Position numbers and translations under genes: made by a program
The notes under the pieces: model-generated
Told to the model about the DNA's origin: nothing
What the model saw: only the letters and a program-made list of their open reading frames with translations
Database searches by the model: none
Origin: Novipirellula herctigrandis
GTDB taxonomy: Bacteria; Planctomycetota; Planctomycetia; Pirellulales; Pirellulaceae
Direction of reading: 5' to 3'
DNA length: 64,000 bases
Assembly (NCBI GenBank): GCA_007859835.1
Contig: SJPJ01000001.1
Location: 6,547,632 to 6,611,631 of the forward strand
Part shown: positions 1-64,000 of the stretch, piece by piece
Layout of the letters: each line of letters opens with the position of its first letter
Numbering within the stretch: position 1 is the first letter of the stretch

Positions 1-1
1 T

Positions 2-952
2 CGAATTGTGATCTCGGATGTCGAGATGCCGGAAATGAACGGTATCGACCTATGCCGGGAAATTCGTCGACGCGGTTCGTGCGGCTACACATACGTGATT
101 CTGTTAACCGGCCGCAGCGACACCGCTAGCGTCGTAAAGGGACTTGACGCCGGAGCTGATGATTACATTGCCAAACCGTTTTCGCCAAGCGAAATGCAAA
201 TGCGAATTCGTGCTGGCGAGCGGATCCTGATGCTCGAGAGTCGCGATTTGATGATCTTTGCACTCGCAAAGTTAGCGGATAGTCGCGACCATGACACCGG
301 TAGCCATCTGGATCGCATTCGTGAGTATTGTCGATTGCTTTCACTCGAGCTTGCTACTTGGCCCGAATATCAAAATAAGATCGATGGAATCTATATACAG
401 TCGATTTACGAAACGAGCCCATTGCACGACATCGGCAAAGTGGGGATTCCTGATCGCATTCTTCTGAAGCCAGGAAGACTGACCGAAGCGGAATTTTCGA
501 TCATGACTCAGCATGCCAAAATTGGTGGCGATACGCTTCAGGCTGTGGCCGAAGCTCATCCTGAAGCGGTCTTCTTACAAATGGCGTATGAGATTGCAAT
601 GACGCATCATGAGCGTTGGGACGGAGCGGGGTACCCAAATGGGCTTGCTGGCGAAGACATTCCTCTTTGCGGTCGCATTGTGGCGATTGCTGACGTTTAC
701 GATGCCTTGACCAGCCACCGTGTCTATAAACCAGCATACAACCATCAAAAGGCTGTCGACATCATTTCCGAAGGATCGGGCACGCATTTCGATCCTAATC
801 TGGTTCGTGCGTTCTTGAAACTTGAGTCCGATTTCAAGGAAATCAAAAAATCGATGAACGATACTCCGGAAAAGGAAGACTCGGAGTTTATGCCAATGTT
901 TAGGTGCAAGGATGTTCCCGCAGCGACCGCACAGACACCGCAATCGGTGTAA
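2..952 (+). CDS. Response regulator with HD-GYP phosphodiesterase domain (5' truncated by window edge)
   Basis: The reading frame is open to the left edge, so the start lies outside the window. The N-terminal part is a receiver domain: phospho-acceptor Asp in SDVEMPEMNG, the Thr position in LLTGR and the Lys in AKPF are all present. An HD-GYP domain follows, with LHDIGK, TQHAKIGG, MTHHERWDGAGYPNG and IVAIADVYDAL, so all metal-binding and GYP signature residues are visible. Such proteins typically hydrolyse cyclic di-GMP when phosphorylated by a partner histidine kinase. The acidic tail after the HD-GYP domain is not conserved in any family I recognise. The cognate kinase is not evident from this fragment; the hybrid kinase at 3965 carries its own receiver. 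Confidence 0.93.
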   Translation, partial: RIVISDVEMPEMNGIDLCREIRRRGSCGYTYVILLTGRSDTASVVKGLDAGADDYIAKPFSPSEMQMRIRAGERILMLESRDLMIFALAKLADSRDHDTGSHLDRIREYCRLLSLELATWPEYQNKIDGIYIQSIYETSPLHDIGKVGIPDRILLKPGRLTEAEFSIMTQHAKIGGDTLQAVAEAHPEAVFLQMAYEIAMTHHERWDGAGYPNGLAGEDIPLCGRIVAIADVYDALTSHRVYKPAYNHQKAVDIISEGSGTHFDPNLVRAFLKLESDFKEIKKSMNDTPEKEDSEFMPMFRCKDVPAATAQTPQSV

Positions 953-1117
953 TCAGAACATGCGTCGAGCGGTGCCAATTATCTAACCGTGTTGGTGAAA
1001 ATCCCCATCCCTTTCCCCTCCGATCCTTGAATTATCGGGGCGTGTTGCAGCGGCCGCTTTTTTACGCTGTGGAAACGCCGTGCCCGATGCAGGTAATCGT
1101 TGTACTTAGGGGTAATC

Positions 1118-2410
1118 GTGATTTCAAAAAGCATTTGTTCGCATGTGGCATTGCTGCTCGTTCTCGTAGCTGCAATTCCTGCATCCGCCGCCGGAACCAT
1201 TAGCAATGCCTTGTCCGCTCGATCGGCGGGGCGTGGCGGAACGAACCTAGCTTTTGGTGACAATGGTGTCATCTTGATGGACAATACCGCCGGCATGCAG
1301 TCGCTTCTTGGGTATGGTTCCAATGATGACACCTACCTTGATGTGGGGGGAGTCGGGCTATTCACCGACATGAACTATCAGGATGCTGACAACTCCAAGA
1401 CGCACGCATACGACAATCCCGCTGGTTTAGGGCACCTCATGATTGGCCGGCGAATCAATGACGACATCGTGTTCGGATTTGGTGCCTTCGCTCCGGCTGG
1501 ATTTGCGTCCGATTATGATTTGCAGGGCCCCCCTGCTACTCTTCCCGGGGAACATCACTATTTTTCGTTCGGCGCCCTGGTCCGGATCCTGCCCGGTCTA
1601 TCACTTCGATTGACAGACAGACTAACGGTGGGTGGAACCTTTGGTTTAGCAGCAAGCCACCTCGAAATCGAGGGACCATACTATTTGAATTCGATGCCGC
1701 TGCGTGGAACCCCAACGATGCTTGATCTGCAAAGTACGGGGTCGGCGCTATCGTGGTCCTGTGGCATGCAGTACGCCGTTTCAGACCAGACCACCATTGG
1801 CGTTCGCTACCAGAGTCAAAACGAATTCACTTCCAACGGGAAAGCTAATGTTGCCATTGCCGGTCTAGGGGATAGTGACTACGACGTGAATGTAGGTTTG
1901 GCGTGGGCTCGGTCGGTCGGCATCGGGATGATGCACCAAGTCGATGCACGTCAACGCGTCGCAATCGATTTCATTTGGGAAGACTGGTCCGATGCATACG
2001 ATAATGCAAGCTTGACGTTTACGAACCCAAGCAATCCTGTTTTTGAGGCTGTTGCAGGACCATCGATTGACGAAGTGTTCCCGCTTCTATGGGAGGATTC
2101 GCTGGTCGTGAGTGCTGGTTACGAGCGTGATTTTGGTTCCAACCAAACGGTCCGATTGGGATACCGATATCAAGATAACCCCGTGCCGCCCTCGACCGCT
2201 TCGACCTACCTGCAAACGACGCTCGAGCACCATTTTTCGGCTGGTTATGGTTTCAAGCATTCAGGCTGGGAGATTGATACGGCCTATCAATTCGCATTCG
2301 CGCCTAATGTGTATACCGCTACGAGTGTTTATCCAGGTGGCGACTTTTCGGATGCAATTCTAAAGACGCAAACGCACATGGTTTTCCTTAGTGCGATGCG
2401 TCGTTTTTAG
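1118..2410 (+). CDS. FadL/OmpP1/TodX-type outer-membrane transport protein
   Basis: A signal peptide (MISKSICSHVALLLVLVAA, cleavage near ASAA) is followed by the FadL-type N-terminal signature: SARSAGRGGTNLA, then a D-x-x-A-rich turn ending DNTAGM. The rest is a beta-barrel-like pattern of alternating hydrophobic residues and ends in an aromatic-rich strand with terminal Phe (MVFLSAMRRF), as expected for insertion by BamA. The family carries hydrophobic substrates (fatty acids, aromatics) across the outer membrane. I chose the GTG at 1118 because AGGGG lies about 6 nt upstream; a TTG at 1100 is in frame but gives a poorer signal peptide. Substrate is unknown. The gene is convergent with the methyltransferase gene that follows. 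Confidence 0.85.
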   Translation: MISKSICSHVALLLVLVAAIPASAAGTISNALSARSAGRGGTNLAFGDNGVILMDNTAGMQSLLGYGSNDDTYLDVGGVGLFTDMNYQDADNSKTHAYDNPAGLGHLMIGRRINDDIVFGFGAFAPAGFASDYDLQGPPATLPGEHHYFSFGALVRILPGLSLRLTDRLTVGGTFGLAASHLEIEGPYYLNSMPLRGTPTMLDLQSTGSALSWSCGMQYAVSDQTTIGVRYQSQNEFTSNGKANVAIAGLGDSDYDVNVGLAWARSVGIGMMHQVDARQRVAIDFIWEDWSDAYDNASLTFTNPSNPVFEAVAGPSIDEVFPLLWEDSLVVSAGYERDFGSNQTVRLGYRYQDNPVPPSTASTYLQTTLEHHFSAGYGFKHSGWEIDTAYQFAFAPNVYTATSVYPGGDFSDAILKTQTHMVFLSAMRRF

Positions 2411-2438
2411 AAAACAGCTAAGCCTTACGCGATCCGTT

Positions 2439-3461
2439 TCAGCGTTTGGTCATTTCCATGATGACCACATTCTCGTTGCTCTCGGCGACGATTCGAACTT
2501 CTTCAACGCTTGATTGATCCAAGTCATCCGCCAACACCATCATCTGGCCGCGGCTTCGGTAGATAAGGTGCCAATCCATATACATTTCCATGTAACCGAC
2601 GTCGCGAATTTCGGGAAGAAAATTCGCGATAACCAACCGTCCACCTGGCCGAACATGGTCGAACAGGTTTGCAGTCAAACGCTTCGCCGTGGAATCAGCC
2701 AAGTAGTCGTAAAGGCCAGTCGTGTAAATCAAGTCAAAGGTGCCTAGGTCAAGCCGTCCAGTCAACATTCGTCGAATATTGGCAACGACCGCATCAACTC
2801 CGAATCGACCATACGCTTGTTGGATCTCTTCGAGGCTCTGTGCGTCTGCATCCATCGCAACGAATCGATCAAACCGGTTTCGCCGAATGGCCGACGAAAG
2901 GCTCGCTTCGCGAAGGTGTCCCGCTGCGACTGCAAGCGCATGTTGGTTTGATTTCTCTCGCCCGATACGATCGAGCAATTCGGCGATGTAACAACGTCGC
3001 TCTCGCACGCCGGCTGATGCGGGGGCTCCGCTGGTATAGTTGAAGATTGCCGAGCCAAGCGCCGTCGCATCGGGTTGATTCCAATCTTCTTCACGGCCGT
3101 AAATGTAATCCATCATGACTGCATCGCCCGCGTAACCGCGTGGTTTTTCGAATGCTCGGCGAGTGAAGGGATCCTGATGGACCAGTTGGCACAGGGCATG
3201 GTTTCTGCCGAATTGAATCATTTCTTTCCACTGATCCTTCGGCGTTTTTTCACGGATCGATCTTAGTCCTCGAAACAATTGATCGACGGCGTTTTCAATT
3301 TCAGTGGCGTTTGCGTTTGGGGACGCGAGTACGGAATGGACTTTGTCGAGCAGGTCTTCAAGCAAGCCATGGCTAGGATCTCCCTTTTCATCTTGATGGT
3401 GATCTGGTTCGGTTTGTTGACTGAAGGTAGGTGTGACGTGACTTTGTGTAGCTAAGCTCAT
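2439..3461 (-). CDS. Class I SAM-dependent methyltransferase (EF/3-OH-PAME synthase-like family)
   Basis: The 340-residue protein has a helical N-terminal part with RGYAGDAVMMDYIYG, a motif I associate with the methyltransferases often annotated as extracellular-factor 3-hydroxypalmitic acid methyl ester biosynthesis proteins. The C-terminal half is a Rossmann methyltransferase: AVAAGHLREASLS stands at the SAM-binding motif I position, FVAMDADA at motif II, DLIYTTGLYDYL at motif IV, and RPGGRLVIANF near motif VI. Methyl transfer is well supported; the substrate is not. A lipid or small acid is possible by family analogy only. It stands alone between a convergent FadL gene and a divergent signalling gene. 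Confidence 0.72.
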   Translation of the reverse strand: MSLATQSHVTPTFSQQTEPDHHQDEKGDPSHGLLEDLLDKVHSVLASPNANATEIENAVDQLFRGLRSIREKTPKDQWKEMIQFGRNHALCQLVHQDPFTRRAFEKPRGYAGDAVMMDYIYGREEDWNQPDATALGSAIFNYTSGAPASAGVRERRCYIAELLDRIGREKSNQHALAVAAGHLREASLSSAIRRNRFDRFVAMDADAQSLEEIQQAYGRFGVDAVVANIRRMLTGRLDLGTFDLIYTTGLYDYLADSTAKRLTANLFDHVRPGGRLVIANFLPEIRDVGYMEMYMDWHLIYRSRGQMMVLADDLDQSSVEEVRIVAESNENVVIMEMTKR

Positions 3462-3883
3462 CGTTGGTTGCCCCCGCGACCGGTTAAGTTAGGAATGGGA
3501 CTGGATTGTTGTTGCTTTCGAACACACTTGGCGAAGCAGCCCCGGCAATATCCCTTTGAAATCCAAACTGTCAAGCTTTTTCCGCGATTGCTTCGGCCCG
3601 TTCGTGAGCTCATGTGACGGGGCGTCCTCATAAAGATCTCAAGTGTGGCTATTCAGGTTGCAGCCGCTACGCAATGAAGGTGTCTCGACTGACCGGTGTC
3701 CTTCTGCAGTCGTTACAACTCAAGTGCTCTGGAGATAAATCAAAAAAATGTTCCATTCATTTTGATGGTTTGGCACAACCTCGCACCGCCCTGCAGACGG
3801 GGCTCGCAACCGGCTAGAAAAAGTGGGAAAAATAAGGTTTTTCTTGTGCGGATTCAGCTCGCAATGGGTTTCTGACCTAACTT
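3462..3883. other. Intergenic region (422 bp), divergent genes on either side
   Basis: This gap separates the leftward methyltransferase gene from the rightward hybrid kinase gene, so it should hold both promoters. I found no RNA gene or convincing coding sequence in it. The only -35/-10 candidate I can name is for the kinase and begins at its right edge (3884). Confidence 0.5.
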
Positions 3884-3912
3884 TTGACAGGGCACAAAGA
3901 CGTACTTCTATC
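3884..3912 (+). promoter_or_regulatory. Candidate sigma70-type promoter for the hybrid kinase
   Basis: A perfect -35 box TTGACA (3884-3889) is followed after 17 nt by TCTATC (3907-3912), a weak -10 match. Transcription would begin near 3919, upstream of the ATG at 3965. This also argues that the in-frame TTG at 3884 is a promoter element and not a start codon. Based on sequence pattern only. Confidence 0.35.
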
Positions 3913-3964
3913 TCGTGCCATACCGTTAAGCCGTCCATTTCATAGACGAGAAGACACGAGTGAG

Positions 3965-6900
3965 ATGATCAAAGTCGCCTCTCCTTTTCCCGAATTCCGC
4001 GACTACGTTGCTGTATCCGGCATTATGTGCCGCGGTCCCCTGGCGACTTGTGTTGTGCAATCGGTACGATCGTCAGAATCCTTCGACGCCGAATGGATTG
4101 ATGCATCGAATACCTCTGGTGAATTGTTTGGCTGCGTCGACAAGCATTGGCGAAGCAATGAACGATGCCAACCGACCGGCAGTTTGAAACAACTCGCATT
4201 TTTCGGGTCTCACGAGCGAGTCTCTCGGATTATCGAAACTCCTCGCGGTCGACCGCTCAATGAGTTTGTTTTTCAGCGTCGGCATGACGTTGCCACTTCA
4301 TTAACGACTGCGATAGAGCTTGCGACTTGTCTTGCGGATTGGCACACTCAATCACGTACTCATGGTTGGCTCAATGGTGAGTGTGTCTATTGTGAAGAAT
4401 CAGGTAAGGTTCAACTGCGAGATGTTTCCGCGGTTCATCATCTGGCCGAGATTGATTTTTCGCTGTTGGATGTTCACGACATCGCCTTTTTATCGCCTGA
4501 GTCGAGCGGCTCGTTGGCGCGAGAGGTTAGCCCCGCATCGGATCTGTATTCTTTGGGCGTTATGCTGTTCGCAATGCTCTCGGGCCGAGCACCAATCGAG
4601 GCATCGAACGCTAGCGAATATTTGAATCAGCAGCTTTGTGTGGAAGCACCTCGGTTGAGAGAATTCGGGTTGGACATTTCCAAACCGCTCGATGACTTGG
4701 TTGCACGTTTGTTGTTTCGTGATCCACGTGATCGCTATCAAACAGCAAATGCGTTGCTAGACGATCTTCGCTACATCGCGGATCTCGACACTACCGGTGA
4801 TGAGGAATTGCGTTATGCGGTTGGGACGTCAGACATTCGCAAAACGATGACAGAAGCTGCGTTTGTGGGTTATGAAGCAGACTTGTCGCGGACCCAACTG
4901 GCAATCCAGTCAGCGTTGTCGGGGACATGTTGTGTGCAGTTGATTACGGGTCCGGAAGCCGGCGTTCGTCGAAATTATATTGATGAAATCGAGATGCGTG
5001 CCGCGTCCGTTGGGATGGCAGTGTTGCGCGGTGGGGCTTCGACGACGACCAATCCCAAGCCACTGCAATCGCTCGATACCGTTTTTTCCGCGATCACGAC
5101 AATTTGCAATCAGGATCCTGCCCTCGCAACTCGCTTGGCGGAATTGACGCAAGAGCATTCGGCAACACTGATAGACCTGTTGCCCAACCTCGCATCGTAC
5201 TGGCAGCGTTCATTGGTCGTCACCGGGCCGGATGCCTATGGCGGTCAGCGTGTTCAAGTGGCGTTAGAAGACTTGTTCGTTGCCTTGGCGAAAGAACCCT
5301 CGGGCGCAGCGTTTCTGTTTGATGATCTTCACGCTGCGGACGAATTGACACGAAATGTCGTTCGTTCGCTGATCGAGCGAACTCAAAATGAAGACACCCG
5401 TTTTCTGTTTTGTGCTATATCGAGTGATTCCGCAGATGCGTTGAGCTATGGCGAAAGCCTAGACGCAATGCATCTCGGTCCACTTTCCGATGATGCCCTG
5501 CAACGCCATCTCGAATCGATGGCGGGAAAACTATCCGATACGATCAAAAGTTCGATTGTCGAAGTTGCTGACGGCAATGTTACGATTGCGTCCGCCATGC
5601 TGCGCCGGATGATCGATTCGAAAGCCATCAAGTTGACCGATCAGGGTTGGGTCCCCGATGGCGTCTTAAGGGATGCCCTGCGTCATGACGAGACCTTCAC
5701 GGGACTGTTAGAATGTCAAATTGATGAGCTATCTAGTCGTGCATTGAATGTTTTATCTACCGCCGCAGTGGTGGGGCAGCGTTTTGAGCTTGCGATATTG
5801 GCTGATGTGTCCAAACAACGCTACGCTGATGTATTGGAGGTTGTCACGGAAGCTCTCGGACGCAGACTGTTGTGGCGTGATTCGCAGCAAGGGTGGTTTC
5901 GGTTTGCGAACGACCCGATTCACCGGCAACTTTGCTCGAGTGTTTCGGATGATGTACGAAAAGAACTTCATCGAAGGACCGCCGCGTATCTGAAGAAGCA
6001 CACGCCCGATAACGTTTATGATTTGGCGTTTCACTACGATGCAGCGGAAATCTCCGATCTGGCACTCGAATATTCGCTCGAAGCTGCGGCAAGTGCGAGG
6101 CACAAGCATTCGCTTTCAGTCGCCGAAGATCAATTGTGTATTGCGAAGCGGTGGGTGGCACAGGATGACTTGGCAACGCGGTTGATCATTTCGGGAGGGC
6201 TAGGTGAGATTCACTTGCTAACCGGGCGATACGACGCCGCCGGCGAATATTTACATGAAGCGTTATCGTTGGCAACCACGCCGCTCGATAAGGCTCGTAT
6301 CCAACAGCAAATTGGTGAACTTGCGTTTAAACGCGGTCGGTTTGCCGATGCCGCGACGGAATACCAGCAAGCTCTATCGATGACCGGTGCTCGTGTGCCG
6401 CTCTCACTGATGACGATGCTGCTCTGTTTAGCACTCCAAACGGCGCGACAAGTTATTCATGCATTTGCACCGAAAAAGTGGATTGCTCGTCGCGGAGACT
6501 TAACGCCGCTGGATTGTCTGAGAATGCAATTGCTCAGTCAGCTTTCGCGAGTGTATTGGTTTAGTCGACATCGACTTTGGACTTTGGGCAACCATCTTCG
6601 TTCGCTCAACGAAGCCGAACTCTACAATCCGTCAGAGACGCTCGCGGCAGTCTACAGCGAACATGGCCCAGTGATGAGTCTGCTTCGTTGGTTTGGTCGG
6701 GCAAATCAGTATTTCGAACGATCACTGGTGATTCGCCGGCAACGCGGCGACGTTTGGGGCCAAGGCCAATCGTATCACTATGGTAGCGTCGTCAAGTTGG
6801 CCGAATGTCAATTCCAAGACGCCATCGAAACTTCTCACACAGCGGTTGAGATGCTTCGTCAGACAGGCGATTTTTGGGAAATGAATATGGCTCGCTACCA

Positions 6901-9589
6901 AGGGGCCAATGCGTTCTATCGGATCGGGTGCTTCTCGGAGGCCGTTCAGTGGGCTTCGAAAATGTACGAATCAGGACGTGAAATTGGCGATTTACAGGCT
7001 TCGGGAATCAGTCTCGACGTGTGGGCTCGATGCTCACCCGAAACGTTGCCTTTAGACATGATTGCCGAAGATGCTGCGCAAGATCGTCCCGATGCACAAA
7101 GCCATGCTCAGTCTCAGCTAGCGTATGCCGTTGTTCTCTTGCATCATGGCCAACTCAATGACGGAATTGACACGTTGGTGGGCGCGATCGAACGGTGCCG
7201 AAATGCGGGGCACCTGAACACTTATATCAGTCCCTGTTATGCATGGCTTGGAACGGCTCGACGGCAACAAGTGGAAGTCACGGATTGTCGAGATGGCCAT
7301 CGCCGCAAGCAACGAATACGCGATGCCCGAACAGCGACGAGAAAGGCATTGAAAATCGCGAAGTTCTATCCCGCAGATCTTGCCCATTGTTGGCGAGAGA
7401 TCGCGGCGCTAGATGAAATTGAAGGAGATATTGGCAAGGCTGTTGCACACTTGAAACGGAGTGTGAGAGCAGCACAACTTTATGCGCAGCGAGCCGAAGA
7501 ACTTGAATCACTGCAAATACTTGCTGCCTTGCATGATCGAGAAATCGAACAGTTCGGTCCTTTGCCATTGCGATATCAACTGCGTCTTGACGAGCTTTTG
7601 AAAACCGTAGAGACGTCACAGCAAGGGGGCCCGTCCGTGGGCGATGCGGACGCGAATCTGTCGCTCGCGGATCGTTTTGTAACACTGTTGAAGTCGGGGC
7701 GACGTATTGCGCAAGCCTTGACGGCAAGCGGTGTCTACATCGAAGCAAGTGAATCGGCACGACGACTACTGCGTGGTCAAAACGCCGATGTCGTCATGGT
7801 ACGGAGTGAGCAGGGTGATTTTCAGTTCGAAGCAGCGTCCGCGTTGCCGTTTGATGAGCAATGTCAATGTCGTATCGATGCAAATGTCGACCTTGTCCGG
7901 GTCGCACTTCAGCAAGGGTACGCAGTTTGTCGAAACGACAATACGCTAGAAACGAATGGTAAACCAAATACAGCGAATGGAAGCACGCTGGCTGCTCCGA
8001 TTCTGTTTCGGGGCCACTTCGTCGCAGTGATTCTGGTCTCTCATTCGGAATTGTCCGATTTGTTCGGCAAGGACGAACTCCGCATTGCTGACTTTGTCAC
8101 CACGCTCGCTGGTGCGGCTTTGGAAAATGCCGATGGTTTTCTTCAGCTGAGGCAAATGAACGATACACTCGAACAGCGTGTTCTGGAACGTACCCAAGCA
8201 GCCGAAGATCGCGCAAAACAACTTGCCGAAAAGAATTCGCAGTTGCACGAAACCGAAGAACAGCTCCGCGAAGCGATGACCGTAGCGAATGCAGCGAACG
8301 CAGCAAAAGGACGCTTTTTGGCAACGATGAGCCACGAGATACGGACGCCACTTAACGGTATTCTCGGAATGACTCGGCTCGCTCAGCAAAGCTCCGTTGA
8401 CGGACGCCAGAAGGGCTACCTCGATACGGTTCAGGAAAGCGGCCAATCCCTGTTGAATCTTATTAACGATTTACTCGACTTCTCGAAGCTTGAAGCCGGC
8501 AAAATGGTGATTGAAGAAATTCCCTTTCGTCCGCAGGAATTGGCGGGCGAAGTGAGTCGATTGATGGGAGCGTCTGCCTGGCAAAAGGGGTTGGAATTGA
8601 GCTGCGAGCTTGCTCCCGATTTACCTCAAATCCTTGTTGGTGACCCTTCAAAGCTTCGTCAAATCATCGTGAATCTTGTCGGCAATGCACTGAAGTTCAC
8701 GGCCGAAGGAAGTGTGGCACTTATGATGCAAGCGACTCCAAGAGACCATTCGTCGATTATGCTTTCGATTGCAGTAAAAGATAGCGGATTGGGAATCCCC
8801 ATTGAGAAGCAAGAGAAAGTGTTCGAATCGTTTTCGCAAGCCGATAGCAGTACAACGCGTCGCTTCGGAGGCACCGGACTAGGCCTCGCGATTTGTCGTG
8901 AGCTTGCAGAAAAAATGAACGGGACGATCGAACTTGAAAGTGCTGTTGGGTTCGGTAGCACGTTTACGGTGACGATCCCACTAGCCATAGCCGAGGGAGA
9001 CACTGCCGAGATAGATATTACCGAGATAGATATTGCCGAGATAGACACTGCCGAGATAGATATTGCCGAGATAGATATTGCTGAACGACATACAGTCGAA
9101 CGAGGTTTCGAAAGCGAATCTCAACCACACCTTTCGAAAGAAAATAATGTTAGCTTTGGCGATCCATGTTCAAGCGATGATAGCCGTTGTGAAAATCGAT
9201 CGGCGCGGATTCTTGTCGCCGAGGATGGAGTGATTAATCAAGAGGTCATTGTCGGCATCCTTGAAATGGAAGGTTACGAGGTCGTCGTTGCGAACGATGG
9301 ACAGGAGGCTGTTGAGCGAGCAGCCGAGCAAGACTTCGATATTTGTTTGATGGATGTCGACATGCCAAAGATGGATGGCATGGACGCAACGCGGGCTATT
9401 CGAGCGTCAATGCATAATGTTAAGTCGGCTTTGCCAATTGTCGCGATGACCGCACATAGTGGCGACCAAATCTGGGGTCAATGCAAAGAAGCTGGAATGG
9501 ACGGGCATCTGCCCAAACCGATCCAGCCTGACAAACTATTCGAGACCATTGAACGTTATGGTACCATTGAACGTTGTGTTGTGGTGTAG
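3965..9589 (+). CDS. Giant hybrid: pseudokinase, AAA-like module, TPR-like region, GAF, histidine kinase and receiver
   Basis: About 1874 residues. Order: Ser/Thr-kinase-like domain (about 60-270), AAA/STAND-like ATPase module (about 295-560), long TPR-like helical region (about 680-1180), GAF (about 1240-1390), coiled coil, HisKA with MSHEIRTPLNG (His near 1456), HATPase with NLVGNALKF, DSGLGIP and GGTGLGLAI, an acidic repeat linker, and a receiver with ILVAEDG, LMDVDMPKMDG and LPKPI (Asp near 1797). This resembles the known fusions of STK, ATPase and histidine kinase. The first two modules look catalytically dead: HGWLNGECV replaces the HRD loop, LRDVSA replaces DFG, and GPEAGVRRN replaces the GxxGxGKS P-loop. 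The histidine kinase and receiver look active. I chose the ATG at 3965; it lies downstream of a promoter-like element. Cytoplasmic, since no membrane segment was seen. Confidence 0.9.
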   Translation: MIKVASPFPEFRDYVAVSGIMCRGPLATCVVQSVRSSESFDAEWIDASNTSGELFGCVDKHWRSNERCQPTGSLKQLAFFGSHERVSRIIETPRGRPLNEFVFQRRHDVATSLTTAIELATCLADWHTQSRTHGWLNGECVYCEESGKVQLRDVSAVHHLAEIDFSLLDVHDIAFLSPESSGSLAREVSPASDLYSLGVMLFAMLSGRAPIEASNASEYLNQQLCVEAPRLREFGLDISKPLDDLVARLLFRDPRDRYQTANALLDDLRYIADLDTTGDEELRYAVGTSDIRKTMTEAAFVGYEADLSRTQLAIQSALSGTCCVQLITGPEAGVRRNYIDEIEMRAASVGMAVLRGGASTTTNPKPLQSLDTVFSAITTICNQDPALATRLAELTQEHSATLIDLLPNLASYWQRSLVVTGPDAYGGQRVQVALEDLFVALAKEPSGAAFLFDDLHAADELTRNVVRSLIERTQNEDTRFLFCAISSDSADALSYGESLDAMHLGPLSDDALQRHLESMAGKLSDTIKSSIVEVADGNVTIASAMLRRMIDSKAIKLTDQGWVPDGVLRDALRHDETFTGLLECQIDELSSRALNVLSTAAVVGQRFELAILADVSKQRYADVLEVVTEALGRRLLWRDSQQGWFRFANDPIHRQLCSSVSDDVRKELHRRTAAYLKKHTPDNVYDLAFHYDAAEISDLALEYSLEAAASARHKHSLSVAEDQLCIAKRWVAQDDLATRLIISGGLGEIHLLTGRYDAAGEYLHEALSLATTPLDKARIQQQIGELAFKRGRFADAATEYQQALSMTGARVPLSLMTMLLCLALQTARQVIHAFAPKKWIARRGDLTPLDCLRMQLLSQLSRVYWFSRHRLWTLGNHLRSLNEAELYNPSETLAAVYSEHGPVMSLLRWFGRANQYFERSLVIRRQRGDVWGQGQSYHYGSVVKLAECQFQDAIETSHTAVEMLRQTGDFWEMNMARYQGANAFYRIGCFSEAVQWASKMYESGREIGDLQASGISLDVWARCSPETLPLDMIAEDAAQDRPDAQSHAQSQLAYAVVLLHHGQLNDGIDTLVGAIERCRNAGHLNTYISPCYAWLGTARRQQVEVTDCRDGHRRKQRIRDARTATRKALKIAKFYPADLAHCWREIAALDEIEGDIGKAVAHLKRSVRAAQLYAQRAEELESLQILAALHDREIEQFGPLPLRYQLRLDELLKTVETSQQGGPSVGDADANLSLADRFVTLLKSGRRIAQALTASGVYIEASESARRLLRGQNADVVMVRSEQGDFQFEAASALPFDEQCQCRIDANVDLVRVALQQGYAVCRNDNTLETNGKPNTANGSTLAAPILFRGHFVAVILVSHSELSDLFGKDELRIADFVTTLAGAALENADGFLQLRQMNDTLEQRVLERTQAAEDRAKQLAEKNSQLHETEEQLREAMTVANAANAAKGRFLATMSHEIRTPLNGILGMTRLAQQSSVDGRQKGYLDTVQESGQSLLNLINDLLDFSKLEAGKMVIEEIPFRPQELAGEVSRLMGASAWQKGLELSCELAPDLPQILVGDPSKLRQIIVNLVGNALKFTAEGSVALMMQATPRDHSSIMLSIAVKDSGLGIPIEKQEKVFESFSQADSSTTRRFGGTGLGLAICRELAEKMNGTIELESAVGFGSTFTVTIPLAIAEGDTAEIDITEIDIAEIDTAEIDIAEIDIAERHTVERGFESESQPHLSKENNVSFGDPCSSDDSRCENRSARILVAEDGVINQEVIVGILEMEGYEVVVANDGQEAVERAAEQDFDICLMDVDMPKMDGMDATRAIRASMHNVKSALPIVAMTAHSGDQIWGQCKEAGMDGHLPKPIQPDKLFETIERYGTIERCVVV
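8990..9079 (+). repeat. In-frame 15-bp tandem repeat (six units) in the kinase-receiver linker
   Basis: Six 15-bp units, consensus GCCGAGATAGATATT, encode AEIDI-like pentapeptides between the ATPase domain and the receiver of the hybrid kinase. The first unit is the most divergent (GAGGGAGACACT core). Unit length keeps the frame, so copy-number change would lengthen or shorten an acidic linker without disrupting the protein. Confidence 0.93.
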
Positions 9590-9760
9590 GCCATCTCCGC
9601 ATGCCGGTGCGTAGGCGAATGCAAGAGTCGACATCGGAGAGAATTGCACGAATCCGTTAGCTTCAAACTCCTTGATTTTCAAAGTCACTTGCAGATCCCG
9701 GCATGGTTGATCACTACCTCGGGAAGATATCTTTTGCACGTTTATCGATTGCTGGGGCGG

Positions 9761-10528
9761 TTAAACGCTTAGCACTTCGGTTGCTCCGTAGCGGTCAGCA
9801 ACCAATATCGGGAATTGCTTGCCAAGCGCACTTCGGTGGGTGTCCAAGACCAACTCGGGATCATTGTTGTGTTCGGACAGATGAGCTAGGCAAGCCCATT
9901 GCAACTTGGCGTTCTTTATTCGCTTGAGCAAACCAGCCGAATCGTTGTTGGACAAATGGCCTTTGGGACCGCTGATCCGTTTCTTAAGCGATTCGGGGTA
10001 CGGTCCGGTGTCGAGCATCATGGGGTCGTAGTTGCTTTCCATGATCACCGCGTCGAGTGATTCGACGACACCGTCGAGACCATCGAAAACGTGGCCCAAA
10101 TCGGTCAGTATTCCCAATCGATGCGAGCCATCGTCGACGACAAACGCAACTCCATCGGCGGCATCATGCGGCGTTCGAATCGTCTCAATCTTGACGCTGC
10201 CGAAAACCATTGTGCTGCCAGAATCAAACAGCTGAATGTTCTGCATTGGGCCAAGTCGTGGTTTGTTGTTAATCGCACGAATCGTCCCCCTGCTGACATG
10301 GATCGGCAAGCCAAATTTTCGATGATAGACCCCCATGCACCGGGTGTGGTCACTATGGTCATGCGAAATAAGTAACGCGTTGACATCACGAATCGACTTG
10401 CCGTGACTAGCAAGTCGTTGTTCCGCTTGCACGCCACTGATGCCGGCATCAAAAAGCAATTTCACTCCGCCTGTTTCGACGTAGATGCAATTGCCGTTAC
10501 TTCCCGATTGTAGAGCGATGACTTCCAT
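9761..10528 (-). CDS. MBL-fold metallo-hydrolase (WalJ/YycJ, PhnP-like group)
   Basis: The N-terminus MEVIALQSGSNGNCIYVE is typical of the WalJ/YycJ branch of the metallo-beta-lactamase fold. The metal-binding signature LISHDHSDH is intact, and later ligands appear in TIRTPHDAADG, GILTDLGH and ACLAHLSEHNNDP. Relatives hydrolyse phosphodiester bonds (nucleic acid 5' ends or cyclic phosphates); the substrate here is unknown. The 255-residue length fits. I prefer the ATG at 10528 over one 27 nt upstream because family members begin at this point; neither has a strong ribosome-binding site. Cytoplasmic. It is followed, in the same direction and 57 nt upstream, by the Tat-exported protein gene. 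Confidence 0.85.
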   Translation of the reverse strand: MEVIALQSGSNGNCIYVETGGVKLLFDAGISGVQAEQRLASHGKSIRDVNALLISHDHSDHTRCMGVYHRKFGLPIHVSRGTIRAINNKPRLGPMQNIQLFDSGSTMVFGSVKIETIRTPHDAADGVAFVVDDGSHRLGILTDLGHVFDGLDGVVESLDAVIMESNYDPMMLDTGPYPESLKKRISGPKGHLSNNDSAGLLKRIKNAKLQWACLAHLSEHNNDPELVLDTHRSALGKQFPILVADRYGATEVLSV

Positions 10529-10585
10529 GGCCAAAAGTGTAGCGTCCCAAGACATGTAAGGCGATAGTCATTGATCGATCTTTCG

Positions 10586-12310
10586 TCATTGGCTTTTGGG
10601 TGTGTTCGCTTCGACGAGCGCACGCATTTTTGGCATTTCGCTGATTGGTTGGTCATAACGCTGTAAATGCCCCCAACTTCCGTACCGTGTTCCTTGGCGA
10701 CCAATGCTGGAGAACGCCATGTAGAGACGGCATTGGGCATCGGCGTGAAGTTTCAATTGCTTTAAGTAACAATCGTGCATGCCTGCGGAGAATTGAGCTT
10801 CCTTTAACGCTGGCATGTAGGACGTTTCTTCCTGGCCCTTCGGTTGGATGTGTTGGCCACCTTCGTAAACGAGAAAATCCACCCCTTCGTCTTGGCAAAG
10901 ATCACGGATGTCGTTGACCATTTCGACGGAATCTGTTTTGATGATCTGTTGCATGTCTTGGATGACTTGATCGCTTGTCAACTTGGGGCCAGCCTTTGCC
11001 CACTTTTCGTAGACTTCGTCACTGGGGCCAAAGTAACCTGCAACGGTCATCGCGTCACATTTGCCAAGTGATAGCACTGTCCGTAGGCAACGGGCGGTGA
11101 TATCCAACCATGCAGCTTGTCCGGCGGCGACCCTGACAAGCCGGTTACGGTCTATTCCAACAAAAATCTTTTCCCAAAGGGCATGGATTCGGTGGGTGGC
11201 GATTCCCAAGCGTTCAGGGAAATTCGTTCCCACTTGGTTGGCGGCTACATCGAAATCATTGAACTCGGGTGTGGTTCCTTGTTTCCACCCCTCGATGTTT
11301 TGTTTTTCGAGCAATTCACCGAGTCGCTTACTGTGTAAATTCCAGTGGGCTTGCTGGAATTGCCAATTCCATACTTCGTTGCTGTATTCGACATAGACTT
11401 TCAACGAAGGGTCGAGTCGGTCACGAACCAACTTTGCCATTTCGGTGATGTATTGATCGTCAGCCATGTGTGGGACACAGACCCATGCGTCGCATTTTGC
11501 AGCATTGGCTAGGTCAACGCACAACTCGATGGCAACACCGGACGCGTAACGCTTTTTCCATGGCTCCATCGGCGAACCCCAAAACCCGATTGCGTCGCCT
11601 TGCGTGCCCGTTTGCGTGAAAAAGTCAAGCGTTTTTCGGTTGGCCCAATGAACGTTGATGCTGTCGTTGGTCCCTAGCCAATCCATAAACCGTAGTGCGT
11701 GAAACTGTTTGCAGTAGTCGACCACTTCGGGCAAAAAGGGTTCAGCGGCCAAGTCCGATTGCTCGAATTCTGCGGCAACAATGCGGATATTCCGAAGATG
11801 GTTTCCACGCTGGCTACGCAAGATTCGAATGATCTCAAGATTGCCGTCGCCAACAGCATGGGCCATTTCAAGTTCGATCCGACCAGGCGCGGAAGCGACA
11901 ATTTTCGTTCGGCCAGCGACGTCGATTTGCCCCTCGCCTTCGTAAACCAGCACGTAACGACCTGGTTTACAAACGTTCGGCAAGATCGTGAAGACGTCTT
12001 GCTCGGTTCGGTCACTGCCCTCAAAAGGAACCTCGACTGGATAGCCATTGGCGTCGATCGCCATCGCCTCATTTTGCTCCGTATTCCAAGCTCCTTGGCC
12101 ATCGACGTTGCGAGTGAGCCAAGCACGGGCTCCCCACATCAAATTCTTGAAGGGGAATCCCGGCTCGTAGTCGGCGATGCCGGCTAAGTTCATGCCGATT
12201 GGCAATCGCGGCGCGTCCGACGTATCTGCTGCAAACGAACAAGAGGGCAATGCGGAGACGCTAGCGGTAGTTGCGGCTAGGTGAAAGAATCGACGTCGAT
12301 TGAGATGCAT
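10586..12310 (-). CDS. Tat-exported glycoside-hydrolase-like protein
   Basis: The start MHLNRRRFFHLAATTASVSA is a twin-arginine signal (RRRFF, then a hydrophobic run), so the folded protein is probably exported. The mature part has YVEYSNEVWNWQF, in which the Asn-Glu pair at a strand end resembles the acid/base site of clan GH-A glycosidases. LVYEGGQH near the C-terminus could carry the nucleophile Glu. Planctomycete relatives are often labelled cellulose-binding domain proteins, but I see no separate binding module. Likely role: attack on an unknown polysaccharide outside the cytoplasm. An ATG nine codons upstream (12337) is less likely because the Tat motif should be near the start. Confidence 0.65.
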   Translation of the reverse strand: MHLNRRRFFHLAATTASVSALPSCSFAADTSDAPRLPIGMNLAGIADYEPGFPFKNLMWGARAWLTRNVDGQGAWNTEQNEAMAIDANGYPVEVPFEGSDRTEQDVFTILPNVCKPGRYVLVYEGEGQIDVAGRTKIVASAPGRIELEMAHAVGDGNLEIIRILRSQRGNHLRNIRIVAAEFEQSDLAAEPFLPEVVDYCKQFHALRFMDWLGTNDSINVHWANRKTLDFFTQTGTQGDAIGFWGSPMEPWKKRYASGVAIELCVDLANAAKCDAWVCVPHMADDQYITEMAKLVRDRLDPSLKVYVEYSNEVWNWQFQQAHWNLHSKRLGELLEKQNIEGWKQGTTPEFNDFDVAANQVGTNFPERLGIATHRIHALWEKIFVGIDRNRLVRVAAGQAAWLDITARCLRTVLSLGKCDAMTVAGYFGPSDEVYEKWAKAGPKLTSDQVIQDMQQIIKTDSVEMVNDIRDLCQDEGVDFLVYEGGQHIQPKGQEETSYMPALKEAQFSAGMHDCYLKQLKLHADAQCRLYMAFSSIGRQGTRYGSWGHLQRYDQPISEMPKMRALVEANTPKSQ

Positions 12311-12397
12311 GGGGACGGCCTGCGGAGGATGGATCACGTGGTTCGTATCGCGATCCGATCATAACTGACCGTCAGGGTCACTGAAAGCATTACGTCG

Positions 12398-12457
12398 TTT
12401 TCTCAGAGCTCTAAGGGTTTCGGAGCTCTCAGGTTCTTGCAGCTCTAAGGGGTTTCT
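12398..12457. repeat. Imperfect ~17-bp repeat around AGCTCTAAGGGTTTC
   Basis: Three imperfect copies (12406-12421, 12423-12438, 12439-12457) share GAGCTCTNAGG followed by a T/C-rich end. The array ends at the stop codon of the neighbouring Cys/Pro-rich protein gene. No function can be assigned. Confidence 0.6.
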
Positions 12458-13311
12458 CAGCGTTGAGTTGAGCTGCGTCGGCTCGATGTTACTTTTGAGA
12501 TCGTCTGTTTCCGCGACGAAGAAGTGTAAGCCGATGGGCGAACCGATTGACGACGTTGGTTGTTGACTCCGTCCGTAAATGGATCGTTTAACGCATCGAA
12601 CAACGAATCGCTTTTGGGCTGCGGTTCAGGGATGCGCGGTTGGGAACGGATGTTGGGTTCGGGGCGTGGCTTGGGCTGCACGGTCGGCTCAGGCTGCACG
12701 GGAATGACAGGAGCGGTTTGAATCCGCGGCGCAGTCATATGCATCGGTGACCGTGGCATACTTGTTTGTGGAGTTGAGCTTCGTGGGCTCGAGCGGGGTG
12801 CTGAATAAAGCGGCGTCGACGACATCGGGGCTGGTGGTGCCGTCAGAACCGGGGCTGGGGGCATAGCACGTGAGTTAGGTATTGGCTCGTAATAGAGCGG
12901 TCCCGGTGTATCGAGCATCATTGGCTCGGGAATCGACATCATCCCGATATCGATAGGCGCCGAATCACAGGCTCCATCGCAGAGTGATTCGTCACAAAAT
13001 CCTTTTGCAGGTGGGCATTTATCGAGCCCAAATAGTTTCTCGATGCCTCCCGCAAAGGCGTCTAGGGTCCGATAGAGTGGATTGTGTTTGGGGGGGCAAG
13101 CAGCCGATACATCGCATCCGCAGGAGCAATCGTCCATCGATGCAAATGGCATTTCACAAGTCTCGCAGCCACAATCGGACGCCGATAGTATCGAGGATTG
13201 ACTCGAAATGGCGAGCGAGAGGACACCGGCGATCGCCAGCCGTAAACCCGCTGTTGCAAGCGGGAGGCGGCGATTCGCGATACTGGAGCGGACAGGTGTA
13301 TGAATCATCAT
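12457..13311 (-). CDS. Secreted Cys-rich, Pro-rich hypothetical protein
   Basis: A basic start is followed by a hydrophobic signal segment (LRLAIAGVLSLAISS). Then comes a domain with about 13 cysteines in 80 residues: CGCETC, CSCGC, CPPKHNPL, DKCPPAKGFC, LCDGAC. The C-terminal 150 residues are Pro/Ser/Arg-rich with repeated PRSSP/PRSPM-like and QPEP/PEPN motifs and a basic tail. I do not recognise a named family. The spacing suggests disulfides or metal binding outside the cytoplasm, and a Pro-rich stalk or cell-surface role is possible. Planctomycetes are known for cysteine-rich surface proteins, but linking this one to them is inference. Two adjacent ATG codons (13311, 13308) are possible starts. 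Confidence 0.6.
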   Translation of the reverse strand: MMIHTPVRSSIANRRLPLATAGLRLAIAGVLSLAISSQSSILSASDCGCETCEMPFASMDDCSCGCDVSAACPPKHNPLYRTLDAFAGGIEKLFGLDKCPPAKGFCDESLCDGACDSAPIDIGMMSIPEPMMLDTPGPLYYEPIPNSRAMPPAPVLTAPPAPMSSTPLYSAPRSSPRSSTPQTSMPRSPMHMTAPRIQTAPVIPVQPEPTVQPKPRPEPNIRSQPRIPEPQPKSDSLFDALNDPFTDGVNNQRRQSVRPSAYTSSSRKQTISKVTSSRRSSTQR

Positions 13312-13521
13312 CGAGAACCTTTTCTGGGTATGCGTGTTGCTTCTGGGTATCGACCCGCTAGAACCGGAATGACCAAGAGAATCCGAACGAACGGCAAAAT
13401 CGCCCTATTTTGCCTATCCGCCCCGGAGTGCGTTCTGAGCTAGAGAAAGCTTGCAGACAACTCGCTCTGAGAACGCTAAACTGTTCCTCTTGGCGGATTT
13501 ACCTAATCTTTAACGACTATT

Positions 13522-16245
13522 TTGGCAGAGAAAAAAGCTGTGAGTTTCGATCCCTTTGGTGCACGCGATCAATTTAACACTGGCCACGGCATGGCCACCC
13601 TTTACCGCCTTAGTAAGTTGGAGGAAGCGGGGCTCGGCAAAGTCAGCCGACTGCCATTCTCGATTCGAGTATTGCTCGAGGCGGTTCTGCGAAATTGCGA
13701 CGGTTTCTCGGTCACAGAGCAAGATGTCAAGAATCTCGCGGCTTGGAACGCGGCGGCTCCTGAAAAGCAAGAGTTGCCCTTCAAACCGTATCGAGTCGTC
13801 CTGCAAGACTTCACCGGTGTTCCCGCAATCGTGGACCTTGCGGCGATGAGGTCGGCGATGGAGAGAATTGGTGGTGATCCTGAGAAGATCAACCCGTTGA
13901 TTCCGGTTGACTTGGTCATTGACCACTCGGTTCAAGTCGACTTCTTTGGCAGCGAATTGGCGTTAGGTAAAAATGTGGAAAGGGAATTCGAGCGCAACCG
14001 AGAACGCTACGAGTTCCTACGCTGGGGGCAAAAAGCATTCGACAACTTCCGTGTTGTTCCTCCTAACGTTGGGATTGTCCATCAAGTCAATCTCGAGTAT
14101 CTCGCTCGCGTCGTCGCCCTTCAGGAGACCGAAGATGGCCCGGTCGCAGTGCCTGATACGCTGGTCGGCACCGATAGCCACACGACGATGATCAATGGCC
14201 TTGGTGTACTGGGGTGGGGCGTCGGAGGGATCGAAGCGGAAGCGAATATGCTTGGTCAGCCGCTTTATATGCTTATGCCCGAAGTGATTGGTTTTGAATT
14301 GATCGGCGCATTGCCACAGGGGGCAACGGCAACCGACATGGTCCTTCGTGTCGTGGAAATTCTTCGCGAAGAAGGGGTCGTTGGCAAGTTCGTCGAGTTC
14401 TTCGGTGCAGGGATGAACAAGATGAGTGTGGCCGATCGTGCAACGATCGCCAACATGGCACCCGAATATGGCGCGACGATGGGCTTCTTTCCCGTCGATA
14501 ATGTCACGCTTGAGTACATGCGGCAAACGGGACGCAGCGAAAAGCAAGTCAAACTTGTCGAAACGTACTGCAAGGAGCAAGGTCTATTTCGCACTGATGA
14601 CGGGCCAGAACTGGAATACACCAAGACGTTGTCACTCGATCTTGGGACGGTTGTGCCAAGTTTGGCAGGGCCGAAACGACCGCAAGATCGCATCGCCCTT
14701 TCGGAGATGAAGCAATCGTTCGAAAAGTCGCTGACTGCGCCAGTTGGCAAAACAGGATTTGGTCTCCAGAAGAGCGACTTAGAGCGAACCGGTACGGTCG
14801 AAGACAACGGCCATAGTAGCGAGATCACTCACGGTGCCGTCGTTATCGCTGCGATCACTTCCTGCACCAACACGAGCAATCCCTCGGTAATGGTCGGTGC
14901 TGGATTGTTGGCTAAGAAAGCTGCCGAGCTGGGTTTGAAGGTCGCCTCACATGTGAAGACCAGTTTGGCTCCAGGTTCACGGGTTGTCACAGAATACCTC
15001 GACAAAGCGGGACTGAGCGAAAGTCTTGACAAACTTGGCTTCAACACGGTCGGTTATGGCTGCACGACTTGTATCGGCAACAGCGGCCCCCTTCCTGAAA
15101 ATGTTGCCAAGGCGATCAAATCAGGCGATCTAGTTGCCTCGGCTGTTTTGAGTGGTAATCGTAACTTTGAAGGACGCGTCAATCCGCTGACCAAGGCGAA
15201 CTATTTGGCAAGTCCTCCGCTCGTTGTCGCCTACGCATTAGCCGGGACGACCGATATCGACTTGGCCAACGAACCGCTGGGCAAAGGAAGCGACGGCAAT
15301 GATGTCTACTTAAAAGACGTCTGGCCGACTAACGAAGAAATCCGCGAAACGATGCTCCGGTCAATCGAGCCCGAGATGTTCACGGGGCAATACGAAGCTT
15401 CGGTCACCGGCAACGAGCAGTGGAATGCGATCGAAGTGGCCGATAGTGCGATCTATCCTTGGGACGATACCAGTACCTACATCCATCATCCACCTTTCTT
15501 GGATTCCGTGACCGGCGAAGCCGTTGGTGATATCGAGCCAATCAAGGGAGCTCGCGTGATGGCGCTGCTGGGCGATTCGGTCACGACTGACCATATTTCG
15601 CCCGCCGGAGCGATCGCATCGGACGGACCGGCTGGAAAGTTCTTGCAAGATTCCAACGTCCCCATTCGCGAATTCAATAGTTTCGGATCACGACGCGGGA
15701 ACGATCGTGTGATGGTCCGGGGTACCTTCGCGAATATCCGTATCCGTAACCAAATGGCACCTGGAACCGAAGGCGGCGTGACGCGACATTTGCCCGATGG
15801 CGAAGTGATGAGCATCTACGATGCGTCGATGAAGTACCAAGCGGATGGTGTGCCATTGGTTGTGTTCGCAGGTGCGGAATATGGAACCGGCAGCAGCCGC
15901 GACTGGGCCGCAAAGGGAACAATGTTATTGGGCGTGAAGGCGGTAATCGCAGCTAGCTACGAGCGGATTCACCGGAGCAACCTCGTTGGGATGGGCGTTT
16001 TGCCGCTTGAGTTCGCCGATGGAGCGACATGGCAATCACTCGGTTTGACCGGCGAAGAAACCATCGACATTCCTGATTTGTCGAACGAACTTGAGCCACG
16101 TTCGACGATCATGGTTCATGCTACCGATGCCAGTAACCTTACCAAGACGTTCCCATGTGTAGTGCGAATCGATACACCTGTCGAAATGAGCTACTTCCAA
16201 AACGGTGGAATTTTGCCAACCGTCCTACGGAATTTGTCTAAATAG
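13522..16245 (+). CDS. acnA: Aconitate hydratase (AcnA type)
   Basis: Catalyses citrate-isocitrate interconversion in the TCA cycle. The 907-residue length matches AcnA/IRP-type aconitases. Three [4Fe-4S] ligands are visible: Cys448 in CTNTSNPS and Cys514 and Cys517 in [12 protein letters not shown], with the 66- and 3-residue spacing seen in E. coli AcnA (435/501/504). The C-terminal swivel domain has [13 protein letters not shown], the active-site Ser-Arg loop. The only upstream starts are non-ATG: TTG at 13522, taken here, or GTG at 13540 ([10 protein letters not shown]), which lies closer to the conserved start of the family. Cytoplasmic. It stands alone; a hairpin follows at 16327. Confidence 0.96.
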
Positions 16246-16326
16246 ACTTGGGTTGGCACCATCGCCTTATCTAGACCTGAATGACCGTCTCGCGCCGGTC
16301 GTCAGGCCAACAGCCCGATGCAACGT

Positions 16327-16355
16327 CTCGGAGTTCAGCCCTCGGCTGCTCCGAG
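16327..16355. terminator. Hairpin downstream of acnA, possible terminator
   Basis: CTCGGAG pairs with CTCCGAG and, inside it, CAGCC pairs with GGCTG around a 3-nt CTC loop, giving a 12-bp GC-rich stem with a 2-nt bulge. No T-run follows on the plus strand, so intrinsic termination would be weak. It could instead stabilise the acnA mRNA 3' end. Confidence 0.45.
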
Positions 16356-16374
16356 GTTGTCGCTGTTATTCCCT

Positions 16375-16423
16375 GCCGTCGCTTTTGGCTTGCCGTCGCT
16401 TTTGGCTTGCCGTCGCTTTTTGG
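16375..16423. repeat. 17-bp tandem repeat, three copies
   Basis: Two exact copies of GCCGTCGCTTTTGGCTT (16375-16391, 16392-16408) and a partial third with one extra T. Located between acnA and the GAF-HlyD gene; non-coding. Confidence 0.9.
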
Positions 16424-16672
16424 GGCCTGCCGGAAGCGTCGCCCAAGGAAAAGTGATTCCGTATTGGGATCGAAACCTAATGTAGGCGACTTTGCCACTA
16501 TAATCGATAATTCCGTTGCGACTGTGAGGACGCTTCTGGCTCCGTTTTTCGGTTTGATTGGTCTTTGTCTCCCCGAGTCGAATAAAAACGTGGACCTCCT
16601 TGGTGTCGTGCCTGAATGTTCAATTACGCTCAGGTCTGATGCGTCAGGCCTTTTCCATCAAAAGCGATTTCT

Positions 16673-18787
16673 ATGAGTAGTTCGTTGAACTCCGAATCGA
16701 CGACTCCGAGCGGTGATTCACAGAGCAGTGATTTACCGAGCGGTGATTCGTTAAGCCAATCGGTTGACACGGCTGAAGCGACGGCAAGGGTGGTTGCCAA
16801 GATCGCTGAAGAGAATGCGACGCGGGCCGAGTTTCTCCGCTCGCTCGCGCAACATTTTCAGTCCGAATTCGGAGTAGGGCTTGTCGCAATCTCAGCCGCC
16901 GATTGGGAACAACCAATTATGCTGGTCGCCGATGAGACGCTCGGGCGCCAAATTCATCGACTTTCGGTTCGCTCCTCGCTCGCTATCGCCTCCCCTACCC
17001 CAACGGCAACGGATGTTGCATTGCGTGATCCCTCGTCGACCAGCGTTGACGATCAAGCCCCCCCCTCGGATTCGCTTTCGGTGCGAGCCTTTCAAGTCGA
17101 ACTCCATCGTTTCCCAGATCCGATTGCGGTGCTATTAGTGCACCGACTTCGGTACCGACCGGAGCCATCCGAACAACTTGCGGCGATTCACAAGCTTGGT
17201 CTGTATGCGAAACCAGTGGGTGAATCGCTCGATCGATATCGCGGCAATCCTGTGCATCAACAAATCCTCGCGGCCGAGTCCGAATCGATGTTGTGTGACC
17301 GTAACGCCATGTTGCAGTTGCACCGAAATCTGAACGTTGGTGCAACGGCTTACCGTATTGCGAACGAATCGCGTCGCTTGATTCGATGCGATCGTGTGAC
17401 TGTGCTAATTCCTAAGGCTCGGAAATGGAAGGTCCGAGCGGTCAGTGGTGTGGCGGTGGTCGATCGGCGTAGTAACGCGGTGCGATCGATCGAGAGATTC
17501 GTTGATCGAGCGATCGTAATGTCACGACCGTTGGTTTTGCCAGGCGAAGAAATGTTGCCTCCGCAAATTCAGCGGCCGCTTGATGAATACCTAGACGAGT
17601 CGGGTGTCGCCTCGGTGGTACTGCTTCCGATTCGAGTCGAACAAGATGAGGCGAGCGACGAGGCCCGCTCTCACGCCAATGATCCGCTCAAGCGAGAAGG
17701 GAGGTTGGTGGGTGTGATCTTGGTCGAATCGTTCTCGGAAGCTGGCAACAAAGGGCTTTCCCCAGTGATGTCAACCATCGCGAGTGAATCGTCTGTGGCG
17801 CTCGCAAATTCGCTTGAGTATGAAGGCATTTGGGGTGTGTCATTTTGGCGTGTTCTCGGGAAGATCAAACAATCAAGTAAATCGTTCCGGCTTGCACTCG
17901 CATTGTTTGTTGTAGCGATCGCATTTTTTGCATCGACATGGATTCAATTGGATCACTACATTGTGGCGACCGGAACGGTGCAACCGCAATCACGCCGGCA
18001 AGTGTTTGCATTGGTCGACGGTGTCGTCAATATGCTGCACGTTGCCGATGGCGAGTCAGTTCAATCCGGTGACCTGCTGTTGGAGCTCGAAAATACTGAA
18101 TTGGATAACCGCGTTGAAAGCTTGGCGGGACAAATTCAAACCACGTTGCAACGTTTGGCCTCGATTAAAGCGGTCCGATTGAGTGATGACAAGCAAGAGA
18201 GTCAATCGAGTCGGTTGGCGGTTGAGCAGCAGCAGTATGAGAGTGAGCTTGCCAATTTGCAATCACAACAGGAAGTGCTGGAGGCCGAGCGTCGCAATTT
18301 GCTGGTCAAGAGCCCGATCGATGGTTCGATTGTTGGATGGCAATTGCACCAACGGCTTGCCAGTCGACCGGTTTCTCGTGGCAATCTGCTCTTAAGCGTA
18401 GTCAATGAAAACGGGCCCTGGGAATTGAACCTGCAAGTGGACGATTCCCAGTCCAATGCGATGTTGGAATCCTTGTCCCTGCAACGTAATTTACCGGTTA
18501 CCTTTGCTGTCGCGACCCAGCCGCAGCGATCCTACGCGGCAACACTGATCCATGTCGCAAGTGCGGCACGTGTTGATGATACAAAACATTCGGTCATTGA
18601 TGCGGTCGCCGCGGTGGTTATGAACGGCGAAGCCAGTCAGGATGCCGACATGTTCACAGCAAATGACGTTCGGATCGGAGCCGATGTGACCGCACGTGTT
18701 TACTGTGGCCGCCGCTCGCTACTGCGAAGTTGGTTCAGTGACGTGTTTGATTTTGTCAATCGCAAAGTGTTGTTCTATTTCCGATGA
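16673..18787 (+). CDS. GAF domain plus HlyD-type membrane-fusion protein
   Basis: 704 residues. A Ser-rich start (three SGDSQ-like pentads) leads into a helical region, then a GAF-like sensor fold at about 205-375 (RLIRCDRVTVLIP, RAVSGVAVVD, VASVVLLPIRV, GVILVESFSEAG). One membrane segment follows near 405-425 (LALALFVVAIAFFAS). Then a HlyD/barrel-sandwich region: IVATGTVQPQSRRQVFALVDG, VADGESVQSGDLLLELEN, a coiled-coil hairpin, and IDGSIVGWQ. So the N-terminus with GAF is cytoplasmic and the adaptor part periplasmic. The 3' end overlaps the next gene by 4 bp (ATGA), indicating translational coupling with the M50 protease-like partner. No ABC transporter or RND pump is adjacent. Role in peptide handling or export is inferred. 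Confidence 0.8.
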   Translation: MSSSLNSESTTPSGDSQSSDLPSGDSLSQSVDTAEATARVVAKIAEENATRAEFLRSLAQHFQSEFGVGLVAISAADWEQPIMLVADETLGRQIHRLSVRSSLAIASPTPTATDVALRDPSSTSVDDQAPPSDSLSVRAFQVELHRFPDPIAVLLVHRLRYRPEPSEQLAAIHKLGLYAKPVGESLDRYRGNPVHQQILAAESESMLCDRNAMLQLHRNLNVGATAYRIANESRRLIRCDRVTVLIPKARKWKVRAVSGVAVVDRRSNAVRSIERFVDRAIVMSRPLVLPGEEMLPPQIQRPLDEYLDESGVASVVLLPIRVEQDEASDEARSHANDPLKREGRLVGVILVESFSEAGNKGLSPVMSTIASESSVALANSLEYEGIWGVSFWRVLGKIKQSSKSFRLALALFVVAIAFFASTWIQLDHYIVATGTVQPQSRRQVFALVDGVVNMLHVADGESVQSGDLLLELENTELDNRVESLAGQIQTTLQRLASIKAVRLSDDKQESQSSRLAVEQQQYESELANLQSQQEVLEAERRNLLVKSPIDGSIVGWQLHQRLASRPVSRGNLLLSVVNENGPWELNLQVDDSQSNAMLESLSLQRNLPVTFAVATQPQRSYAATLIHVASAARVDDTKHSVIDAVAAVVMNGEASQDADMFTANDVRIGADVTARVYCGRRSLLRSWFSDVFDFVNRKVLFYFR
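16708..16752 (+). repeat. 15-bp in-frame repeat, three units, in the GAF-HlyD N-terminus
   Basis: Three diverged 15-bp units (GAGCGGTGATTCACA-like) encode the Ser/Asp-rich pentads near residues 12-27 of the GAF-HlyD protein. Confidence 0.75.
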
Positions 18788-21003
18788 GCTCTCTTTCTTC
18801 GACCCCGCAGAACCGTATCCAGGTTCGAAAACGAGCCGATCTCATCACGGTCGAAACAAGGCATGCGCATGAATCGGCGTATGTATTAAAAGATCCCGTT
18901 GCGATGAAATACCATCGGATCGGTCCCCGCGAGTGGTTCGTTCTGCGACGACTCGACGGTACTCGTTCGCTTGACCAGCTATGTCGCGAATATCAAGACG
19001 AGTTTAGTCCTCAAAAAGTGACCAAGGTGGAATTGAATCAATTGCTGTTTCGATTCCATGAAAGTGGGCTGACCGTTTCCGAAACGATCCAGCAAGGGGA
19101 TCGATTGGCGCAAAAACGATCTAAGGAGCGACAGCAGAAATTGGTTTCGCAGCTCACTAGCTTGCTGTTTATTCGATTCCCAGGCGTTGACCCCGAACCG
19201 TTGCTTCGACGAGTCTATCCTTGGGTGAAACCCCTGTTTCATCCCCTGACGTTGTTTTTATTTCTACTGCTTTGCTTTTCAGCGGGCGTCCTGTTTCTGA
19301 CTCGCCTGACCGTATTCACAGCAGAATTTCCGACGATAGGGGCGTGGCTACGGCTCGAATCCCTTTTTCTTCTTGCGGCAGTGATTGGCGGTACGAAAAT
19401 TCTTCACGAACTTGGCCATGCGTTTGTCTGCAAACATTTTGGTGGTGAATGTCACCAAATTGGGCCGATGTTACTCGTTTTTACCCCTGCCCTGTACTGT
19501 GACACTTCGGACGCTTGGATGCTTACGAGACGGTTCGAACGCGCTTCGGTGGGGATGGCGGGTGTTGCAGTCGAAGTTTTTCTTGCAGCGACCGCGACCT
19601 TTGTTTGGGCATTCACGGCTGCCGGCATTGTTCATTCTCTCTCGATGAATGTCATGTTCGTTTGTGGCGTCAGTACTGTTTTGTTTAATGCAAATCCGTT
19701 GTTGCGGTACGATGGCTATTATGTGTTGTCGGACTTCGTCGATGTACCCAATTTGGGCGAGAGATCTCGCCGGGTACTTTCTAGTAATTTGAATCGATGG
19801 TTCCTTGGTATCGAGGAACCGGTCGAAGAAACGATGACGCCACAGGGACGTTTGGGGTTGGCCGTCTACGCCGCGACTGCAGCTGCATACCGTTGGAGCT
19901 TGACACTGTTGATTTTGTGGTTCTTGTCGTTGATGCTTCGTCCGGTAGGGCTCGAATCCATTGGGAAAATGCTTTGCGTCTTGGTGCTAGCCGGGATGAT
20001 CTATGGCCAACTAAGGCCCCTATTTCAATTCCTAAACAATCCAACACGTCGAGGGAAAATTCGAATGACGCGGTTATTGGCTTCGCTGGCGGGTTTGGCA
20101 TTCGTTTGCCTGATTCTGTTATGGCCCTTTGGTAGCTCGATTGATTCGGCCGCTCGTTTGACTCCGCGTCAACAAACGTCGGTGTACATCACCACGCCAG
20201 GCGTACTCCAGTCGCTGCACCACTCGGTTGGCGACACGGTCGTCGAAGGTGATGTAATCGCGGCGCTTCTGAACCACGATATTGAATATCAGTATTTGGT
20301 CGCACTTGGTCGAGCAGAGAAGCAACGTGAATTAGTGAATGCACTACGGCAAAGTCGCTATGAATCAAACCAAGCGTCCAATGAATTGCCAGCCACCGAA
20401 GCCTTGCTTGAGGATCTCGAAGAGCAACTCGATTCGCGACTTCGACGCCGAGAAGGTTTGGTGATCCGAGCAACGGCGAGCGGTACGTTGATGGCTGGTT
20501 CGCGAAAACCGGAGTTACGGCTTTCAAAGCCCTCCGATGAGTTCGAGCTTGTCACATGGGTCGGCTATCCCACCGACGCAGGGAATCTGAACTGCTTTCT
20601 GCAATCGGGAACCGAAGTAGTGACCATTGCTGAAAGCGATGATTGGGATGTCGAAATCGTTTTGCCCCAGAACGAGGTTCAGCGCATTGATGTCGGGGCG
20701 AACGTGAAATTGGCTTTGGAATCGAATCCCGCTGTTGTTTTTACGGGCAAAGTGGTCGACATCTCGCGAGCGGAATGGTCACCCGAACGGGATATTCCGC
20801 GGTGGGACGACCCCGAAGCGAGCCGAAATCTATCACCGCCATCAACTTCCTATGTGGTGCGTGCTTCGGTGGATGACGGTCAAGTGATCTCCAGAGCAAG
20901 CGGAGTGGCCGGGGCTCAAGTCATCAGTCGAATCGAAGCGAAACCGATTTCCGTGGTGGGACGGATCGGACGAAGTCTTAGTAGTTTACTGAGGTTTCGG
21001 TGA
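18784..21003 (+). CDS. Membrane M50 (site-2-type) metalloprotease fused to HlyD-like region
   Basis: 739 residues. The first 120 residues resemble a PqqD-like peptide-recognition/winged-helix fold (YHRIGPREWFVLRRLDGTRS). A multi-span membrane domain then carries the zinc site HELGHAF and the distal motif NPLLRYDGYYVLSD, whose Asp completes the metal site of M50/site-2 proteases. After further membrane spans, the C-terminal 230 residues are HlyD-like (TPGVLQSLHHSVGDTVVEGD, ATASGTLMAG). Relatives are annotated as putative peptide zinc metalloproteases, as in B. subtilis YydH. The start overlaps the GAF-HlyD gene by 4 bp. The pair probably forms one envelope complex; substrate unknown. Confidence 0.8.
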   Translation: MSSLSSTPQNRIQVRKRADLITVETRHAHESAYVLKDPVAMKYHRIGPREWFVLRRLDGTRSLDQLCREYQDEFSPQKVTKVELNQLLFRFHESGLTVSETIQQGDRLAQKRSKERQQKLVSQLTSLLFIRFPGVDPEPLLRRVYPWVKPLFHPLTLFLFLLLCFSAGVLFLTRLTVFTAEFPTIGAWLRLESLFLLAAVIGGTKILHELGHAFVCKHFGGECHQIGPMLLVFTPALYCDTSDAWMLTRRFERASVGMAGVAVEVFLAATATFVWAFTAAGIVHSLSMNVMFVCGVSTVLFNANPLLRYDGYYVLSDFVDVPNLGERSRRVLSSNLNRWFLGIEEPVEETMTPQGRLGLAVYAATAAAYRWSLTLLILWFLSLMLRPVGLESIGKMLCVLVLAGMIYGQLRPLFQFLNNPTRRGKIRMTRLLASLAGLAFVCLILLWPFGSSIDSAARLTPRQQTSVYITTPGVLQSLHHSVGDTVVEGDVIAALLNHDIEYQYLVALGRAEKQRELVNALRQSRYESNQASNELPATEALLEDLEEQLDSRLRRREGLVIRATASGTLMAGSRKPELRLSKPSDEFELVTWVGYPTDAGNLNCFLQSGTEVVTIAESDDWDVEIVLPQNEVQRIDVGANVKLALESNPAVVFTGKVVDISRAEWSPERDIPRWDDPEASRNLSPPSTSYVVRASVDDGQVISRASGVAGAQVISRIEAKPISVVGRIGRSLSSLLRFR

Positions 21004-21141
21004 TCGCTACGCCGATTAGGACAAGCGGCTGATTTCAGAGTTACAATGCATAGCCGAGACGTGGATTTTGTCCTGCCGGAAAATCCAGTTGGTCGATCCG
21101 GCTTATTCTGCGTTCAACGCAATACTCTTTGAGTTCTCCGT

Positions 21142-24006
21142 ATGTTTCGATCCATTGGTTACATTCGATCGTGCTGTCTATTCGTGTTGCTTCTTTGCAT
21201 GTTCTTCCCTGCGAACGCGGAAGAGAATACGGAGCAGCGCATTCTTGGTTGTCCTATCGAATCGACGTCGTTTTCGTTTCTCTCTGGGGACGAGAATTTG
21301 ATGCAATTGCAGTTTATTGGATGGGGCCCCGATTGGTCCTGGGCCAGCGTGAACGGAGCGTTGTCGGCGAACGGAAACCAAACTCGATTTGTTAACTCGA
21401 TGCTTGTTGACCAACCAAGAGCAATTGTTCGTGTCGAGGGTCAGGTCGAAAAAATCGGTCCCCAGTCGCTCCGGATTCAGACCACCATTTCGACGAAGAA
21501 AAATACGCCACTGACGCTCATTGGCTTGGAATTGACTCCCGGTGATGTGATCTACGGGGGAAGCCAAGCATTGTTGACTTTTGATGACGACACAACTTCT
21601 TACGTCGAAATGCCGTTTGGTAACAAGGCGTTTGGGAGAACGGTTCGCAGCGTAATGCTACAAGATAAACGTGGCCAACAGAAAACGACCCTCACGTTTG
21701 ATCCCCCTATCGAGGCGAGCGTCGATAGCGGACTAAGACTTATTTTGGCATCGGATCGAATCGAAAAACTTCATTCAAAAAAGCAAACCATGACGATCAC
21801 TTTCCCTGGGCCTTTGGACTATTTCACTGATCCAAAATTGTTACCGACCGAGAAAGGATTTCATCGCTGGTTTCCCTTTGAACCGAAAAATGATTTTGAT
21901 GATCAAGGTGAAATAGGTCTATCGACTTGGCTTGAAAAACCAGCAGGGAAACATGGACGAATTTCCAGTGACAAAGACAGGCTGGTTTACAACGGAGAGT
22001 CGATCAAGCTATGGGGAATCAATTTGTGTTACAGCGCGTGTATGCCAGATTCTCGGTTGGCTCGGCGTCGTGCGAAGATGTACGCAAAGTACGGCATCAA
22101 CAGCGTTCGACTGCATAAATACGCCGATGGACCGGGCTGGGCAGGAATCCAAGGGCAAGACAGTTTCTTGAGCGTCGATGCGGACCGGCAGAAGCAGATG
22201 GATTTCTTCGTCAACGAACTGAAGAAAGAAGGGATTTACACGAAGTTATCACCCGTGTTTATTACGAAGCTTGGCCCAGGGGACTTGAAGGACGTGCCTT
22301 ACTTAGCCGAATTTGGCAAGCTCGACGGAAATGAACGGATCGAAACAGGACACGGTTCGATCTATTTGTCGACAGAGCTTCAAGACTTGATGATTCGACA
22401 AACGACCAACATGCTTCGCCACAAAAATCCGTTCACGGGGATGCGTTACGCCGATGACCCTGCCATTGCGGTGGTGGAACTGTACAACGAAGATAGTGCC
22501 CTGTTTTTTGGGACATTGGCGACTATTCAAAACGTTCGGACTTTGCGACTGCGGTCCGGGGAACGGTTTGCTCTTTGGTTAAAAGAGAAGTACGAAAACA
22601 AAGCTGCACTTCTTGATGCTTGGGGTGATGGGGGCGGACTGAATGTCTTTGTCAAAGAAGGCTTGGCTGATGAGAGTTGGGAACAAAATCGCATCTATCC
22701 GGCCGGCAATCCATGGTTTTTTGATCCTGATCAATTGGCGGGGACTCAAGCGAGTAAACGACAGCGACTGTTGGATACCATGCAGTTTTTGTATGAACTG
22801 CAAAATGAGTTTTACAGCCGTTTCGTAAAAGCGATACGCGAAACCGGATATCAAGGCGAATTGGTTGGGTCGAATTGGCAAGCGGGCCGAGCGATGAGTC
22901 ATTTCTACAATTTGCATTCCGATGCAATGGTTGGAATTGTTGATCGGCATAACTATTTCGGTGGCGGAACTAACACTCAAATTGAAAACGCTTCGATGCT
23001 TCAAACTCCCGGGGGCGGTTCCCTTTCCGCAGGACTTCAACAAGTTGCCAACAGACCGTTTATGCTCTCTGAATGGGGCCATGTTTATCCGACCCAGTGG
23101 GGAGTCGAAGGGCCTGCTTTGATTGGTGCCTATGGAATGGGATTACAGGGATGGGACGTGTCATACTTCTTTCAGAATCAAGATCCTGGGCGATTCCAAG
23201 ACAAAGTTGGTGACCAATTATGGGAAGCAGCGGTGCCGCACATCATGGGTGTTTTTCCAGCTGTCGCCCGGCAAGTCCACCGTAACGATGTGAAAGAGAG
23301 TGATTTGGTCGTCCCACGCTACGTTCATGTCCCGTCACTCCTTGAAGGCAAAGTCGGGTTCGATGACCAGATGACTCAGCAGCAAGACGTCAAATTGTTC
23401 AGTAGCGAAGATGTGCCAGAACAGACGATTGCAGTGGCGCGAACAACCATCGAATTTACAGACGAATTTAGAAGCACGAAGGCTTTCAAACTCGCTCCCA
23501 ATTGTGAAGACGCCACTTGCATTGCCATTGGCGATCAACTTCGTTGGCACTTAGGGCAGAATTCGATGGACGGTTATGTGACGATCGATACTCCGTCGAC
23601 CAAAGCGGTGGTCGGTTTTGCCCGGGGCCAGGTGTTTCGATTTGACGAGGTTACCCTGCGAAGCGATTCTCGCTTCGCGGCCGTCTATTTGACTGCACAA
23701 GGTAAAGACGAAACGATTCGCAGCGCGAAGAAGTTGTTGATCGTTGCGATGGCTCGCGCTCGCAATAGTAAATCGAAAGTCCTCGCCGATCGGATGATCC
23801 TGAAACGAGGGCAGTCACCGGTCGTGCTCGAACCGGTTAACGCTGCATTGAAACTTAACACCGACCGACCGTTCGTCGTTGAAAAACTCGATCATGATGG
23901 CCGAAGCACAGGAGCAACGATTCAAGTCAACGACAACGGATCGTTTATGGTCGACGGCGTGGTCGACAAGACACCCTATTATTTGGTCACCTTTACTGAA
24001 GGATAA
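21142..24006 (+). CDS. Secreted clan GH-A glycoside hydrolase (cellulase-like)
   Basis: 954 residues with a signal peptide (CCLFVLLLCMFFPANA). The central barrel has features of clan GH-A: YGINSVRLHKY after an early strand, VVELYNEDSALF with the Asn-Glu acid/base pair, and FMLSEWGHVYP with the likely nucleophile Glu. The N-terminal 250 residues look like a beta-rich accessory domain, and the C-terminal part is also beta-rich. It most resembles GH5-like enzymes acting on beta-linked polysaccharide, but the exact GH family cannot be fixed by eye. Exported, probably periplasmic or cell surface. It stands alone after the M50 gene with a 138-bp gap, so it is likely transcribed separately. Confidence 0.75.
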   Translation: MFRSIGYIRSCCLFVLLLCMFFPANAEENTEQRILGCPIESTSFSFLSGDENLMQLQFIGWGPDWSWASVNGALSANGNQTRFVNSMLVDQPRAIVRVEGQVEKIGPQSLRIQTTISTKKNTPLTLIGLELTPGDVIYGGSQALLTFDDDTTSYVEMPFGNKAFGRTVRSVMLQDKRGQQKTTLTFDPPIEASVDSGLRLILASDRIEKLHSKKQTMTITFPGPLDYFTDPKLLPTEKGFHRWFPFEPKNDFDDQGEIGLSTWLEKPAGKHGRISSDKDRLVYNGESIKLWGINLCYSACMPDSRLARRRAKMYAKYGINSVRLHKYADGPGWAGIQGQDSFLSVDADRQKQMDFFVNELKKEGIYTKLSPVFITKLGPGDLKDVPYLAEFGKLDGNERIETGHGSIYLSTELQDLMIRQTTNMLRHKNPFTGMRYADDPAIAVVELYNEDSALFFGTLATIQNVRTLRLRSGERFALWLKEKYENKAALLDAWGDGGGLNVFVKEGLADESWEQNRIYPAGNPWFFDPDQLAGTQASKRQRLLDTMQFLYELQNEFYSRFVKAIRETGYQGELVGSNWQAGRAMSHFYNLHSDAMVGIVDRHNYFGGGTNTQIENASMLQTPGGGSLSAGLQQVANRPFMLSEWGHVYPTQWGVEGPALIGAYGMGLQGWDVSYFFQNQDPGRFQDKVGDQLWEAAVPHIMGVFPAVARQVHRNDVKESDLVVPRYVHVPSLLEGKVGFDDQMTQQQDVKLFSSEDVPEQTIAVARTTIEFTDEFRSTKAFKLAPNCEDATCIAIGDQLRWHLGQNSMDGYVTIDTPSTKAVVGFARGQVFRFDEVTLRSDSRFAAVYLTAQGKDETIRSAKKLLIVAMARARNSKSKVLADRMILKRGQSPVVLEPVNAALKLNTDRPFVVEKLDHDGRSTGATIQVNDNGSFMVDGVVDKTPYYLVTFTEG

Positions 24007-24101
24007 CGCATGGAAAGGAATCCAGGCGATTCCTATCGTAATCTGACTTGTCGATAGCGCTGCCGAGAAGATTTTCGCAGGCTCAAAGGCGTTATTTCGA
24101 A

Positions 24102-24668
24102 TTATTCTCTTGCGGGGATCGACGCAGTTAGGTGCTCAAAAACCTCGTCGGGCGTTCCCATTGCGTCTACCGTTCGGACGATTCCTTTGTTGGCATAGAA
24201 ATCAATAACGGGAGCGGTTCGAGTGAAGTAGATTTTCAAGCGAAGCGCGATCGCTTCGGCGTAATCATCGGCCCGATGTTCGATTTGCCCACGATGTAGC
24301 AAACGCGATGTCAGCTCTTCTCGATCCGCTGACAAATTGATGACCAAGTCAATCTTGTCGCCGTTCGAAGCGAGATATTCACTAAACAATTCGGCTTGCC
24401 GAAGCGTTCGAGGGAAACCGTCGAGAAGGCAGGATTCGACACAATCAGAATCCTTCATCCGAGTCGTGACGATTTCCATCGCCAATTCATCGGGTACGAA
24501 GCCACCGTCATCGATATAGGCCGAGATGCGTTGCCCAAGATCGGTTGCTTTGTCGACGCTACGAAGCATATCGCCGGTGGATAGGTGCGGGATGGCAAGG
24601 TGTTCAGCCAATCGCTTGCACTGAGTTCCCTTGCCCGCCCCGGGTGGCCCGATGAAGACAATCCGCAT
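24102..24668 (-). CDS. adk: Adenylate kinase
   Basis: Catalyses ATP + AMP to 2 ADP. The P-loop FIGPPGAGKGTQCKRLAEHL, the AMP-binding STGDMLR and LLDGFPRT, and the LID arginines (SRLLHRGQIEHRADD) are present. At 188 residues it is the short form that lacks the extended zinc/Cys LID insert of long bacterial enzymes. It lies 9 nt after secY, the classical secY-adk arrangement at the end of the ribosomal operon. The usual following genes (map, infA, rpmJ, rpsM) are not found downstream here; the next gene on that side is unrelated and convergent. Confidence 0.96.
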   Translation of the reverse strand: MRIVFIGPPGAGKGTQCKRLAEHLAIPHLSTGDMLRSVDKATDLGQRISAYIDDGGFVPDELAMEIVTTRMKDSDCVESCLLDGFPRTLRQAELFSEYLASNGDKIDLVINLSADREELTSRLLHRGQIEHRADDYAEAIALRLKIYFTRTAPVIDFYANKGIVRTVDAMGTPDEVFEHLTASIPARE

Positions 24669-24677
24669 TTCAATTGG

Positions 24678-26075
24678 TTAAACGACAGGCGAGACTCCGC
24701 CGCCAGCTCCTTCCAAGAGGCCACGATAATTTCGCATTACCAAGTGAGAGTCGATCTTTTGCACTAGGTCGAACGCGACACTAACAGCAATCAGTAGCCC
24801 CGTCCCGCCGTAGAAACCGGCGATGGAGTAAGGAACGCCGAGCGAACCATAAACGATTGTTGGGACAATTGCGACGATCGAAAGGAAAGCTGCACCGACA
24901 TAGGTAATTCGTACCATTACCTTCTCAAGATAGTCCGTGGTCCGTTTGCCAGGACGATACCCTGGGATAAACGTACCGCTGTCTCGTAAGTTGTCCGACA
25001 TTTCTTTTGGATTGAAGGTGATAGCGGTCCAGAAGAAACAGAAGAAGAAAATCAATGCGACGTACAACAAGTTGAAGATGTAGGACGATTGATCGCTCAG
25101 CGTCAAACTCGACAAGTTCAAAAAGTTGAACAATGATCCGCCACTTTCAAACTGGCCCGCCAAGAAACCGAACATAACGCCCGGAATCATCAACAAACTG
25201 CTAGCGAAAATGATCGGCATCACACCCGCTTGGTTAATTCGAAGCGGCAGGTGTTGACGTGTTCCACCGTAGACACGTCGTCCACGAGTGAACTTAGCTG
25301 ATTGGGTTGGGATTTTGCGTTGTCCAAGAGTAATAAAGACCACTCCGAAGACGACACCTACAAACAACAACACAAGCAAAATGAGGGTTTCAATACCAAC
25401 TTGGCCGCGGCTCAAGCCGGTCAGTTCGGTCTTCATATTTCGGATCAATTCGTACAACGCTTGCGGCATGCGAGCCAAGATGCCCGCCATGATCAACAAA
25501 CTGATGCCGTTACCGATCCCGTATTCGTCGATTTGTTCACCCAGCCACATTAGGAACACCGTTCCACAGGTCATCACCAAAACGGCCACAATCTGCCATC
25601 CGAAGAACAGCCCGGTTGCGTCTGCGTTTAAAAAGTTGGGGTTAATATTGCCATAGCCGGTACTTCCACCCGCCATCAACATGAACTTCAAGTACATGTA
25701 ACTTTGGATCACACAAATGAAGACGGTCAGGTAACGGGTATATTCGTTTAGCTTTTTCCGCCCGGCTTCACCTTCCTTCTTTAACTCTTCGAGCGGCTTG
25801 TAGACGCTACCGAGAAGCTGGAAAATGATTGACGCTGAAATGTAGGGCATAATCCCTAGACCAAAGATGGTTGCTTGACGCAAATCGCTAGCCGCGAATA
25901 CGCTGACTTTCTCGAAAAAGTCCGATGCCCCCCCGCCAATATCGCCCATGTTGGTCGCGATCATTGGAAGCGGAATGTGGAAACCGATTCGATAAACGGC
26001 TAACAAACCAATGGTTAGAAGAACCTTCTTGCGAAGTTCAGGTATCGAAAAAATGATTCGCAGTTTCTCAAACAT
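24678..26075 (-). CDS. secY: Preprotein translocase subunit SecY
   Basis: The 465-residue protein has the multi-span pattern of the SecYEG channel core. Diagnostic segments include GLGIMPYISASIIFQLL after the plug region, EYGIGNGISLLIMAGI, RGRRVYGGTRQHLPLRINQA in the ribosome-docking loop, and FIPGYRPGKRTTDYLEK. Inserts and exports proteins across the inner membrane. It is separated from rplO by 265 bp that include a hairpin, a larger gap than elsewhere in the operon, so it may have extra control. The C-terminal tail (LLEGAGGGVSPVV) is short. Confidence 0.97.
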   Translation of the reverse strand: MFEKLRIIFSIPELRKKVLLTIGLLAVYRIGFHIPLPMIATNMGDIGGGASDFFEKVSVFAASDLRQATIFGLGIMPYISASIIFQLLGSVYKPLEELKKEGEAGRKKLNEYTRYLTVFICVIQSYMYLKFMLMAGGSTGYGNINPNFLNADATGLFFGWQIVAVLVMTCGTVFLMWLGEQIDEYGIGNGISLLIMAGILARMPQALYELIRNMKTELTGLSRGQVGIETLILLVLLFVGVVFGVVFITLGQRKIPTQSAKFTRGRRVYGGTRQHLPLRINQAGVMPIIFASSLLMIPGVMFGFLAGQFESGGSLFNFLNLSSLTLSDQSSYIFNLLYVALIFFFCFFWTAITFNPKEMSDNLRDSGTFIPGYRPGKRTTDYLEKVMVRITYVGAAFLSIVAIVPTIVYGSLGVPYSIAGFYGGTGLLIAVSVAFDLVQKIDSHLVMRNYRGLLEGAGGGVSPVV

Positions 26076-26340
26076 ACGTCAAACTATCTCGTGCTTAACT
26101 GTGCGGTTAATGCCGGCATGGCCGACGCGATCCGGTTCCCAACGCGAAGTTTACCGTTTAGTCGGTATTTGAGCGATAGGAATCAAGCCAATCGGCGGGC
26201 CAGAAAGTGTTTTATTTACAGACATAAAAAAAGGGCAGATGTCACCATCCACCCGGAGTATTTTTTGAGATCAGCTTTTGAGCATCTTCTCGTGCTGGAA
26301 CAAACGAAACACTTTCCAGCATTCTCCTACTATGTGGCAA
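26076..26340 (-). other. Long secY leader region between rplO and secY
   Basis: At 265 bp this is the widest gap inside the ribosomal operon. It carries a perfect 8-bp hairpin (26293-26321) and an A/T tract near 26225. No L30, L36 or other small ribosomal gene could be found in it on either strand. Confidence 0.5.
26293..26321 (-). promoter_or_regulatory. Hairpin just downstream of rplO
   Basis: TGCTGGAA and TTCCAGCA form a perfect 8-bp stem with a 13-nt loop, 20 nt beyond the rplO stop codon. There is no T-run after it on the minus strand, so a processing, attenuation or protein-binding site is more likely than a plain terminator. Confidence 0.4.
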
Positions 26341-26850
26341 TTACGCCTTGGAGGTTTCCTTTTGCTTCTTCAAATCGGCAACACGCTCTGCGGGTTGTCG
26401 CTTGGGGGCAAGCTTATTGATGGTTCCGCCCGCAGCGGTGATCTTCTGTTCGGCACTCTTGCTAAAGCGATGTGCCGAAACCGTCAATTTTTTAGTCAAT
26501 TCGCCGTCGCCGAGGATCTTCACTTCGTCAAAGGTGCCTTTGGCCAAATCCTTTGCCGCGAGCAATTCCAAGGTGACTTCCGTGCCGTCTTCGAAAGTAT
26601 CGTTCAACTTGCCCACGTTTACCGCGAATACGTCGACCGACCACTTATTGTTGAATCCGCGTTTTGGAATACGGCGGAACATTGGAATTTGGCCGCCCTG
26701 GAAACTGGGCTTTCGGCTGTATCCACTGCGACTTTTTTGACCTTTGTGACCACGGCCCGCAGTCTTGCCGGTACCGCTACCGGGACCACGCCCGATGCGT
26801 TTGCGTTTGCGGTGTTTGGTAATACCGCGATGGATATCGTTAAGGTTCAT
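26341..26850 (-). CDS. rplO: 50S ribosomal protein L15
   Basis: The N-terminal signature [20 protein letters not shown], followed by [10 protein letters not shown] and the [15 protein letters not shown] segment, identifies L15, a late-assembly 23S rRNA-binding protein. The 169-residue length is somewhat longer than E. coli L15 (144) because of a Lys-rich tail ([16 protein letters not shown]). Upstream is rpsE with only 96 bp between, and rpmD (L30), which normally sits there, is absent. Confidence 0.97.
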
Positions 26851-26946
26851 GACGAAACCTGGATCAAATACGTTTAAATTGGATATTGGAAAATGTTGGA
26901 TGTTCGCCGCACCATTGGCGACGGGTCGATCTGTTGCAACGGAAAC

Positions 26947-27480
26947 TTACTTCGCAGTCACTAGATCTTCGACCTCAAGTCCGCGAAGAGCAGCGACTTG
27001 TTCGCGAGTTCTCAATTTTGCCAATGCGTCAAGGGTCGCTTTGACCAAAGTCACTGGGTTATTCGTGCCGTAGGATTTGGTCAAAATGTCGTGGATCCCG
27101 CATGCTTCGCAAACTGCGCGAACCGCTTGGCCGGCGATGATACCGGTACCCGCACCGGCGGGAATCAGTACCACTTTCGCAGCACCGAAGTGACCCAAAA
27201 CTTGGTGAGGCAGCGTACCGTCAACCAGTGGCACTTCAATCATGCTATTGCTTGCTTGCTTTTGAGCCTTTTGGACGCTTGGCGGAACCTCGTTCGCTTT
27301 GCCATACCCCCAGCCGACTTTGCCATTGCCGTCGCCGACAACCACCATCGCAGCAAAACTAAACCGTCGACCACCTTTAACCACGGCGGCACAACGCTTG
27401 ATTTTAACAACGCGATCGAGCAAATCACCGAGCGAATTTTCTTCGCCTTGGTTCCGCTTGTTTCGTGGTGAATTACTAAT
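26947..27480 (-). CDS. rpsE: 30S ribosomal protein S5, probable ATT start
   Basis: S5 contributes to decoding accuracy. [34 protein letters not shown] and [16 protein letters not shown] are diagnostic. The only conventional start in the frame, TTG at 27423, begins at LDRVV and cuts off the usual leader of the protein; it has no ribosome-binding site. The frame stays open upstream to a stop just beyond 27492. An ATT at 27480 would give [19 protein letters not shown] before LDRVV and has GAGGA exactly 7 nt upstream (27488-27492). I therefore annotate from ATT, giving 177 residues. ATT initiation is known for E. coli infC, so it is possible but rare. Confidence 0.85.
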
Positions 27481-27560
27481 GTTTTTGTCCTCGAACTAAA
27501 TTGTTTTCAGAGTGGCTTTGTTTTGCTAAATGGTTGGCGGCTCGAAGCCACCACAACGAT

Positions 27561-27929
27561 TTAAAATTGCAGGCCTGCTTCGCGTGCAGCGTCCGCGAAA
27601 GCTTGTAACCGGCCGTGATAACGATTGTGACCACGATCCAATTTCGCCATTTTGATTCCGGCTGCGGTCGCTTTCTCAGCGATTATCTTGCCGATCTTTG
27701 CAGCCGCTTCGGCGTTGCCGCCGTACCCGATGTCACCGCGAACGGTTTTATCAAGTGTGCTAGCACTCGCTAATGTCTTGCCGGTCATATCGTCAACCAA
27801 TTGGCAGCTAAAGTGCTTGAGCGAACGATTGACGCACAACCGCGGCCGATCCGCATCACCACGCAACTTGTTGCGATTGTGGTGACGCCGACGAATGCGT
27901 TGCTTTTGAAGTTTCTTGTTCTTATCCAT
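27561..27929 (-). CDS. rplR: 50S ribosomal protein L18
   Basis: L18 binds 5S rRNA. The basic start (KQRIRRRHHNRNKLRG) with RPRLCVNRSLKHFSCQLVDD and the C-terminal DRGHNRYHGRLQAFADAARE, including the conserved GR-x-x-A-x-A-D-x-A-R pattern, identifies it. At 122 residues it has the normal length. It sits between rplF (12 nt upstream) and rpsE. Confidence 0.97.
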   Translation of the reverse strand: MDKNKKLQKQRIRRRHHNRNKLRGDADRPRLCVNRSLKHFSCQLVDDMTGKTLASASTLDKTVRGDIGYGGNAEAAAKIGKIIAEKATAAGIKMAKLDRGHNRYHGRLQAFADAAREAGLQF

Positions 27930-27941
27930 CTTATTATTCGC

Positions 27942-28487
27942 TTACTTAGTAGCCGACTTGCCTGGCTTGATCTTGACTTGTTCACCTTGGTAACGAACGC
28001 CCTTGCCCTTGTAAGGCTCTGGCTTTCGCAACGCCCGAATTTCAGCTGCAAACTGACCGACACTTTGTTTGTCGCAGCCTTGGATCACCACGTGAGTCTG
28101 ATCAGGGCAAGTGACCGTTAAGCCGGTTGGGATCTTACGATGCAATTCGTTGGCATAGCCGACGCGGAGTTGCAATGTGTCCCCGCTGATAGCAGCCAAA
28201 TAACCAACACCGACAACTTCGAGCTTTTTTTCGTACCCCTTGGTGACACCCTCGACCATGTTGTTGATGATCGCACGAGTCAGCCCATGGTAGGCACGGG
28301 CAGGTCGCTCGTCGCTATCACGACTGACAACGATTTCCTTACCATCCTCGCTTAAAGCCACGGAGACTTCCGGGCGGTGCTCGTAGCTCAATTTGCCTTT
28401 GGGGCCTTCGACTTCGATCGTCGCGCCATTGATGGAGACTTTTGCACCACCAACAACAGAGACCGGTTTCTTTCCGATACGACTCAT
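27942..28487 (-). CDS. rplF: 50S ribosomal protein L6
   Basis: MSRIGKKPVSV at the start and GPKGKLSY are typical of L6, and the C-terminal signature PEPYKGKGVRYQGE is complete. The protein has two repeated RNA-binding folds and supports the GTPase centre on the large subunit. Its 181 residues fit the family. It is read between rpsH and rplR in the spc-type order. Confidence 0.97.
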   Translation of the reverse strand: MSRIGKKPVSVVGGAKVSINGATIEVEGPKGKLSYEHRPEVSVALSEDGKEIVVSRDSDERPARAYHGLTRAIINNMVEGVTKGYEKKLEVVGVGYLAAISGDTLQLRVGYANELHRKIPTGLTVTCPDQTHVVIQGCDKQSVGQFAAEIRALRKPEPYKGKGVRYQGEQVKIKPGKSATK

Positions 28488-28561
28488 GGTTTGACTTCGT
28501 TTTCTATGGCAGCGGACTGAAAATCCGCCGCTTGCCTAACACGTTTTGTATAAATTGTTTC

Positions 28562-28960
28562 TTAGGAGACTTCGCACAGCACTTCGCCGCCAACGTTATC
28601 TCGTCGAGCCTCGCGATCGCTAATCACACCCTTGCTCGAACTGATGATGCTGATTCCCAGCCCACCGAGTACGGGACGCAGTTCTTTGCTGCGAGTGTAA
28701 AGGCGTCGTCCTGGCTTACTGATTCGTTTGATCGTTTGGATCACACGTTCGCCGTTGGGGCCATACTTCAGTTCTAGTCGGAGGGTAGACGAAGGGTTTT
28801 CCTCGTCGACTTCCTTCCAGTCCCAAATAAAACCTTCACGCTTCAGTACGTCGGCTACGCCACGCTTCACCCGACTGCTGGGAACATCCACGAATGGTTT
28901 TTCCACACGAACCGCGTTACGGATTCGAGTCAGCATATCGGCAATTGGGTCAGTCATCAT
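28562..28960 (-). CDS. rpsH: 30S ribosomal protein S8
   Basis: The start MMTDPIADMLTRIRNAVR, then RISKPGRRLYTRS and the C-terminal GGLGISIISSSKGVISDREA, with the final GGEVLCEVS, are all S8 hallmarks. S8 binds helix 21 of 16S rRNA and in E. coli represses the spc operon by binding its mRNA; whether that holds here is unknown. 132 residues. Either ATG of the initial pair could start it. Confidence 0.97.
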   Translation of the reverse strand: MMTDPIADMLTRIRNAVRVEKPFVDVPSSRVKRGVADVLKREGFIWDWKEVDEENPSSTLRLELKYGPNGERVIQTIKRISKPGRRLYTRSKELRPVLGGLGISIISSSKGVISDREARRDNVGGEVLCEVS

Positions 28961-28988
28961 AATTTGTGTTCTCCCCTAACGGGCTCAA

Positions 28989-29174
28989 TTACCAACTCGC
29001 CTTGCGAACGCCTGGGATCAACCCAATGTTCGCGTTTTCACGGAAACAGATTCTGCACAAACCAAACTTGCGATACACGCTTCGCGGACGTCCGCAAAAC
29101 TTGCAGCGACTCTCTTGTCGCGTACTGAACTTCGGTTTTCGACCGGCCTTCGCGATTTTTGATTTACTTGCCAC
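28989..29174 (-). CDS. rpsN: 30S ribosomal protein S14, zinc-binding short type
   Basis: The 61-residue protein has two CxxC pairs (CKFCGRP and CRICFRE), so it is the zinc-binding short form of S14. It ends in the conserved [12 protein letters not shown] start it at the GTG at 29174 ([11 protein letters not shown]) with GGAA about 10 nt upstream. The frame is open further upstream, but that extension would overlap rplE and matches nothing in S14. Position between rplE and rpsH is standard. Confidence 0.95.
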
Positions 29175-29253
29175 GTGGAAAAGTTCCGTTGGTGAATTCA
29201 GGGGTACTTTAAAAGTTGTTGTATGTAATCCGCTATCAAAACTCTCGGTCGAC

Positions 29254-29832
29254 CTAAGCGGCGTCCGTCTTCTTCTTTGGTGCTGCCGTGAACGGCATTC
29301 CAAACATTTCAAGCAGATCGCGGGCCTCGTCGTTCGACGTTGGCGAAGTCACGATCGTGATATTCATCCCTTGCGGTTGAGTAAACTTGTCGGGATTCAA
29401 TTCAGGGAAAACCAATTGCTCCGTCAAACCAAGTGTGTAGTTCCCTCGGCCATCAAATGCCTTGCGATTGATTCCGCGAAAGTCACGAACACGAGGAAGC
29501 ACGATCGAGACCAAACGGTCAAGGAATTCGTACATTCGCTGGCGGCGAAGAGTAACCATGCAGCCAATCGGCATTCCCTCACGCAGACGGAAACTAGCGA
29601 TCGACTTGCGAGCGATCGTGATCACTGGTTTTTGACCGGCGATCTGTGTCATTGCATCGTACGCCAAATCGAGAACCTTCTTGTCCCCGGTCGCGGTTCC
29701 TACACCCATATTGAGTGTGATCTTCTCGAGCCGAGGAATCTGGTGAGGATTCTTGTAGCCATGCTTTTCGGCCATCGCTTTGCGAATGGTCTCATCATAG
29801 CGGATCTGCATTCGTGTTTTGGAATCAGCCAT
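29254..29832 (-). CDS. rplE: 50S ribosomal protein L5
   Basis: L5 binds 5S rRNA and contacts the P-site tRNA. Matches include [49 protein letters not shown] and the C-terminal [20 protein letters not shown]. At 192 residues it is slightly longer than the E. coli protein because of a Lys/Asp tail. The gap to rpsN is about 80 nt and to rplX about 65 nt. Confidence 0.97.
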
Positions 29833-29896
29833 TTTGGCTCTTACTGCGTCTAAATGATTGGGCGGTTGTATTGTCTAACTATTTATCTTCGGCTGA

Positions 29897-30247
29897 CTAT
29901 GACTTATTCGCATGACCAGCACGGGCAGGTGCGATCTTGCCGATCGATGTGCCGCTTTTTTTTGCGAAACGTTCTTTGCTGCCATCGGCCAAGAAACGGA
30001 CGCCGACTTTGGTTGGATTGCCAGTGGACGGATCGATCAACATCACGTTGCTCGCCGAGATCGGCATTTCCTTGTTCAGTCGTCCCCCTTGCGGGTTCTT
30101 TTGGCTCTTGCGAACGTGTTTCCACACTCGACCAGCACCTTCGACGACGAGTTTGTTCTTTTTACGGTCGATTTTCAAGATCTTGCCTCGGTGGCCGCGG
30201 TCGGCTCCAGCAATCACTTGAACTTCGTCATCAATGCGAAAATTCAT
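29897..30247 (-). CDS. rplX: 50S ribosomal protein L24
   Basis: A KOW motif is present at the start (DEVQVIAGADRGHRGKILKI), followed by NKLVVEGAGRVWKHVRKSQ and GGRLNKEMPISASNVMLI, as in L24. This protein is one of the first to nucleate 23S rRNA folding. 116 residues is close to the usual length. It follows rplN in the standard order. Confidence 0.96.
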   Translation of the reverse strand: MNFRIDDEVQVIAGADRGHRGKILKIDRKKNKLVVEGAGRVWKHVRKSQKNPQGGRLNKEMPISASNVMLIDPSTGNPTKVGVRFLADGSKERFAKKSGTSIGKIAPARAGHANKS

Positions 30248-30323
30248 GGTCGGTTCGTGTTTGGTTTCTAAATGACTTACTTAAATTGTTGTCTGGCAAA
30301 ACATCCATTTTCGGATGGCCGGG

Positions 30324-30692
30324 CTAAACGACTTCGTTTGCCAACGAGACGATCTTCATAAAATTTTTCTCGCGAAGCTCACGAGCCACCGCACCGAAAA
30401 TACGTGTTCCGCGCGGTGTCTTATCCTTGTCGATCAGCACAACGGCGTTGGAGTCGAAGCGGATGTAACTGCCGTCCGCACGGCGCGTTGGCGTTTTGGT
30501 CCGAACGATTACCGCACGCACGATCGACTTCTTCTTCACTTCGCTGCCAGGAATGACACTCTTGACGCTGCACACAATCACGTCGCCCACACTGGCGAAA
30601 CGACGGCGCGAGCCACCGAGTACCTTGATGCACATGACTTGGCGAGCACCGGTGTTGTCGGCAACCTCGAGTCGGGATTCTTGTTGGATCAT
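30324..30692 (-). CDS. rplN: 50S ribosomal protein L14
   Basis: [20 protein letters not shown] is a near-universal L14 start, and [20 protein letters not shown] with the C-terminal [18 protein letters not shown] completes it. L14 sits at the subunit interface and is the anchor for the RsfS silencing factor. 122 residues, exactly the usual length. Confidence 0.98.
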
Positions 30693-30777
30693 GATTTACG
30701 TGGCCGCTTGCAGGCCCTTTGCGTTTCTAAACGAAATCGATTGGATAGTGAATGTCGTGCGTCGTCACGCTCGCCGC

Positions 30778-31113
30778 TTACGCTTCGGGAGCGTCCCCGG
30801 CGTGCGTCGTTTCGAGTGCTTCCGCTTCGGCACCCCTACGGGCGGCTCGCAGGGCAGCGACGTCTACTTCGGTACTTTTCACAAGTACGCGAACCAAACG
30901 CCATCGCTTCAGCTTGCTCAAGGGTTCCGATTCGATCAGTTCCACTCGATCGCCTTGGCTCGACTCGTTGTTCTCGTCGTGCATGTGGCAAACCGTACGT
31001 CGCCGAACGTACTTTTTGTACTTTGGGTGTTTGACGACACGATTGATCTCGACACGACGAGTTTTGCTCATCTTGTCACTGGTTACGACACCGGATACGA
31101 CACGCTTTGGCAT
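30778..31113 (-). CDS. rpsQ: 30S ribosomal protein S17 with extended C-terminus
   Basis: The core S17 fold is visible: GVVTSDKMSKTRRVEINR, VKHPKYKKYVRRRT, MHDENNESSQGDRVELIESE and PLSKLKRWRLV. At 111 residues it exceeds the usual 80-90 because of an Ala/Glu-rich tail (about 30 residues ending HAGDAPEA). The tail is low complexity and probably disordered. S17 stabilises 16S rRNA in early assembly. It lies between rpmC and rplN. Confidence 0.96.
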   Translation of the reverse strand: MPKRVVSGVVTSDKMSKTRRVEINRVVKHPKYKKYVRRRTVCHMHDENNESSQGDRVELIESEPLSKLKRWRLVRVLVKSTEVDVAALRAARRGAEAEALETTHAGDAPEA

Positions 31114-31157
31114 AATTCTTCTTGGCCCCGCCTGGTTAACGGGAAAATGGGTATTAC

Positions 31158-31358
31158 TTAAGTGCTCGCCGCCGTACGCTCTGTTTGGATCGTTTTGATC
31201 CGAGCGATCAGCCGACGATTCTTTCGAATCTCACTGGGCGTATTGAGCCGTTCAGACTGCGATTGGAAACGAAGCCGAAACAGGGTTTCACCTGCCTCGT
31301 TAATCGTTGCCTGCAGCTGTTCATCGCTCATATCGCGAAGTTCTTTAATTTTGGTCAT
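31158..31358 (-). CDS. rpmC: 50S ribosomal protein L29
   Basis: MTKIKELRDMSDEQLQATIN and LRFQSQSERLNTPSEIRKNR followed by IARIKTI are typical of L29, a small two-helix protein beside the nascent-chain exit tunnel. 66 residues. Position between rplP and rpsQ is the standard S10-operon order. Confidence 0.95.
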   Translation of the reverse strand: MTKIKELRDMSDEQLQATINEAGETLFRLRFQSQSERLNTPSEIRKNRRLIARIKTIQTERTAAST

Positions 31359-31457
31359 GGTTCTAGCTTCGAGTTTTATTCAATCGTTTAACGGTAAGCC
31401 GTGGTTGACTGGTTTGCAGTCTTACCTGTGTAATCCGCTCGCCGCAAACGAACCGAA

Positions 31458-32523
<1,066 letters not shown>

Positions 32524-32592
32524 AACTTAGGACTCGTGTTTTTTCTTTCTAGGTGTGTGCTTTGAGGACGCAGCCTAAAGGCTGGATTCCAA

Positions 32593-32952
32593 CTATATCT
32601 CGTCAATCGGAGTCAATCCGACACTAATGTGACTGCTTCGCTTCTTAATCATGAACGCGGTGCCGCGTGCACGAGGACGAATTCGCTTGAGCATCGGTCC
32701 GCCATCAACGCGAACGTCTGTCAAAACCAATTCCTCGACACGATGACTACGGCCATCGTTCTGGTCTGGATCTTGAGCGTTTCCAACGGCACTCTTGATT
32801 ACCTTTTCAAGCATCCGAGCACCACGTTGGGGTTGGAACTTAAGGGTATCAAGTGCTTCGTCGGCGTACATGCCCCGAACCAAATTCGCAAGCAAACGCA
32901 CCTTCTGTGCGCTGATGCGAGCGTTTCGGTAATGTGAAGTGAAATTGGCCAT
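32593..32952 (-). CDS. rplV: 50S ribosomal protein L22
   Basis: HYRNARISAQKVRLLANLVR at the start and the C-terminal LKRIRPRARGTAFMIKKRSS loop identify L22. The protein lines the peptide exit tunnel, and its hairpin is a macrolide-resistance site in other bacteria. 119 residues, near the family norm. It sits between rpsS (18 nt) and rpsC. Confidence 0.97.
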   Translation of the reverse strand: MANFTSHYRNARISAQKVRLLANLVRGMYADEALDTLKFQPQRGARMLEKVIKSAVGNAQDPDQNDGRSHRVEELVLTDVRVDGGPMLKRIRPRARGTAFMIKKRSSHISVGLTPIDEI

Positions 32953-32970
32953 AACTTTTCTCGCGTTCGT

Positions 32971-33243
32971 TTACTTCTTGCCGCCCTTGCCGCCGTGACC
33001 ACGAAACGTTCGGGTCGGAGCGAATTCGCCCAATTTATGGCCGACCATGTCTTCGGATACCAAAACCTTCACATGCTTACGTCCGTCATGAACCATGAAC
33101 GTGATGTTCACGAATTCGGGGACGATCGTGCATGAACGTGACCATGTCTTGATCGGTTCGCTCCGTCCACCGTCTAGTTGCTTCTGAACTTTCTGGTAAA
33201 CCTTGGGGTCGACGAACGGGCCCTTCTTGCTACTGCGGCTCAT
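32971..33243 (-). CDS. rpsS: 30S ribosomal protein S19
   Basis: [20 protein letters not shown] and [20 protein letters not shown], then [20 protein letters not shown] and [12 protein letters not shown], identify S19, a head protein of the small subunit. 90 residues with a short Gly/Lys tail. Located between rplB and rplV. Confidence 0.98.
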
Positions 33244-33267
33244 AAATCAATCAAATTCGTTTTTGTG

Positions 33268-34128
33268 TTACTTGTGTAATTTCAACTGGCCGTAACGACG
33301 ACTCTTGCGTCGACGGACGATCGAACTGTTGCTTGGCTTACGCTTTTGGCGAGTCGCCCCACCCTTGGCACTTTTGCCTTGCGGGCTCACGGGGTGACGA
33401 CCACCCTTGGTTCGACCTTCACCACCACCGTGCGGGTGATCGATCGGGTTCATCGCGGTACCACGAACATGTGGACGACGTCCGAGCCAACGTGAACGGC
33501 CTGCTTTTCCAAGCCGCACTTTCATGTGGTCGCTGTTTCCGACTTGTCCAATCGTCGCCCGGCAAACGCTAGGAATACGACGGATTTCACCGCTTGGTAG
33601 CGAAATCTGGGCCCAATCCGCCTCGCGAGCCATCAAGGTCGCTTGCGTTCCCGCCGATCGGCACAAAGTTGCTCCGCGTCCGGCACGAAGTTCGATACAA
33701 CAGATGCTCGTTCCCAATGGAATGTTTTTCAGAGGCAAGCAATTGCCAACCGTCGGCGGCGCGTCAGGTCCGTTTAAAACCTTATCGCCCGCTTTCAATC
33801 CGCTCGCTGCGATCACGTAAACCTTTTCGCCGTCCGCATACTTCAGCAGTGCGATGCGGGCCGAACGGTTGGGGTCATATTGCACCGAATCGACCGTCGC
33901 TGCGACGCCATCTTTGGCTCGGCGAAAATCGACCAAACGATACATTTGCTTATGACCGCCACCACGGTGGCGAGCTGTGATCTTGCCTTGGTTGTTTCGG
34001 CCACCCGTCTTCTGCTGTTTGCGAAGCAGATTCTTCTCTGGCGTGTAACCAGGAGTCAATTCGGCAAAGTCACTGACCGACGCATTGCGGCGACCAGCAC
34101 TCGTCGGCTTGTAGACTCGGATTCCCAT
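33268..34128 (-). CDS. rplB: 50S ribosomal protein L2
   Basis: Needed for subunit joining and peptidyl-transferase function. Diagnostic segments are [37 protein letters not shown] and the C-terminal [20 protein letters not shown] with the conserved His (GGGEG loop). 286 residues. It is preceded by a 20-bp duplicated element (34131-34170) and then rplW. Confidence 0.98.
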
Positions 34129-34130
34129 GA

Positions 34131-34170
34131 TTCAGTTTTCAGTTAACAGATTTCAGTTTTCAGTAATCAG
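34131..34170. repeat. 20-bp direct duplication in the rplB-rplW gap
   Basis: Two nearly identical 20-bp copies, each with TTCAGTTTTCAGT, sit between the L2 start and the L23 stop. The element is AT-rich compared with the flanking genes and non-coding; no role can be assigned. Confidence 0.75.
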
Positions 34171-34191
34171 ACGCAGTGTTGAGAGCGTCCG

Positions 34192-34515
34192 TTAAAAGAA
34201 GTCAATGCGGTGATCTTCGTGCAGTGCCACGATTGCCTTCTTCCAATCATTCGTTCGGCCACTGCGATAGCGGTAACGGCGAATCTTTCCTTTGCGGTTT
34301 TGGGTCCGCACCTTTTCGACCTTGACGTGAAACAACTCCTCAACAGCTCGCTTGACATCCAATTTGGTCGCATCGCGATGAACTTGGAAAGCGTATTGGT
34401 TGTTGCGGCTAGCACGGTGAACACCCTTTTCCGTCACAAGTGGACGCAAAAGAATTTGATGCGGCTCGAGCTGAATCGCACCTTCCGTTTGCACTGGGGG
34501 TTGAATCTTTGTCAT
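34192..34515 (-). CDS. rplW: 50S ribosomal protein L23
   Basis: HQILLRPLVTEKGVHRASRN and the KLDVKRAVEELFHVKVEKVR segment identify L23, which docks trigger factor and SRP at the tunnel exit. Here the start is taken at the ATG at 34515 (MTKIQPPVQ); a TTG eight codons upstream (34539) is also in frame but adds nothing family-like. 107 residues from this start. Confidence 0.95.
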   Translation of the reverse strand: MTKIQPPVQTEGAIQLEPHQILLRPLVTEKGVHRASRNNQYAFQVHRDATKLDVKRAVEELFHVKVEKVRTQNRKGKIRRYRYRSGRTNDWKKAIVALHEDHRIDFF

Positions 34516-34594
34516 GTTTCGTATCGTTTGTTTTGTCAATCGTTTCGATTTTGAACTAGCGATTAAGCACGCGGCTTATCGTTAACCGCCGACC

Positions 34595-35248
34595 CTACTC
34601 GGCGTCAGCAGTCATGGGGCTTGCGAACGAGCCGTCTTTGATCCTGTCCATTGCCGCTTTGGTCACTAGCAATTGGTTGGGAGCCAAAACCGACAACGCG
34701 TTCAATTCGCGAACCGGGAATACGCTGACGCCTTCAATATTGCGTCCGCTCTTGTAAACCATGTTGTCTTGATCCGCAGTCGCGACCAAGGTGGTTTTTC
34801 CATCGAGCCCGAGAGCCTTTAGGATCGAGACCATTTTGCTCGTCTTCGGCTCACCGAATCCAAGCGTATCGACGACAACCACTTGCCCATCATCGATCTT
34901 CGATCGAATCGCCATGCGAGTCGCTAATCGAATTGCTTTCTTCGGCAACCGATAGGAATAGTCGCGTGGTTTAATCGTTCGTGCAACACCACCACCGCGA
35001 CGAACATTGGTTCGCTTGCTACCGGCACGTGCGTTGCCCGTGCCTTTTTGGCGGTACATTTTCTTCGTCGTTCCCGAAACCTGGCCACGAGTTCGTGTGT
35101 TGTGTGAACCTTGGCGTTTGTTCGCTTGGTACATCACAACCACGTCGTGCAGCAGCTGCTTGCTGATGCGAGCGGCGATCTGCTCGGTGTCGATTTCGTA
35201 CTGGCCAACTTCACTGCCAGTTTCGCTGTAAATTGTTAGCGTAGCCAT
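34595..35248 (-). CDS. rplD: 50S ribosomal protein L4
   Basis: L4 is a tunnel-wall protein and, in E. coli, the autoregulator of the S10 operon. TRGQVSGTTKKMYRQKGTGN and ARAGSKRTNVRRGGGVARTI show the extended loop, and VVDTLGFGEPKTSKM follows. Start at MATLTIYSETG (35248); a start five codons upstream would overlap rplC. About 217 residues. Confidence 0.96.
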   Translation of the reverse strand: MATLTIYSETGSEVGQYEIDTEQIAARISKQLLHDVVVMYQANKRQGSHNTRTRGQVSGTTKKMYRQKGTGNARAGSKRTNVRRGGGVARTIKPRDYSYRLPKKAIRLATRMAIRSKIDDGQVVVVDTLGFGEPKTSKMVSILKALGLDGKTTLVATADQDNMVYKSGRNIEGVSVFPVRELNALSVLAPNQLLVTKAAMDRIKDGSFASPMTADAE

Positions 35249-35255
35249 CTTCTGT

Positions 35256-35942
35256 CTAACCAACCTTATTTGTTTCTTGGACCGTCACAAAACCGCCGTT
35301 AGGCCCTGGTACCGCACCACGCACGAGCAACAAGTTGTTCTCAGCGTCAACGCGAACCACATCCAGGTTCCGTACCGTCGTTTGGGCATTGCCGTATTGG
35401 CCAGGCATTTTGCGGCCTTTAAATACGCGGCTCGGCGAAGCACTGCAACCCGTGCTTCCTGCGTAACGATGGCACTTTTTCACACCGTGAGTCGCACGCT
35501 GGCCAGCGAAGTTGTGTCGCTTCATCACGCCCGAAAAACCACGGCCCTTACTGGTGCCGGTGATGTCGACCTTCTTGGTCTCAGCGAACTGGTCGACGGT
35601 CAAAGTCGTTCCAACTTCAACGTCGGCGACACCGCGAAACTCGCGTACGAATCGCTGGGGCTCGCAATCAGCCTTCTGCAGTAGCTCAACACCTTTCGCG
35701 GTGCGATCTTTCGCACGCTTGCTGTCTAGTTTCGCGACATGGCCACGCTCACTGCGAATGGCCAACCGACGCGGCTTATCCTCGAATCCCAACTGCACGG
35801 CCTGGTAGCCATCACGATCTTCGCTGCGGACCTGCAGCACTGGACATGGACCCGCTTGGATCACAGTCACAGGTACGGAGGTACCGTCTTCCAGGTAAAT
35901 CTGAGTCATCCCGACTTTTCGGCCGAGAATTGATGGTGACAT
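35256..35942 (-). CDS. rplC: 50S ribosomal protein L3
   Basis: The start MSPSILGRKVGMTQIYLEDG and later KGRGFSGVMKRHNFAGQRAT with GCSASPSRVFKGRKMPGQYG identify L3, an early 23S rRNA-binding protein. I use the ATG at 35942, with GGCGAG ending 9 nt upstream. ATG at 35951 is in frame but the GAG is then adjacent to it. The frame stays open a further 110 nt with no family similarity. About 228 residues. Confidence 0.95.
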   Translation of the reverse strand: MSPSILGRKVGMTQIYLEDGTSVPVTVIQAGPCPVLQVRSEDRDGYQAVQLGFEDKPRRLAIRSERGHVAKLDSKRAKDRTAKGVELLQKADCEPQRFVREFRGVADVEVGTTLTVDQFAETKKVDITGTSKGRGFSGVMKRHNFAGQRATHGVKKCHRYAGSTGCSASPSRVFKGRKMPGQYGNAQTTVRNLDVVRVDAENNLLLVRGAVPGPNGGFVTVQETNKVG

Positions 35943-36218
35943 AACTTTCATCTCGCCCCACGCTTTCGCAGGACGTCCGTCGTTCGAGTTGGAACCCAAG
36001 TTTGCCGAAGCGAACCCTAGACGCAGTGAACCGTGTCGCATACGCGAGCCACAGTTGTGCAATCCTCGAGGTTATCGCCTCGGCTTCCGTTCATTCGGAA
36101 ACCGCTAAAATAGACTGATGTACAATTTGAGCCAGAAAACCACCAACGAGACCAAAGAGAATCTCGAGAAACCCGCGAGGGGCAGGCGGCTTGTCGTGGA
36201 ACTTTACCAACCAGCGAC

Positions 36219-36545
36219 TTATCTCGCTGATGCCTTGATCTTGATGTCAACGCCCGCTGGAAGGCTTAGCTTGTTTAGTGCTTCAATCGTCTTGGCGGTT
36301 GCCTGGACAATATCAATCAAACGCTTGTGCGTTCGGATCTCGTACTGTTGACGAGCTTTTTTATTAACAAACGGACCCGATAAAACCGTGTACCGCTCAA
36401 TTCGAGTCGGAAGTGGAATCGGACCGTGAACTTCACTGTGTGTTCGCTTTACCGTATCAACGATCTCTTGAGCACTTTGGTCAAGCACGGAATGGTCGTA
36501 TGCTTCCATACGAATGCGAATGACTTCACTTGTACCGGCTGACAC
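36219..36545 (-). CDS. rpsJ: 30S ribosomal protein S10
   Basis: [20 protein letters not shown], then [20 protein letters not shown] and [11 protein letters not shown], identify S10, first gene of this operon and also the NusE antitermination factor in E. coli. GTG start at 36545; no ATG upstream of the conserved core exists. 108 residues. No tuf, fusA, rpsG or rpsL lies upstream, so the str operon is not adjacent. A 270-bp gap separates it from rplC. Confidence 0.96.
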
Positions 36546-36774
36546 GATTCAGGACCCGTCGGATAGATAGGTGGATGCGAATGGGGTGTTATTTGCAACC
36601 CTTTGTTTCCCTGTTGAAGGGAAGTCGGCTGCAGGTTAGAACACACTTGCCCCGGAGCGAACAATTCGCCCAGGTGGAAGGCGGAGAATTTACGTTCCGG
36701 TGCGGTGTGCGTCAACGGCTGTTGAACAATTCGTGAAAAAACTTTTTGAATTCTGCGTGAGGTTTGCCTGATTG
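36546..36774. other. Divergent promoter region between rpsJ and the DUF2752 gene
   Basis: This 229-bp gap should hold the main promoter of the ribosomal operon on the minus strand and that of the DUF2752 gene on the plus strand. I see a small hairpin (TTCCCT/AGGGAA, 36607-36623) and two copies of GAACAATTCG (about 36659 and 36724), but no -35/-10 pair that I would assert. Confidence 0.4.
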
Positions 36775-37200
36775 ATGAGTGAATCACCGCGGAGTAAATT
36801 GCTTAAGGTGCGTATCTTTGCTGTTTTTATTGCCTCTGTGCCGCTGGCGTTGATGATGACTGCTGCCCGATTGGACCCGAGCCCTGCTGGGCTTGGCACG
36901 CATCAGCAGCTCGGGTTTCCGCCCTGCACCTCTCGAATATTGTTTGGTGTGCGGTGCCCAAGCTGCGGGATGACGACATCTTGGGCCTATTTTATGCATG
37001 GCCAGTGGTTTCAGAGTGCGGCTACGAATCTAGGCGGTTTTCTTTTGGCAATCGCCGCTTGGGGGGTGATTGGAGTTGCCGCATTCTGCGTCGCGAAGCC
37101 TGATACACCGCTGTTTTCGTACCAAAAGCCCGTCGCCCTCACCGCGATTGGGATCGCTGCGGTGACGATGATCGATTGGTTTGTGCGTTTGTTCAGTTAG
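36775..37200 (+). CDS. DUF2752 family membrane protein
   Basis: The signature FPPCTSRILFGVRCPSCGMT, with a CPxCG knuckle after a short hydrophobic stretch, followed by AYFMHGQW, is that of DUF2752. Three membrane segments are visible: an N-terminal one (IFAVFIASVPLALMM), then LLAIAAWGVIGVAAF and ALTAIGIAAVTMIDW. The 141-residue length fits the family. Function is unknown; the cysteine pair may bind metal or heme, or be structural. The ATG at 36775 follows a TTG directly; either may be used. It stands alone. Confidence 0.8.
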   Translation: MSESPRSKLLKVRIFAVFIASVPLALMMTAARLDPSPAGLGTHQQLGFPPCTSRILFGVRCPSCGMTTSWAYFMHGQWFQSAATNLGGFLLAIAAWGVIGVAAFCVAKPDTPLFSYQKPVALTAIGIAAVTMIDWFVRLFS

Positions 37201-37411
37201 TTGGGCACTTTTAGTTGTTGGGCACGTGTTGTGTTTCTTTCAGTCTTCTGTCGGCCCGTTGCTTTCTAATCGGCACACCGAAGCTGCAATTTGCAGGAGG
37301 ATGTCGAGGCTGGCGTCGGCACTTTTCGGTTCATCCGAAGAATCGTTGCACTTTCATGTGACGAGGGGTCTGGAGCAATTTGCCGAATGCTGAGTAAGCC
37401 GGCGGTGATCG
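37201..37411. other. Intergenic region downstream of DUF2752
   Basis: Between the converging DUF2752 and DUF1559 genes. It begins with two near copies of a TAGTTG-TTGGGCAC element. No gene was recognised. Confidence 0.4.
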
Positions 37412-38554
37412 CTACAGCGCATCCGCGTCCAAGACGTAATCCTCTTTTGGCACCAAGCTCGATTTTCCACGAGGTGTCATCAGGGCTTGATAGACGCGGT
37501 AGTCAATGGTTTCCGTTATAAACCTCGTGCTTCCATCGCCCATCGACATGTTGACGCCGTCGGTATGGGCTGAGGATGGGCGGGCGATATCGGCGGCATT
37601 AAGCGGTGTCATCTTGGTTGAAAGGGGTGAGCCACCGTTGATCCGATGGACTGGCGATACTGTGCCTGCACCGTTGATTTGATCGCTGTCTTCGTAGTGC
37701 CAAACCATTCCTTGGCCAAAGCGTGCTTTGCGGGGATAGCGGATTTCGGCGGCTGTTTCGTCAACCCGAAGTGCTTCCGCGTCCACAAAGCCGGCTTGTT
37801 GCCACGGCAGGGCTTGAAGGCTTTCACTGAACAATACGGTATTGCCCTGGCCGTCCTTGAAGTCCTCCATTCCAATCTGCGGACCAATGGGCATCGGGAC
37901 GCCATCGGGATCGAGGCCAGCGAATTGGTTGTTGAAAACGCCGTTGGCAATCTCCATGGAACGAGCGAAATTCACCTCAGTTGCGGTGCCATCGCTGCGG
38001 GTAAGCGTCCACGAATCGAGCCCGGATGGCGATTGATGGTGCATTCCATTGTTGGAAATGTAGCTGTTTCGTCCTACTTTCCAGTGGATATTGGAGTCCT
38101 GCGGGCATTGGAAAATAGCGAGATTGGGTGCTGCCAATTCCACGAATCCATTCTTGCTTGCGGTTTGCGATACGCCATCGAAGTAGACGATCGGGTATCG
38201 ATCTTCCGTCCAATGTTCGTACGTGGGTTGAGCATCGAGCCATGGCAGAAGGGCAACGCTTACCGTGCCGATCTTGCGGTGAGGTTGGAGGGATTTTGGT
38301 GAAGCATCCGGATTACTAGGGTCGACTGAACCTGGGAAAGTGCCAAAGTTCATCAGGTAGCCAGGGAATTGGCGGTGGGTGTTTTCGTACTGAATCGCAG
38401 CGAGCGAGAGGTTCCTTAGATTGTGTGAGCATTGTGTGCGGCGCGAAGGTCCCCGCGTATCAGAGAGCGATATCGAAAGCAACGCGAACAGAATGACCGC
38501 AATGAGGATCACGACACAAAGTTCGAGCAGTGTGAAGGCCCTACGCATTTGCAT
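37412..38554 (-). CDS. DUF1559 protein with prepilin-type N-terminus (solitary)
   Basis: MQMRRAFTLLELCVVILIAV is a type IV pseudopilin N-terminus: a hydrophobic helix with Glu at position 5 of the mature form, after a short basic leader. The cleavage residue would be Ala, not the usual Gly. The rest matches the planctomycete DUF1559 (SBP_bac_10) layout: CSHNLRNLSLAAIQYENTHR, FPGYL, a central FQCPQD segment, and DGVNMSMGDGSTRFI near the C-terminus. The start is firm: GAGGAG lies 6 nt upstream of the ATG. Such proteins are abundant in planctomycetes, and their task is unknown. Two more occur in the operon at 45 kb. Confidence 0.9.
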   Translation of the reverse strand: MQMRRAFTLLELCVVILIAVILFALLSISLSDTRGPSRRTQCSHNLRNLSLAAIQYENTHRQFPGYLMNFGTFPGSVDPSNPDASPKSLQPHRKIGTVSVALLPWLDAQPTYEHWTEDRYPIVYFDGVSQTASKNGFVELAAPNLAIFQCPQDSNIHWKVGRNSYISNNGMHHQSPSGLDSWTLTRSDGTATEVNFARSMEIANGVFNNQFAGLDPDGVPMPIGPQIGMEDFKDGQGNTVLFSESLQALPWQQAGFVDAEALRVDETAAEIRYPRKARFGQGMVWHYEDSDQINGAGTVSPVHRINGGSPLSTKMTPLNAADIARPSSAHTDGVNMSMGDGSTRFITETIDYRVYQALMTPRGKSSLVPKEDYVLDADAL

Positions 38555-38951
38555 GGATGGCTCCTCGGTAACGGAAAGTGATTCCTGGAAAGGCAGGTGC
38601 CGTCATCGTCTGCAAGTTTAACTCAAAAGCGACTTGGTTGTCGGTTTGGCGGGGGCAAATCGAGCCTTTGTCTTTTGTAATGGCTCTTTCGCGATCTTCA
38701 GAAGCGAAACCGCCAGCATGAGGAATGGGATTGCGATTGAGGGGGTATTGCGAACGAGGGTCGTCGATTCGTGATCGTCGACTCCATTTTGCTGCTTTCG
38801 CTCTCCTAATTCGATTTCACTCTCGTGATTCGGGCGAATTGCGACGAGTTTTTGTTTATGAACGTGTCGTTTGAGTACCATCGCGTCCATTTGTTTAATA
38901 TCATGGATTACCTCTCCTGAACTTCCCTTCCCCGTCGAATAGGTACATTTA
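38555..38951. other. Divergent intergenic region (397 bp)
   Basis: Lies between the DUF1559 gene (minus) and the oxidoreductase gene (plus). It contains one possible small minus-strand reading frame, described separately. No RNA gene or clear promoter was recognised. Confidence 0.4.
38618..38890 (-). CDS. Possible small protein with one hydrophobic segment
   Basis: About 90 residues if it starts at the ATG at 38890 (MDAMVLKRHVHKQ). It has a charged N-terminal part, a hydrophobic run near the middle (IAIPFLMLAVSLLKIA) and a Lys-rich tail. No family is recognised and no good ribosome-binding site is visible. It may simply be an open frame in the gap. Confidence 0.2.
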   Translation of the reverse strand: MDAMVLKRHVHKQKLVAIRPNHESEIELGERKQQNGVDDHESTTLVRNTPSIAIPFLMLAVSLLKIAKEPLQKTKARFAPAKPTTKSLLS

Positions 38952-40271
38952 ATGACCACCCGCCGTAACTTTTTGAAAACATCTGCTGCAGTAGTAGGTT
39001 CTTTCGCTTCGACTCCCTATTTCACTTCTGCTCAACGAGCTTTTGCGAACGAATCAGCAAACGATCGGCCGGTGATTGGATGCATTGGGCTTGGCGGGAT
39101 GGGCCGTGGTGACTTGGGGGGGCATCGACGGTTTGGAGATGTGGTTGCCTTGTGTGATGTCGATACGCGTCATCTTGCATCGGCAAAAAAAATTAATCAG
39201 GGCAAAGGCGACGAGTATACCGATTATCGCGAGCTGATTAGTCGCGATGATATTGATGTGATTAGCTGTGTCACGCCTGACCATTGGCATGTCAAAATCT
39301 GTATCGAAGCACTCGAAGCTGGCAAGCATGTCTTTTGCCAAAAGCCGCTGACGTTGACGCTCGAAGAAAACCAATTGATCCGAAATGCCTGTAAGAAACA
39401 CGAAAACAAGGTCTTTTTTGTTGGGACACAGCAACGCAGCGACAGTCGAAAATTCCTGCGTGCCGTCAACATGGTTCAAAAGGGGCTTTTAGGTGACATC
39501 GCGAAAATAACGGTTGGGATCGATGGCGGATCCGTTGGCGGGCCATTTAAGCCGGCGGATCCACCAGCGGAATTGGATTGGGACTTTTGGCTCGGGCAAG
39601 CTCCAAAGGTGCAATACGTTAAGTCACGTGGTCATGGCAACTTCCGATGGTGGTATGAATACTCCGGTGGCAAGTTCACTGATTGGGGCGCCCACCATAT
39701 TGACATCGCGCTATGGGCACTCGGTCGCAATGGTGATGGAACAGGGCCCGTTTCGTTCGACGGTAGCGACGCCAAGCATCCTGTTCCATTTAAAGATGGG
39801 TATCCTACGGTAGACGATTGTTACAATACGGCTCACGACTTTGCAATCACGTGTAAGTTCGACGATGGAATTGAAATGGTTGTCGATAGCCGAAGTGACA
39901 ATGGGTTGTTGTTCGAAGGAACGAAGGGACGCATCTTTGTCAATCGTCAACGAATTTCCGGCAAACCGATTGAAGAGAATTGGGACAAGGGCAAGTTTGG
40001 ACCGGACGATTTGTCGACGCTATACAAAGGCAAGCCATACGAAGGGCACAAAGACAATTTCTATCGTTGTATTCGTGAAGGTGGCTTGCCCGTTTCGGAC
40101 GTCTTCACTCATGTGCAGACAATGAACTCGTGCCACTTAGCGGCAATTGCCGCTCGTTTGGGGCGTGAAATCAAATGGGATCCCAAAGCAGAAACGATCG
40201 TTGGCGATGAGCAAGCCGCCTCGTTCTTCGCGAGAGAGCAACGCGACGGCTTTGAGATTCCGCGTGTTTGA
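38952..40271 (+). CDS. Tat-exported Gfo/Idh/MocA-family oxidoreductase
   Basis: The N-terminus MTTRRNFLKTSAAVVGSFAS is a twin-arginine signal. The NAD(P)-binding fold follows: IGCIGLGGMGRGDL, VVALCDVD and CVTPDHWHVKICIEALEAGK, with HVFCQKPLTLT carrying the Glu/Gln-Lys-Pro signature (here Gln replaces the usual Glu). KFTDWGAHHIDIALWALG is the substrate-site motif with the catalytic-type His. Exported relatives in planctomycetes and Bacteroidetes act on sugars, but the substrate is unknown. 439 residues is typical. It stands alone; the next gene lies 334 bp downstream. Confidence 0.88.
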   Translation: MTTRRNFLKTSAAVVGSFASTPYFTSAQRAFANESANDRPVIGCIGLGGMGRGDLGGHRRFGDVVALCDVDTRHLASAKKINQGKGDEYTDYRELISRDDIDVISCVTPDHWHVKICIEALEAGKHVFCQKPLTLTLEENQLIRNACKKHENKVFFVGTQQRSDSRKFLRAVNMVQKGLLGDIAKITVGIDGGSVGGPFKPADPPAELDWDFWLGQAPKVQYVKSRGHGNFRWWYEYSGGKFTDWGAHHIDIALWALGRNGDGTGPVSFDGSDAKHPVPFKDGYPTVDDCYNTAHDFAITCKFDDGIEMVVDSRSDNGLLFEGTKGRIFVNRQRISGKPIEENWDKGKFGPDDLSTLYKGKPYEGHKDNFYRCIREGGLPVSDVFTHVQTMNSCHLAAIAARLGREIKWDPKAETIVGDEQAASFFAREQRDGFEIPRV

Positions 40272-40422
40272 TCGTCGTTGCATCTTCTTGTAAAGCATCG
40301 AGTTCTTGTATTGCATTGAGATGACGCGACCGTCTCAAGGACTCCGTTCTTCCTCGGCGCCTCGCCCTTTTTGGTCGCGAGGTGCCAGGACGGCTTGGTT
40401 GACTAGATGGTCAATTGTGCCC

Positions 40423-40494
40423 AGTGCGATGATTGAGCCCGATGCGATGATTGAGCCCGATGCGATGATTGAGTTCGATGCGATGATTGAGTTC
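40423..40494. repeat. 18-bp tandem repeat, four copies
   Basis: Units GATGCGATGATTGAGCCC, GAGCCC or GAGTTC ending, four copies in a row (the first begins AGTGCG). The array has no stop codons in some frames, producing spurious open frames. Confidence 0.93.
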
Positions 40495-40545
40495 GGCATG
40501 AAGGGAAGGCTCCACTGGGCCAAGGCCAATGCTGTTGTCTGAACC

Positions 40546-40605
40546 GTTGGCATCCTCAACGCTGGCATCCTCAACGCTGGCATCCTCAACGCTGGCATCC
40601 TGGGC
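40546..40605. repeat. 15-bp tandem repeat, four copies, abutting the start codon of the first GspF-like gene
   Basis: Units GCTGGCATCCTCAAC (first copy GTTGG, last ending CTGGGC). The last base of the array touches the ATG at 40606, so the ribosome-binding region is made of repeat. Confidence 0.93.
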
Positions 40606-41730
40606 ATGGAACGCCCTTCATTTAGCCTCTGTTGCAGTATGTTCTGCCACTGCTTTGCCCTGTGGGCTGTTTTGTCTGCGTGTAGCCCTCTCCTCCTAGT
40701 TGCGTCCTCTTTTCCGTTAGCCTATCGTGAGGGGAGCTTTTGGACCTGCTGGACTCTTGTTTTTGGTTTCCTTGTGGCTAATCTTTCCGATTTGCAATTC
40801 GCGTCGTTGTTGGAAGAGATCGCTAGTGCGATGCGTGGGGGCATCCCGTTGGCCGATTCGATGCGTCGGCTCGAGAGAAACCGTCTCGGACGTGTCTCTA
40901 AAACGGCATCGATGATTGCTGGTCGTCTTGAACGAGGCGAGTCGTTTGACTCTGCGGTCCAGTCACTCGATTCTTCCTTGGCGACTCAGGTGGCGGCGTC
41001 GGTTTCGGCAAGCGAAAAGGCGAACAGTCCTGAATTGATCGAGCGTTTTGCGGCGCAACTGAAGCGTCGTTCTGAATATACGCGTTCGCTTTGGTTCGCT
41101 TGGTTTTATCCGCTGCTCCTGGTTGTTGTTGGGTACGGAGTCGCCGTCTTTTTTCTTGCGCCGGTGATTCGGGGCAACACGGTTCGAGTGAACTACAACG
41201 GGGAAATCGCTTGGGCAGATTGGGTTGTTGCGACCGCCGATTGGCTGCAGGTGAATTGGGTATGGCCGCCGATTGTGTTCGCGGTGTTGTGTTTGTTGGC
41301 ATACTTTGCACTGAGATGGCGAGACCATTTTCCGCATTCGGTTCGGATGGGACTTTTTTGTAGCTCGTTGGCCGACCAGATTTCGCATGATGTCCCCGAT
41401 GATGTGGCGATTCGCTCGGCGGCACAGTTATCAGGCGATAGCGAAATGCAATCGATTGGTAATCCATCGATGCAATCCCCGGAAATGGAGCAGATTCTGG
41501 CACAAGCGGACATTCCCGCTCAAGCGATTGGCAATGTCAACCAAAAGCAATTGACCGTATCGGTGCTTCACTATTTGGCTGCGATGTACGCCGAGCGATC
41601 ACGTCGCCACGTTTACCTTTTGTCTTGCTTGTTGCCACGAATTGCAATGGCTGTGATTGGTGGTGGTTTGGCGATCTCCTATGTTTGGTGGGTGATGGGC
41701 CCAATCTATCGTCAGGTGGCGCAATGGTAA
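40606..41730 (+). CDS. GspF/PilC-like membrane protein, first of three
   Basis: 374 residues. Two hydrophobic N-terminal stretches precede a helical cytoplasmic domain of the GspF type: LLEEIASAMRGGIPLADSMR, GRLERGESFDSAVQ, and an SASEKANSPELIERFAAQLK segment like the GE-x-sG-x-L part of GspF. A membrane pair follows (WFAWFYPLLLVVVGYGVAVF). The second GspF repeat is shortened. In type II secretion and type IV pili, GspF/PilC is the inner-membrane platform contacted by the ATPase. The start codon is uncertain because a tandem repeat fills the upstream site. Its 3' end overlaps the next gene by 7 bp. Confidence 0.7.
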   Translation: MERPSFSLCCSMFCHCFALWAVLSACSPLLLVASSFPLAYREGSFWTCWTLVFGFLVANLSDLQFASLLEEIASAMRGGIPLADSMRRLERNRLGRVSKTASMIAGRLERGESFDSAVQSLDSSLATQVAASVSASEKANSPELIERFAAQLKRRSEYTRSLWFAWFYPLLLVVVGYGVAVFFLAPVIRGNTVRVNYNGEIAWADWVVATADWLQVNWVWPPIVFAVLCLLAYFALRWRDHFPHSVRMGLFCSSLADQISHDVPDDVAIRSAAQLSGDSEMQSIGNPSMQSPEMEQILAQADIPAQAIGNVNQKQLTVSVLHYLAAMYAERSRRHVYLLSCLLPRIAMAVIGGGLAISYVWWVMGPIYRQVAQW

Positions 41731-42650
41731 CGGAACGCTCCAAGGCGAAACTCGATCCAGTGGCAAAGCGTTTGCTAGGTGCTTGTGATTCAATCGCGGG
41801 CGATTCGCCAGGTGGCGATACTGCGTGTAGCGGTTCGGTGCGCCCTGGGGAGACGCGTCCTGGGGAGACGCGTCCTGCGGAGGCGTCGGTTGACTTGCCG
41901 ACCGATTCTCAATCCGCCAATGCGATCGAGTGGCTCGAGCGACAGCACGTTCGCCGAGCGATGATTTGGCGAGCGCGATCGTGCACGATCAGCAGTTGGC
42001 TGATGGTTGCCGTCGCGGCGATCGTTGGCAGTGTCATCGGCGTGAAATTGTCGATGGATGTCTATCAGATGGCATCTGAAATGGGGTTGGACGATGTGTA
42101 CGGCCATAGCGGATGGCGGCTTTTTTGGATTCCTGGTTTGATGGTCGTTGTCTCGTTGGTGGTGGTCGTTGGCGGCATCATCGGGGCGTTTTTTGGCTTC
42201 TTTCCCGGTTACCGATCAACAAGTTCCGCGATCGATTGGTCCACTGCGACGGATGCGGTCACCCGGCTCCTTGCGGTTGGTTGTACCTATCCCGAGGCCT
42301 ACTCGACGGCGGCCAAAGTCGTCCAGAATCGCACCAGCCGTACATGGTTAACGGAAACAGCAATGCGAGTTGAGCGAGGGGAGACGGTTCGCGGTGTGTC
42401 CCCCTACTCACGCAACGATGTTGCGATGCTCGAATCGTTGATCGATCCAACGGGCGAGAATCCCACTCAGCAATGGCAATTGGCGTCAGACCATTTCTAT
42501 CGGGTTGCGAAAGGGCGTTTGACGCTTTTGACTCAGTCGATGCCGTTCCTATCGACAGTCGTGGCTGGTTTTATCATTTGGTTCGCGATTTCCAGTTCAC
42601 TTGGATGGTTTTGGGTGACGGTCACTCGTTTAATCGGAGGACTGACATGA
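41724..42650 (+). CDS. GspF-like membrane protein, second of three
   Basis: Starts at MVTERSKAKLD, 7 bp before the end of the preceding gene. A Pro/Glu-rich repeat follows (about residues 40-54). Two membrane segments (LMVAVAAIVGSVIGVKLS; LMVVVSLVVVVGGIIGAFFG) come before a GspF-type helical domain (DAVTRLLAVGCTYPEAYSTA, AMRVERGETVRG, DHFYRVAKGRLTLLTQSMPF), then a terminal membrane helix. It resembles one half of a GspF. The previous gene could supply a complementary half, so the two may form a split platform. About 308 residues. The 3' end overlaps the third by 4 bp. Confidence 0.65.
   Translation: MVTERSKAKLDPVAKRLLGACDSIAGDSPGGDTACSGSVRPGETRPGETRPAEASVDLPTDSQSANAIEWLERQHVRRAMIWRARSCTISSWLMVAVAAIVGSVIGVKLSMDVYQMASEMGLDDVYGHSGWRLFWIPGLMVVVSLVVVVGGIIGAFFGFFPGYRSTSSAIDWSTATDAVTRLLAVGCTYPEAYSTAAKVVQNRTSRTWLTETAMRVERGETVRGVSPYSRNDVAMLESLIDPTGENPTQQWQLASDHFYRVAKGRLTLLTQSMPFLSTVVAGFIIWFAISSSLGWFWVTVTRLIGGLT
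41841..41885 (+). repeat. 15-bp in-frame repeat, three units
   Basis: CGTCCTGGGGAGACG-like units encode RPGET, RPGET, RPAEA in the N-terminal linker of the second GspF-like protein. Confidence 0.9.
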
Positions 42651-43765
42651 GGAAAATCTACACAGGGATTGCCTATGCCGTTGCCGTGTTGTTGGTGCTT
42701 TTCCTTCTACCATCGCTTTTTAGTCTCATCATTGCGATTCTGTTTGCTTCGGCAATCATAGATTTTCGCTATCGTCGTCGTGGTCATTATGTTCGGATGA
42801 TGAATTCGGCGATCCGGACCGTTGCGGGCCAGGATAAAGGGTTAGAAAAAGTGGTGTCGTCCTTCGCTCGCTCGGGACCGATGCGATGGCAATGTTATGA
42901 ATACGCTCAGCGACTTCGCGCAGGTCAAGAGCCGCTGCAAGCCGCAGCGGTTTCAGGGGTGCCACTGGAATTGTCGACCGCAATCGCGCTTCGAATTCCA
43001 AGTTCAGCCGCACAACAGACGCAGGAATCCAAAACAAGTCGGCGCGATTATCGAGACGAGTTTTACAGCGCGGACACGACGACGTTTCCCCTCTACGGTC
43101 AATTCATTTATTTGGTGCTCACGGCGCTGATTACGCTGTCGGTGTTCAAGTTTATGACGGTGTTTATCACTCCAACGATCGAGAAAATGCTCGAGGAATT
43201 TGGTATGGCGACCTCCGAATATCGTTGGCTCCTATCGGGGCCGTGGATCAGTTGGGGGCTGTTGGTATTGGTTGCATTGATGCTGGTGGTGATTCCCGTC
43301 TTCAGCACTGGTCGTTTCCTTGGAATCTTTATGCCGTTGCTGCCTCGGTTTGCCGAGCGAAAGTCGGAGCGGTTGCGAGGACTTGCCGATGCGATCGAGG
43401 CAGGCTTTCCGGTCGAAAAAGTGTTTGCCATTGGCCAGTCAATTTCGACCAAGGCAAACGAGCGAGCCGAGTTTCAGCGAGCATTGATTCGAGTCGAACA
43501 AGGCGCTACGCCGGTCGCAGCGATGCAGAAATGTGGATGGATTAACGGCCAGGACGCTCAATGGCTTGCCAACGCATCGCCGCAGCGAACCGCTGAACTA
43601 TTGAGATCCATTGCGGACCAAGACAGGCGAGATGCGAGTGCGAATGCACGTTGGTTTATGGAGCTGTTTTTCCCCGCAGTGATTCTGGTGATTGGGGCAT
43701 TGGTGATGATGTATGTGACCGGTTTTTTCCTTTCGTTGACGGATTTGATTCGTGGACTTGCGTAA
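42647..43765 (+). CDS. GspF-like membrane protein, third of three (most complete)
   Basis: Starts at MRKIYTGIAYAVAVLLVLFL, overlapping the preceding gene by 4 bp (ATGA). About 372 residues with an N-terminal hydrophobic helix, a cytoplasmic helical repeat (VVSSFARSGPMRWQCYEYAQ), membrane segments near 150-170 and 205-220, a second repeat (LRGLADAIEAGFPVEKVFAI, RALIRVEQGATPVAAMQKCG) and a C-terminal membrane helix, FFPAVILVIGALVMMYVTGF, very like the end of GspF. This copy keeps both repeats, so it is the best candidate for a working platform protein. Confidence 0.72.
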   Translation: MRKIYTGIAYAVAVLLVLFLLPSLFSLIIAILFASAIIDFRYRRRGHYVRMMNSAIRTVAGQDKGLEKVVSSFARSGPMRWQCYEYAQRLRAGQEPLQAAAVSGVPLELSTAIALRIPSSAAQQTQESKTSRRDYRDEFYSADTTTFPLYGQFIYLVLTALITLSVFKFMTVFITPTIEKMLEEFGMATSEYRWLLSGPWISWGLLVLVALMLVVIPVFSTGRFLGIFMPLLPRFAERKSERLRGLADAIEAGFPVEKVFAIGQSISTKANERAEFQRALIRVEQGATPVAAMQKCGWINGQDAQWLANASPQRTAELLRSIADQDRRDASANARWFMELFFPAVILVIGALVMMYVTGFFLSLTDLIRGLA

Positions 43766-44273
43766 TACCCATCGACAAACCGGCCATCGACAAACGGGCC
43801 ATCGACAAACGGGCCATCGACAAACGGGCCATCGATATGCGGGCCGTCGATATGCGGGCCGTCGATATGCGGGCCGTCGGCAATCCGCACGACGCAAACG
43901 AGGCAGTTTGCTCGTCGAAGCTGCGATTTCAGCCGTGCTTTTAGTGACTGCAACGGTAGCCCTATTGAAGTTTGCCAAAGCCATGAAGGTACTCAACGAA
44001 CAAGCCAACGGACGTTTGGCAGTGACCCTTGCAGCACAAAATGCAATCGGGCGATTGCAGGCGTTGCCGTTTGCTTTGATCGACAGTTCGTCCGACGAGA
44101 TCTCCAAAGCGATTTCAGAAACGTGTCAATGCGATGTGGATGTCAAAACGGAACTGTTTGAATCAAACCAACGGACTGGCGTCCATTTTGTTGTCCGAGC
44201 AAAGCAATCGGATAGCGTGTCGGTCACTCTGCATGATTGGCGTTTTGAGACAACGGGAGACGATGATGAGTAG
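43752..44273 (+). CDS. Pseudopilin-like protein with repeat-expanded leader
   Basis: Starts at a GTG overlapping the end of the third GspF-like gene by 14 bp. The leader of about 50 residues is built of HRQTG and RRYAG pentads and ends RRKRG, followed by SLLVEAAISAVLLVTATVAL. That gives Gly at -1 and Glu at +5, so it fits a prepilin peptidase site with an unusually long basic leader. The mature part has a helix and a small C-terminal domain. It fits a minor pseudopilin (GspH/I-like) by position only. No upstream ATG exists. Confidence 0.75.
   Translation: MDLRNTHRQTGHRQTGHRQTGHRQTGHRYAGRRYAGRRYAGRRQSARRKRGSLLVEAAISAVLLVTATVALLKFAKAMKVLNEQANGRLAVTLAAQNAIGRLQALPFALIDSSSDEISKAISETCQCDVDVKTELFESNQRTGVHFVVRAKQSDSVSVTLHDWRFETTGDDDE
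43771..43875 (+). repeat. 15-bp tandem repeat, seven units, in a prepilin leader
   Basis: Four units of ATCGACAAACGGGCC (first with CCGG variant) then three of (A/G)TCGATATGCGGGCC. In frame, they encode the basic pentads of the prepilin leader. On the opposite strand the array is also open in several frames. Confidence 0.96.
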
Positions 44274-44730
44274 AGTGGCAAACTGCAATCGTCGCGGGAT
44301 CACGTTGATCGAAATCATGGCGACGATGTCGGTGTTGTTGACATTTGGCGTCACGGCAGCAGGCATTTTGCGTTCGGTGACCGAAATTGGACGGCAGGGG
44401 AACCAGGCGAACCAAGCACGCCGGTCGGCCGAACGATTGGCTGATCGACTACGTGCTGATGTAAGCTTGGCGGACGAAATTGATGTTGAAAGCGACGGTT
44501 TTCCACTTGAGTTGCAGAGTGACCAAATGCGTATCCGCTATGAAGTCGATGCGACGCATTCGATGCTTCGCCGCAGCGTGTTTACCGGCGGTGATTCGCC
44601 CTCGTCGGTCGATGCGTTTCTTCTTCCCAAATCGGACGCTCGCGTCGTTGAGGTCGATTCGGATCGTGTTTCGGTGCGGTTGACGGATGCGGGCGTGATC
44701 CCAGCCTGGGTAATTGAGGCGGCAAGATGA
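44266..44730 (+). CDS. Minor pseudopilin-like protein (GspJ-like)
   Basis: MSRVANCNRRGITLIEIMAT shows a classic prepilin site: RRG then ITLIE with Glu at +5, followed by the hydrophobic helix MSVLLTFGVTAAGIL. QARRSAERLADRLRADVSLA and the following strands resemble the GspJ/PilW layout. I take the ATG at 44266, with GGGAG 4-6 nt upstream; an adjacent ATG at 44263 is equally possible. About 154 residues. The start overlaps the previous gene by 8 bp. Confidence 0.78.
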   Translation: MSRVANCNRRGITLIEIMATMSVLLTFGVTAAGILRSVTEIGRQGNQANQARRSAERLADRLRADVSLADEIDVESDGFPLELQSDQMRIRYEVDATHSMLRRSVFTGGDSPSSVDAFLLPKSDARVVEVDSDRVSVRLTDAGVIPAWVIEAAR

Positions 44731-45119
44731 AACAGCGAATTCAATCTCAACCGCGATCGGGGGCAGCGTTTTTGCTGCTGGTGATTCTCGTTTTACTCGT
44801 TGTTGTGGCAGCGGTGCGAACGATGGTCAAAGCCGAAGTTTCCTCGCGCCGTGGCGGCACGGAACGACAGCGTGTGCGAATGATGATTGCCGCTATCGAT
44901 GCCGCGAAGCCGATCTTTGACGAAAACGTTGATGGTTCCGTGGTGGAACTTGAATTGCCGGTGACTCCGTCAGAGCGGATCATCGTCAACGTCAGCGACG
45001 ACAAAACAAAACGAACGGCCGTTTGGTTCCGTGGCGATAAGAAGCTCGATTTCGTCACGCTTGATTCCGAAACGCGAGCGATCCAAACCAACGAAACAAC
45101 TGAAGAGGATGAAGAATGA
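44727..45119 (+). CDS. GspK/PilX-like membrane-anchored protein
   Basis: Overlaps the previous gene by 4 bp (ATGA). MKQRIQSQPRSGAAFLLLVI has a prepilin-like leader, with RSG then AAFLLLVI, but no Glu at +5, a feature also seen in GspK tip pseudopilins. A soluble part of about 90 residues follows, ending in a Glu-rich tail. It is much shorter than true GspK (about 300 residues), so only the N-terminal type and location support this call. 130 residues. Confidence 0.55.
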   Translation: MKQRIQSQPRSGAAFLLLVILVLLVVVAAVRTMVKAEVSSRRGGTERQRVRMMIAAIDAAKPIFDENVDGSVVELELPVTPSERIIVNVSDDKTKRTAVWFRGDKKLDFVTLDSETRAIQTNETTEEDEE

Positions 45120-46039
45120 GAAAGCGAAACATCGGTTTTACGCTGGTCGAGTTGTTGGTCGTGATCGCGATTATTGGCGTGTTGGTGGGGTTGTCCCTGC
45201 CAGCGATGCAGAACTTGCGCGAGTTGTCGCGACGGAACGCATGCCAGCAGAATCTAGTCGAATTGTCACTCGGCTTGTCCGCTTATTCGCTACGACACAC
45301 GCATTACCCGATGGGTACGATTGCCGAATCGGGACCGATTCGAAATGAGGCCGCTGGCTACCATCACAACTGGATCACAGGCATCTTGCCGACGCTCGAC
45401 GCGCAAGCTGTCTATGACGCAATCGATCGTGACGTGAGTGTTTATGCACCTAGCAACGCGGATGTTCGAAGTTTGGCGATTCCGACGCTCCGATGCCCTT
45501 CGGAATCAGGGATGCGTCAAAACACGACTTGCTACGCGGGCATACACGCTTCGATCGAAACCCCTATTGATGAAACCAACGATGGAGTTTTGTTCTTGAA
45601 CATTCCGGTGCGAGACGACGACATTACGGACGGGCTTTCTTATACTGCGTTTCTCGGCGAAAAACTGTCGCGATTCGAAGAAGATTTGGGTTGGATCAGT
45701 GGTACGCGGTCGAGCCTCCGCAATATGGGGCATCGAATTAATGCTGAGCTCGTTCGCGTTCGCGGTCAGGAAAGTTTTAATCTCGAAGCGGATATCTCGT
45801 ACGTTGGTGGTTTGGCCAGTGATCATCCTGGCGGTGCTCATCTATTGATGGGTGGAGGCGATTACAAATTCATGAGCGAGTCGACCGATTTGGAAGTGCT
45901 TCGTCAAATGGGGACGCGTGCCGATGGTGAGGTACCCCTTCAATGGAAGACGATCGAGCCACCAAGCGAATCATTACCCGTAACCAAACCGGTCGAAGTG
46001 ACGAAACCAGCCGAAGCGGAAGAGGATCAAAGCGAATGA
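45116..46039 (+). CDS. DUF1559 pseudopilin-like protein (first of operon)
   Basis: [20 protein letters not shown] is the prototype prepilin signal, with Gly before FTLVE. The rest follows DUF1559: [53 protein letters not shown]. 307 residues ending in a Glu/Pro-rich tail. The ATGA overlap with the preceding gene, with GAGGATGA just upstream, fixes the start at 45116. Function unknown; DUF1559 proteins are thought to be pilin-like but have no proven role. Confidence 0.9.
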
Positions 46040-47352
46040 TCAGGCGGAACGCTTTCACCATGATCGAAATTTGTTCGGTTGTGGCAATCATTGGTATCTT
46101 GGTCGGCTTGCTTCTGCCAGCGGTTCAATCGGCTCGCGAGCAGGCTCGACGGACCAGTTGCGCAAACAACCTTATGCAAATTGGTCTTGCCACGCACGTC
46201 TACCACACTTCGTTTGATCAATTTCCTGTGCAATTGTCGGGCACCGACGGAAGCACGAAGGCACAGCAAGATAACGATCGGCGATTGAGTTTCCTCGTTG
46301 CCCTATTGCCGATGATCGACGAGCAGCCGCGATGGGAAGAAATCCAGCAAGCGTTACCACGCGACGAAATGGATAGCTCGATGGGCTACTCTTATGACAT
46401 GGGTTACTCAATGGGGTATGACGATTGGTCCATGGATGAGTATGGGACGGGAGGCATGGACGAAGCGTCGGAAAGTGATTCGATGGACGCCGACGGGGAG
46501 CCGAAGAATTGGGTTGCCGGAGGTCCGGAACCGTTCGTGTATCAATACGGGCCGTGGCATGACGTATCGACGTATCGATGTCCAAGTGATCCCGGCGAGG
46601 GGTTACCGTCCATTGGACGGTCGAACTATGCCGCCTGTTTTGGCGATGGCATGATGGCGGCCGAAACAGGGCCGTTCAAAGAAGTCAATGGTCGTTTCGT
46701 CTATGACCCGGAGTTGGCAAAACAAACGAATGCATCGATGAGAGGCGTTTTTGTGCCGCGAGTGGTGACGCGGCTTTCGGATGTCAGCGATGGCTTATCA
46801 ACGACGATTCTTCTCGGAGAGATTGCGACCGATTTGGGAGACAAAGACACGCGGACGATGCCGATTCCGGGCCCTTTGGCTGGCGCCGGCACTCCGCTTC
46901 GTTGTCATCCAACGTGGGCACGAGATACGGACAAGATCGATGTTGAGCGTCCCCGCTTTTGGGTCAATCAATTCAATAATAGCAAGTTGCTTGGCTCGGC
47001 TGGAATGCGGCGCGGGTATCGATGGGCGGATGGCATGCCCCTGTATACTGGTTTTAATACGATCTTGCCTCCCAACCGCGAGATCACTCTCGAGAAAGAC
47101 GACGACCAATCCTCAGGCGTTTTGACTGCCAGTAGTCGTCATCAAGGTGGTGCGCACGTTTGCATGGTCGACGGGACGATTGTGTTTGTGACCGACAGCA
47201 TCGACGCGGGAGACACGAACCAATGTACCGTGTTCGACGGAGGCTCTAATCCGCCCGGCAGCAAGAGCCCGTTCGGATTATGGGGAGCTTTAGGGACGCG
47301 ATTCAGCGGAGAATGGAAAGCAATCGGGTTTGAAACCAGGTCGGTGCAGTAA
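46036..47352 (+). CDS. DUF1559 pseudopilin-like protein with acidic Met/Tyr-rich insert
   Basis: [20 protein letters not shown] carries Ala, not Gly, before FTMIE. It overlaps the previous gene by 4 bp (ATGA). DUF1559 features are present: [40 protein letters not shown] and [20 protein letters not shown]. An insert near residues 115-155 is rich in Asp, Met, Gly and Tyr ([16 protein letters not shown]). About 438 residues. It is the last gene of the operon; the stop codon is inside a duplicated 15-bp element. Confidence 0.88.
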
Positions 47353-47376
47353 CGCTGAATCCAGTAACGCTGAATT
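47347..47376. repeat. 15-bp direct duplication covering a stop codon
   Basis: CAGTAACGCTGAATC is duplicated at the end of the second DUF1559 gene, and the TAA stop lies inside the first copy. Confidence 0.85.
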
Positions 47377-47589
47377 GGCATGGCACCCGAGTTGCCACAG
47401 AGGTGTCTTTTCATCGATCCTTGAGAGCATCTCAATGCTGGGCTATCTCAATGTGGGCTACAGTGATCCCACGTTAATGATGAGAATGCTTTAGAAACTT
47501 CTCGTTCTGTCGCGTTGGGCTCCTCCGGTCGAGTCTGAAATCGCGGAGGATGACGCGTATGAAAGTCAGGTTTTGTACGACTCCGTTTT

Positions 47590-49158
47590 TTATCTAGCTG
47601 TTTCGGTAAACCGTGATTCTCTTAGCACCGTGACCTTGATTTCGCCTGGATACGTTAGCTCCTGTTCATAGGCCTTGGCGATGTTTCGGCAAATGGTTGC
47701 CGCTTGTTCGTCGCTTGTTTTGTCGCTGTTGACAATCACGCGAAGTTCGCGGCCAGCGCTAATTGCATAGGCTTGTCGAACGCCCGAGAAACGCTCCGCG
47801 ATCGATTCAAGTTCTTCCATTCGTTTGATATACCGTTCCAGCGATTCGCGACGAGCCCCTGGGCGGCTCGCGCTACAGGCATCTCCGGTTGCGACAAGCA
47901 TCGTGTAGGGATGTTCGGTAACGATTTCGTCGTGATGCCCCAATGCGGCATGAACGACTTCAGGCCCTTCGTTGTGTCGGCGAAGCAGGTCGGCACCAAT
48001 TTTGGGGTGTCCCCCTTCGAGCTCGTGATCGGCCGCTTTGCCGATGTCATGCAGAAGTCCGCAGCGCCGAGCGAGGGTTGCATCCATTCCGAGCATCTCG
48101 GCAAGTAGCCCCGCGATGAAGGCGACTTCAACACTATGCCGCAACACGTTTTGGCTATACGAGGTTCGGAAGTGGAGCCTGCCGAGCATTTGCAGGACGC
48201 GGTCGTGAATACCGTTGATGTTGACTTCGTCCGCGGCCTCGCGGCCTTTCTGCATAACAAAGTCGTCCATTTCGGCGGTTGCCTCTTTGACCACTTCTTC
48301 GATTCGCGAGGGATGGATTCTTCCGTCATTGATCAGGCGCGAGAGCGATTGACGCGCGATTTCGCGGCGGACCGGATCGAATCCACTGACGATCACTACG
48401 CCCGGTGTGTCGTCGATGATCACGTCGACGCCCGTCGCTTTTTCAAAAGCGCGGATGTTGCGACCTTCGCGGCCGATAATGCGGCCCTTCATGTCGTCGC
48501 TCGGGACATCAACGGTGCTGGTGGTCGATTCGGCTGTGTGCGCCGATGCGTATCGCTGGATCGCGGTCAGCAGCATCTCGCGGCCCTGTGCTTTGACGGT
48601 TTCGCTCAGTTGCTTTTGGTGTTTGAGCAGGACCGAGCCCACTTCTTGCTCAAGATCTTGTTGGAGTGTCGAGAGCAGCTTCTCGCTGGCCTCTTCGCGG
48701 GTCATGCCGCTGGCTTGTTCCAAGACCACTTGCTGCTGCTTGACCGTTTCTTCGAGCTGAGCTCGCTGTTGGCCGGCGTTGCGCAGTTGAGTGTCGAGTC
48801 GTGTTTGGGTGCTTTCGAGTCCACGCTGCTGTTTGCGCAGACCTTCCTCCTGCTGCACCAACGATTCCTCACGGCGATCGAGTTTCGCGTCGCGTTGCAG
48901 TACTTGTTTTCGCTCAGCGGCGATTTCTTTCTCAGCTTCGGCCTTAATCGCCAAGACGGACTCTTTACCGTCCAGAATGGCTTTTTGGCGAAGTGTTTTG
49001 GCTTGAACCTTGGTCGATTCTAGAAGTTTGTCAGCTTCCTGTTGGATCTGTTTACGGCGAGTAACCTGCAATCGTTGGGCAATGCCTGCTACGATTGCGG
49101 CACCAAGGAAAAAAGCGAGCGAGCAATACAATATTGTCGTCTCGATAGCGGCTATCAT
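47590..49158 (-). CDS. rny: Ribonuclease Y
   Basis: Endoribonuclease anchored in the membrane that starts mRNA decay. An N-terminal membrane helix ([20 protein letters not shown]), a long Glu/Gln-rich coiled coil (about 40-190), a KH domain ([20 protein letters not shown]) and an HD domain ([20 protein letters not shown]) appear in order. Start: ATG at 49158 with GAGGA exactly 7 nt upstream; an ATG 6 nt earlier overlaps that site. 522 residues matches Bacillus RNase Y (about 520). Convergent with the DUF1559 operon; a 237-bp gap between holds a repeat but no gene. Confidence 0.96.
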
Positions 49159-49592
49159 GGTCATGTCCTCGGAAACGAGAACACCAGAATCTACCTTCAC
49201 AAGCAATCTTTTGTTTTGCAACCGATTCGGTTCGGTCGGCGCCACCGGCGATGCTGGCGCATGTCCATGGAACGTTAATCCGAGCGACTAGTAGTAAGAA
49301 AAAGGTCCACATGATGGATTGGTTGGGTAAAGAATCGTAGCGAATTCGATTCTGTTGTTCAGAGGAATTTTTGGTTGTAAGTCTCAATTTGTAACACCGA
49401 ACGCCACAGAAACGGCCGTTTGTACCGCTGTTTTCGAGCCGAACGATGAACAATCCAGATTAACAGGTGGCTTATTGCTGCGAAACAACGGATTCAGAAT
49501 TCTGAGTAGATGCGTCTAAATATGCGACGGAATATGTAAATGCGTACACTTTATGTTATTGGATTTTTGAGGCCGGTGGATGAGTCGTTGCA
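49159..49592. other. Divergent intergenic region (434 bp) between rny and tilS
   Basis: AT-rich stretches near 49505-49570 (plus strand) could hold the tilS promoter, but no clear boxes stand out. No RNA gene was recognised. Confidence 0.4.
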
Positions 49593-50618
49593 ATGCTAGA
49601 TGGCCCGTTTGAGCCATCCGATTGGCAAGCGTTTTGTTCAATGATTTCACGCCGGTGGCCCGTCTCACGCTGGGGAAACGTCGGTGTGGTAGTCGGGGTC
49701 AGCGGCGGTGCAGATAGTGTCGGGCTGCTAAGGGGGTTGTGCGAAATTCGGTCCCAGCAACCTGCGGAGGGCCGTCGAGGGTTTATTGTCGCAGCCCACT
49801 TGAATCATGCGATCCGAGGAGAAGAGTCGGACGCCGATGAAGCATTCGTACGTGACTTGGCTCAATCGCTTGATGTGCCAATCGTGGTCGAAAGGATCGT
49901 TGGCTCCGATGTAACGGACGAAGCGTCACTCCGCGAAAATCGGATGGCGTTCGTGCGGACTCAGGCCGAAAATGTCGGTGCACGTTATGTCGCGCTGGGG
50001 CATACGTCGGACGACAATGTGGAAACCGTGTTACATCATTTATTTCGCGGCACCGGGCCAACTGGGTTGGCGGGAATCGCTCCCCATCGCTCGCTCGGCG
50101 ATGACTTGGTGCTGGTGCGGCCAATGTTGGCAATCACACGTGAGCAAATTCGCGCGGGACTTCGCCACAAGGGTTGCTCTTGGCGAGAAGACGCGAGTAA
50201 TCAGGACCCGCGTTACCGCAGGAATTGGATTCGCCACAAATTGATCCCCATGATTACATCAAAATATCCCAATGCGGAAGCGGCGATTTCGCGAGCGTCG
50301 GAATCTCAACGGGATTGGCTTGACTTGGTTGATTCGGCGGCTTCGGAGTGGATCGACATTCATATCTGCGTAGACGGGCATGCTTGCGAAGCAGATACGC
50401 TGCGATTGAGACGCGATTCGCGGACGGATGGGGCGATCGTTGTAGCAGCACTGCAACGGATTTGGGGCGATCGGAATTGGGCGCTTGGTGAGATGACGAA
50501 GTCGCATTGGCAATCGATTGTGGGCACAATCGCCGGTCGGTCTAGCCAACGCTATCAGTTGCCCGGTGGTTTGGATGTGCGGGCAAGTGGCGACCATGTG
50601 ACGATTACTCCGATATGA
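49593..50618 (+). CDS. tilS: tRNA(Ile)-lysidine synthetase
   Basis: Changes C34 of tRNA-Ile (CAU) to lysidine so that it reads AUA. The PP-loop VGVSGGADSVGL (residues 37-42 for SGGADS), VAAHLNHAIRGEESDADEAF, and GHTSDDNVETVLHHLFRGTG are the N-terminal catalytic signatures. RENRMAFV and DASNQDPRYRRNWIRHKLIP complete it. At 341 residues it is near the shorter TilS form (A. aeolicus-like), with a reduced C-terminal part compared with E. coli (432). Cytoplasmic. kdsA follows 50 bp downstream on the same strand. Confidence 0.94.
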   Translation: MLDGPFEPSDWQAFCSMISRRWPVSRWGNVGVVVGVSGGADSVGLLRGLCEIRSQQPAEGRRGFIVAAHLNHAIRGEESDADEAFVRDLAQSLDVPIVVERIVGSDVTDEASLRENRMAFVRTQAENVGARYVALGHTSDDNVETVLHHLFRGTGPTGLAGIAPHRSLGDDLVLVRPMLAITREQIRAGLRHKGCSWREDASNQDPRYRRNWIRHKLIPMITSKYPNAEAAISRASESQRDWLDLVDSAASEWIDIHICVDGHACEADTLRLRRDSRTDGAIVVAALQRIWGDRNWALGEMTKSHWQSIVGTIAGRSSQRYQLPGGLDVRASGDHVTITPI

Positions 50619-50668
50619 GTAAAACTCAATCCCTTGCCGAAGCTTGAGCGATCATTAAAGATGGCGGA

Positions 50669-51532
50669 ATGAACACATCCCCATATTCAAGCCCAGTGCC
50701 CGTTGTCGCTCCCGTTGCTGTCGGCCCGTATCGCTGTGGCGATGGTCAACCGCTGCTGTTGATCGCGGGGCCCTGTGTCCTAGAAACCCAACAACGTACG
50801 TTTGAGATTGCCGACTGCTTGGCGAAAATCAACGAGCGTGATGACGTGAACGTCGTCTTTAAGGCCTCCTTTGACAAAGCCAACCGAACGAGCGTCGATG
50901 CCCGCCGCGGACCGGGAATCGAGACGGGACTGCGGATGCTAGAAGATGTCAAGATGCATTGTGGATTGCCGGTCACGACGGATGTTCATCTGCCAGACCA
51001 GACAGCGGCGGTTGCGGAAGTTTGCTCGCTGCTTCAAATCCCCGCTTTTCTGGCTCGGCAAACCGATTTGGTCGTTGCTGCGGCGAAGACAGGTCGGCCA
51101 GTGAATGTCAAAAAGGGCCAATTTATGTCGCCCGAGGATATGAAATACGTGGTCGAAAAAGTTCAGGCCAGCGGATCGGGCGGGGCGATGCTTTGCGAGC
51201 GAGGGACGTTTTTTGGCTATGGGCGGCTCGTCAACGATATGCAGTCCCTACCGATCATGCGTTCACTCGGCGTGCCGGTCGTTTTTGACGCCACTCACAG
51301 CGTCCAGCGTCCAGGTGGTTTAGGGGGGGCGACGGGCGGAAATCGCGAAATGGTCGAACCTTTGGCTCGCGCCGCCGTAGCAATCGGTATCGACGCGATC
51401 TTTTTTGAGACGCATCCCGATCCCGATTCTTCGCCAAGTGACGGCGCGAACATGATTCGTCTGGCTGCTTTTGAGCCAATGATCGATCGGCTGCTTCGAC
51501 TGCACCGCGTCGCCAAAGAAATCATGCAATAG
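50669..51532 (+). CDS. kdsA: 3-deoxy-8-phosphooctulonate (Kdo-8-P) synthase
   Basis: Condenses arabinose-5-phosphate with phosphoenolpyruvate, the first committed step to Kdo for lipopolysaccharide. [62 protein letters not shown] and [17 protein letters not shown] are typical of KdsA. Residue layout fits the enzyme class; metal-dependent versus independent form was not decided. The 287-residue length is normal. Its presence supports an outer membrane with Kdo-type LPS. Follows tilS and precedes a lipoprotein gene. Confidence 0.96.
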
Positions 51533-51579
51533 CGAACCCGCTTTCACGAGCGGCAAACGAGGCGTTTGAAGAATTCACA

Positions 51580-53424
51580 ATGGCTCCAATCATCCCTGCT
51601 CGACTTTCAAATCTCGCCAACGGCTGGTGGCGACTCCATTTCCCGACCATGCGGTTTGGGGAGGCTGATTGGTTGAATCGATCGGTCTCGTTTTTTGTGT
51701 TGGCCTTCATCGCCATGTTTGTCGTCGGATGCGGTGACGATTCGGATGTTGTGCGAGAGATCCAAGCTCAGCGGCAAACGCGGCTACAGACCCAAACGAA
51801 GCAGGACCATTTGGGGGAAGTTCACAACATGCTGACGCGATTGATCGAATTGAACCCCGACGAATCGCGGCGCCAAATCACCTATCACCTCAATCGTTGG
51901 ACCGATGCGAATCCGATCCCTGAGGAAGACTTGTCACCGTCGGTGATCCCAGCAATGTTCAAAACGATCAAGGACTTGGTGCCCGAAACACTTGCTGATG
52001 AGCAACTTCGTGGCGACATTTTCATCAAAAACGACGTGGACCATTTACGAGACGCGTATTTGTTTCAAACGATCCAGAATTGGGTCGATGCACCGCCTAG
52101 TGATGATGTGTTGCTGACGCAGTGGTTGGCGGACCAACAGGCGACGTTGGGCGAGGCCAACACGAGCAAGCTTCAAACAGCATGCCGCCTATTTGATTGG
52201 ACGATTCGAAATATTGCGATTGAGCCAGTCATTGAGCTTCCCAATATGCAGATCACTCCACCGGAGTTCCCGTTGGGGATGGTTTTCCAAGGTCCTGGGT
52301 ATCGGCAAACGGATTATCAAGCGATTTGGCGTGGGACTGGCGATGCGTTGCAGCGGTCAGGTGTGTTTACGCAGCTATGTAATCAAGCGGGAATTGTCGC
52401 CGCGGTCTTGGCGATCCAATCAACCGAAACGGGCGAGCTACAACCATGGTCGGTGGGGGTTCTAATCGGCGACGACATTTACTTATTCGAACCGTCGCTT
52501 GGCATGTTTATCTCTGGTCCCGACCAGATCGGGATTGCCACGCTTGCTCAAGCACGAACCGATGCGTCAGTGATGCGTCGGTTAAACATTCCCGGCTTTT
52601 TTGACTACCCGTATAGCAAGCCAGATGTCCAGCAAAACATTGCCCTGCTGAATGTCTCGCCGGTTGCGATGAGTGGCCGGATGAAACACTTGCAGTCACG
52701 TTTGACTGGCGAGAAACGAATGGCACTCTACAACGACGTTGATGCTATCGGGAAGAAACTCGATGATGTTGGCGGAGTGGCAGGAGTTCGGCTGTGGGCG
52801 GTCCCGGTTCAATCCGAAGTGTACAAGGAGACGGTTGAGCAAGCTGCGGAACGTGATCCGCTATTGGCATTTTGGTTCTTTTCGCGGTGGGCCGTATTGG
52901 AATCGGAAATGCGGTCGAGCAAGCAATTTGCACTCGCTCGCTGGCGTCACCTTCACGGACAATTTGACACCAATGATGAAGGGGATGTAAAAGGGGCCCG
53001 ACCGCTCTATCTCGAGATGCGAGCTCCCGAGTTTGAAATTGAGGATTTGCGAATCGATGTCGAGTTACAGAAAGCCTACGGAGTGCGACGTGAACTTGGC
53101 CAGGATCCCCAAATTTACGATCGTCAATTGCAGCAAGCACAAACGATGATGCGAATGGGCAAGCAAACCGCGACGTATTGGCTGAGTTTAATTCAATACG
53201 ACGACGGACGCTTCGACAATGCTGAAACATGGTTCCGAAAACGCGTGCTTGATAAAAGTCAAGTCTCACGTTGGGTCCCCGCGGCCCGTTACAATCTCGG
53301 TCGTGCGATCGAGCATTTGGACGGAGAATCCGATGCGATTGAACTCTACAAAAACGACGGCAACTTACAAGAACACGGAAATCGAATCCGAGCTCGATTG
53401 TTGTCAAAGTCGGTTAGTGATTAG
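51580..53424 (+). CDS. Lipoprotein with TPR-like C-terminus, unknown function
   Basis: A leader ending FVLAFIAMFVVGCGDDSD has a plausible lipobox (V-V-G-C), so the protein is probably membrane-anchored. If ATG 51649 is the start, the leader is of normal length; from 51580 it would have a 23-residue N-terminal extension. The middle part (LCNQAGIVAAVLAIQSTETG) looks like the transglutaminase-like fold region with a Cys at NQAG and a following GVLIGDDIYLFEPSLG, but the triad is not clear. The C-terminal third has repeats such as TYWLSLIQYDDGRFDNAETW typical of TPR. Substrates unknown. Confidence 0.65.
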   Translation: MAPIIPARLSNLANGWWRLHFPTMRFGEADWLNRSVSFFVLAFIAMFVVGCGDDSDVVREIQAQRQTRLQTQTKQDHLGEVHNMLTRLIELNPDESRRQITYHLNRWTDANPIPEEDLSPSVIPAMFKTIKDLVPETLADEQLRGDIFIKNDVDHLRDAYLFQTIQNWVDAPPSDDVLLTQWLADQQATLGEANTSKLQTACRLFDWTIRNIAIEPVIELPNMQITPPEFPLGMVFQGPGYRQTDYQAIWRGTGDALQRSGVFTQLCNQAGIVAAVLAIQSTETGELQPWSVGVLIGDDIYLFEPSLGMFISGPDQIGIATLAQARTDASVMRRLNIPGFFDYPYSKPDVQQNIALLNVSPVAMSGRMKHLQSRLTGEKRMALYNDVDAIGKKLDDVGGVAGVRLWAVPVQSEVYKETVEQAAERDPLLAFWFFSRWAVLESEMRSSKQFALARWRHLHGQFDTNDEGDVKGARPLYLEMRAPEFEIEDLRIDVELQKAYGVRRELGQDPQIYDRQLQQAQTMMRMGKQTATYWLSLIQYDDGRFDNAETWFRKRVLDKSQVSRWVPAARYNLGRAIEHLDGESDAIELYKNDGNLQEHGNRIRARLLSKSVSD

Positions 53425-53541
53425 ATGAACGTGGGCCTTCATGAACTGCCTGCGAATCTCTCGCATTGGTGAGGCTGAGTATTTAGGGCCAACGGTTTTG
53501 ATTCGTCTGAATCCTATCGCGAGAAACTTCTAACTTCACGT
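53425..53541. other. Gap between converging genes
   Basis: 117 bp between the lipoprotein gene and the MfnE-like gene, which converge. Possibly holds terminators; no stem-loop with T-run was found. Confidence 0.3.
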
Positions 53542-54141
53542 CTAGAACTGCTCAATCCGAAGTCTCCAATCCACTGGATTGAATTTTGGCAACGTGGTGT
53601 CAATGATTCCCGCACTTGCTAATTCCGTGGTGGATCGGGAACCATCGATTTCGCAGGATTTTAGCAAGACGAGTTCGGCTGCGTCGACTTGTTTTGCTAA
53701 TAACGCCGCCAGCGAATCCGTTGTGGTTCGCCAATCCGTCGGTAGGTCAAATGCGTTTTCACGATTGTAGAAGGCATTGACGTTGACAAGCGTTGGTCGG
53801 TCGGTTACAAAACCGACATCCGTCGCACCGTGAAGCTGTTGCAACGAGTCGATTCGGTGCCAGGTTGGAAACCACTGATGGAAGATTTCGAACGTGTGCT
53901 GCAACAATTCGATGCATCGCCAGTGCGTTTGAGTCGCATCGAGCGATCGGCATTGATCCAAGCTGCGAACGGCGTCGACTAGTTCACCACCGCCGACGAT
54001 GGCCACGTTTTGGGATGGCTGGCCGTGAGCGATTTCCTTGATACGACGCGGCATGCGGCGTGTCAAATCCTTTCGCAACAACAAACTACCGCCAATTTTG
54101 ATGACGCGTCGTATTGTTTTCTTTGGAAGCGATTGGTTCAT
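53542..54141 (-). CDS. Amino-acid-kinase-fold protein, MfnE-like
   Basis: 199 residues. The amino acid kinase fold is shown by VIKIGGSLLLRKDL, VAIVGGGELVDAVRSLD and DSLAALLAKQVDAAELVLLK, followed by SCEIDG. The length fits MfnE, the kinase that phosphorylates an aminomethylfuran intermediate in archaeal methanofuran synthesis. MfnF-like and MfnD-like genes lie directly upstream on the same strand (10-bp and then 6-bp gaps). Function in a furan C1-cofactor pathway is inferred from family and neighbours. Alternatives are other small amino acid kinases. Cytoplasmic. Confidence 0.7.
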   Translation of the reverse strand: MNQSLPKKTIRRVIKIGGSLLLRKDLTRRMPRRIKEIAHGQPSQNVAIVGGGELVDAVRSLDQCRSLDATQTHWRCIELLQHTFEIFHQWFPTWHRIDSLQQLHGATDVGFVTDRPTLVNVNAFYNRENAFDLPTDWRTTTDSLAALLAKQVDAAELVLLKSCEIDGSRSTTELASAGIIDTTLPKFNPVDWRLRIEQF

Positions 54142-54151
54142 AGGGCAACAT

Positions 54152-55174
54152 TCAAATCGTCGGCTGCTGTTTGCCTTTTAACAATCGGGCGACTGCGTAC
54201 GATGGCGCACATCGAGAAATGGACGATCCGAGCTGATCCGCGAGGAGGATTCGCAGCTTGTCCTTGCATGGTTTCAATAGATCGCTTCCATGACCGCTGA
54301 TCACGAACGTATCTGTTGATAGTCCGTGGAGTTCCAAGACCTTGGTTATTGATGAATCGATTCTATCAATGGCGTTTTGCATCACTTGTTTTGCCAGTGG
54401 AACTGCCTCTCCACTCGAAACCGTCCGACGATCAAGACCAATCATGCGTGCCAATCGGTTCGTCGCGAAGGAGCGTGAGCGGGGTTTGCCGTCAGCGCTT
54501 TCATTGTCTTGGGGATGCTCCGGTTCATTTTTTAATACAATTCTGGCATCATCGATTGTTGCAAACACCTCGTTCATTACCGGACAGCGTTTTCCACGAA
54601 ACTCAAAGCAGTCGACAATCGCGCAAACCGGTGTCCGTTGGCATCCGACGTAGATAAGCGAGCCTTCGGTGAGTCGGTCGTAATCGGTTTTCGCTTGCGT
54701 GGCGACTCGGCCTGAAAGAATGGGGATAATATCGGTGGTCGTAGAACCAATGTCGACAAGCAACCCGGTCGAGCAAATCTCGCGACCAACGAAATTTGCT
54801 AATGCATGCCAATTTGCGGCTGCCAACAAATCGGCCTCTTTGTCAATGCAAACGGATTCGCGGAAGCGTCCATCGACGCCGTAGAAATGCGTGCTCGGAA
54901 TTTTGCACTTTTTGGCGGCCGTGCGAACATGGGCGACAATGTGGGCGACGCCTTCAATGCGATCGACGAAACAGTCAGTCAATTCGCCGGTCATGACCAC
55001 GGCGATCGACGTTGGATTTTCAAAGAATGAGATTGCTTCGCACAGCTGATCGGCGAGTTGATCGGGGTGTCGCCACAAAGCGAACGATCGCGAACGCGTA
55101 TGACCACGATCATCCGCTAGCTTAAGATTGGCACCACCAATATCGATGCCGAGAATGCGTTTTGGATGTGTCAC
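54152..55174 (-). CDS. Hydantoinase/oxoprolinase-like C1-pathway protein, MfnF-like
   Basis: 340 residues. RILGIDIGGANLKLADDRGH matches the ATP-binding N-terminus of this group (hydantoinase/oxoprolinase family; H4MPT-linked C1 transfer pathway protein). VDIGSTTTDIIPI is a second phosphate-binding strand, and VVMTGELTDCF is also typical. In archaea MfnF joins the phosphofuran to tyramine-derived substrate; in methylotrophs related genes are needed for methylofuran-dependent C1 oxidation. Position between MfnD- and MfnE-like genes supports the same role. Confidence is high for family, moderate for function. Confidence 0.8.
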   Translation of the reverse strand: MTHPKRILGIDIGGANLKLADDRGHTRSRSFALWRHPDQLADQLCEAISFFENPTSIAVVMTGELTDCFVDRIEGVAHIVAHVRTAAKKCKIPSTHFYGVDGRFRESVCIDKEADLLAAANWHALANFVGREICSTGLLVDIGSTTTDIIPILSGRVATQAKTDYDRLTEGSLIYVGCQRTPVCAIVDCFEFRGKRCPVMNEVFATIDDARIVLKNEPEHPQDNESADGKPRSRSFATNRLARMIGLDRRTVSSGEAVPLAKQVMQNAIDRIDSSITKVLELHGLSTDTFVISGHGSDLLKPCKDKLRILLADQLGSSISRCAPSYAVARLLKGKQQPTI

Positions 55175-55180
55175 TCCGCT

Positions 55181-56206
55181 CTATATCGGTTCAGCGATTG
55201 CGGCGTTATTGATCCAAACTTGGCCGCTTGGTGTCCAGCGAACCGAGTTCACTCCTGCGATACAGGAAACGGGGCCCGTTTCCACATCGAAAAGTCTTGC
55301 TGCTATGTTTCCCTGAATCATCTGACGCAAACCGACGTAGCTGGTTGTCAAGCGTGGGTTGATTTCCACCACGTAGTCTTCGCTGGCACAATCTCCAAGC
55401 AATAAATCAAGACCGACGAACCCATGAACGGTTGGCGGCATGGCTGCGATCGCACGGGACGCCAACACGGCGGCTCGTGACTGCGAGTCGTCGTCAAGCG
55501 GACCTTGTCCGCCCGCATATTCACACGAGTCGCTTTCGAGCATTTGGCTGACTGCGGGCAAGAAGACTTGGTGTTGGCCCGACGCAACCAACGATACCGA
55601 TATCGCTCGTCCAGAAACCCACGGTTGAAGAAGCAAATCATCCTTCAATTCCGCTCTTGCCTCGTCATACGAATCGAACGTGCGGATTTGCTGTGTGCCA
55701 CAACCATCGCGTGGCTTCAGCACGTACCGATCGTAACCTTGGATTTCCGATTCGTAACGGTTGTCGGAGCTCGCAACATAGTAGGGGTGAGCCACGCCTG
55801 ACGAAAGGAGCACTTTCGCGGTTTGAAGTTTGTCGCTCGCAACGCGAAGGAAATCCCCACTTCCGGCGATCACATCAACGCCAGCGGCACGCAGCATGGC
55901 CACCGATTTAGCCAGTATTCCATCGTTTTCGGGTGCAACTATTAGAGCTGCGTCACAATTGCGAGCCGCCGCAACCCATTGGCCGAAAAATGCCAAGTCC
56001 GAACGCATTGGGACAATTTCCGCCGCATCGAGTTCCACGTCGAAACGCGGATCAAGGGGAGCTGTCACGTCGGCGAACTCCGATAAGTCCGTGACAATTG
56101 CACGAAGCATTGCGGAGCCTTCGTCGCGAAGTGAGGAAGGTATGTCGACTAAATCCTTGTCGGCCAACCCGCCACCGCACGTGTATTCGCCCACGAAAAT
56201 ACGCAT
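55181..56206 (-). CDS. ATP-grasp ligase, MfnD-like
   Basis: 341 residues. MRIFVGEYTCGGGLADKDL is very like the start of MfnD/ATP-grasp ligases (EY-x-x-GGG). The ATP-grasp core is seen in YVLKPRDGCGTQQIRTFDSY, LLQPWVSGRAISVSLVAS and GFVGLDLLLGD with YVVEINPRLTTSYVGLR as the metal-binding end. MfnD ligates glutamate to tyramine. It is followed at 6 bp by the MfnF-like gene. Gap to the SufT-like gene upstream is only 27 bp, so it may be transcribed with suf. Substrate assignment is by analogy. Confidence 0.75.
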   Translation of the reverse strand: MRIFVGEYTCGGGLADKDLVDIPSSLRDEGSAMLRAIVTDLSEFADVTAPLDPRFDVELDAAEIVPMRSDLAFFGQWVAAARNCDAALIVAPENDGILAKSVAMLRAAGVDVIAGSGDFLRVASDKLQTAKVLLSSGVAHPYYVASSDNRYESEIQGYDRYVLKPRDGCGTQQIRTFDSYDEARAELKDDLLLQPWVSGRAISVSLVASGQHQVFLPAVSQMLESDSCEYAGGQGPLDDDSQSRAAVLASRAIAAMPPTVHGFVGLDLLLGDCASEDYVVEINPRLTTSYVGLRQMIQGNIAARLFDVETGPVSCIAGVNSVRWTPSGQVWINNAAIAEPI

Positions 56207-56233
56207 TTTAATTTGATGCCAGCTAAAGAAATC

Positions 56234-56554
56234 CTAAAAAATGCCGAGATGGTCTCGGGCATCATCGGTCATCAAATCGGGGGACCAGGGTGGGTCCATA
56301 ACGACTTTGACTTCCGCCGAATCCACTTCATCGAGTCCCTCGGCAGCCGACTTGGTTCCGGCGACCAATTGAGGTCCAGCCGGACACATCGGGCTCGTCA
56401 TTGTCATGTCGATCTGCACGTCGTGGCGACCGTCTTCTTTCTCGTCGCCGACGCGAAGTTCATAGATCAATCCAAGATCGACGATGTTTACGAAAAGTTC
56501 GGGGTCAATGACCTGTTTCAAAGCCTCTCGAACTTTATCTTCTGCAAGTGCCAT
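56234..56554 (-). CDS. SufT/MIP18-family (DUF59) Fe-S assembly factor
   Basis: 106 residues. DPELFVNIVDLGLIYELRVG and MTMTSPMCPAGPQLV, with the single Cys of the SPxCP motif, then VVMDPPWSPDLMTDDARDHL, define this group (SufT, PaaD, MIP18). In Staphylococcus and Mycobacterium SufT helps mature Fe-S proteins under load. Its place right after sufD fits this. 157 bp separates it from sufD, and 27 bp from the ATP-grasp gene. I leave the symbol blank because family members differ in role. Confidence 0.85.
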   Translation of the reverse strand: MALAEDKVREALKQVIDPELFVNIVDLGLIYELRVGDEKEDGRHDVQIDMTMTSPMCPAGPQLVAGTKSAAEGLDEVDSAEVKVVMDPPWSPDLMTDDARDHLGIF

Positions 56555-56710
56555 GGGACGTTCGTTGCCTGTTGATTATCGGAAACGACATGGAAGGCGG
56601 CGGAATAAAAGTCGCCAGCGTTTGGGGTCACACGCCCAAACGGCTCCAACCAATGTCTTGAATTCTACCAAAATAGCCGCTTAAGGGAAGACTGAGCGAT
56701 TTCGCAGCCG

Positions 56711-58015
56711 TTATTCGTATTCACGCACCTGGCGGGCGATCGCAGCCCCAAGGGCGTCACGAACGCTTGGGATCGTGATTCGATCGAAAATCTGCTGGAA
56801 GAAGCCGCTGACGATCATTCGTGTCGCTTCTTTCCGCGTAAACCCACGACATTGGGCATAAAAAATTTGCTCTTCATCGACCTTCGCCGTGGTGCTGCCG
56901 TGAGTGCAGCGCACGTCATCCGCCTCAATTTCCAGGCCTGGGATCGAGTCCGCTCGGGACGCTTCGGACAAAACAAGGTTGTCGTTTCGTTGATATCCGT
57001 CCGTTTTTTGGGCGATCGGATCGACTTTGATCATCCCTCGCCAAACGGTTCGACTCTTGTCCTGCTGAGCTGCTTTATACAAGAAGTCGCTATGGCAAGA
57101 AGGTGCGCGGTGGTATTGCTGAGTGTGGTAGGCCAAATGTTGCCGTCCCTCGGTGAACATGACTCCGTTGACTTGGCTGTCAGCACCAGGGCCAACGAGA
57201 TCAACCGATTGGTTCACCTTCGACAGCATCGACCCCATTGCCGCAATCGTCCACTGGATCGTCGCGTCTTTGCCTACCAATGCTTTTTGGTGAGCGAAGT
57301 GGTAGGCGCCGTAGCCCCATTCCTGCAAATTGACATAGCGTAAATGCGAGTTGGCCTTTTGAACCACTTCGACGGAGCCGACATGCAGCCCTTTGGACTT
57401 TTCGGCAACACCGTTTGATTCGTGAAGCACGGTTGCTTCCGCACCTTCATCGAGCACGATGAGCGTATGGGTCGTGTCGGTTCCACCATCACTCATCATC
57501 GATCCGATGTACAGCGGTTTGTCGAGAACGACGCCGCGTGGCACGTACAAAAATTGCCCCCCAGCCCAGAACGCTGCATGCAGTGCTGCAAACTTGTCAC
57601 AATCAGGATCGAACGCCGTAAACAAGTGCGGACGAACGATTTCGGGATGCGCTTGACTGGCTTTGGACAGGTCGCAAAAGATGACACCTTTATCGGCAAG
57701 TTCTTGGTCTAGCGATTCGCTGATAACGTAGCTATCGACCGTTTCGATCAAACCACCGAGGTCGACCCCCTGACGCAGTTGTGCTTTCGAAGGCACGTCG
57801 CGTGATTCCGATGCGGGCAATCCAAATCGATCTAACTTGAAAGCGCGGATATCGGTGCGAATCCATTCTTCCGCCCGACGCTCGGGCCATGCCATCGCTT
57901 CGAAATGTTGCCAAGCGTCGCGACGGAGCTCAATGAGCCATTGTGGTTCCGTTCGCGAGCGGAGGAACGATTCGAAGCCGACGGAATCAAAAGTAAGAGA
58001 GGTCGTTTGAGTCAT
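56711..58015 (-). CDS. sufD: Fe-S cluster assembly protein SufD
   Basis: 434 residues. It has the SufB/SufD beta-helix core with the C-terminal helical end EASRADSIPGLEIEADDVRC, then THGSTTAKVDEEQIFYAQCR, GFTRKEATRMIVSGFFQQIF, in which the conserved His after C-x-H is visible. FLYVPRGVVLDKPLYI marks the N-terminal part. SufD pairs with SufB on SufC2 as scaffold. Located after sufB with a 165-bp gap. The N-terminal helices (RAEEWIRTDIRAFKLDRFGL) are typical of SufD, not SufB. Confidence 0.94.
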   Translation of the reverse strand: MTQTTSLTFDSVGFESFLRSRTEPQWLIELRRDAWQHFEAMAWPERRAEEWIRTDIRAFKLDRFGLPASESRDVPSKAQLRQGVDLGGLIETVDSYVISESLDQELADKGVIFCDLSKASQAHPEIVRPHLFTAFDPDCDKFAALHAAFWAGGQFLYVPRGVVLDKPLYIGSMMSDGGTDTTHTLIVLDEGAEATVLHESNGVAEKSKGLHVGSVEVVQKANSHLRYVNLQEWGYGAYHFAHQKALVGKDATIQWTIAAMGSMLSKVNQSVDLVGPGADSQVNGVMFTEGRQHLAYHTQQYHRAPSCHSDFLYKAAQQDKSRTVWRGMIKVDPIAQKTDGYQRNDNLVLSEASRADSIPGLEIEADDVRCTHGSTTAKVDEEQIFYAQCRGFTRKEATRMIVSGFFQQIFDRITIPSVRDALGAAIARQVREYE

Positions 58016-58180
58016 CAGAAGTCAGGTTGTGGTGGTAATATAGATGTTTCGTCGTGGCCGAAGTCGCAGAGAATTCGGGAATATCGGCCGATAGCCGAGC
58101 CCGCGGAGAGTCCGGTGGCTTAGGGGATTTCCGCGAAAGTCTCAGCAACTTCCGCAATGTTTTCGTGAAGCCGTGGCCGC

Positions 58181-59587
58181 TTAGCCGACGCTTCCTTCCA
58201 TTTGCAGTTGAATCAAGCGATTCATTTCGATTGCATACTCCATCGGCAACTCTTTTACGAGCGGCTCGATGAAGCCATTGACGATCATCGTGCTTGCTTC
58301 TTGCTCGGTCAGACCGCGGCTAAGCAGATAGAACATCTGCTCTTCGCCGATTCGCGAAACGCTTGCTTCGTGTCCAATTTGAACATCTTGTTCACAGATT
58401 TCAATGTAAGGATACGTATCGCTGCGGCTTTCAGGATCCAAAATCAAAGCGTCGCAAACAACGCTGTTCTTGCTGTTGTGGGCCCCAGGTTCGACGCGAA
58501 CGAGACCGCGATAGCTACTTCGTCCGCCATTTTTGCTGATGCTCTTGCTGATGATTTGGCCCGTTGTATTGGGAGCCGCATGCACTAACTTCGCACCCGC
58601 ATCTTGATGTTGTCCTGCACTCGAAAATGCGATCGACAATATCTCACCGCGAGCACCCGGTTCCATCATGTGGACCGCCGGGTACTTCATCGTCAATTTG
58701 CTGCCCAAGTTCCCGTCGACCCATTCCATCGTTGCATCGCCATAGGCGTAGGCACGTTTGGTGACGAGGTTATAGATATTGTTGGCCCAGTTTTGGATCG
58801 TCGTATAGCGGCACCGCGCGTTGCGTTTGACAATCACTTCGACCACGGCACTGTGAAGGCTTTCCGTTGTGTACATTGGCGCGGTACAGCCTTCGACATA
58901 GTGCACGCTGGCACCTTCATCGACAATGATCAATGTCCGTTCGAACTGGCCCATGCTTTCCGCGTTGATACGGAAATAGGCTTGAAGTGGGAAGTCGATG
59001 TGGACGCCCTTGGGAATGTAAATGAACGATCCACCCGACCAAACGGCGCTATTGAGTGCTGCGAATTTGTTATCGTCTGGCGGAATGATCTTGCCGAAGT
59101 ACTCACGCAGTAGTTCGGGATGCTCGCGTACAGCCGTATCGGTGTCGGTGAAGATTACACCTTGTTTGGCAAGGTCTTCTTCAAGCGAACCGTAAACGAC
59201 TTCGCTTTCGAATTGGGCCTTCACACCGGCCAAGAACTTCTTTTCGGCTTCAGGAATGCCTAGTTTGTCGAACGTGTCCTTAATTTCCTGAGGTACATCG
59301 TCCCACGACTTACCTTGGCCGGATGTTGGTTTGAGATAGTAGTAGATGTCTTGGAAGTCGAGGTCGATCGACCCGCCCCAATTGGGCATTGGCCGTTCTT
59401 CGAATTTCTTCAACGACTCAAGACGGAATTTCCGCATCCAATCGGGTTCGTTCTTGATATCCGAGATTTGATTGACAACCTCAGCGCTGAGCCCTTTCTT
59501 TGCCTTAAAGACTCCGGTCGTCTCGGTGCGGAAGTTGTATTTGTTGATTTCGCCAACTTCAGCTTTTTCAGTTACGTCAGTAGACAT
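58181..59587 (-). CDS. sufB: Fe-S cluster assembly protein SufB
   Basis: 468 residues. SufB is the scaffold on which clusters form. [20 protein letters not shown] holds the conserved Cys of SufB, and ENTRY segments [20 protein letters not shown] and [20 protein letters not shown] are diagnostic. [20 protein letters not shown] is the usual membrane-like strand. The C-terminal part has the conserved Glu ([20 protein letters not shown]) and a Cys in front of it. It sits between sufC and sufD, and no sufS or sufE lies nearby. Confidence 0.96.
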
Positions 59588-59710
59588 CTTTATTTCCTAA
59601 CTCGTTCATTTTTAGACCGGAACAATCAAGAGAAGTTCTGGCATGTTGCGTGGTTTGCGTTTTCGTCGAGGCTTGTGCCAGAACTCCCATGGGTCGCTCC
59701 GGCCTACGTT

Positions 59711-60526
59711 TTAAACAGTTGCTTCTTCGGCAAGCATCTCTTGATTTGCTGCTTCTGCTTCAGGGTACGCTTTGCGGATACGGTCGTAGCCGTGACGATG
59801 CAGTTCATCGGCCAATTCCGTGCCGCCTGTTTCAACCAAGCGACCACCCAGCATCACGTGCGTGAATTCCGGTGGATTGTGCTCAAGCAATTTGTCGTGG
59901 TGCGTGATGATCAATAGCCCCATCTTGCCGTGACCAATCTCGGCAATTGACTCACTCGCCAAGCGAACTGCGTCGGCATCCAAACCGCTATCCGTTTCGT
60001 CAAGAATTGCGAATTTCGGCTGCAGCATTGCCAGTTGAAGAATCTCGGCTCGCTTCATTTCGCCACCCGAAAAACCATCGTTGACGTAACGGCGAGCGAA
60101 TTCGGTATCCATACGCAAATGAGCCATCTTTTCTTTTAGCTCGGCGCGGAACTCACGCATCGGAATCAGTTCTTCGCCTTCTTTGCGGTCGGGTCGGCGC
60201 ACATTGGTTGTTGCATGGCGAAGGAAGTCAGCCATTTTGACCCCCGGAATCGCCATCGGTCGTTGGAAAGCCAAGAAAATGCCAGAACGAGCTCGTTCGT
60301 CAGGAGCCATTGCCAGAACGTCTTCACCGTCCATCGTGATTGCGCCTTCGGTCACCGCGTAGCCAGGATGGCCCATGATTGCGAGTCCGAGCGTACTCTT
60401 GCCACTGCCGTTTGGCCCCATCAAAGCATGAGTCTCACCATGATTGATCGATAGATTTACGCCGCGAAGGATCGGTTTATCACCAACGGAGACGTGCAGA
60501 TTTTTGATTTGCAGTACGTGTGTCAT
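59711..60526 (-). CDS. sufC: Fe-S cluster assembly ATPase SufC
   Basis: 271 residues, an ABC-type ATPase of the SufBCD complex. Walker A GPNGSGKSTLG, signature FSGGEMKRAEI, Walker B AILDETDSGLDAD and the switch His in LLIITHHDKLLE are intact. ALMGPNGSGKSTLGLAIMGH is the usual SufC start region. It is slightly longer than E. coli SufC because of an inserted segment RRPDRKEGEELIPMREF and a tail (YPEAEAANQEMLAEE). It begins about 48 nt after the SufR-like gene, so both are probably in one mRNA. Confidence 0.96.
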   Translation of the reverse strand: MTHVLQIKNLHVSVGDKPILRGVNLSINHGETHALMGPNGSGKSTLGLAIMGHPGYAVTEGAITMDGEDVLAMAPDERARSGIFLAFQRPMAIPGVKMADFLRHATTNVRRPDRKEGEELIPMREFRAELKEKMAHLRMDTEFARRYVNDGFSGGEMKRAEILQLAMLQPKFAILDETDSGLDADAVRLASESIAEIGHGKMGLLIITHHDKLLEHNPPEFTHVMLGGRLVETGGTELADELHRHGYDRIRKAYPEAEAANQEMLAEEATV

Positions 60527-60574
60527 GCTTGATGTGAAAGGTTTCGAGTTTTGAAAAGGAATGGATGGTTTACG

Positions 60575-61264
60575 TTAATTGGATGAATCCACCGATGACG
60601 TATCGGTTGCGAATTGACAAAGGTGATCACCGTCGAGACGGCAACTACTAAGGTGTACCGGGCGGCCAAGTGCTTCGGAGAGCATTTCCTCTTCCAAACG
60701 GCACATCGCTCGGTCGTCGGAGGTGTCGGTCAGCGACGGATAGGGACAAGCCCCCACGTCGATGACAGGCAGCGCGCCTGTATGCGAAATCTCCGCTGCA
60801 ATGTGACGCTCGGCCAACATTTCGGAGACGCGTTTCATACGTGATTCAAGCGATTCATCGTCGATCGCGGCTCGATGAATCCCCTCAGCCACTCGTCGTC
60901 CCAAACGGGCCGCGACAGCGGAAAGGACGTTTTGCCGAATCTCAGAATCGGGAATTGCCAAAATCTCTTGCCACATCGCTTCGGCCAAGTCCGCCGGGTT
61001 CGCGCCAGCACTGCGATGGCCATCAACCGTCAGTTGGTATTCAAATGTCGGCCGACCTCGTCCCGCGACAATTTTTTGACGCTCGATCAACCCCATCTCC
61101 AACAAACGCTCGATCCGTTGGCGGATGGCGGTCGCGGTCACACCAAGTTGTTCGGTCAATTCCCCAACTCCGAACGCTTCGCCACTACGCATCACAACAA
61201 GCAAAGCTCGATCAACCGATCGCAAAGACTCAGGCTGAGAGATGGTATTTGGGGTGCTAGGCAT
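60575..61264 (-). CDS. SufR-like Fe-S-sensing transcriptional regulator
   Basis: 229 residues. The N-terminal winged helix (FGVGELTEQLGVTATAIRQR, IERLLEMGLIERQK) fits DeoR/SufR-type regulators. The C-terminal part has four cysteines in a pattern CPYPSL, AMCRLEEEMLSEALGRPV, HLSSCRLDGDHLCQF that matches the Fe-S cluster ligand region of cyanobacterial SufR. SufR represses suf when Fe-S is sufficient. Leading the suf operon in the same direction supports the role. Symbol not assigned because the mechanism here is inferred. Confidence 0.8.
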   Translation of the reverse strand: MPSTPNTISQPESLRSVDRALLVVMRSGEAFGVGELTEQLGVTATAIRQRIERLLEMGLIERQKIVAGRGRPTFEYQLTVDGHRSAGANPADLAEAMWQEILAIPDSEIRQNVLSAVAARLGRRVAEGIHRAAIDDESLESRMKRVSEMLAERHIAAEISHTGALPVIDVGACPYPSLTDTSDDRAMCRLEEEMLSEALGRPVHLSSCRLDGDHLCQFATDTSSVDSSN

Positions 61265-61313
61265 CGGGTTGAGGACGGATGTGGAGTGGCGGACGTGATC
61301 GCTATGTTTGGTG

Positions 61314-61342
61314 GTATTATTACGTCGAACTCTTTTTTGACA
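61314..61342 (-). promoter_or_regulatory. Candidate promoter of the SufR-suf operon
   Basis: On the minus strand TTGTCA (61342-61337) is followed after 17 nt by ATAATA (61319-61314). The start of transcription would be near 61307, about 43 nt before the regulator ATG. It matches the sigma70 consensus reasonably well, but was found by eye. Confidence 0.4.
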
Positions 61343-61535
61343 ACGCCTCTTGCTAAAAATGGCAGGTGAGATTCCGCTGAAGCTAGCTAAAGGCCGCTGG
61401 GTTCCCAGTAAACGCCCCGAGGGTTCGATTTGGCCCTGCCAAAATGGGGGCTAGGCTTCCAGCCGGTCAGCCGCTGGGCTAAGTTTGACACGATTGGTTT
61501 ATCCCCCCTTTTTCTTCCATTCGTACCGAAGTCTC

Positions 61536-62420
61536 ATGACATCCGCTCCTGAACCCCACCGTCCATCTAGCCCCCCGCGTCCACCTGCGCGTCCAGGCCA
61601 CCACGGCTCAGCACTGCCCGAGCCATCGACTATTCCCGAACAGGGCTGGCACTGTGGCCATACGATGTATCGATTCCGCCGCGAATTGATTTGCGGGCCT
61701 CTGAGTCGAAGTTGTCAGGATCAATTCCGTGCGGCATTGCATTCTGAATCGGGCGAAGGGCCTGAGCGATTAGGGGCATATTGGACGAGCGGTCATCGGG
61801 CGGATTTTGTAGTTATGGCGATGGATCCGGATCCCGCCAAGGTCGACGCGGTTCATCAACAGATCATGGCGCCGCCGCTTGGGCAGTTTGTCGAAGCGAC
61901 TTGGTCGTTTGTTTCGATGAGCGAGATTAGCGAATATGTTCCGTCATTGGACCAGTACCGCGAACGATTGATCGCGAGTGGTGCGGAGCCCGATTCACCG
62001 GCATTGGTGGCAAAGATGAACGCATACGAGCGACGTTTGCCGATGATGATGGAGCAACGACTTCGGCCAGAAATTCCCGATTGGCCGTCGGCATGTTTTT
62101 ATCCCATGAACAAAAGCCGGGTCGTTGGTGCGAATTGGTTTACCGAACCGTTTAGCAAACGCAACGCGATGATGGCCGAACATGCCCAAAGTGGCATGGC
62201 GTACGCGGGTAAAGTGAGCCAATTAATTACGGTCGGCGTTGGGCTGGATGATTGGGAATGGATGGTGACCCTTTGGGGGCGAAATCCGCAATATTTGAAG
62301 GATATCGTTTATAAAATGCGATTCGATGAAGCGAGCGCAAAATACGGTGAATTCGGGCCGTTTTATGTTGGATACAAGGCGACGGCGGACGAAATTATCG
62401 AGCACTGCCGCATGAAGTAA
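61536..62420 (+). CDS. hemQ: Coproheme decarboxylase HemQ (chlorite dismutase family)
   Basis: Last step of the coproporphyrin-dependent haem pathway. 294 residues with a Pro-rich 40-residue start that is unusual. CFYPMNKSRVVGANWF carries the Tyr-Pro-Met-x-Lys motif known in Listeria HemQ. MMAEHAQSGMAYAGKVSQLI has the proximal His, and ITVGVGLDDWEWMVTLWG with RFDEASAKYGEFGPFYVGY are HemQ hallmarks. Start chosen at ATG 61536; an upstream in-frame TG start (61485) is less likely because it lengthens a disordered region. Cytoplasmic. Confidence 0.9.
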   Translation: MTSAPEPHRPSSPPRPPARPGHHGSALPEPSTIPEQGWHCGHTMYRFRRELICGPLSRSCQDQFRAALHSESGEGPERLGAYWTSGHRADFVVMAMDPDPAKVDAVHQQIMAPPLGQFVEATWSFVSMSEISEYVPSLDQYRERLIASGAEPDSPALVAKMNAYERRLPMMMEQRLRPEIPDWPSACFYPMNKSRVVGANWFTEPFSKRNAMMAEHAQSGMAYAGKVSQLITVGVGLDDWEWMVTLWGRNPQYLKDIVYKMRFDEASAKYGEFGPFYVGYKATADEIIEHCRMK

Positions 62421-62463
62421 GCGAGCAGTGTTTTGAACGAGCAGTGATACAGAAAGACGATAC

Positions 62464-62498
62464 AAAAAAAGCCTAACGAGTTTTCCTCGTCAGGCTTT
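62464..62498 (-). terminator. Rho-independent terminator of the ferredoxin gene
   Basis: On the minus strand AAAGCCTGACGAG pairs with CTCGTTAGGCTTT around a 5-nt GAAAA loop and runs into a stretch of seven T. One mismatch (G/T at the middle) is present. The hairpin lies 64 nt downstream of the ferredoxin stop. On the plus strand it may also help end hemQ transcription. Confidence 0.85.
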
Positions 62499-62530
62499 GA
62501 ACTCGTCAGGCTTTGAACTCGTCAGGCTTT
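62486..62530. repeat. 16-bp repeat, three copies, of the terminator 5' arm
   Basis: CTCGTCAGGCTTT occurs three times at 16-bp spacing (62486, 62502, 62518). On the minus strand each copy can pair with the single 3' arm of the terminator. Confidence 0.93.
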
Positions 62531-62561
62531 GAACTTCGTCGATACGAAGTGTTCTGCGGAC

Positions 62562-62846
62562 TTAGTCGTCGCACAGAGGTTCTTTCTTTTCGGTGATCAC
62601 GTCACATTCATCCGACTCCGCTTTTTCAGCGTTAAGTTCGGTATAGCTCTTCCATTCCTCGGGGACATTGTCTTCGTGGAAGATTGCTTCGACCGGACAT
62701 TCGGGGATACATGCTTCGCAATCGATGCATTCTTCCGGGTGGATGTACAGCATTTGGTCGCCTTCGTAGAAACATTCAACGGGGCAAACGACTACACAGT
62801 CAGTGTATTTGCATCCTGAGCATGGCTCGCAAACAACGTGTGTCAT
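62562..62846 (-). CDS. fdxA: 7Fe-type ferredoxin (FdxA-like)
   Basis: 94 residues. [20 protein letters not shown] and [17 protein letters not shown] hold the cysteines for one [3Fe-4S] and one [4Fe-4S] cluster in the order of Azotobacter FdI/FdxA. An extra Cys precedes the first ligand (VVCEPC). [20 protein letters not shown] is close to the family. The C-terminal tail is Glu/Asp-rich. Electron carrier in the cytoplasm; partner enzymes unknown. It is followed by a clear terminator, so it is a single-gene unit, convergent with hemQ. Confidence 0.92.
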
Positions 62847-63129
62847 GAGTATGTGACCTTTCTTTCTTGCTATTCGTGGTGCAACGGAGACGCTTCGAAA
62901 CAGCGACTCCCGCTACGTTGGATTTATCGGTCGGACACTCCGGCCTCTGCACTCTAAACATGCCTATTGTGCCCAGTTTCGTGTTCTGTGGCGAGCGGGC
63001 ATTTTGATTTTCGATGGAATCGTGCATGATAAAGAGCTTCATCCAATCGATTGGGTTCGCGAAAATGGGCAAGCCTGTTGTTTTCCCCGTGAATTGCCGT
63101 CTTTATTACTGTCTCCTTTAGGAATCTGC
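62847..63129. other. Divergent gap between ferredoxin and methyltransferase genes
   Basis: 283 bp that should hold both promoters. AGGA at 63118-63123 is the ribosome-binding site for the gene on the right. No RNA gene or repeat was recognised. Confidence 0.4.
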
Positions 63130-64000
63130 GTGGCCATCTCTGACATTCCCGTCCCGCTTCGGCTCAAACCATCGCGTCATTTTCCTTTTTTAGCCCGCCA
63201 TCCTTGGGTTCATGCTCACGCCCTAGCCGAATTGGGCGACGACCTTGATTGTGGGCAAGTCGTCGATTTGCTCGATTTCGAAGGCAACTGGGTCGCTCGT
63301 GGGGTGATCAATCCAAAGAGCCGCTTGCGGATTCGTTTGTACACCTTTGATGCGAATATCGATATTAACGAGTCGCTTTGGAGATCACGGATCGATGCGG
63401 CGATCGCTCGCCGTCGTTTGACTGGCCCATTCGATCCCGAGGGAGCTGAACGGGCTATTTTCAGCGAATCGGATCTAATGAGTGGATTGATCGTCGATCG
63501 CTACGCCGATTGCCTAGGGGTGCAGTTTACCGCCGGAGCAATGTTGCGTTGGCAAGGCGCGATTTTGGATCACCTTCGTACCGCTTTGTCGGCTCGCAGT
63601 GTAATGGTCCGAATGGATGAGAAGACTTCGAAACATGAGGGTGTCGAACCCCAGGGCCAATGGTTAGAGGGAGCCAACGCTGATGGACCGGTGCTATACA
63701 CCCAAAACGGCCTGCAATTGGCAGTTGACCTTCACGAAGGCCAAAAGACGGGTGGCTATCTTGATCAGCGCCTTAATCATCTTGCGGCGGCCCAATACAT
63801 GAGTGGCCGAAATGTGCTCGATGTCTGCTGCTACAACGGCGGCTTTGGCTTGTTGGCACTCAAGCATGGCGCCGCTTCGGTTACGGGAATCGATTCCAGT
63901 GCCCCGGCGCTCGAGCAGGCAAAGCTATCGATTGCTCGTAACGGACTTGATGGCGAGGCCTTCGGCCAATCAAGCTTTCGTATGGCGGATTGTTTTGCCG
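63130..64000 (+). CDS. RlmI-type 23S rRNA (cytosine-5) methyltransferase, 3' truncated
   Basis: Open to the right edge of the window. The GTG start at 63130 has AGGA about 7 nt upstream. A PUA-like N-terminal domain (RHFPFLARHPWVHAHALAEL) is followed by a helical linker and the RlmI signature LIVDRYADCLGVQFTAGAM, then LAVDLHEGQKTGGYLDQRLN. The SAM-binding part starts at NVLDVCCYNGGFGLLALKHG and VTGIDSS. RlmI makes m5C1962 in E. coli 23S rRNA; RlmK-like activity is also possible. Catalytic end lies outside the window. Confidence 0.88.
   Translation, partial: MAISDIPVPLRLKPSRHFPFLARHPWVHAHALAELGDDLDCGQVVDLLDFEGNWVARGVINPKSRLRIRLYTFDANIDINESLWRSRIDAAIARRRLTGPFDPEGAERAIFSESDLMSGLIVDRYADCLGVQFTAGAMLRWQGAILDHLRTALSARSVMVRMDEKTSKHEGVEPQGQWLEGANADGPVLYTQNGLQLAVDLHEGQKTGGYLDQRLNHLAAAQYMSGRNVLDVCCYNGGFGLLALKHGAASVTGIDSSAPALEQAKLSIARNGLDGEAFGQSSFRMADCFA

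Follow-up and report, generated by a model that had tools for sequence, protein, structure and literature searches.

The window that we analyzed, a stretch of 64,000 nucleotides from the planctomycete Novipirellula herctigrandis, contains a string of genes whose order, in the direction of transcription, is SufR-like, SufC, SufB, SufD, SufT-like, MfnD, MfnF, and MfnE. All of them lie on the minus strand. The first gene of the string (60575-61264) encodes a SufR-like winged-helix regulator whose score against TIGR02702, 37.8 bits, is below the cut-off of 178.8; its position is conserved among relatives. Then come sufC (59711-60526; 322 bits to TIGR01978, cut-off 213), sufB (58181-59587; 708 bits to TIGR01980, cut-off 346), and sufD (56711-58015; 256 bits to TIGR01981, cut-off 222). 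They are followed by the gene for a SufT-like DUF59 protein (56234-56554), 27 bp upstream of mfnD. This protein matches PF01883 with 63.7 bits (cut-off 23.5) and is under the cut-off of TIGR03406 (101 bits vs 202.6).

The string ends with three complete ORFs: an mfnD-like ATP-grasp ligase gene (55181-56206; 341 aa), an mfnF-like gene for a TIGR03123/hydantoinase-A protein (54152-55174; 340 aa), and an mfnE-like gene for a protein with the amino-acid-kinase fold (53542-54141; 199 aa). The gaps between them are 6 bp (mfnD-mfnF) and 10 bp (mfnF-mfnE), just as in the earlier, sequence-only reading of the window, which had described three tightly packed genes here.

Relatives of MfnD, MfnF, and MfnE

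The mfnD product scores 110 bits against ATP-grasp_3 (PF02655), above the Pfam cut-off, and 73.1 bits against NF040722, the archaeal equivalog model for MfnD in NCBIfam, below its cut-off of 400. The MfnD of Aquabacterium is likewise under that cut-off, at 38.6 bits. When compared to individual proteins, the window's MfnD matches its counterparts from Aquabacterium (62 bits) and Azoarcus (60 bits), whereas neither of the two proteobacterial MyfA proteins nor the MyfA-like protein from the same genome gave a match. By this comparison, the ATP-grasp protein is MfnD rather than MyfA, as it is nearer to bacterial MfnD/Orf1 than to MyfA/OrfY. In an alignment of 12 sequences, the ATP-grasp residues K126, K164, N283, and R285 are invariant and E281 is nearly so.

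The mfnF product is over the curated cut-off of TIGR03123 (271.2 bits vs 244.1) and below that of the archaeal equivalog model NF040623 (204.6 bits vs 520). It resembles a solved archaeal protein, 3c0b (E = 1.3e-40). At the sequence level, MfnE is the weakest of the three: 35.5 bits against AA_kinase (PF00696), which is above the Pfam cut-off, and 35.8 bits against the archaeal NF040622, whose cut-off is 300. An AlphaFold model of MfnE built from 29 sequences has a pLDDT of 94.3 and a pTM of 0.90. Its top match among 350,542 PDB chains is 7qrh (E = 2.4e-9; TM 0.70, normalized by query length), which is the MfnE of Methanococcus vannielii; UMP kinases rank lower. Judging from this model, the amino-acid-kinase fold of the mfnE product is closest to that of known MfnE.

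The three proteins are relatives of MfnD, MfnF, and MfnE, and their best matches do not lie outside C1-pathway families. So the likeness that was proposed from the letters alone is borne out by PF02655, by TIGR03123, by the matches to bacterial MfnD, and by the fold of MfnE. The profile searches that had been suggested to check it gave a split result, as the proteins clear the TIGR03123 and Pfam cut-offs but miss all three archaeal equivalog cut-offs. The trio thus has the fold and family of the archaeal methanofuran enzymes (7qrh, 3c0b) but not their scores.

The same three families occur in the order D-F-E, in the same orientation and tightly packed, in C1 islands on two betaproteobacterial plasmids, one from Azoarcus sp. 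KH32C and one from Aquabacterium olei. In PMC5020050 and PMC8141765, the proteobacterial trio appears as orf1, orf9, and orf21 of "archaeal-like" C1 islands, and mfnD is discussed as orf1 (PMC5020050). The two sets are 28 and 29% identical to the window for MfnD, 34 and 32% for MfnF, and 28 and 25% for MfnE. However, in the betaproteobacteria the neighbors of the trio are mfnB, mch, and fae (with fhc in addition in Aquabacterium), whereas in the window the trio follows sufT, and the other C1 genes that we found are dispersed over the genome.

The junction of suf and mfn genes across the order

We asked how often SufT is within 6 kb of MfnF. Across 135 MfnF loci (134 fetched loci plus the window), 52 were linked, 75 were unlinked, and 8 were unscorable, with less than 3 kb upstream, and were left out of the count; this gives 52 of 127 scorable loci. 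Another six of the 140 loci had no MfnF in the stretch and were excluded (L077, which has SufT-MfnD, and L085, L087, L093, L094, and L095, which have MfnD alone). The sample is not random: three sets of 20 stretches were hand-picked from the listed matches, and the remaining 80 loci are the closest ones to the MfnF of the window. Nor are the loci independent, as L091 and L170 are identical and others are nearly so. The linked loci include Blastopirellula marina, Rhodopirellula maiorica, and two Rubripirellula MAGs. Direct linkage to SufT and the suf genes, which the sequence-only reading had remarked on, is therefore genuine and turns up again and again across much of the order, and because it is repeated in dozens of diverged loci, we do not attribute it to chance. 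Outside the order but within the class, none of 20 fetched loci was linked. Among the papers listed in a search of literature that is free of subscription, none had a title or opening of an abstract that hints at suf-mfn linkage.

In many relatives within the order, nuoB separates sufR from sufC, and a Rieske gene either separates sufD from sufT or shares an ORF with sufT, but we found neither gene at the window's suf locus. The window belongs to a subclade of 19 MfnF loci. In the other 35 linked loci, outside this subclade, the Rieske gene is present in 33, nuoB in 30, and the flank gene down2, within the fetched stretch, in 21. Because the Rieske gene is so common there, we rejected, as a general rule, the idea of a separate promoter in the wide gap between sufD and sufT (median of 369 bp across 50 loci). 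A site resembling a terminator where sufT ends was rejected as well: there were 9 matches, as compared to a mean of 11.1 in shuffles, and the hairpin was not conserved among 18 relatives that we compared by eye.

The suf string also occurs without mfn. We found sufT in 21 of 25 searched genomes, including six of the eight without C1 markers, so we rejected the idea that SufT is a dedicated C1 protein. Among eight stretches from the class but outside the order, six have sufR-C-B-D and then sufT, with no mfn (G144, G008, G104, G007, G012, and G001); G046 has another gene order and G002 has sufT alone. In stretches from four genomes without C1 markers, three have suf genes and sufT but no mfn (G043, G059, and G011) and one has sufT alone (G178). 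In other words, these planctomycetes have the same suf genes with sufT downstream, but nothing that we recognize as mfn after sufT. So the simplest explanation is that the trio joined an older suf-sufT string. This would have happened in an ancestor of the order, where the mfn unit came to lie behind sufT, and the arrangement would then have stayed in many lineages.

Is there any advantage to this arrangement? We lean towards the view that the linkage is neutral: the trio would have arrived downstream of sufT on a single occasion and would persist because gene order rearranges slowly, with each part working independently. All of the linked loci are on one side of a branch of the MfnF tree (support of 93 by SH-aLRT in a quick tree), which is what one would expect if linkage arose once, and linkage is absent from all 57 loci across that branch, three of which are unscorable. 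One linked locus, L045, joins at the drawn root. The fewest changes of linkage state that the tree allows is 14, so the junction has often been broken or regained, although the tree has many open forks and the count cannot separate gain from loss. The suf strings without mfn described above (in six of eight genomes from elsewhere in the class and in three of four C1-negative genomes) also fit with neutrality. And the larger conserved block outside the window's subclade, with its Rieske gene, nuoB, and down2, includes unrelated genes, which favors slow rearrangement.

On the other hand, most of the neighbors that are conserved in other lineages were not found in the window's subclade, and yet it keeps the junction. 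There, 17 of 19 loci keep sufT beside mfn, while the Rieske gene, nuoB, down2, and up1 were found in none of these 17, some of which are on short contigs. In two of the 17 (L082 and L155), SufR is directly beside SufT-MfnD and sufCBD was not found in the stretch. (The contig of L078 breaks off at SufT.) Also, where MfnD has parted from MfnF, MfnD stays beside SufT (G203, L181, and L204, as well as G277, for which the stretch did not include MfnF). These observations favor some selection. Under this hypothesis, the synthesis of methylofuran would be co-transcribed with the SUF system and regulated by it, through Fe-S sensing of the SufR type. The distance from SufT to MfnD, which is 27 bp in the window, has a median of 75 bp and does not exceed 369 bp in 48 of the 53 cases on the same strand. 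(Within the trio, gaps shorter than 100 bp are found in 73 of 82 cases between MfnD and MfnF and in 80 of 85 between MfnF and MfnE.)

One reason for such selection could be that FhcB, which is a partner of the coenzyme, contains an Fe-S cluster. A CxxCxxxC motif and a fourth cysteine are present at 16 of 16 planctomycete loci of the FhcB/FwdB type, including the candidate from the window's own genome, and archaeal FwdB (5t5i) has this motif in the same position. Chain 6s6y_B (361 aa), which we take to be FhcB from M. extorquens, aligns solely downstream of the motif. So there is, in principle, an Fe-S client. Six of the 16 are FwdB-like: four of these keep the cysteine of the metal site and two have TGA there. 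Separately from the window, which is not concerned, the FwdB-type genes of two relatives show a selenocysteine reading; PMC4807772 describes such a case in a planctomycete.

Nevertheless, we consider it rather doubtful that the junction is under selection. FhcB retains its four cysteines even in genomes that do not have suf and mfn side by side (G012, G104, and Aquabacterium). Other lineages conserve unrelated flanking genes as well (down2 in 21 of 35), so gene order may just change slowly, and the window's subclade is not free of flanking genes: another flank gene is matched with 209 bits in L154, and FHA matches, though weak, occur in L081 and L156. The spacing between SufT and MfnD is variable, and some relatives have hairpins there. 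In the Pirellulales L046, L054, L084, and L090, D-F(-E) are kept together away from suf, and in the five loci with MfnD alone, neither MfnF nor SufT is in reach. Co-transcription, as well as any advantage of linkage, is something that we infer.

Probable methylofuran synthesis in a planctomycete of the Pirellulaceae type

Methylofuran is a coenzyme that carries one-carbon units. If the trio contributes to its synthesis, then fhc, mch, and fae should be elsewhere in the genome, which the sequence-only reading had proposed to check. Indeed, the genome (G000) carries fae, mtdB, mch, fhcA, fhcD, mfnB, CitG/orf17, and myfA-like and myfB-like genes. Absence of fhc, mch, and fae would have refuted that reading, which is not refuted on this point. 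The order of the fhc genes is fhcA-fhcD-fhcC-like. The FhcC-like protein scores 96 bits to the Aquabacterium protein, but 30.2 bits against a Pfam cut-off of 32.5. For FhcB, we found a candidate at 38.6 bits only, with the four cysteines present. The mch gene adjoins the myfB-like gene, and fae and mtdB are flanked by a divergent myfA-like gene. Against their Aquabacterium counterparts, the MyfA-like protein scores 66 bits and the MyfB-like protein 126 bits, and the latter is also a member of the RimK family, above the RimK cut-off. So MfnB, MyfA, MyfB, Orf17, FhcA, FhcD, Mch, and Fae are all represented, MyfA and MyfB by proteins that are like them. That planctomycetes have C1 genes has long been known (PMC5020050 and PMC9874027).

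PMC8141765 assigns the core of methylofuran to MfnB, MfnE, and MfnF and its polyglutamate tail to MyfA and MyfB; it also states that orf17 is essential and that no bacterial gene has yet been assigned to the transaminase MfnC. From the assignment of the tail and the essentiality of orf17, polyglutamate methylofuran is the expected product. Homology to characterized enzymes suggests the following reactions. MfnD would join glutamate to tyrosine (or tyramine), which would be the first step of the side chain. MfnB and a transaminase would make aminomethylfuran phosphate, MfnE would phosphorylate it to the furan pyrophosphate, and MfnF would couple this with the glutamyl-tyrosine or -tyramine. The MyfA-like and MyfB-like ligases, which are encoded elsewhere in the genome, would then extend the polyglutamate tail, and the finished coenzyme would work in the Fhc complex.

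Across the class, MfnF is present in 237 of 248 genomes, and 8 of the 11 genomes without it also lack Mch. Of 48 class genomes that were searched for both proteins, 36 have both, 1 has MfnF only, 3 have Mch only, and 8 have neither (Fisher p = 3.7e-6, although the genomes are related and hence not independent). MfnF, Mch, MfnB, Fae, FTR, and CitG are all absent from six genomes from two families of the same order (G011, G043, G059, G174, G178, and G227). A search of these six with an FhcB alignment found nothing in five of them; in G043 it matched a frame of 899 aa with 45 bits.

Some observations do count against the methylofuran reading, among them the scores of all three proteins, which are far under the archaeal equivalog cut-offs, and the FhcB candidate, with its 38.6 bits. 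The MfnF-only genome, G138, has MfnF, MfnE, and MfnB, and we did not find Mch, Fae, or CitG in it. Conversely, G144, which is 98% complete, has Mch, Fae, and CitG, and MfnF and MfnB were not found; G157 and G247, which are 88 and 82% complete, have Mch, and MfnF was not found. MfnD is present at all 52 linked loci, but we detected MfnE at just 41. Finally, four of the six genomes of the family without a match to MfnD still carry Mch. These cases may reflect the low sensitivity of a query with one sequence, or MfnD may really be absent.

Putting together the gene identities, the gene content of the pathway, and the conserved neighborhood, we are confident that the trio is an mfnD-mfnF-mfnE unit of ordinary methylofuran biosynthesis, serving H4MPT-linked formaldehyde oxidation in a planctomycete of the Pirellulaceae type. 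It would surprise us greatly if the trio made a different compound, outside of C1 metabolism, as the low scores to the archaeal models of MfnD and MfnE and the retention of MfnF, MfnE, and MfnB in G138 might suggest, given that the trio and the C1 pathway are present and absent together, that proteobacterial C1 islands contain the same gene order, and that the fold matches MfnE.

The archaeal pathway also differs in another way, as we did not recognize an MfnA-type tyrosine decarboxylase when we searched the genome with PF00282. The best PF00282 protein scores 74.8 bits to MfnA (cut-off 299.4) and 112.7 bits to PanP (cut-off 606.1) and looks PanP-like by sequence; the second match has 20.8 bits. 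Similarly, 3 of 11 genomes that have Fae, FTR, MfnB, and CitG lack any match to PF00282 and yet have mfnD (G290, G185, and G012). (Our further typing of PF00282 proteins covered three proteins.) Because MfnD is present and MfnA was not recognized, we predict that the methylofuran is of the tyrosine type, which can be tested. In PMC8141765, the tyrosine-glutamate ligase is described as unknown; by inference only, planctomycete MfnD is a candidate for it. Among the papers listed in our literature search, none pointed to methylofuran having been measured in a planctomycete.

The locus and the other genes that we found amount to most of a predicted gene set for methylofuran, along with a prediction of the type of coenzyme. 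And because the gene string runs through much of the order, it can be used to probe whether one-carbon coenzyme synthesis and Fe-S supply are under shared control. A bolder proposal, which we think is improbable, is that mfnDFE in the Pirellulales forms the end of a suf transcript under SufR control, which is retained as sufR-sufT-mfnD even after the departure of sufCBD, that the matching Fhc complex has an FhcB with four cysteines of the cluster type, and that MfnD acts on tyrosine. If this were true, then methylofuran synthesis in the Pirellulales would be wired into Fe-S homeostasis, and MfnD would supply the ligase that is called unknown in PMC8141765.

Arrangement of the suf and mfn genes

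In two of the planctomycete loci that we fetched, the SufT-MfnD pair is directly adjoined by SufR (L082:10418-11938, from genome G023, and L155:7659-8718). We did not find sufCBD within the fetched stretches of either locus: the core suf genes are absent there, yet the regulator and sufT remain with the mfn genes. At L181 and L204, mfnD, sufT, and suf lie on one strand, and mfnF and mfnE face them from the other, which looks like an inversion of one half with a breakpoint between mfnD and mfnF.

Many suf loci of Pirellulales contain two more genes: nuoB separates sufR from sufC, and a Rieske ferredoxin gene separates sufD from sufT (for example, L036:2809-3414 and 7238-7552, respectively, with equivalents in other loci). 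The Rieske ferredoxin and sufT are sometimes a single open reading frame (L088, L173, L201, and L214). Across the subclade of MfnF that includes the window, neither nuoB nor the Rieske ferredoxin was found.

Between kdsA and the mfn trio, the window encodes a 614-amino-acid protein (51580-53424) that has no match in Pfam or NCBIfam. Its placement is shared by three relatives (L076, L078, and L079).

Split pathways and a divergent FTR/FhcD

Our genome searches identified MfnF, MfnE, MfnB, and a divergent FTR in G138 (L053, L116, and L126; 96% complete), but not Mch, Fae, or CitG. Conversely, in G144 (L117; 98% complete) they recovered Mch, Fae, and CitG as well as a divergent FTR, but neither MfnF nor MfnB. 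These two planctomycetes contain opposite halves of the pathway.

The divergent FTR/FhcD paralog (115-148 bits) is also present in G271, G290, G110, and G062. At its loci (L116-L121), we saw no adjoining matches to FhcB or FhcC, and FhcA was matched nearby only in G062 (23 bits).

TGA codons in FwdB-type genes

Two FwdB-type genes (L256, from G290, and L255, from G114) have an in-frame TGA at precisely the position where others encode the metal-site cysteine. A comparable case is already published for a Rhodopirellula isolate, according to PMC4807772. The TGA is positioned as would be expected for selenocysteine.
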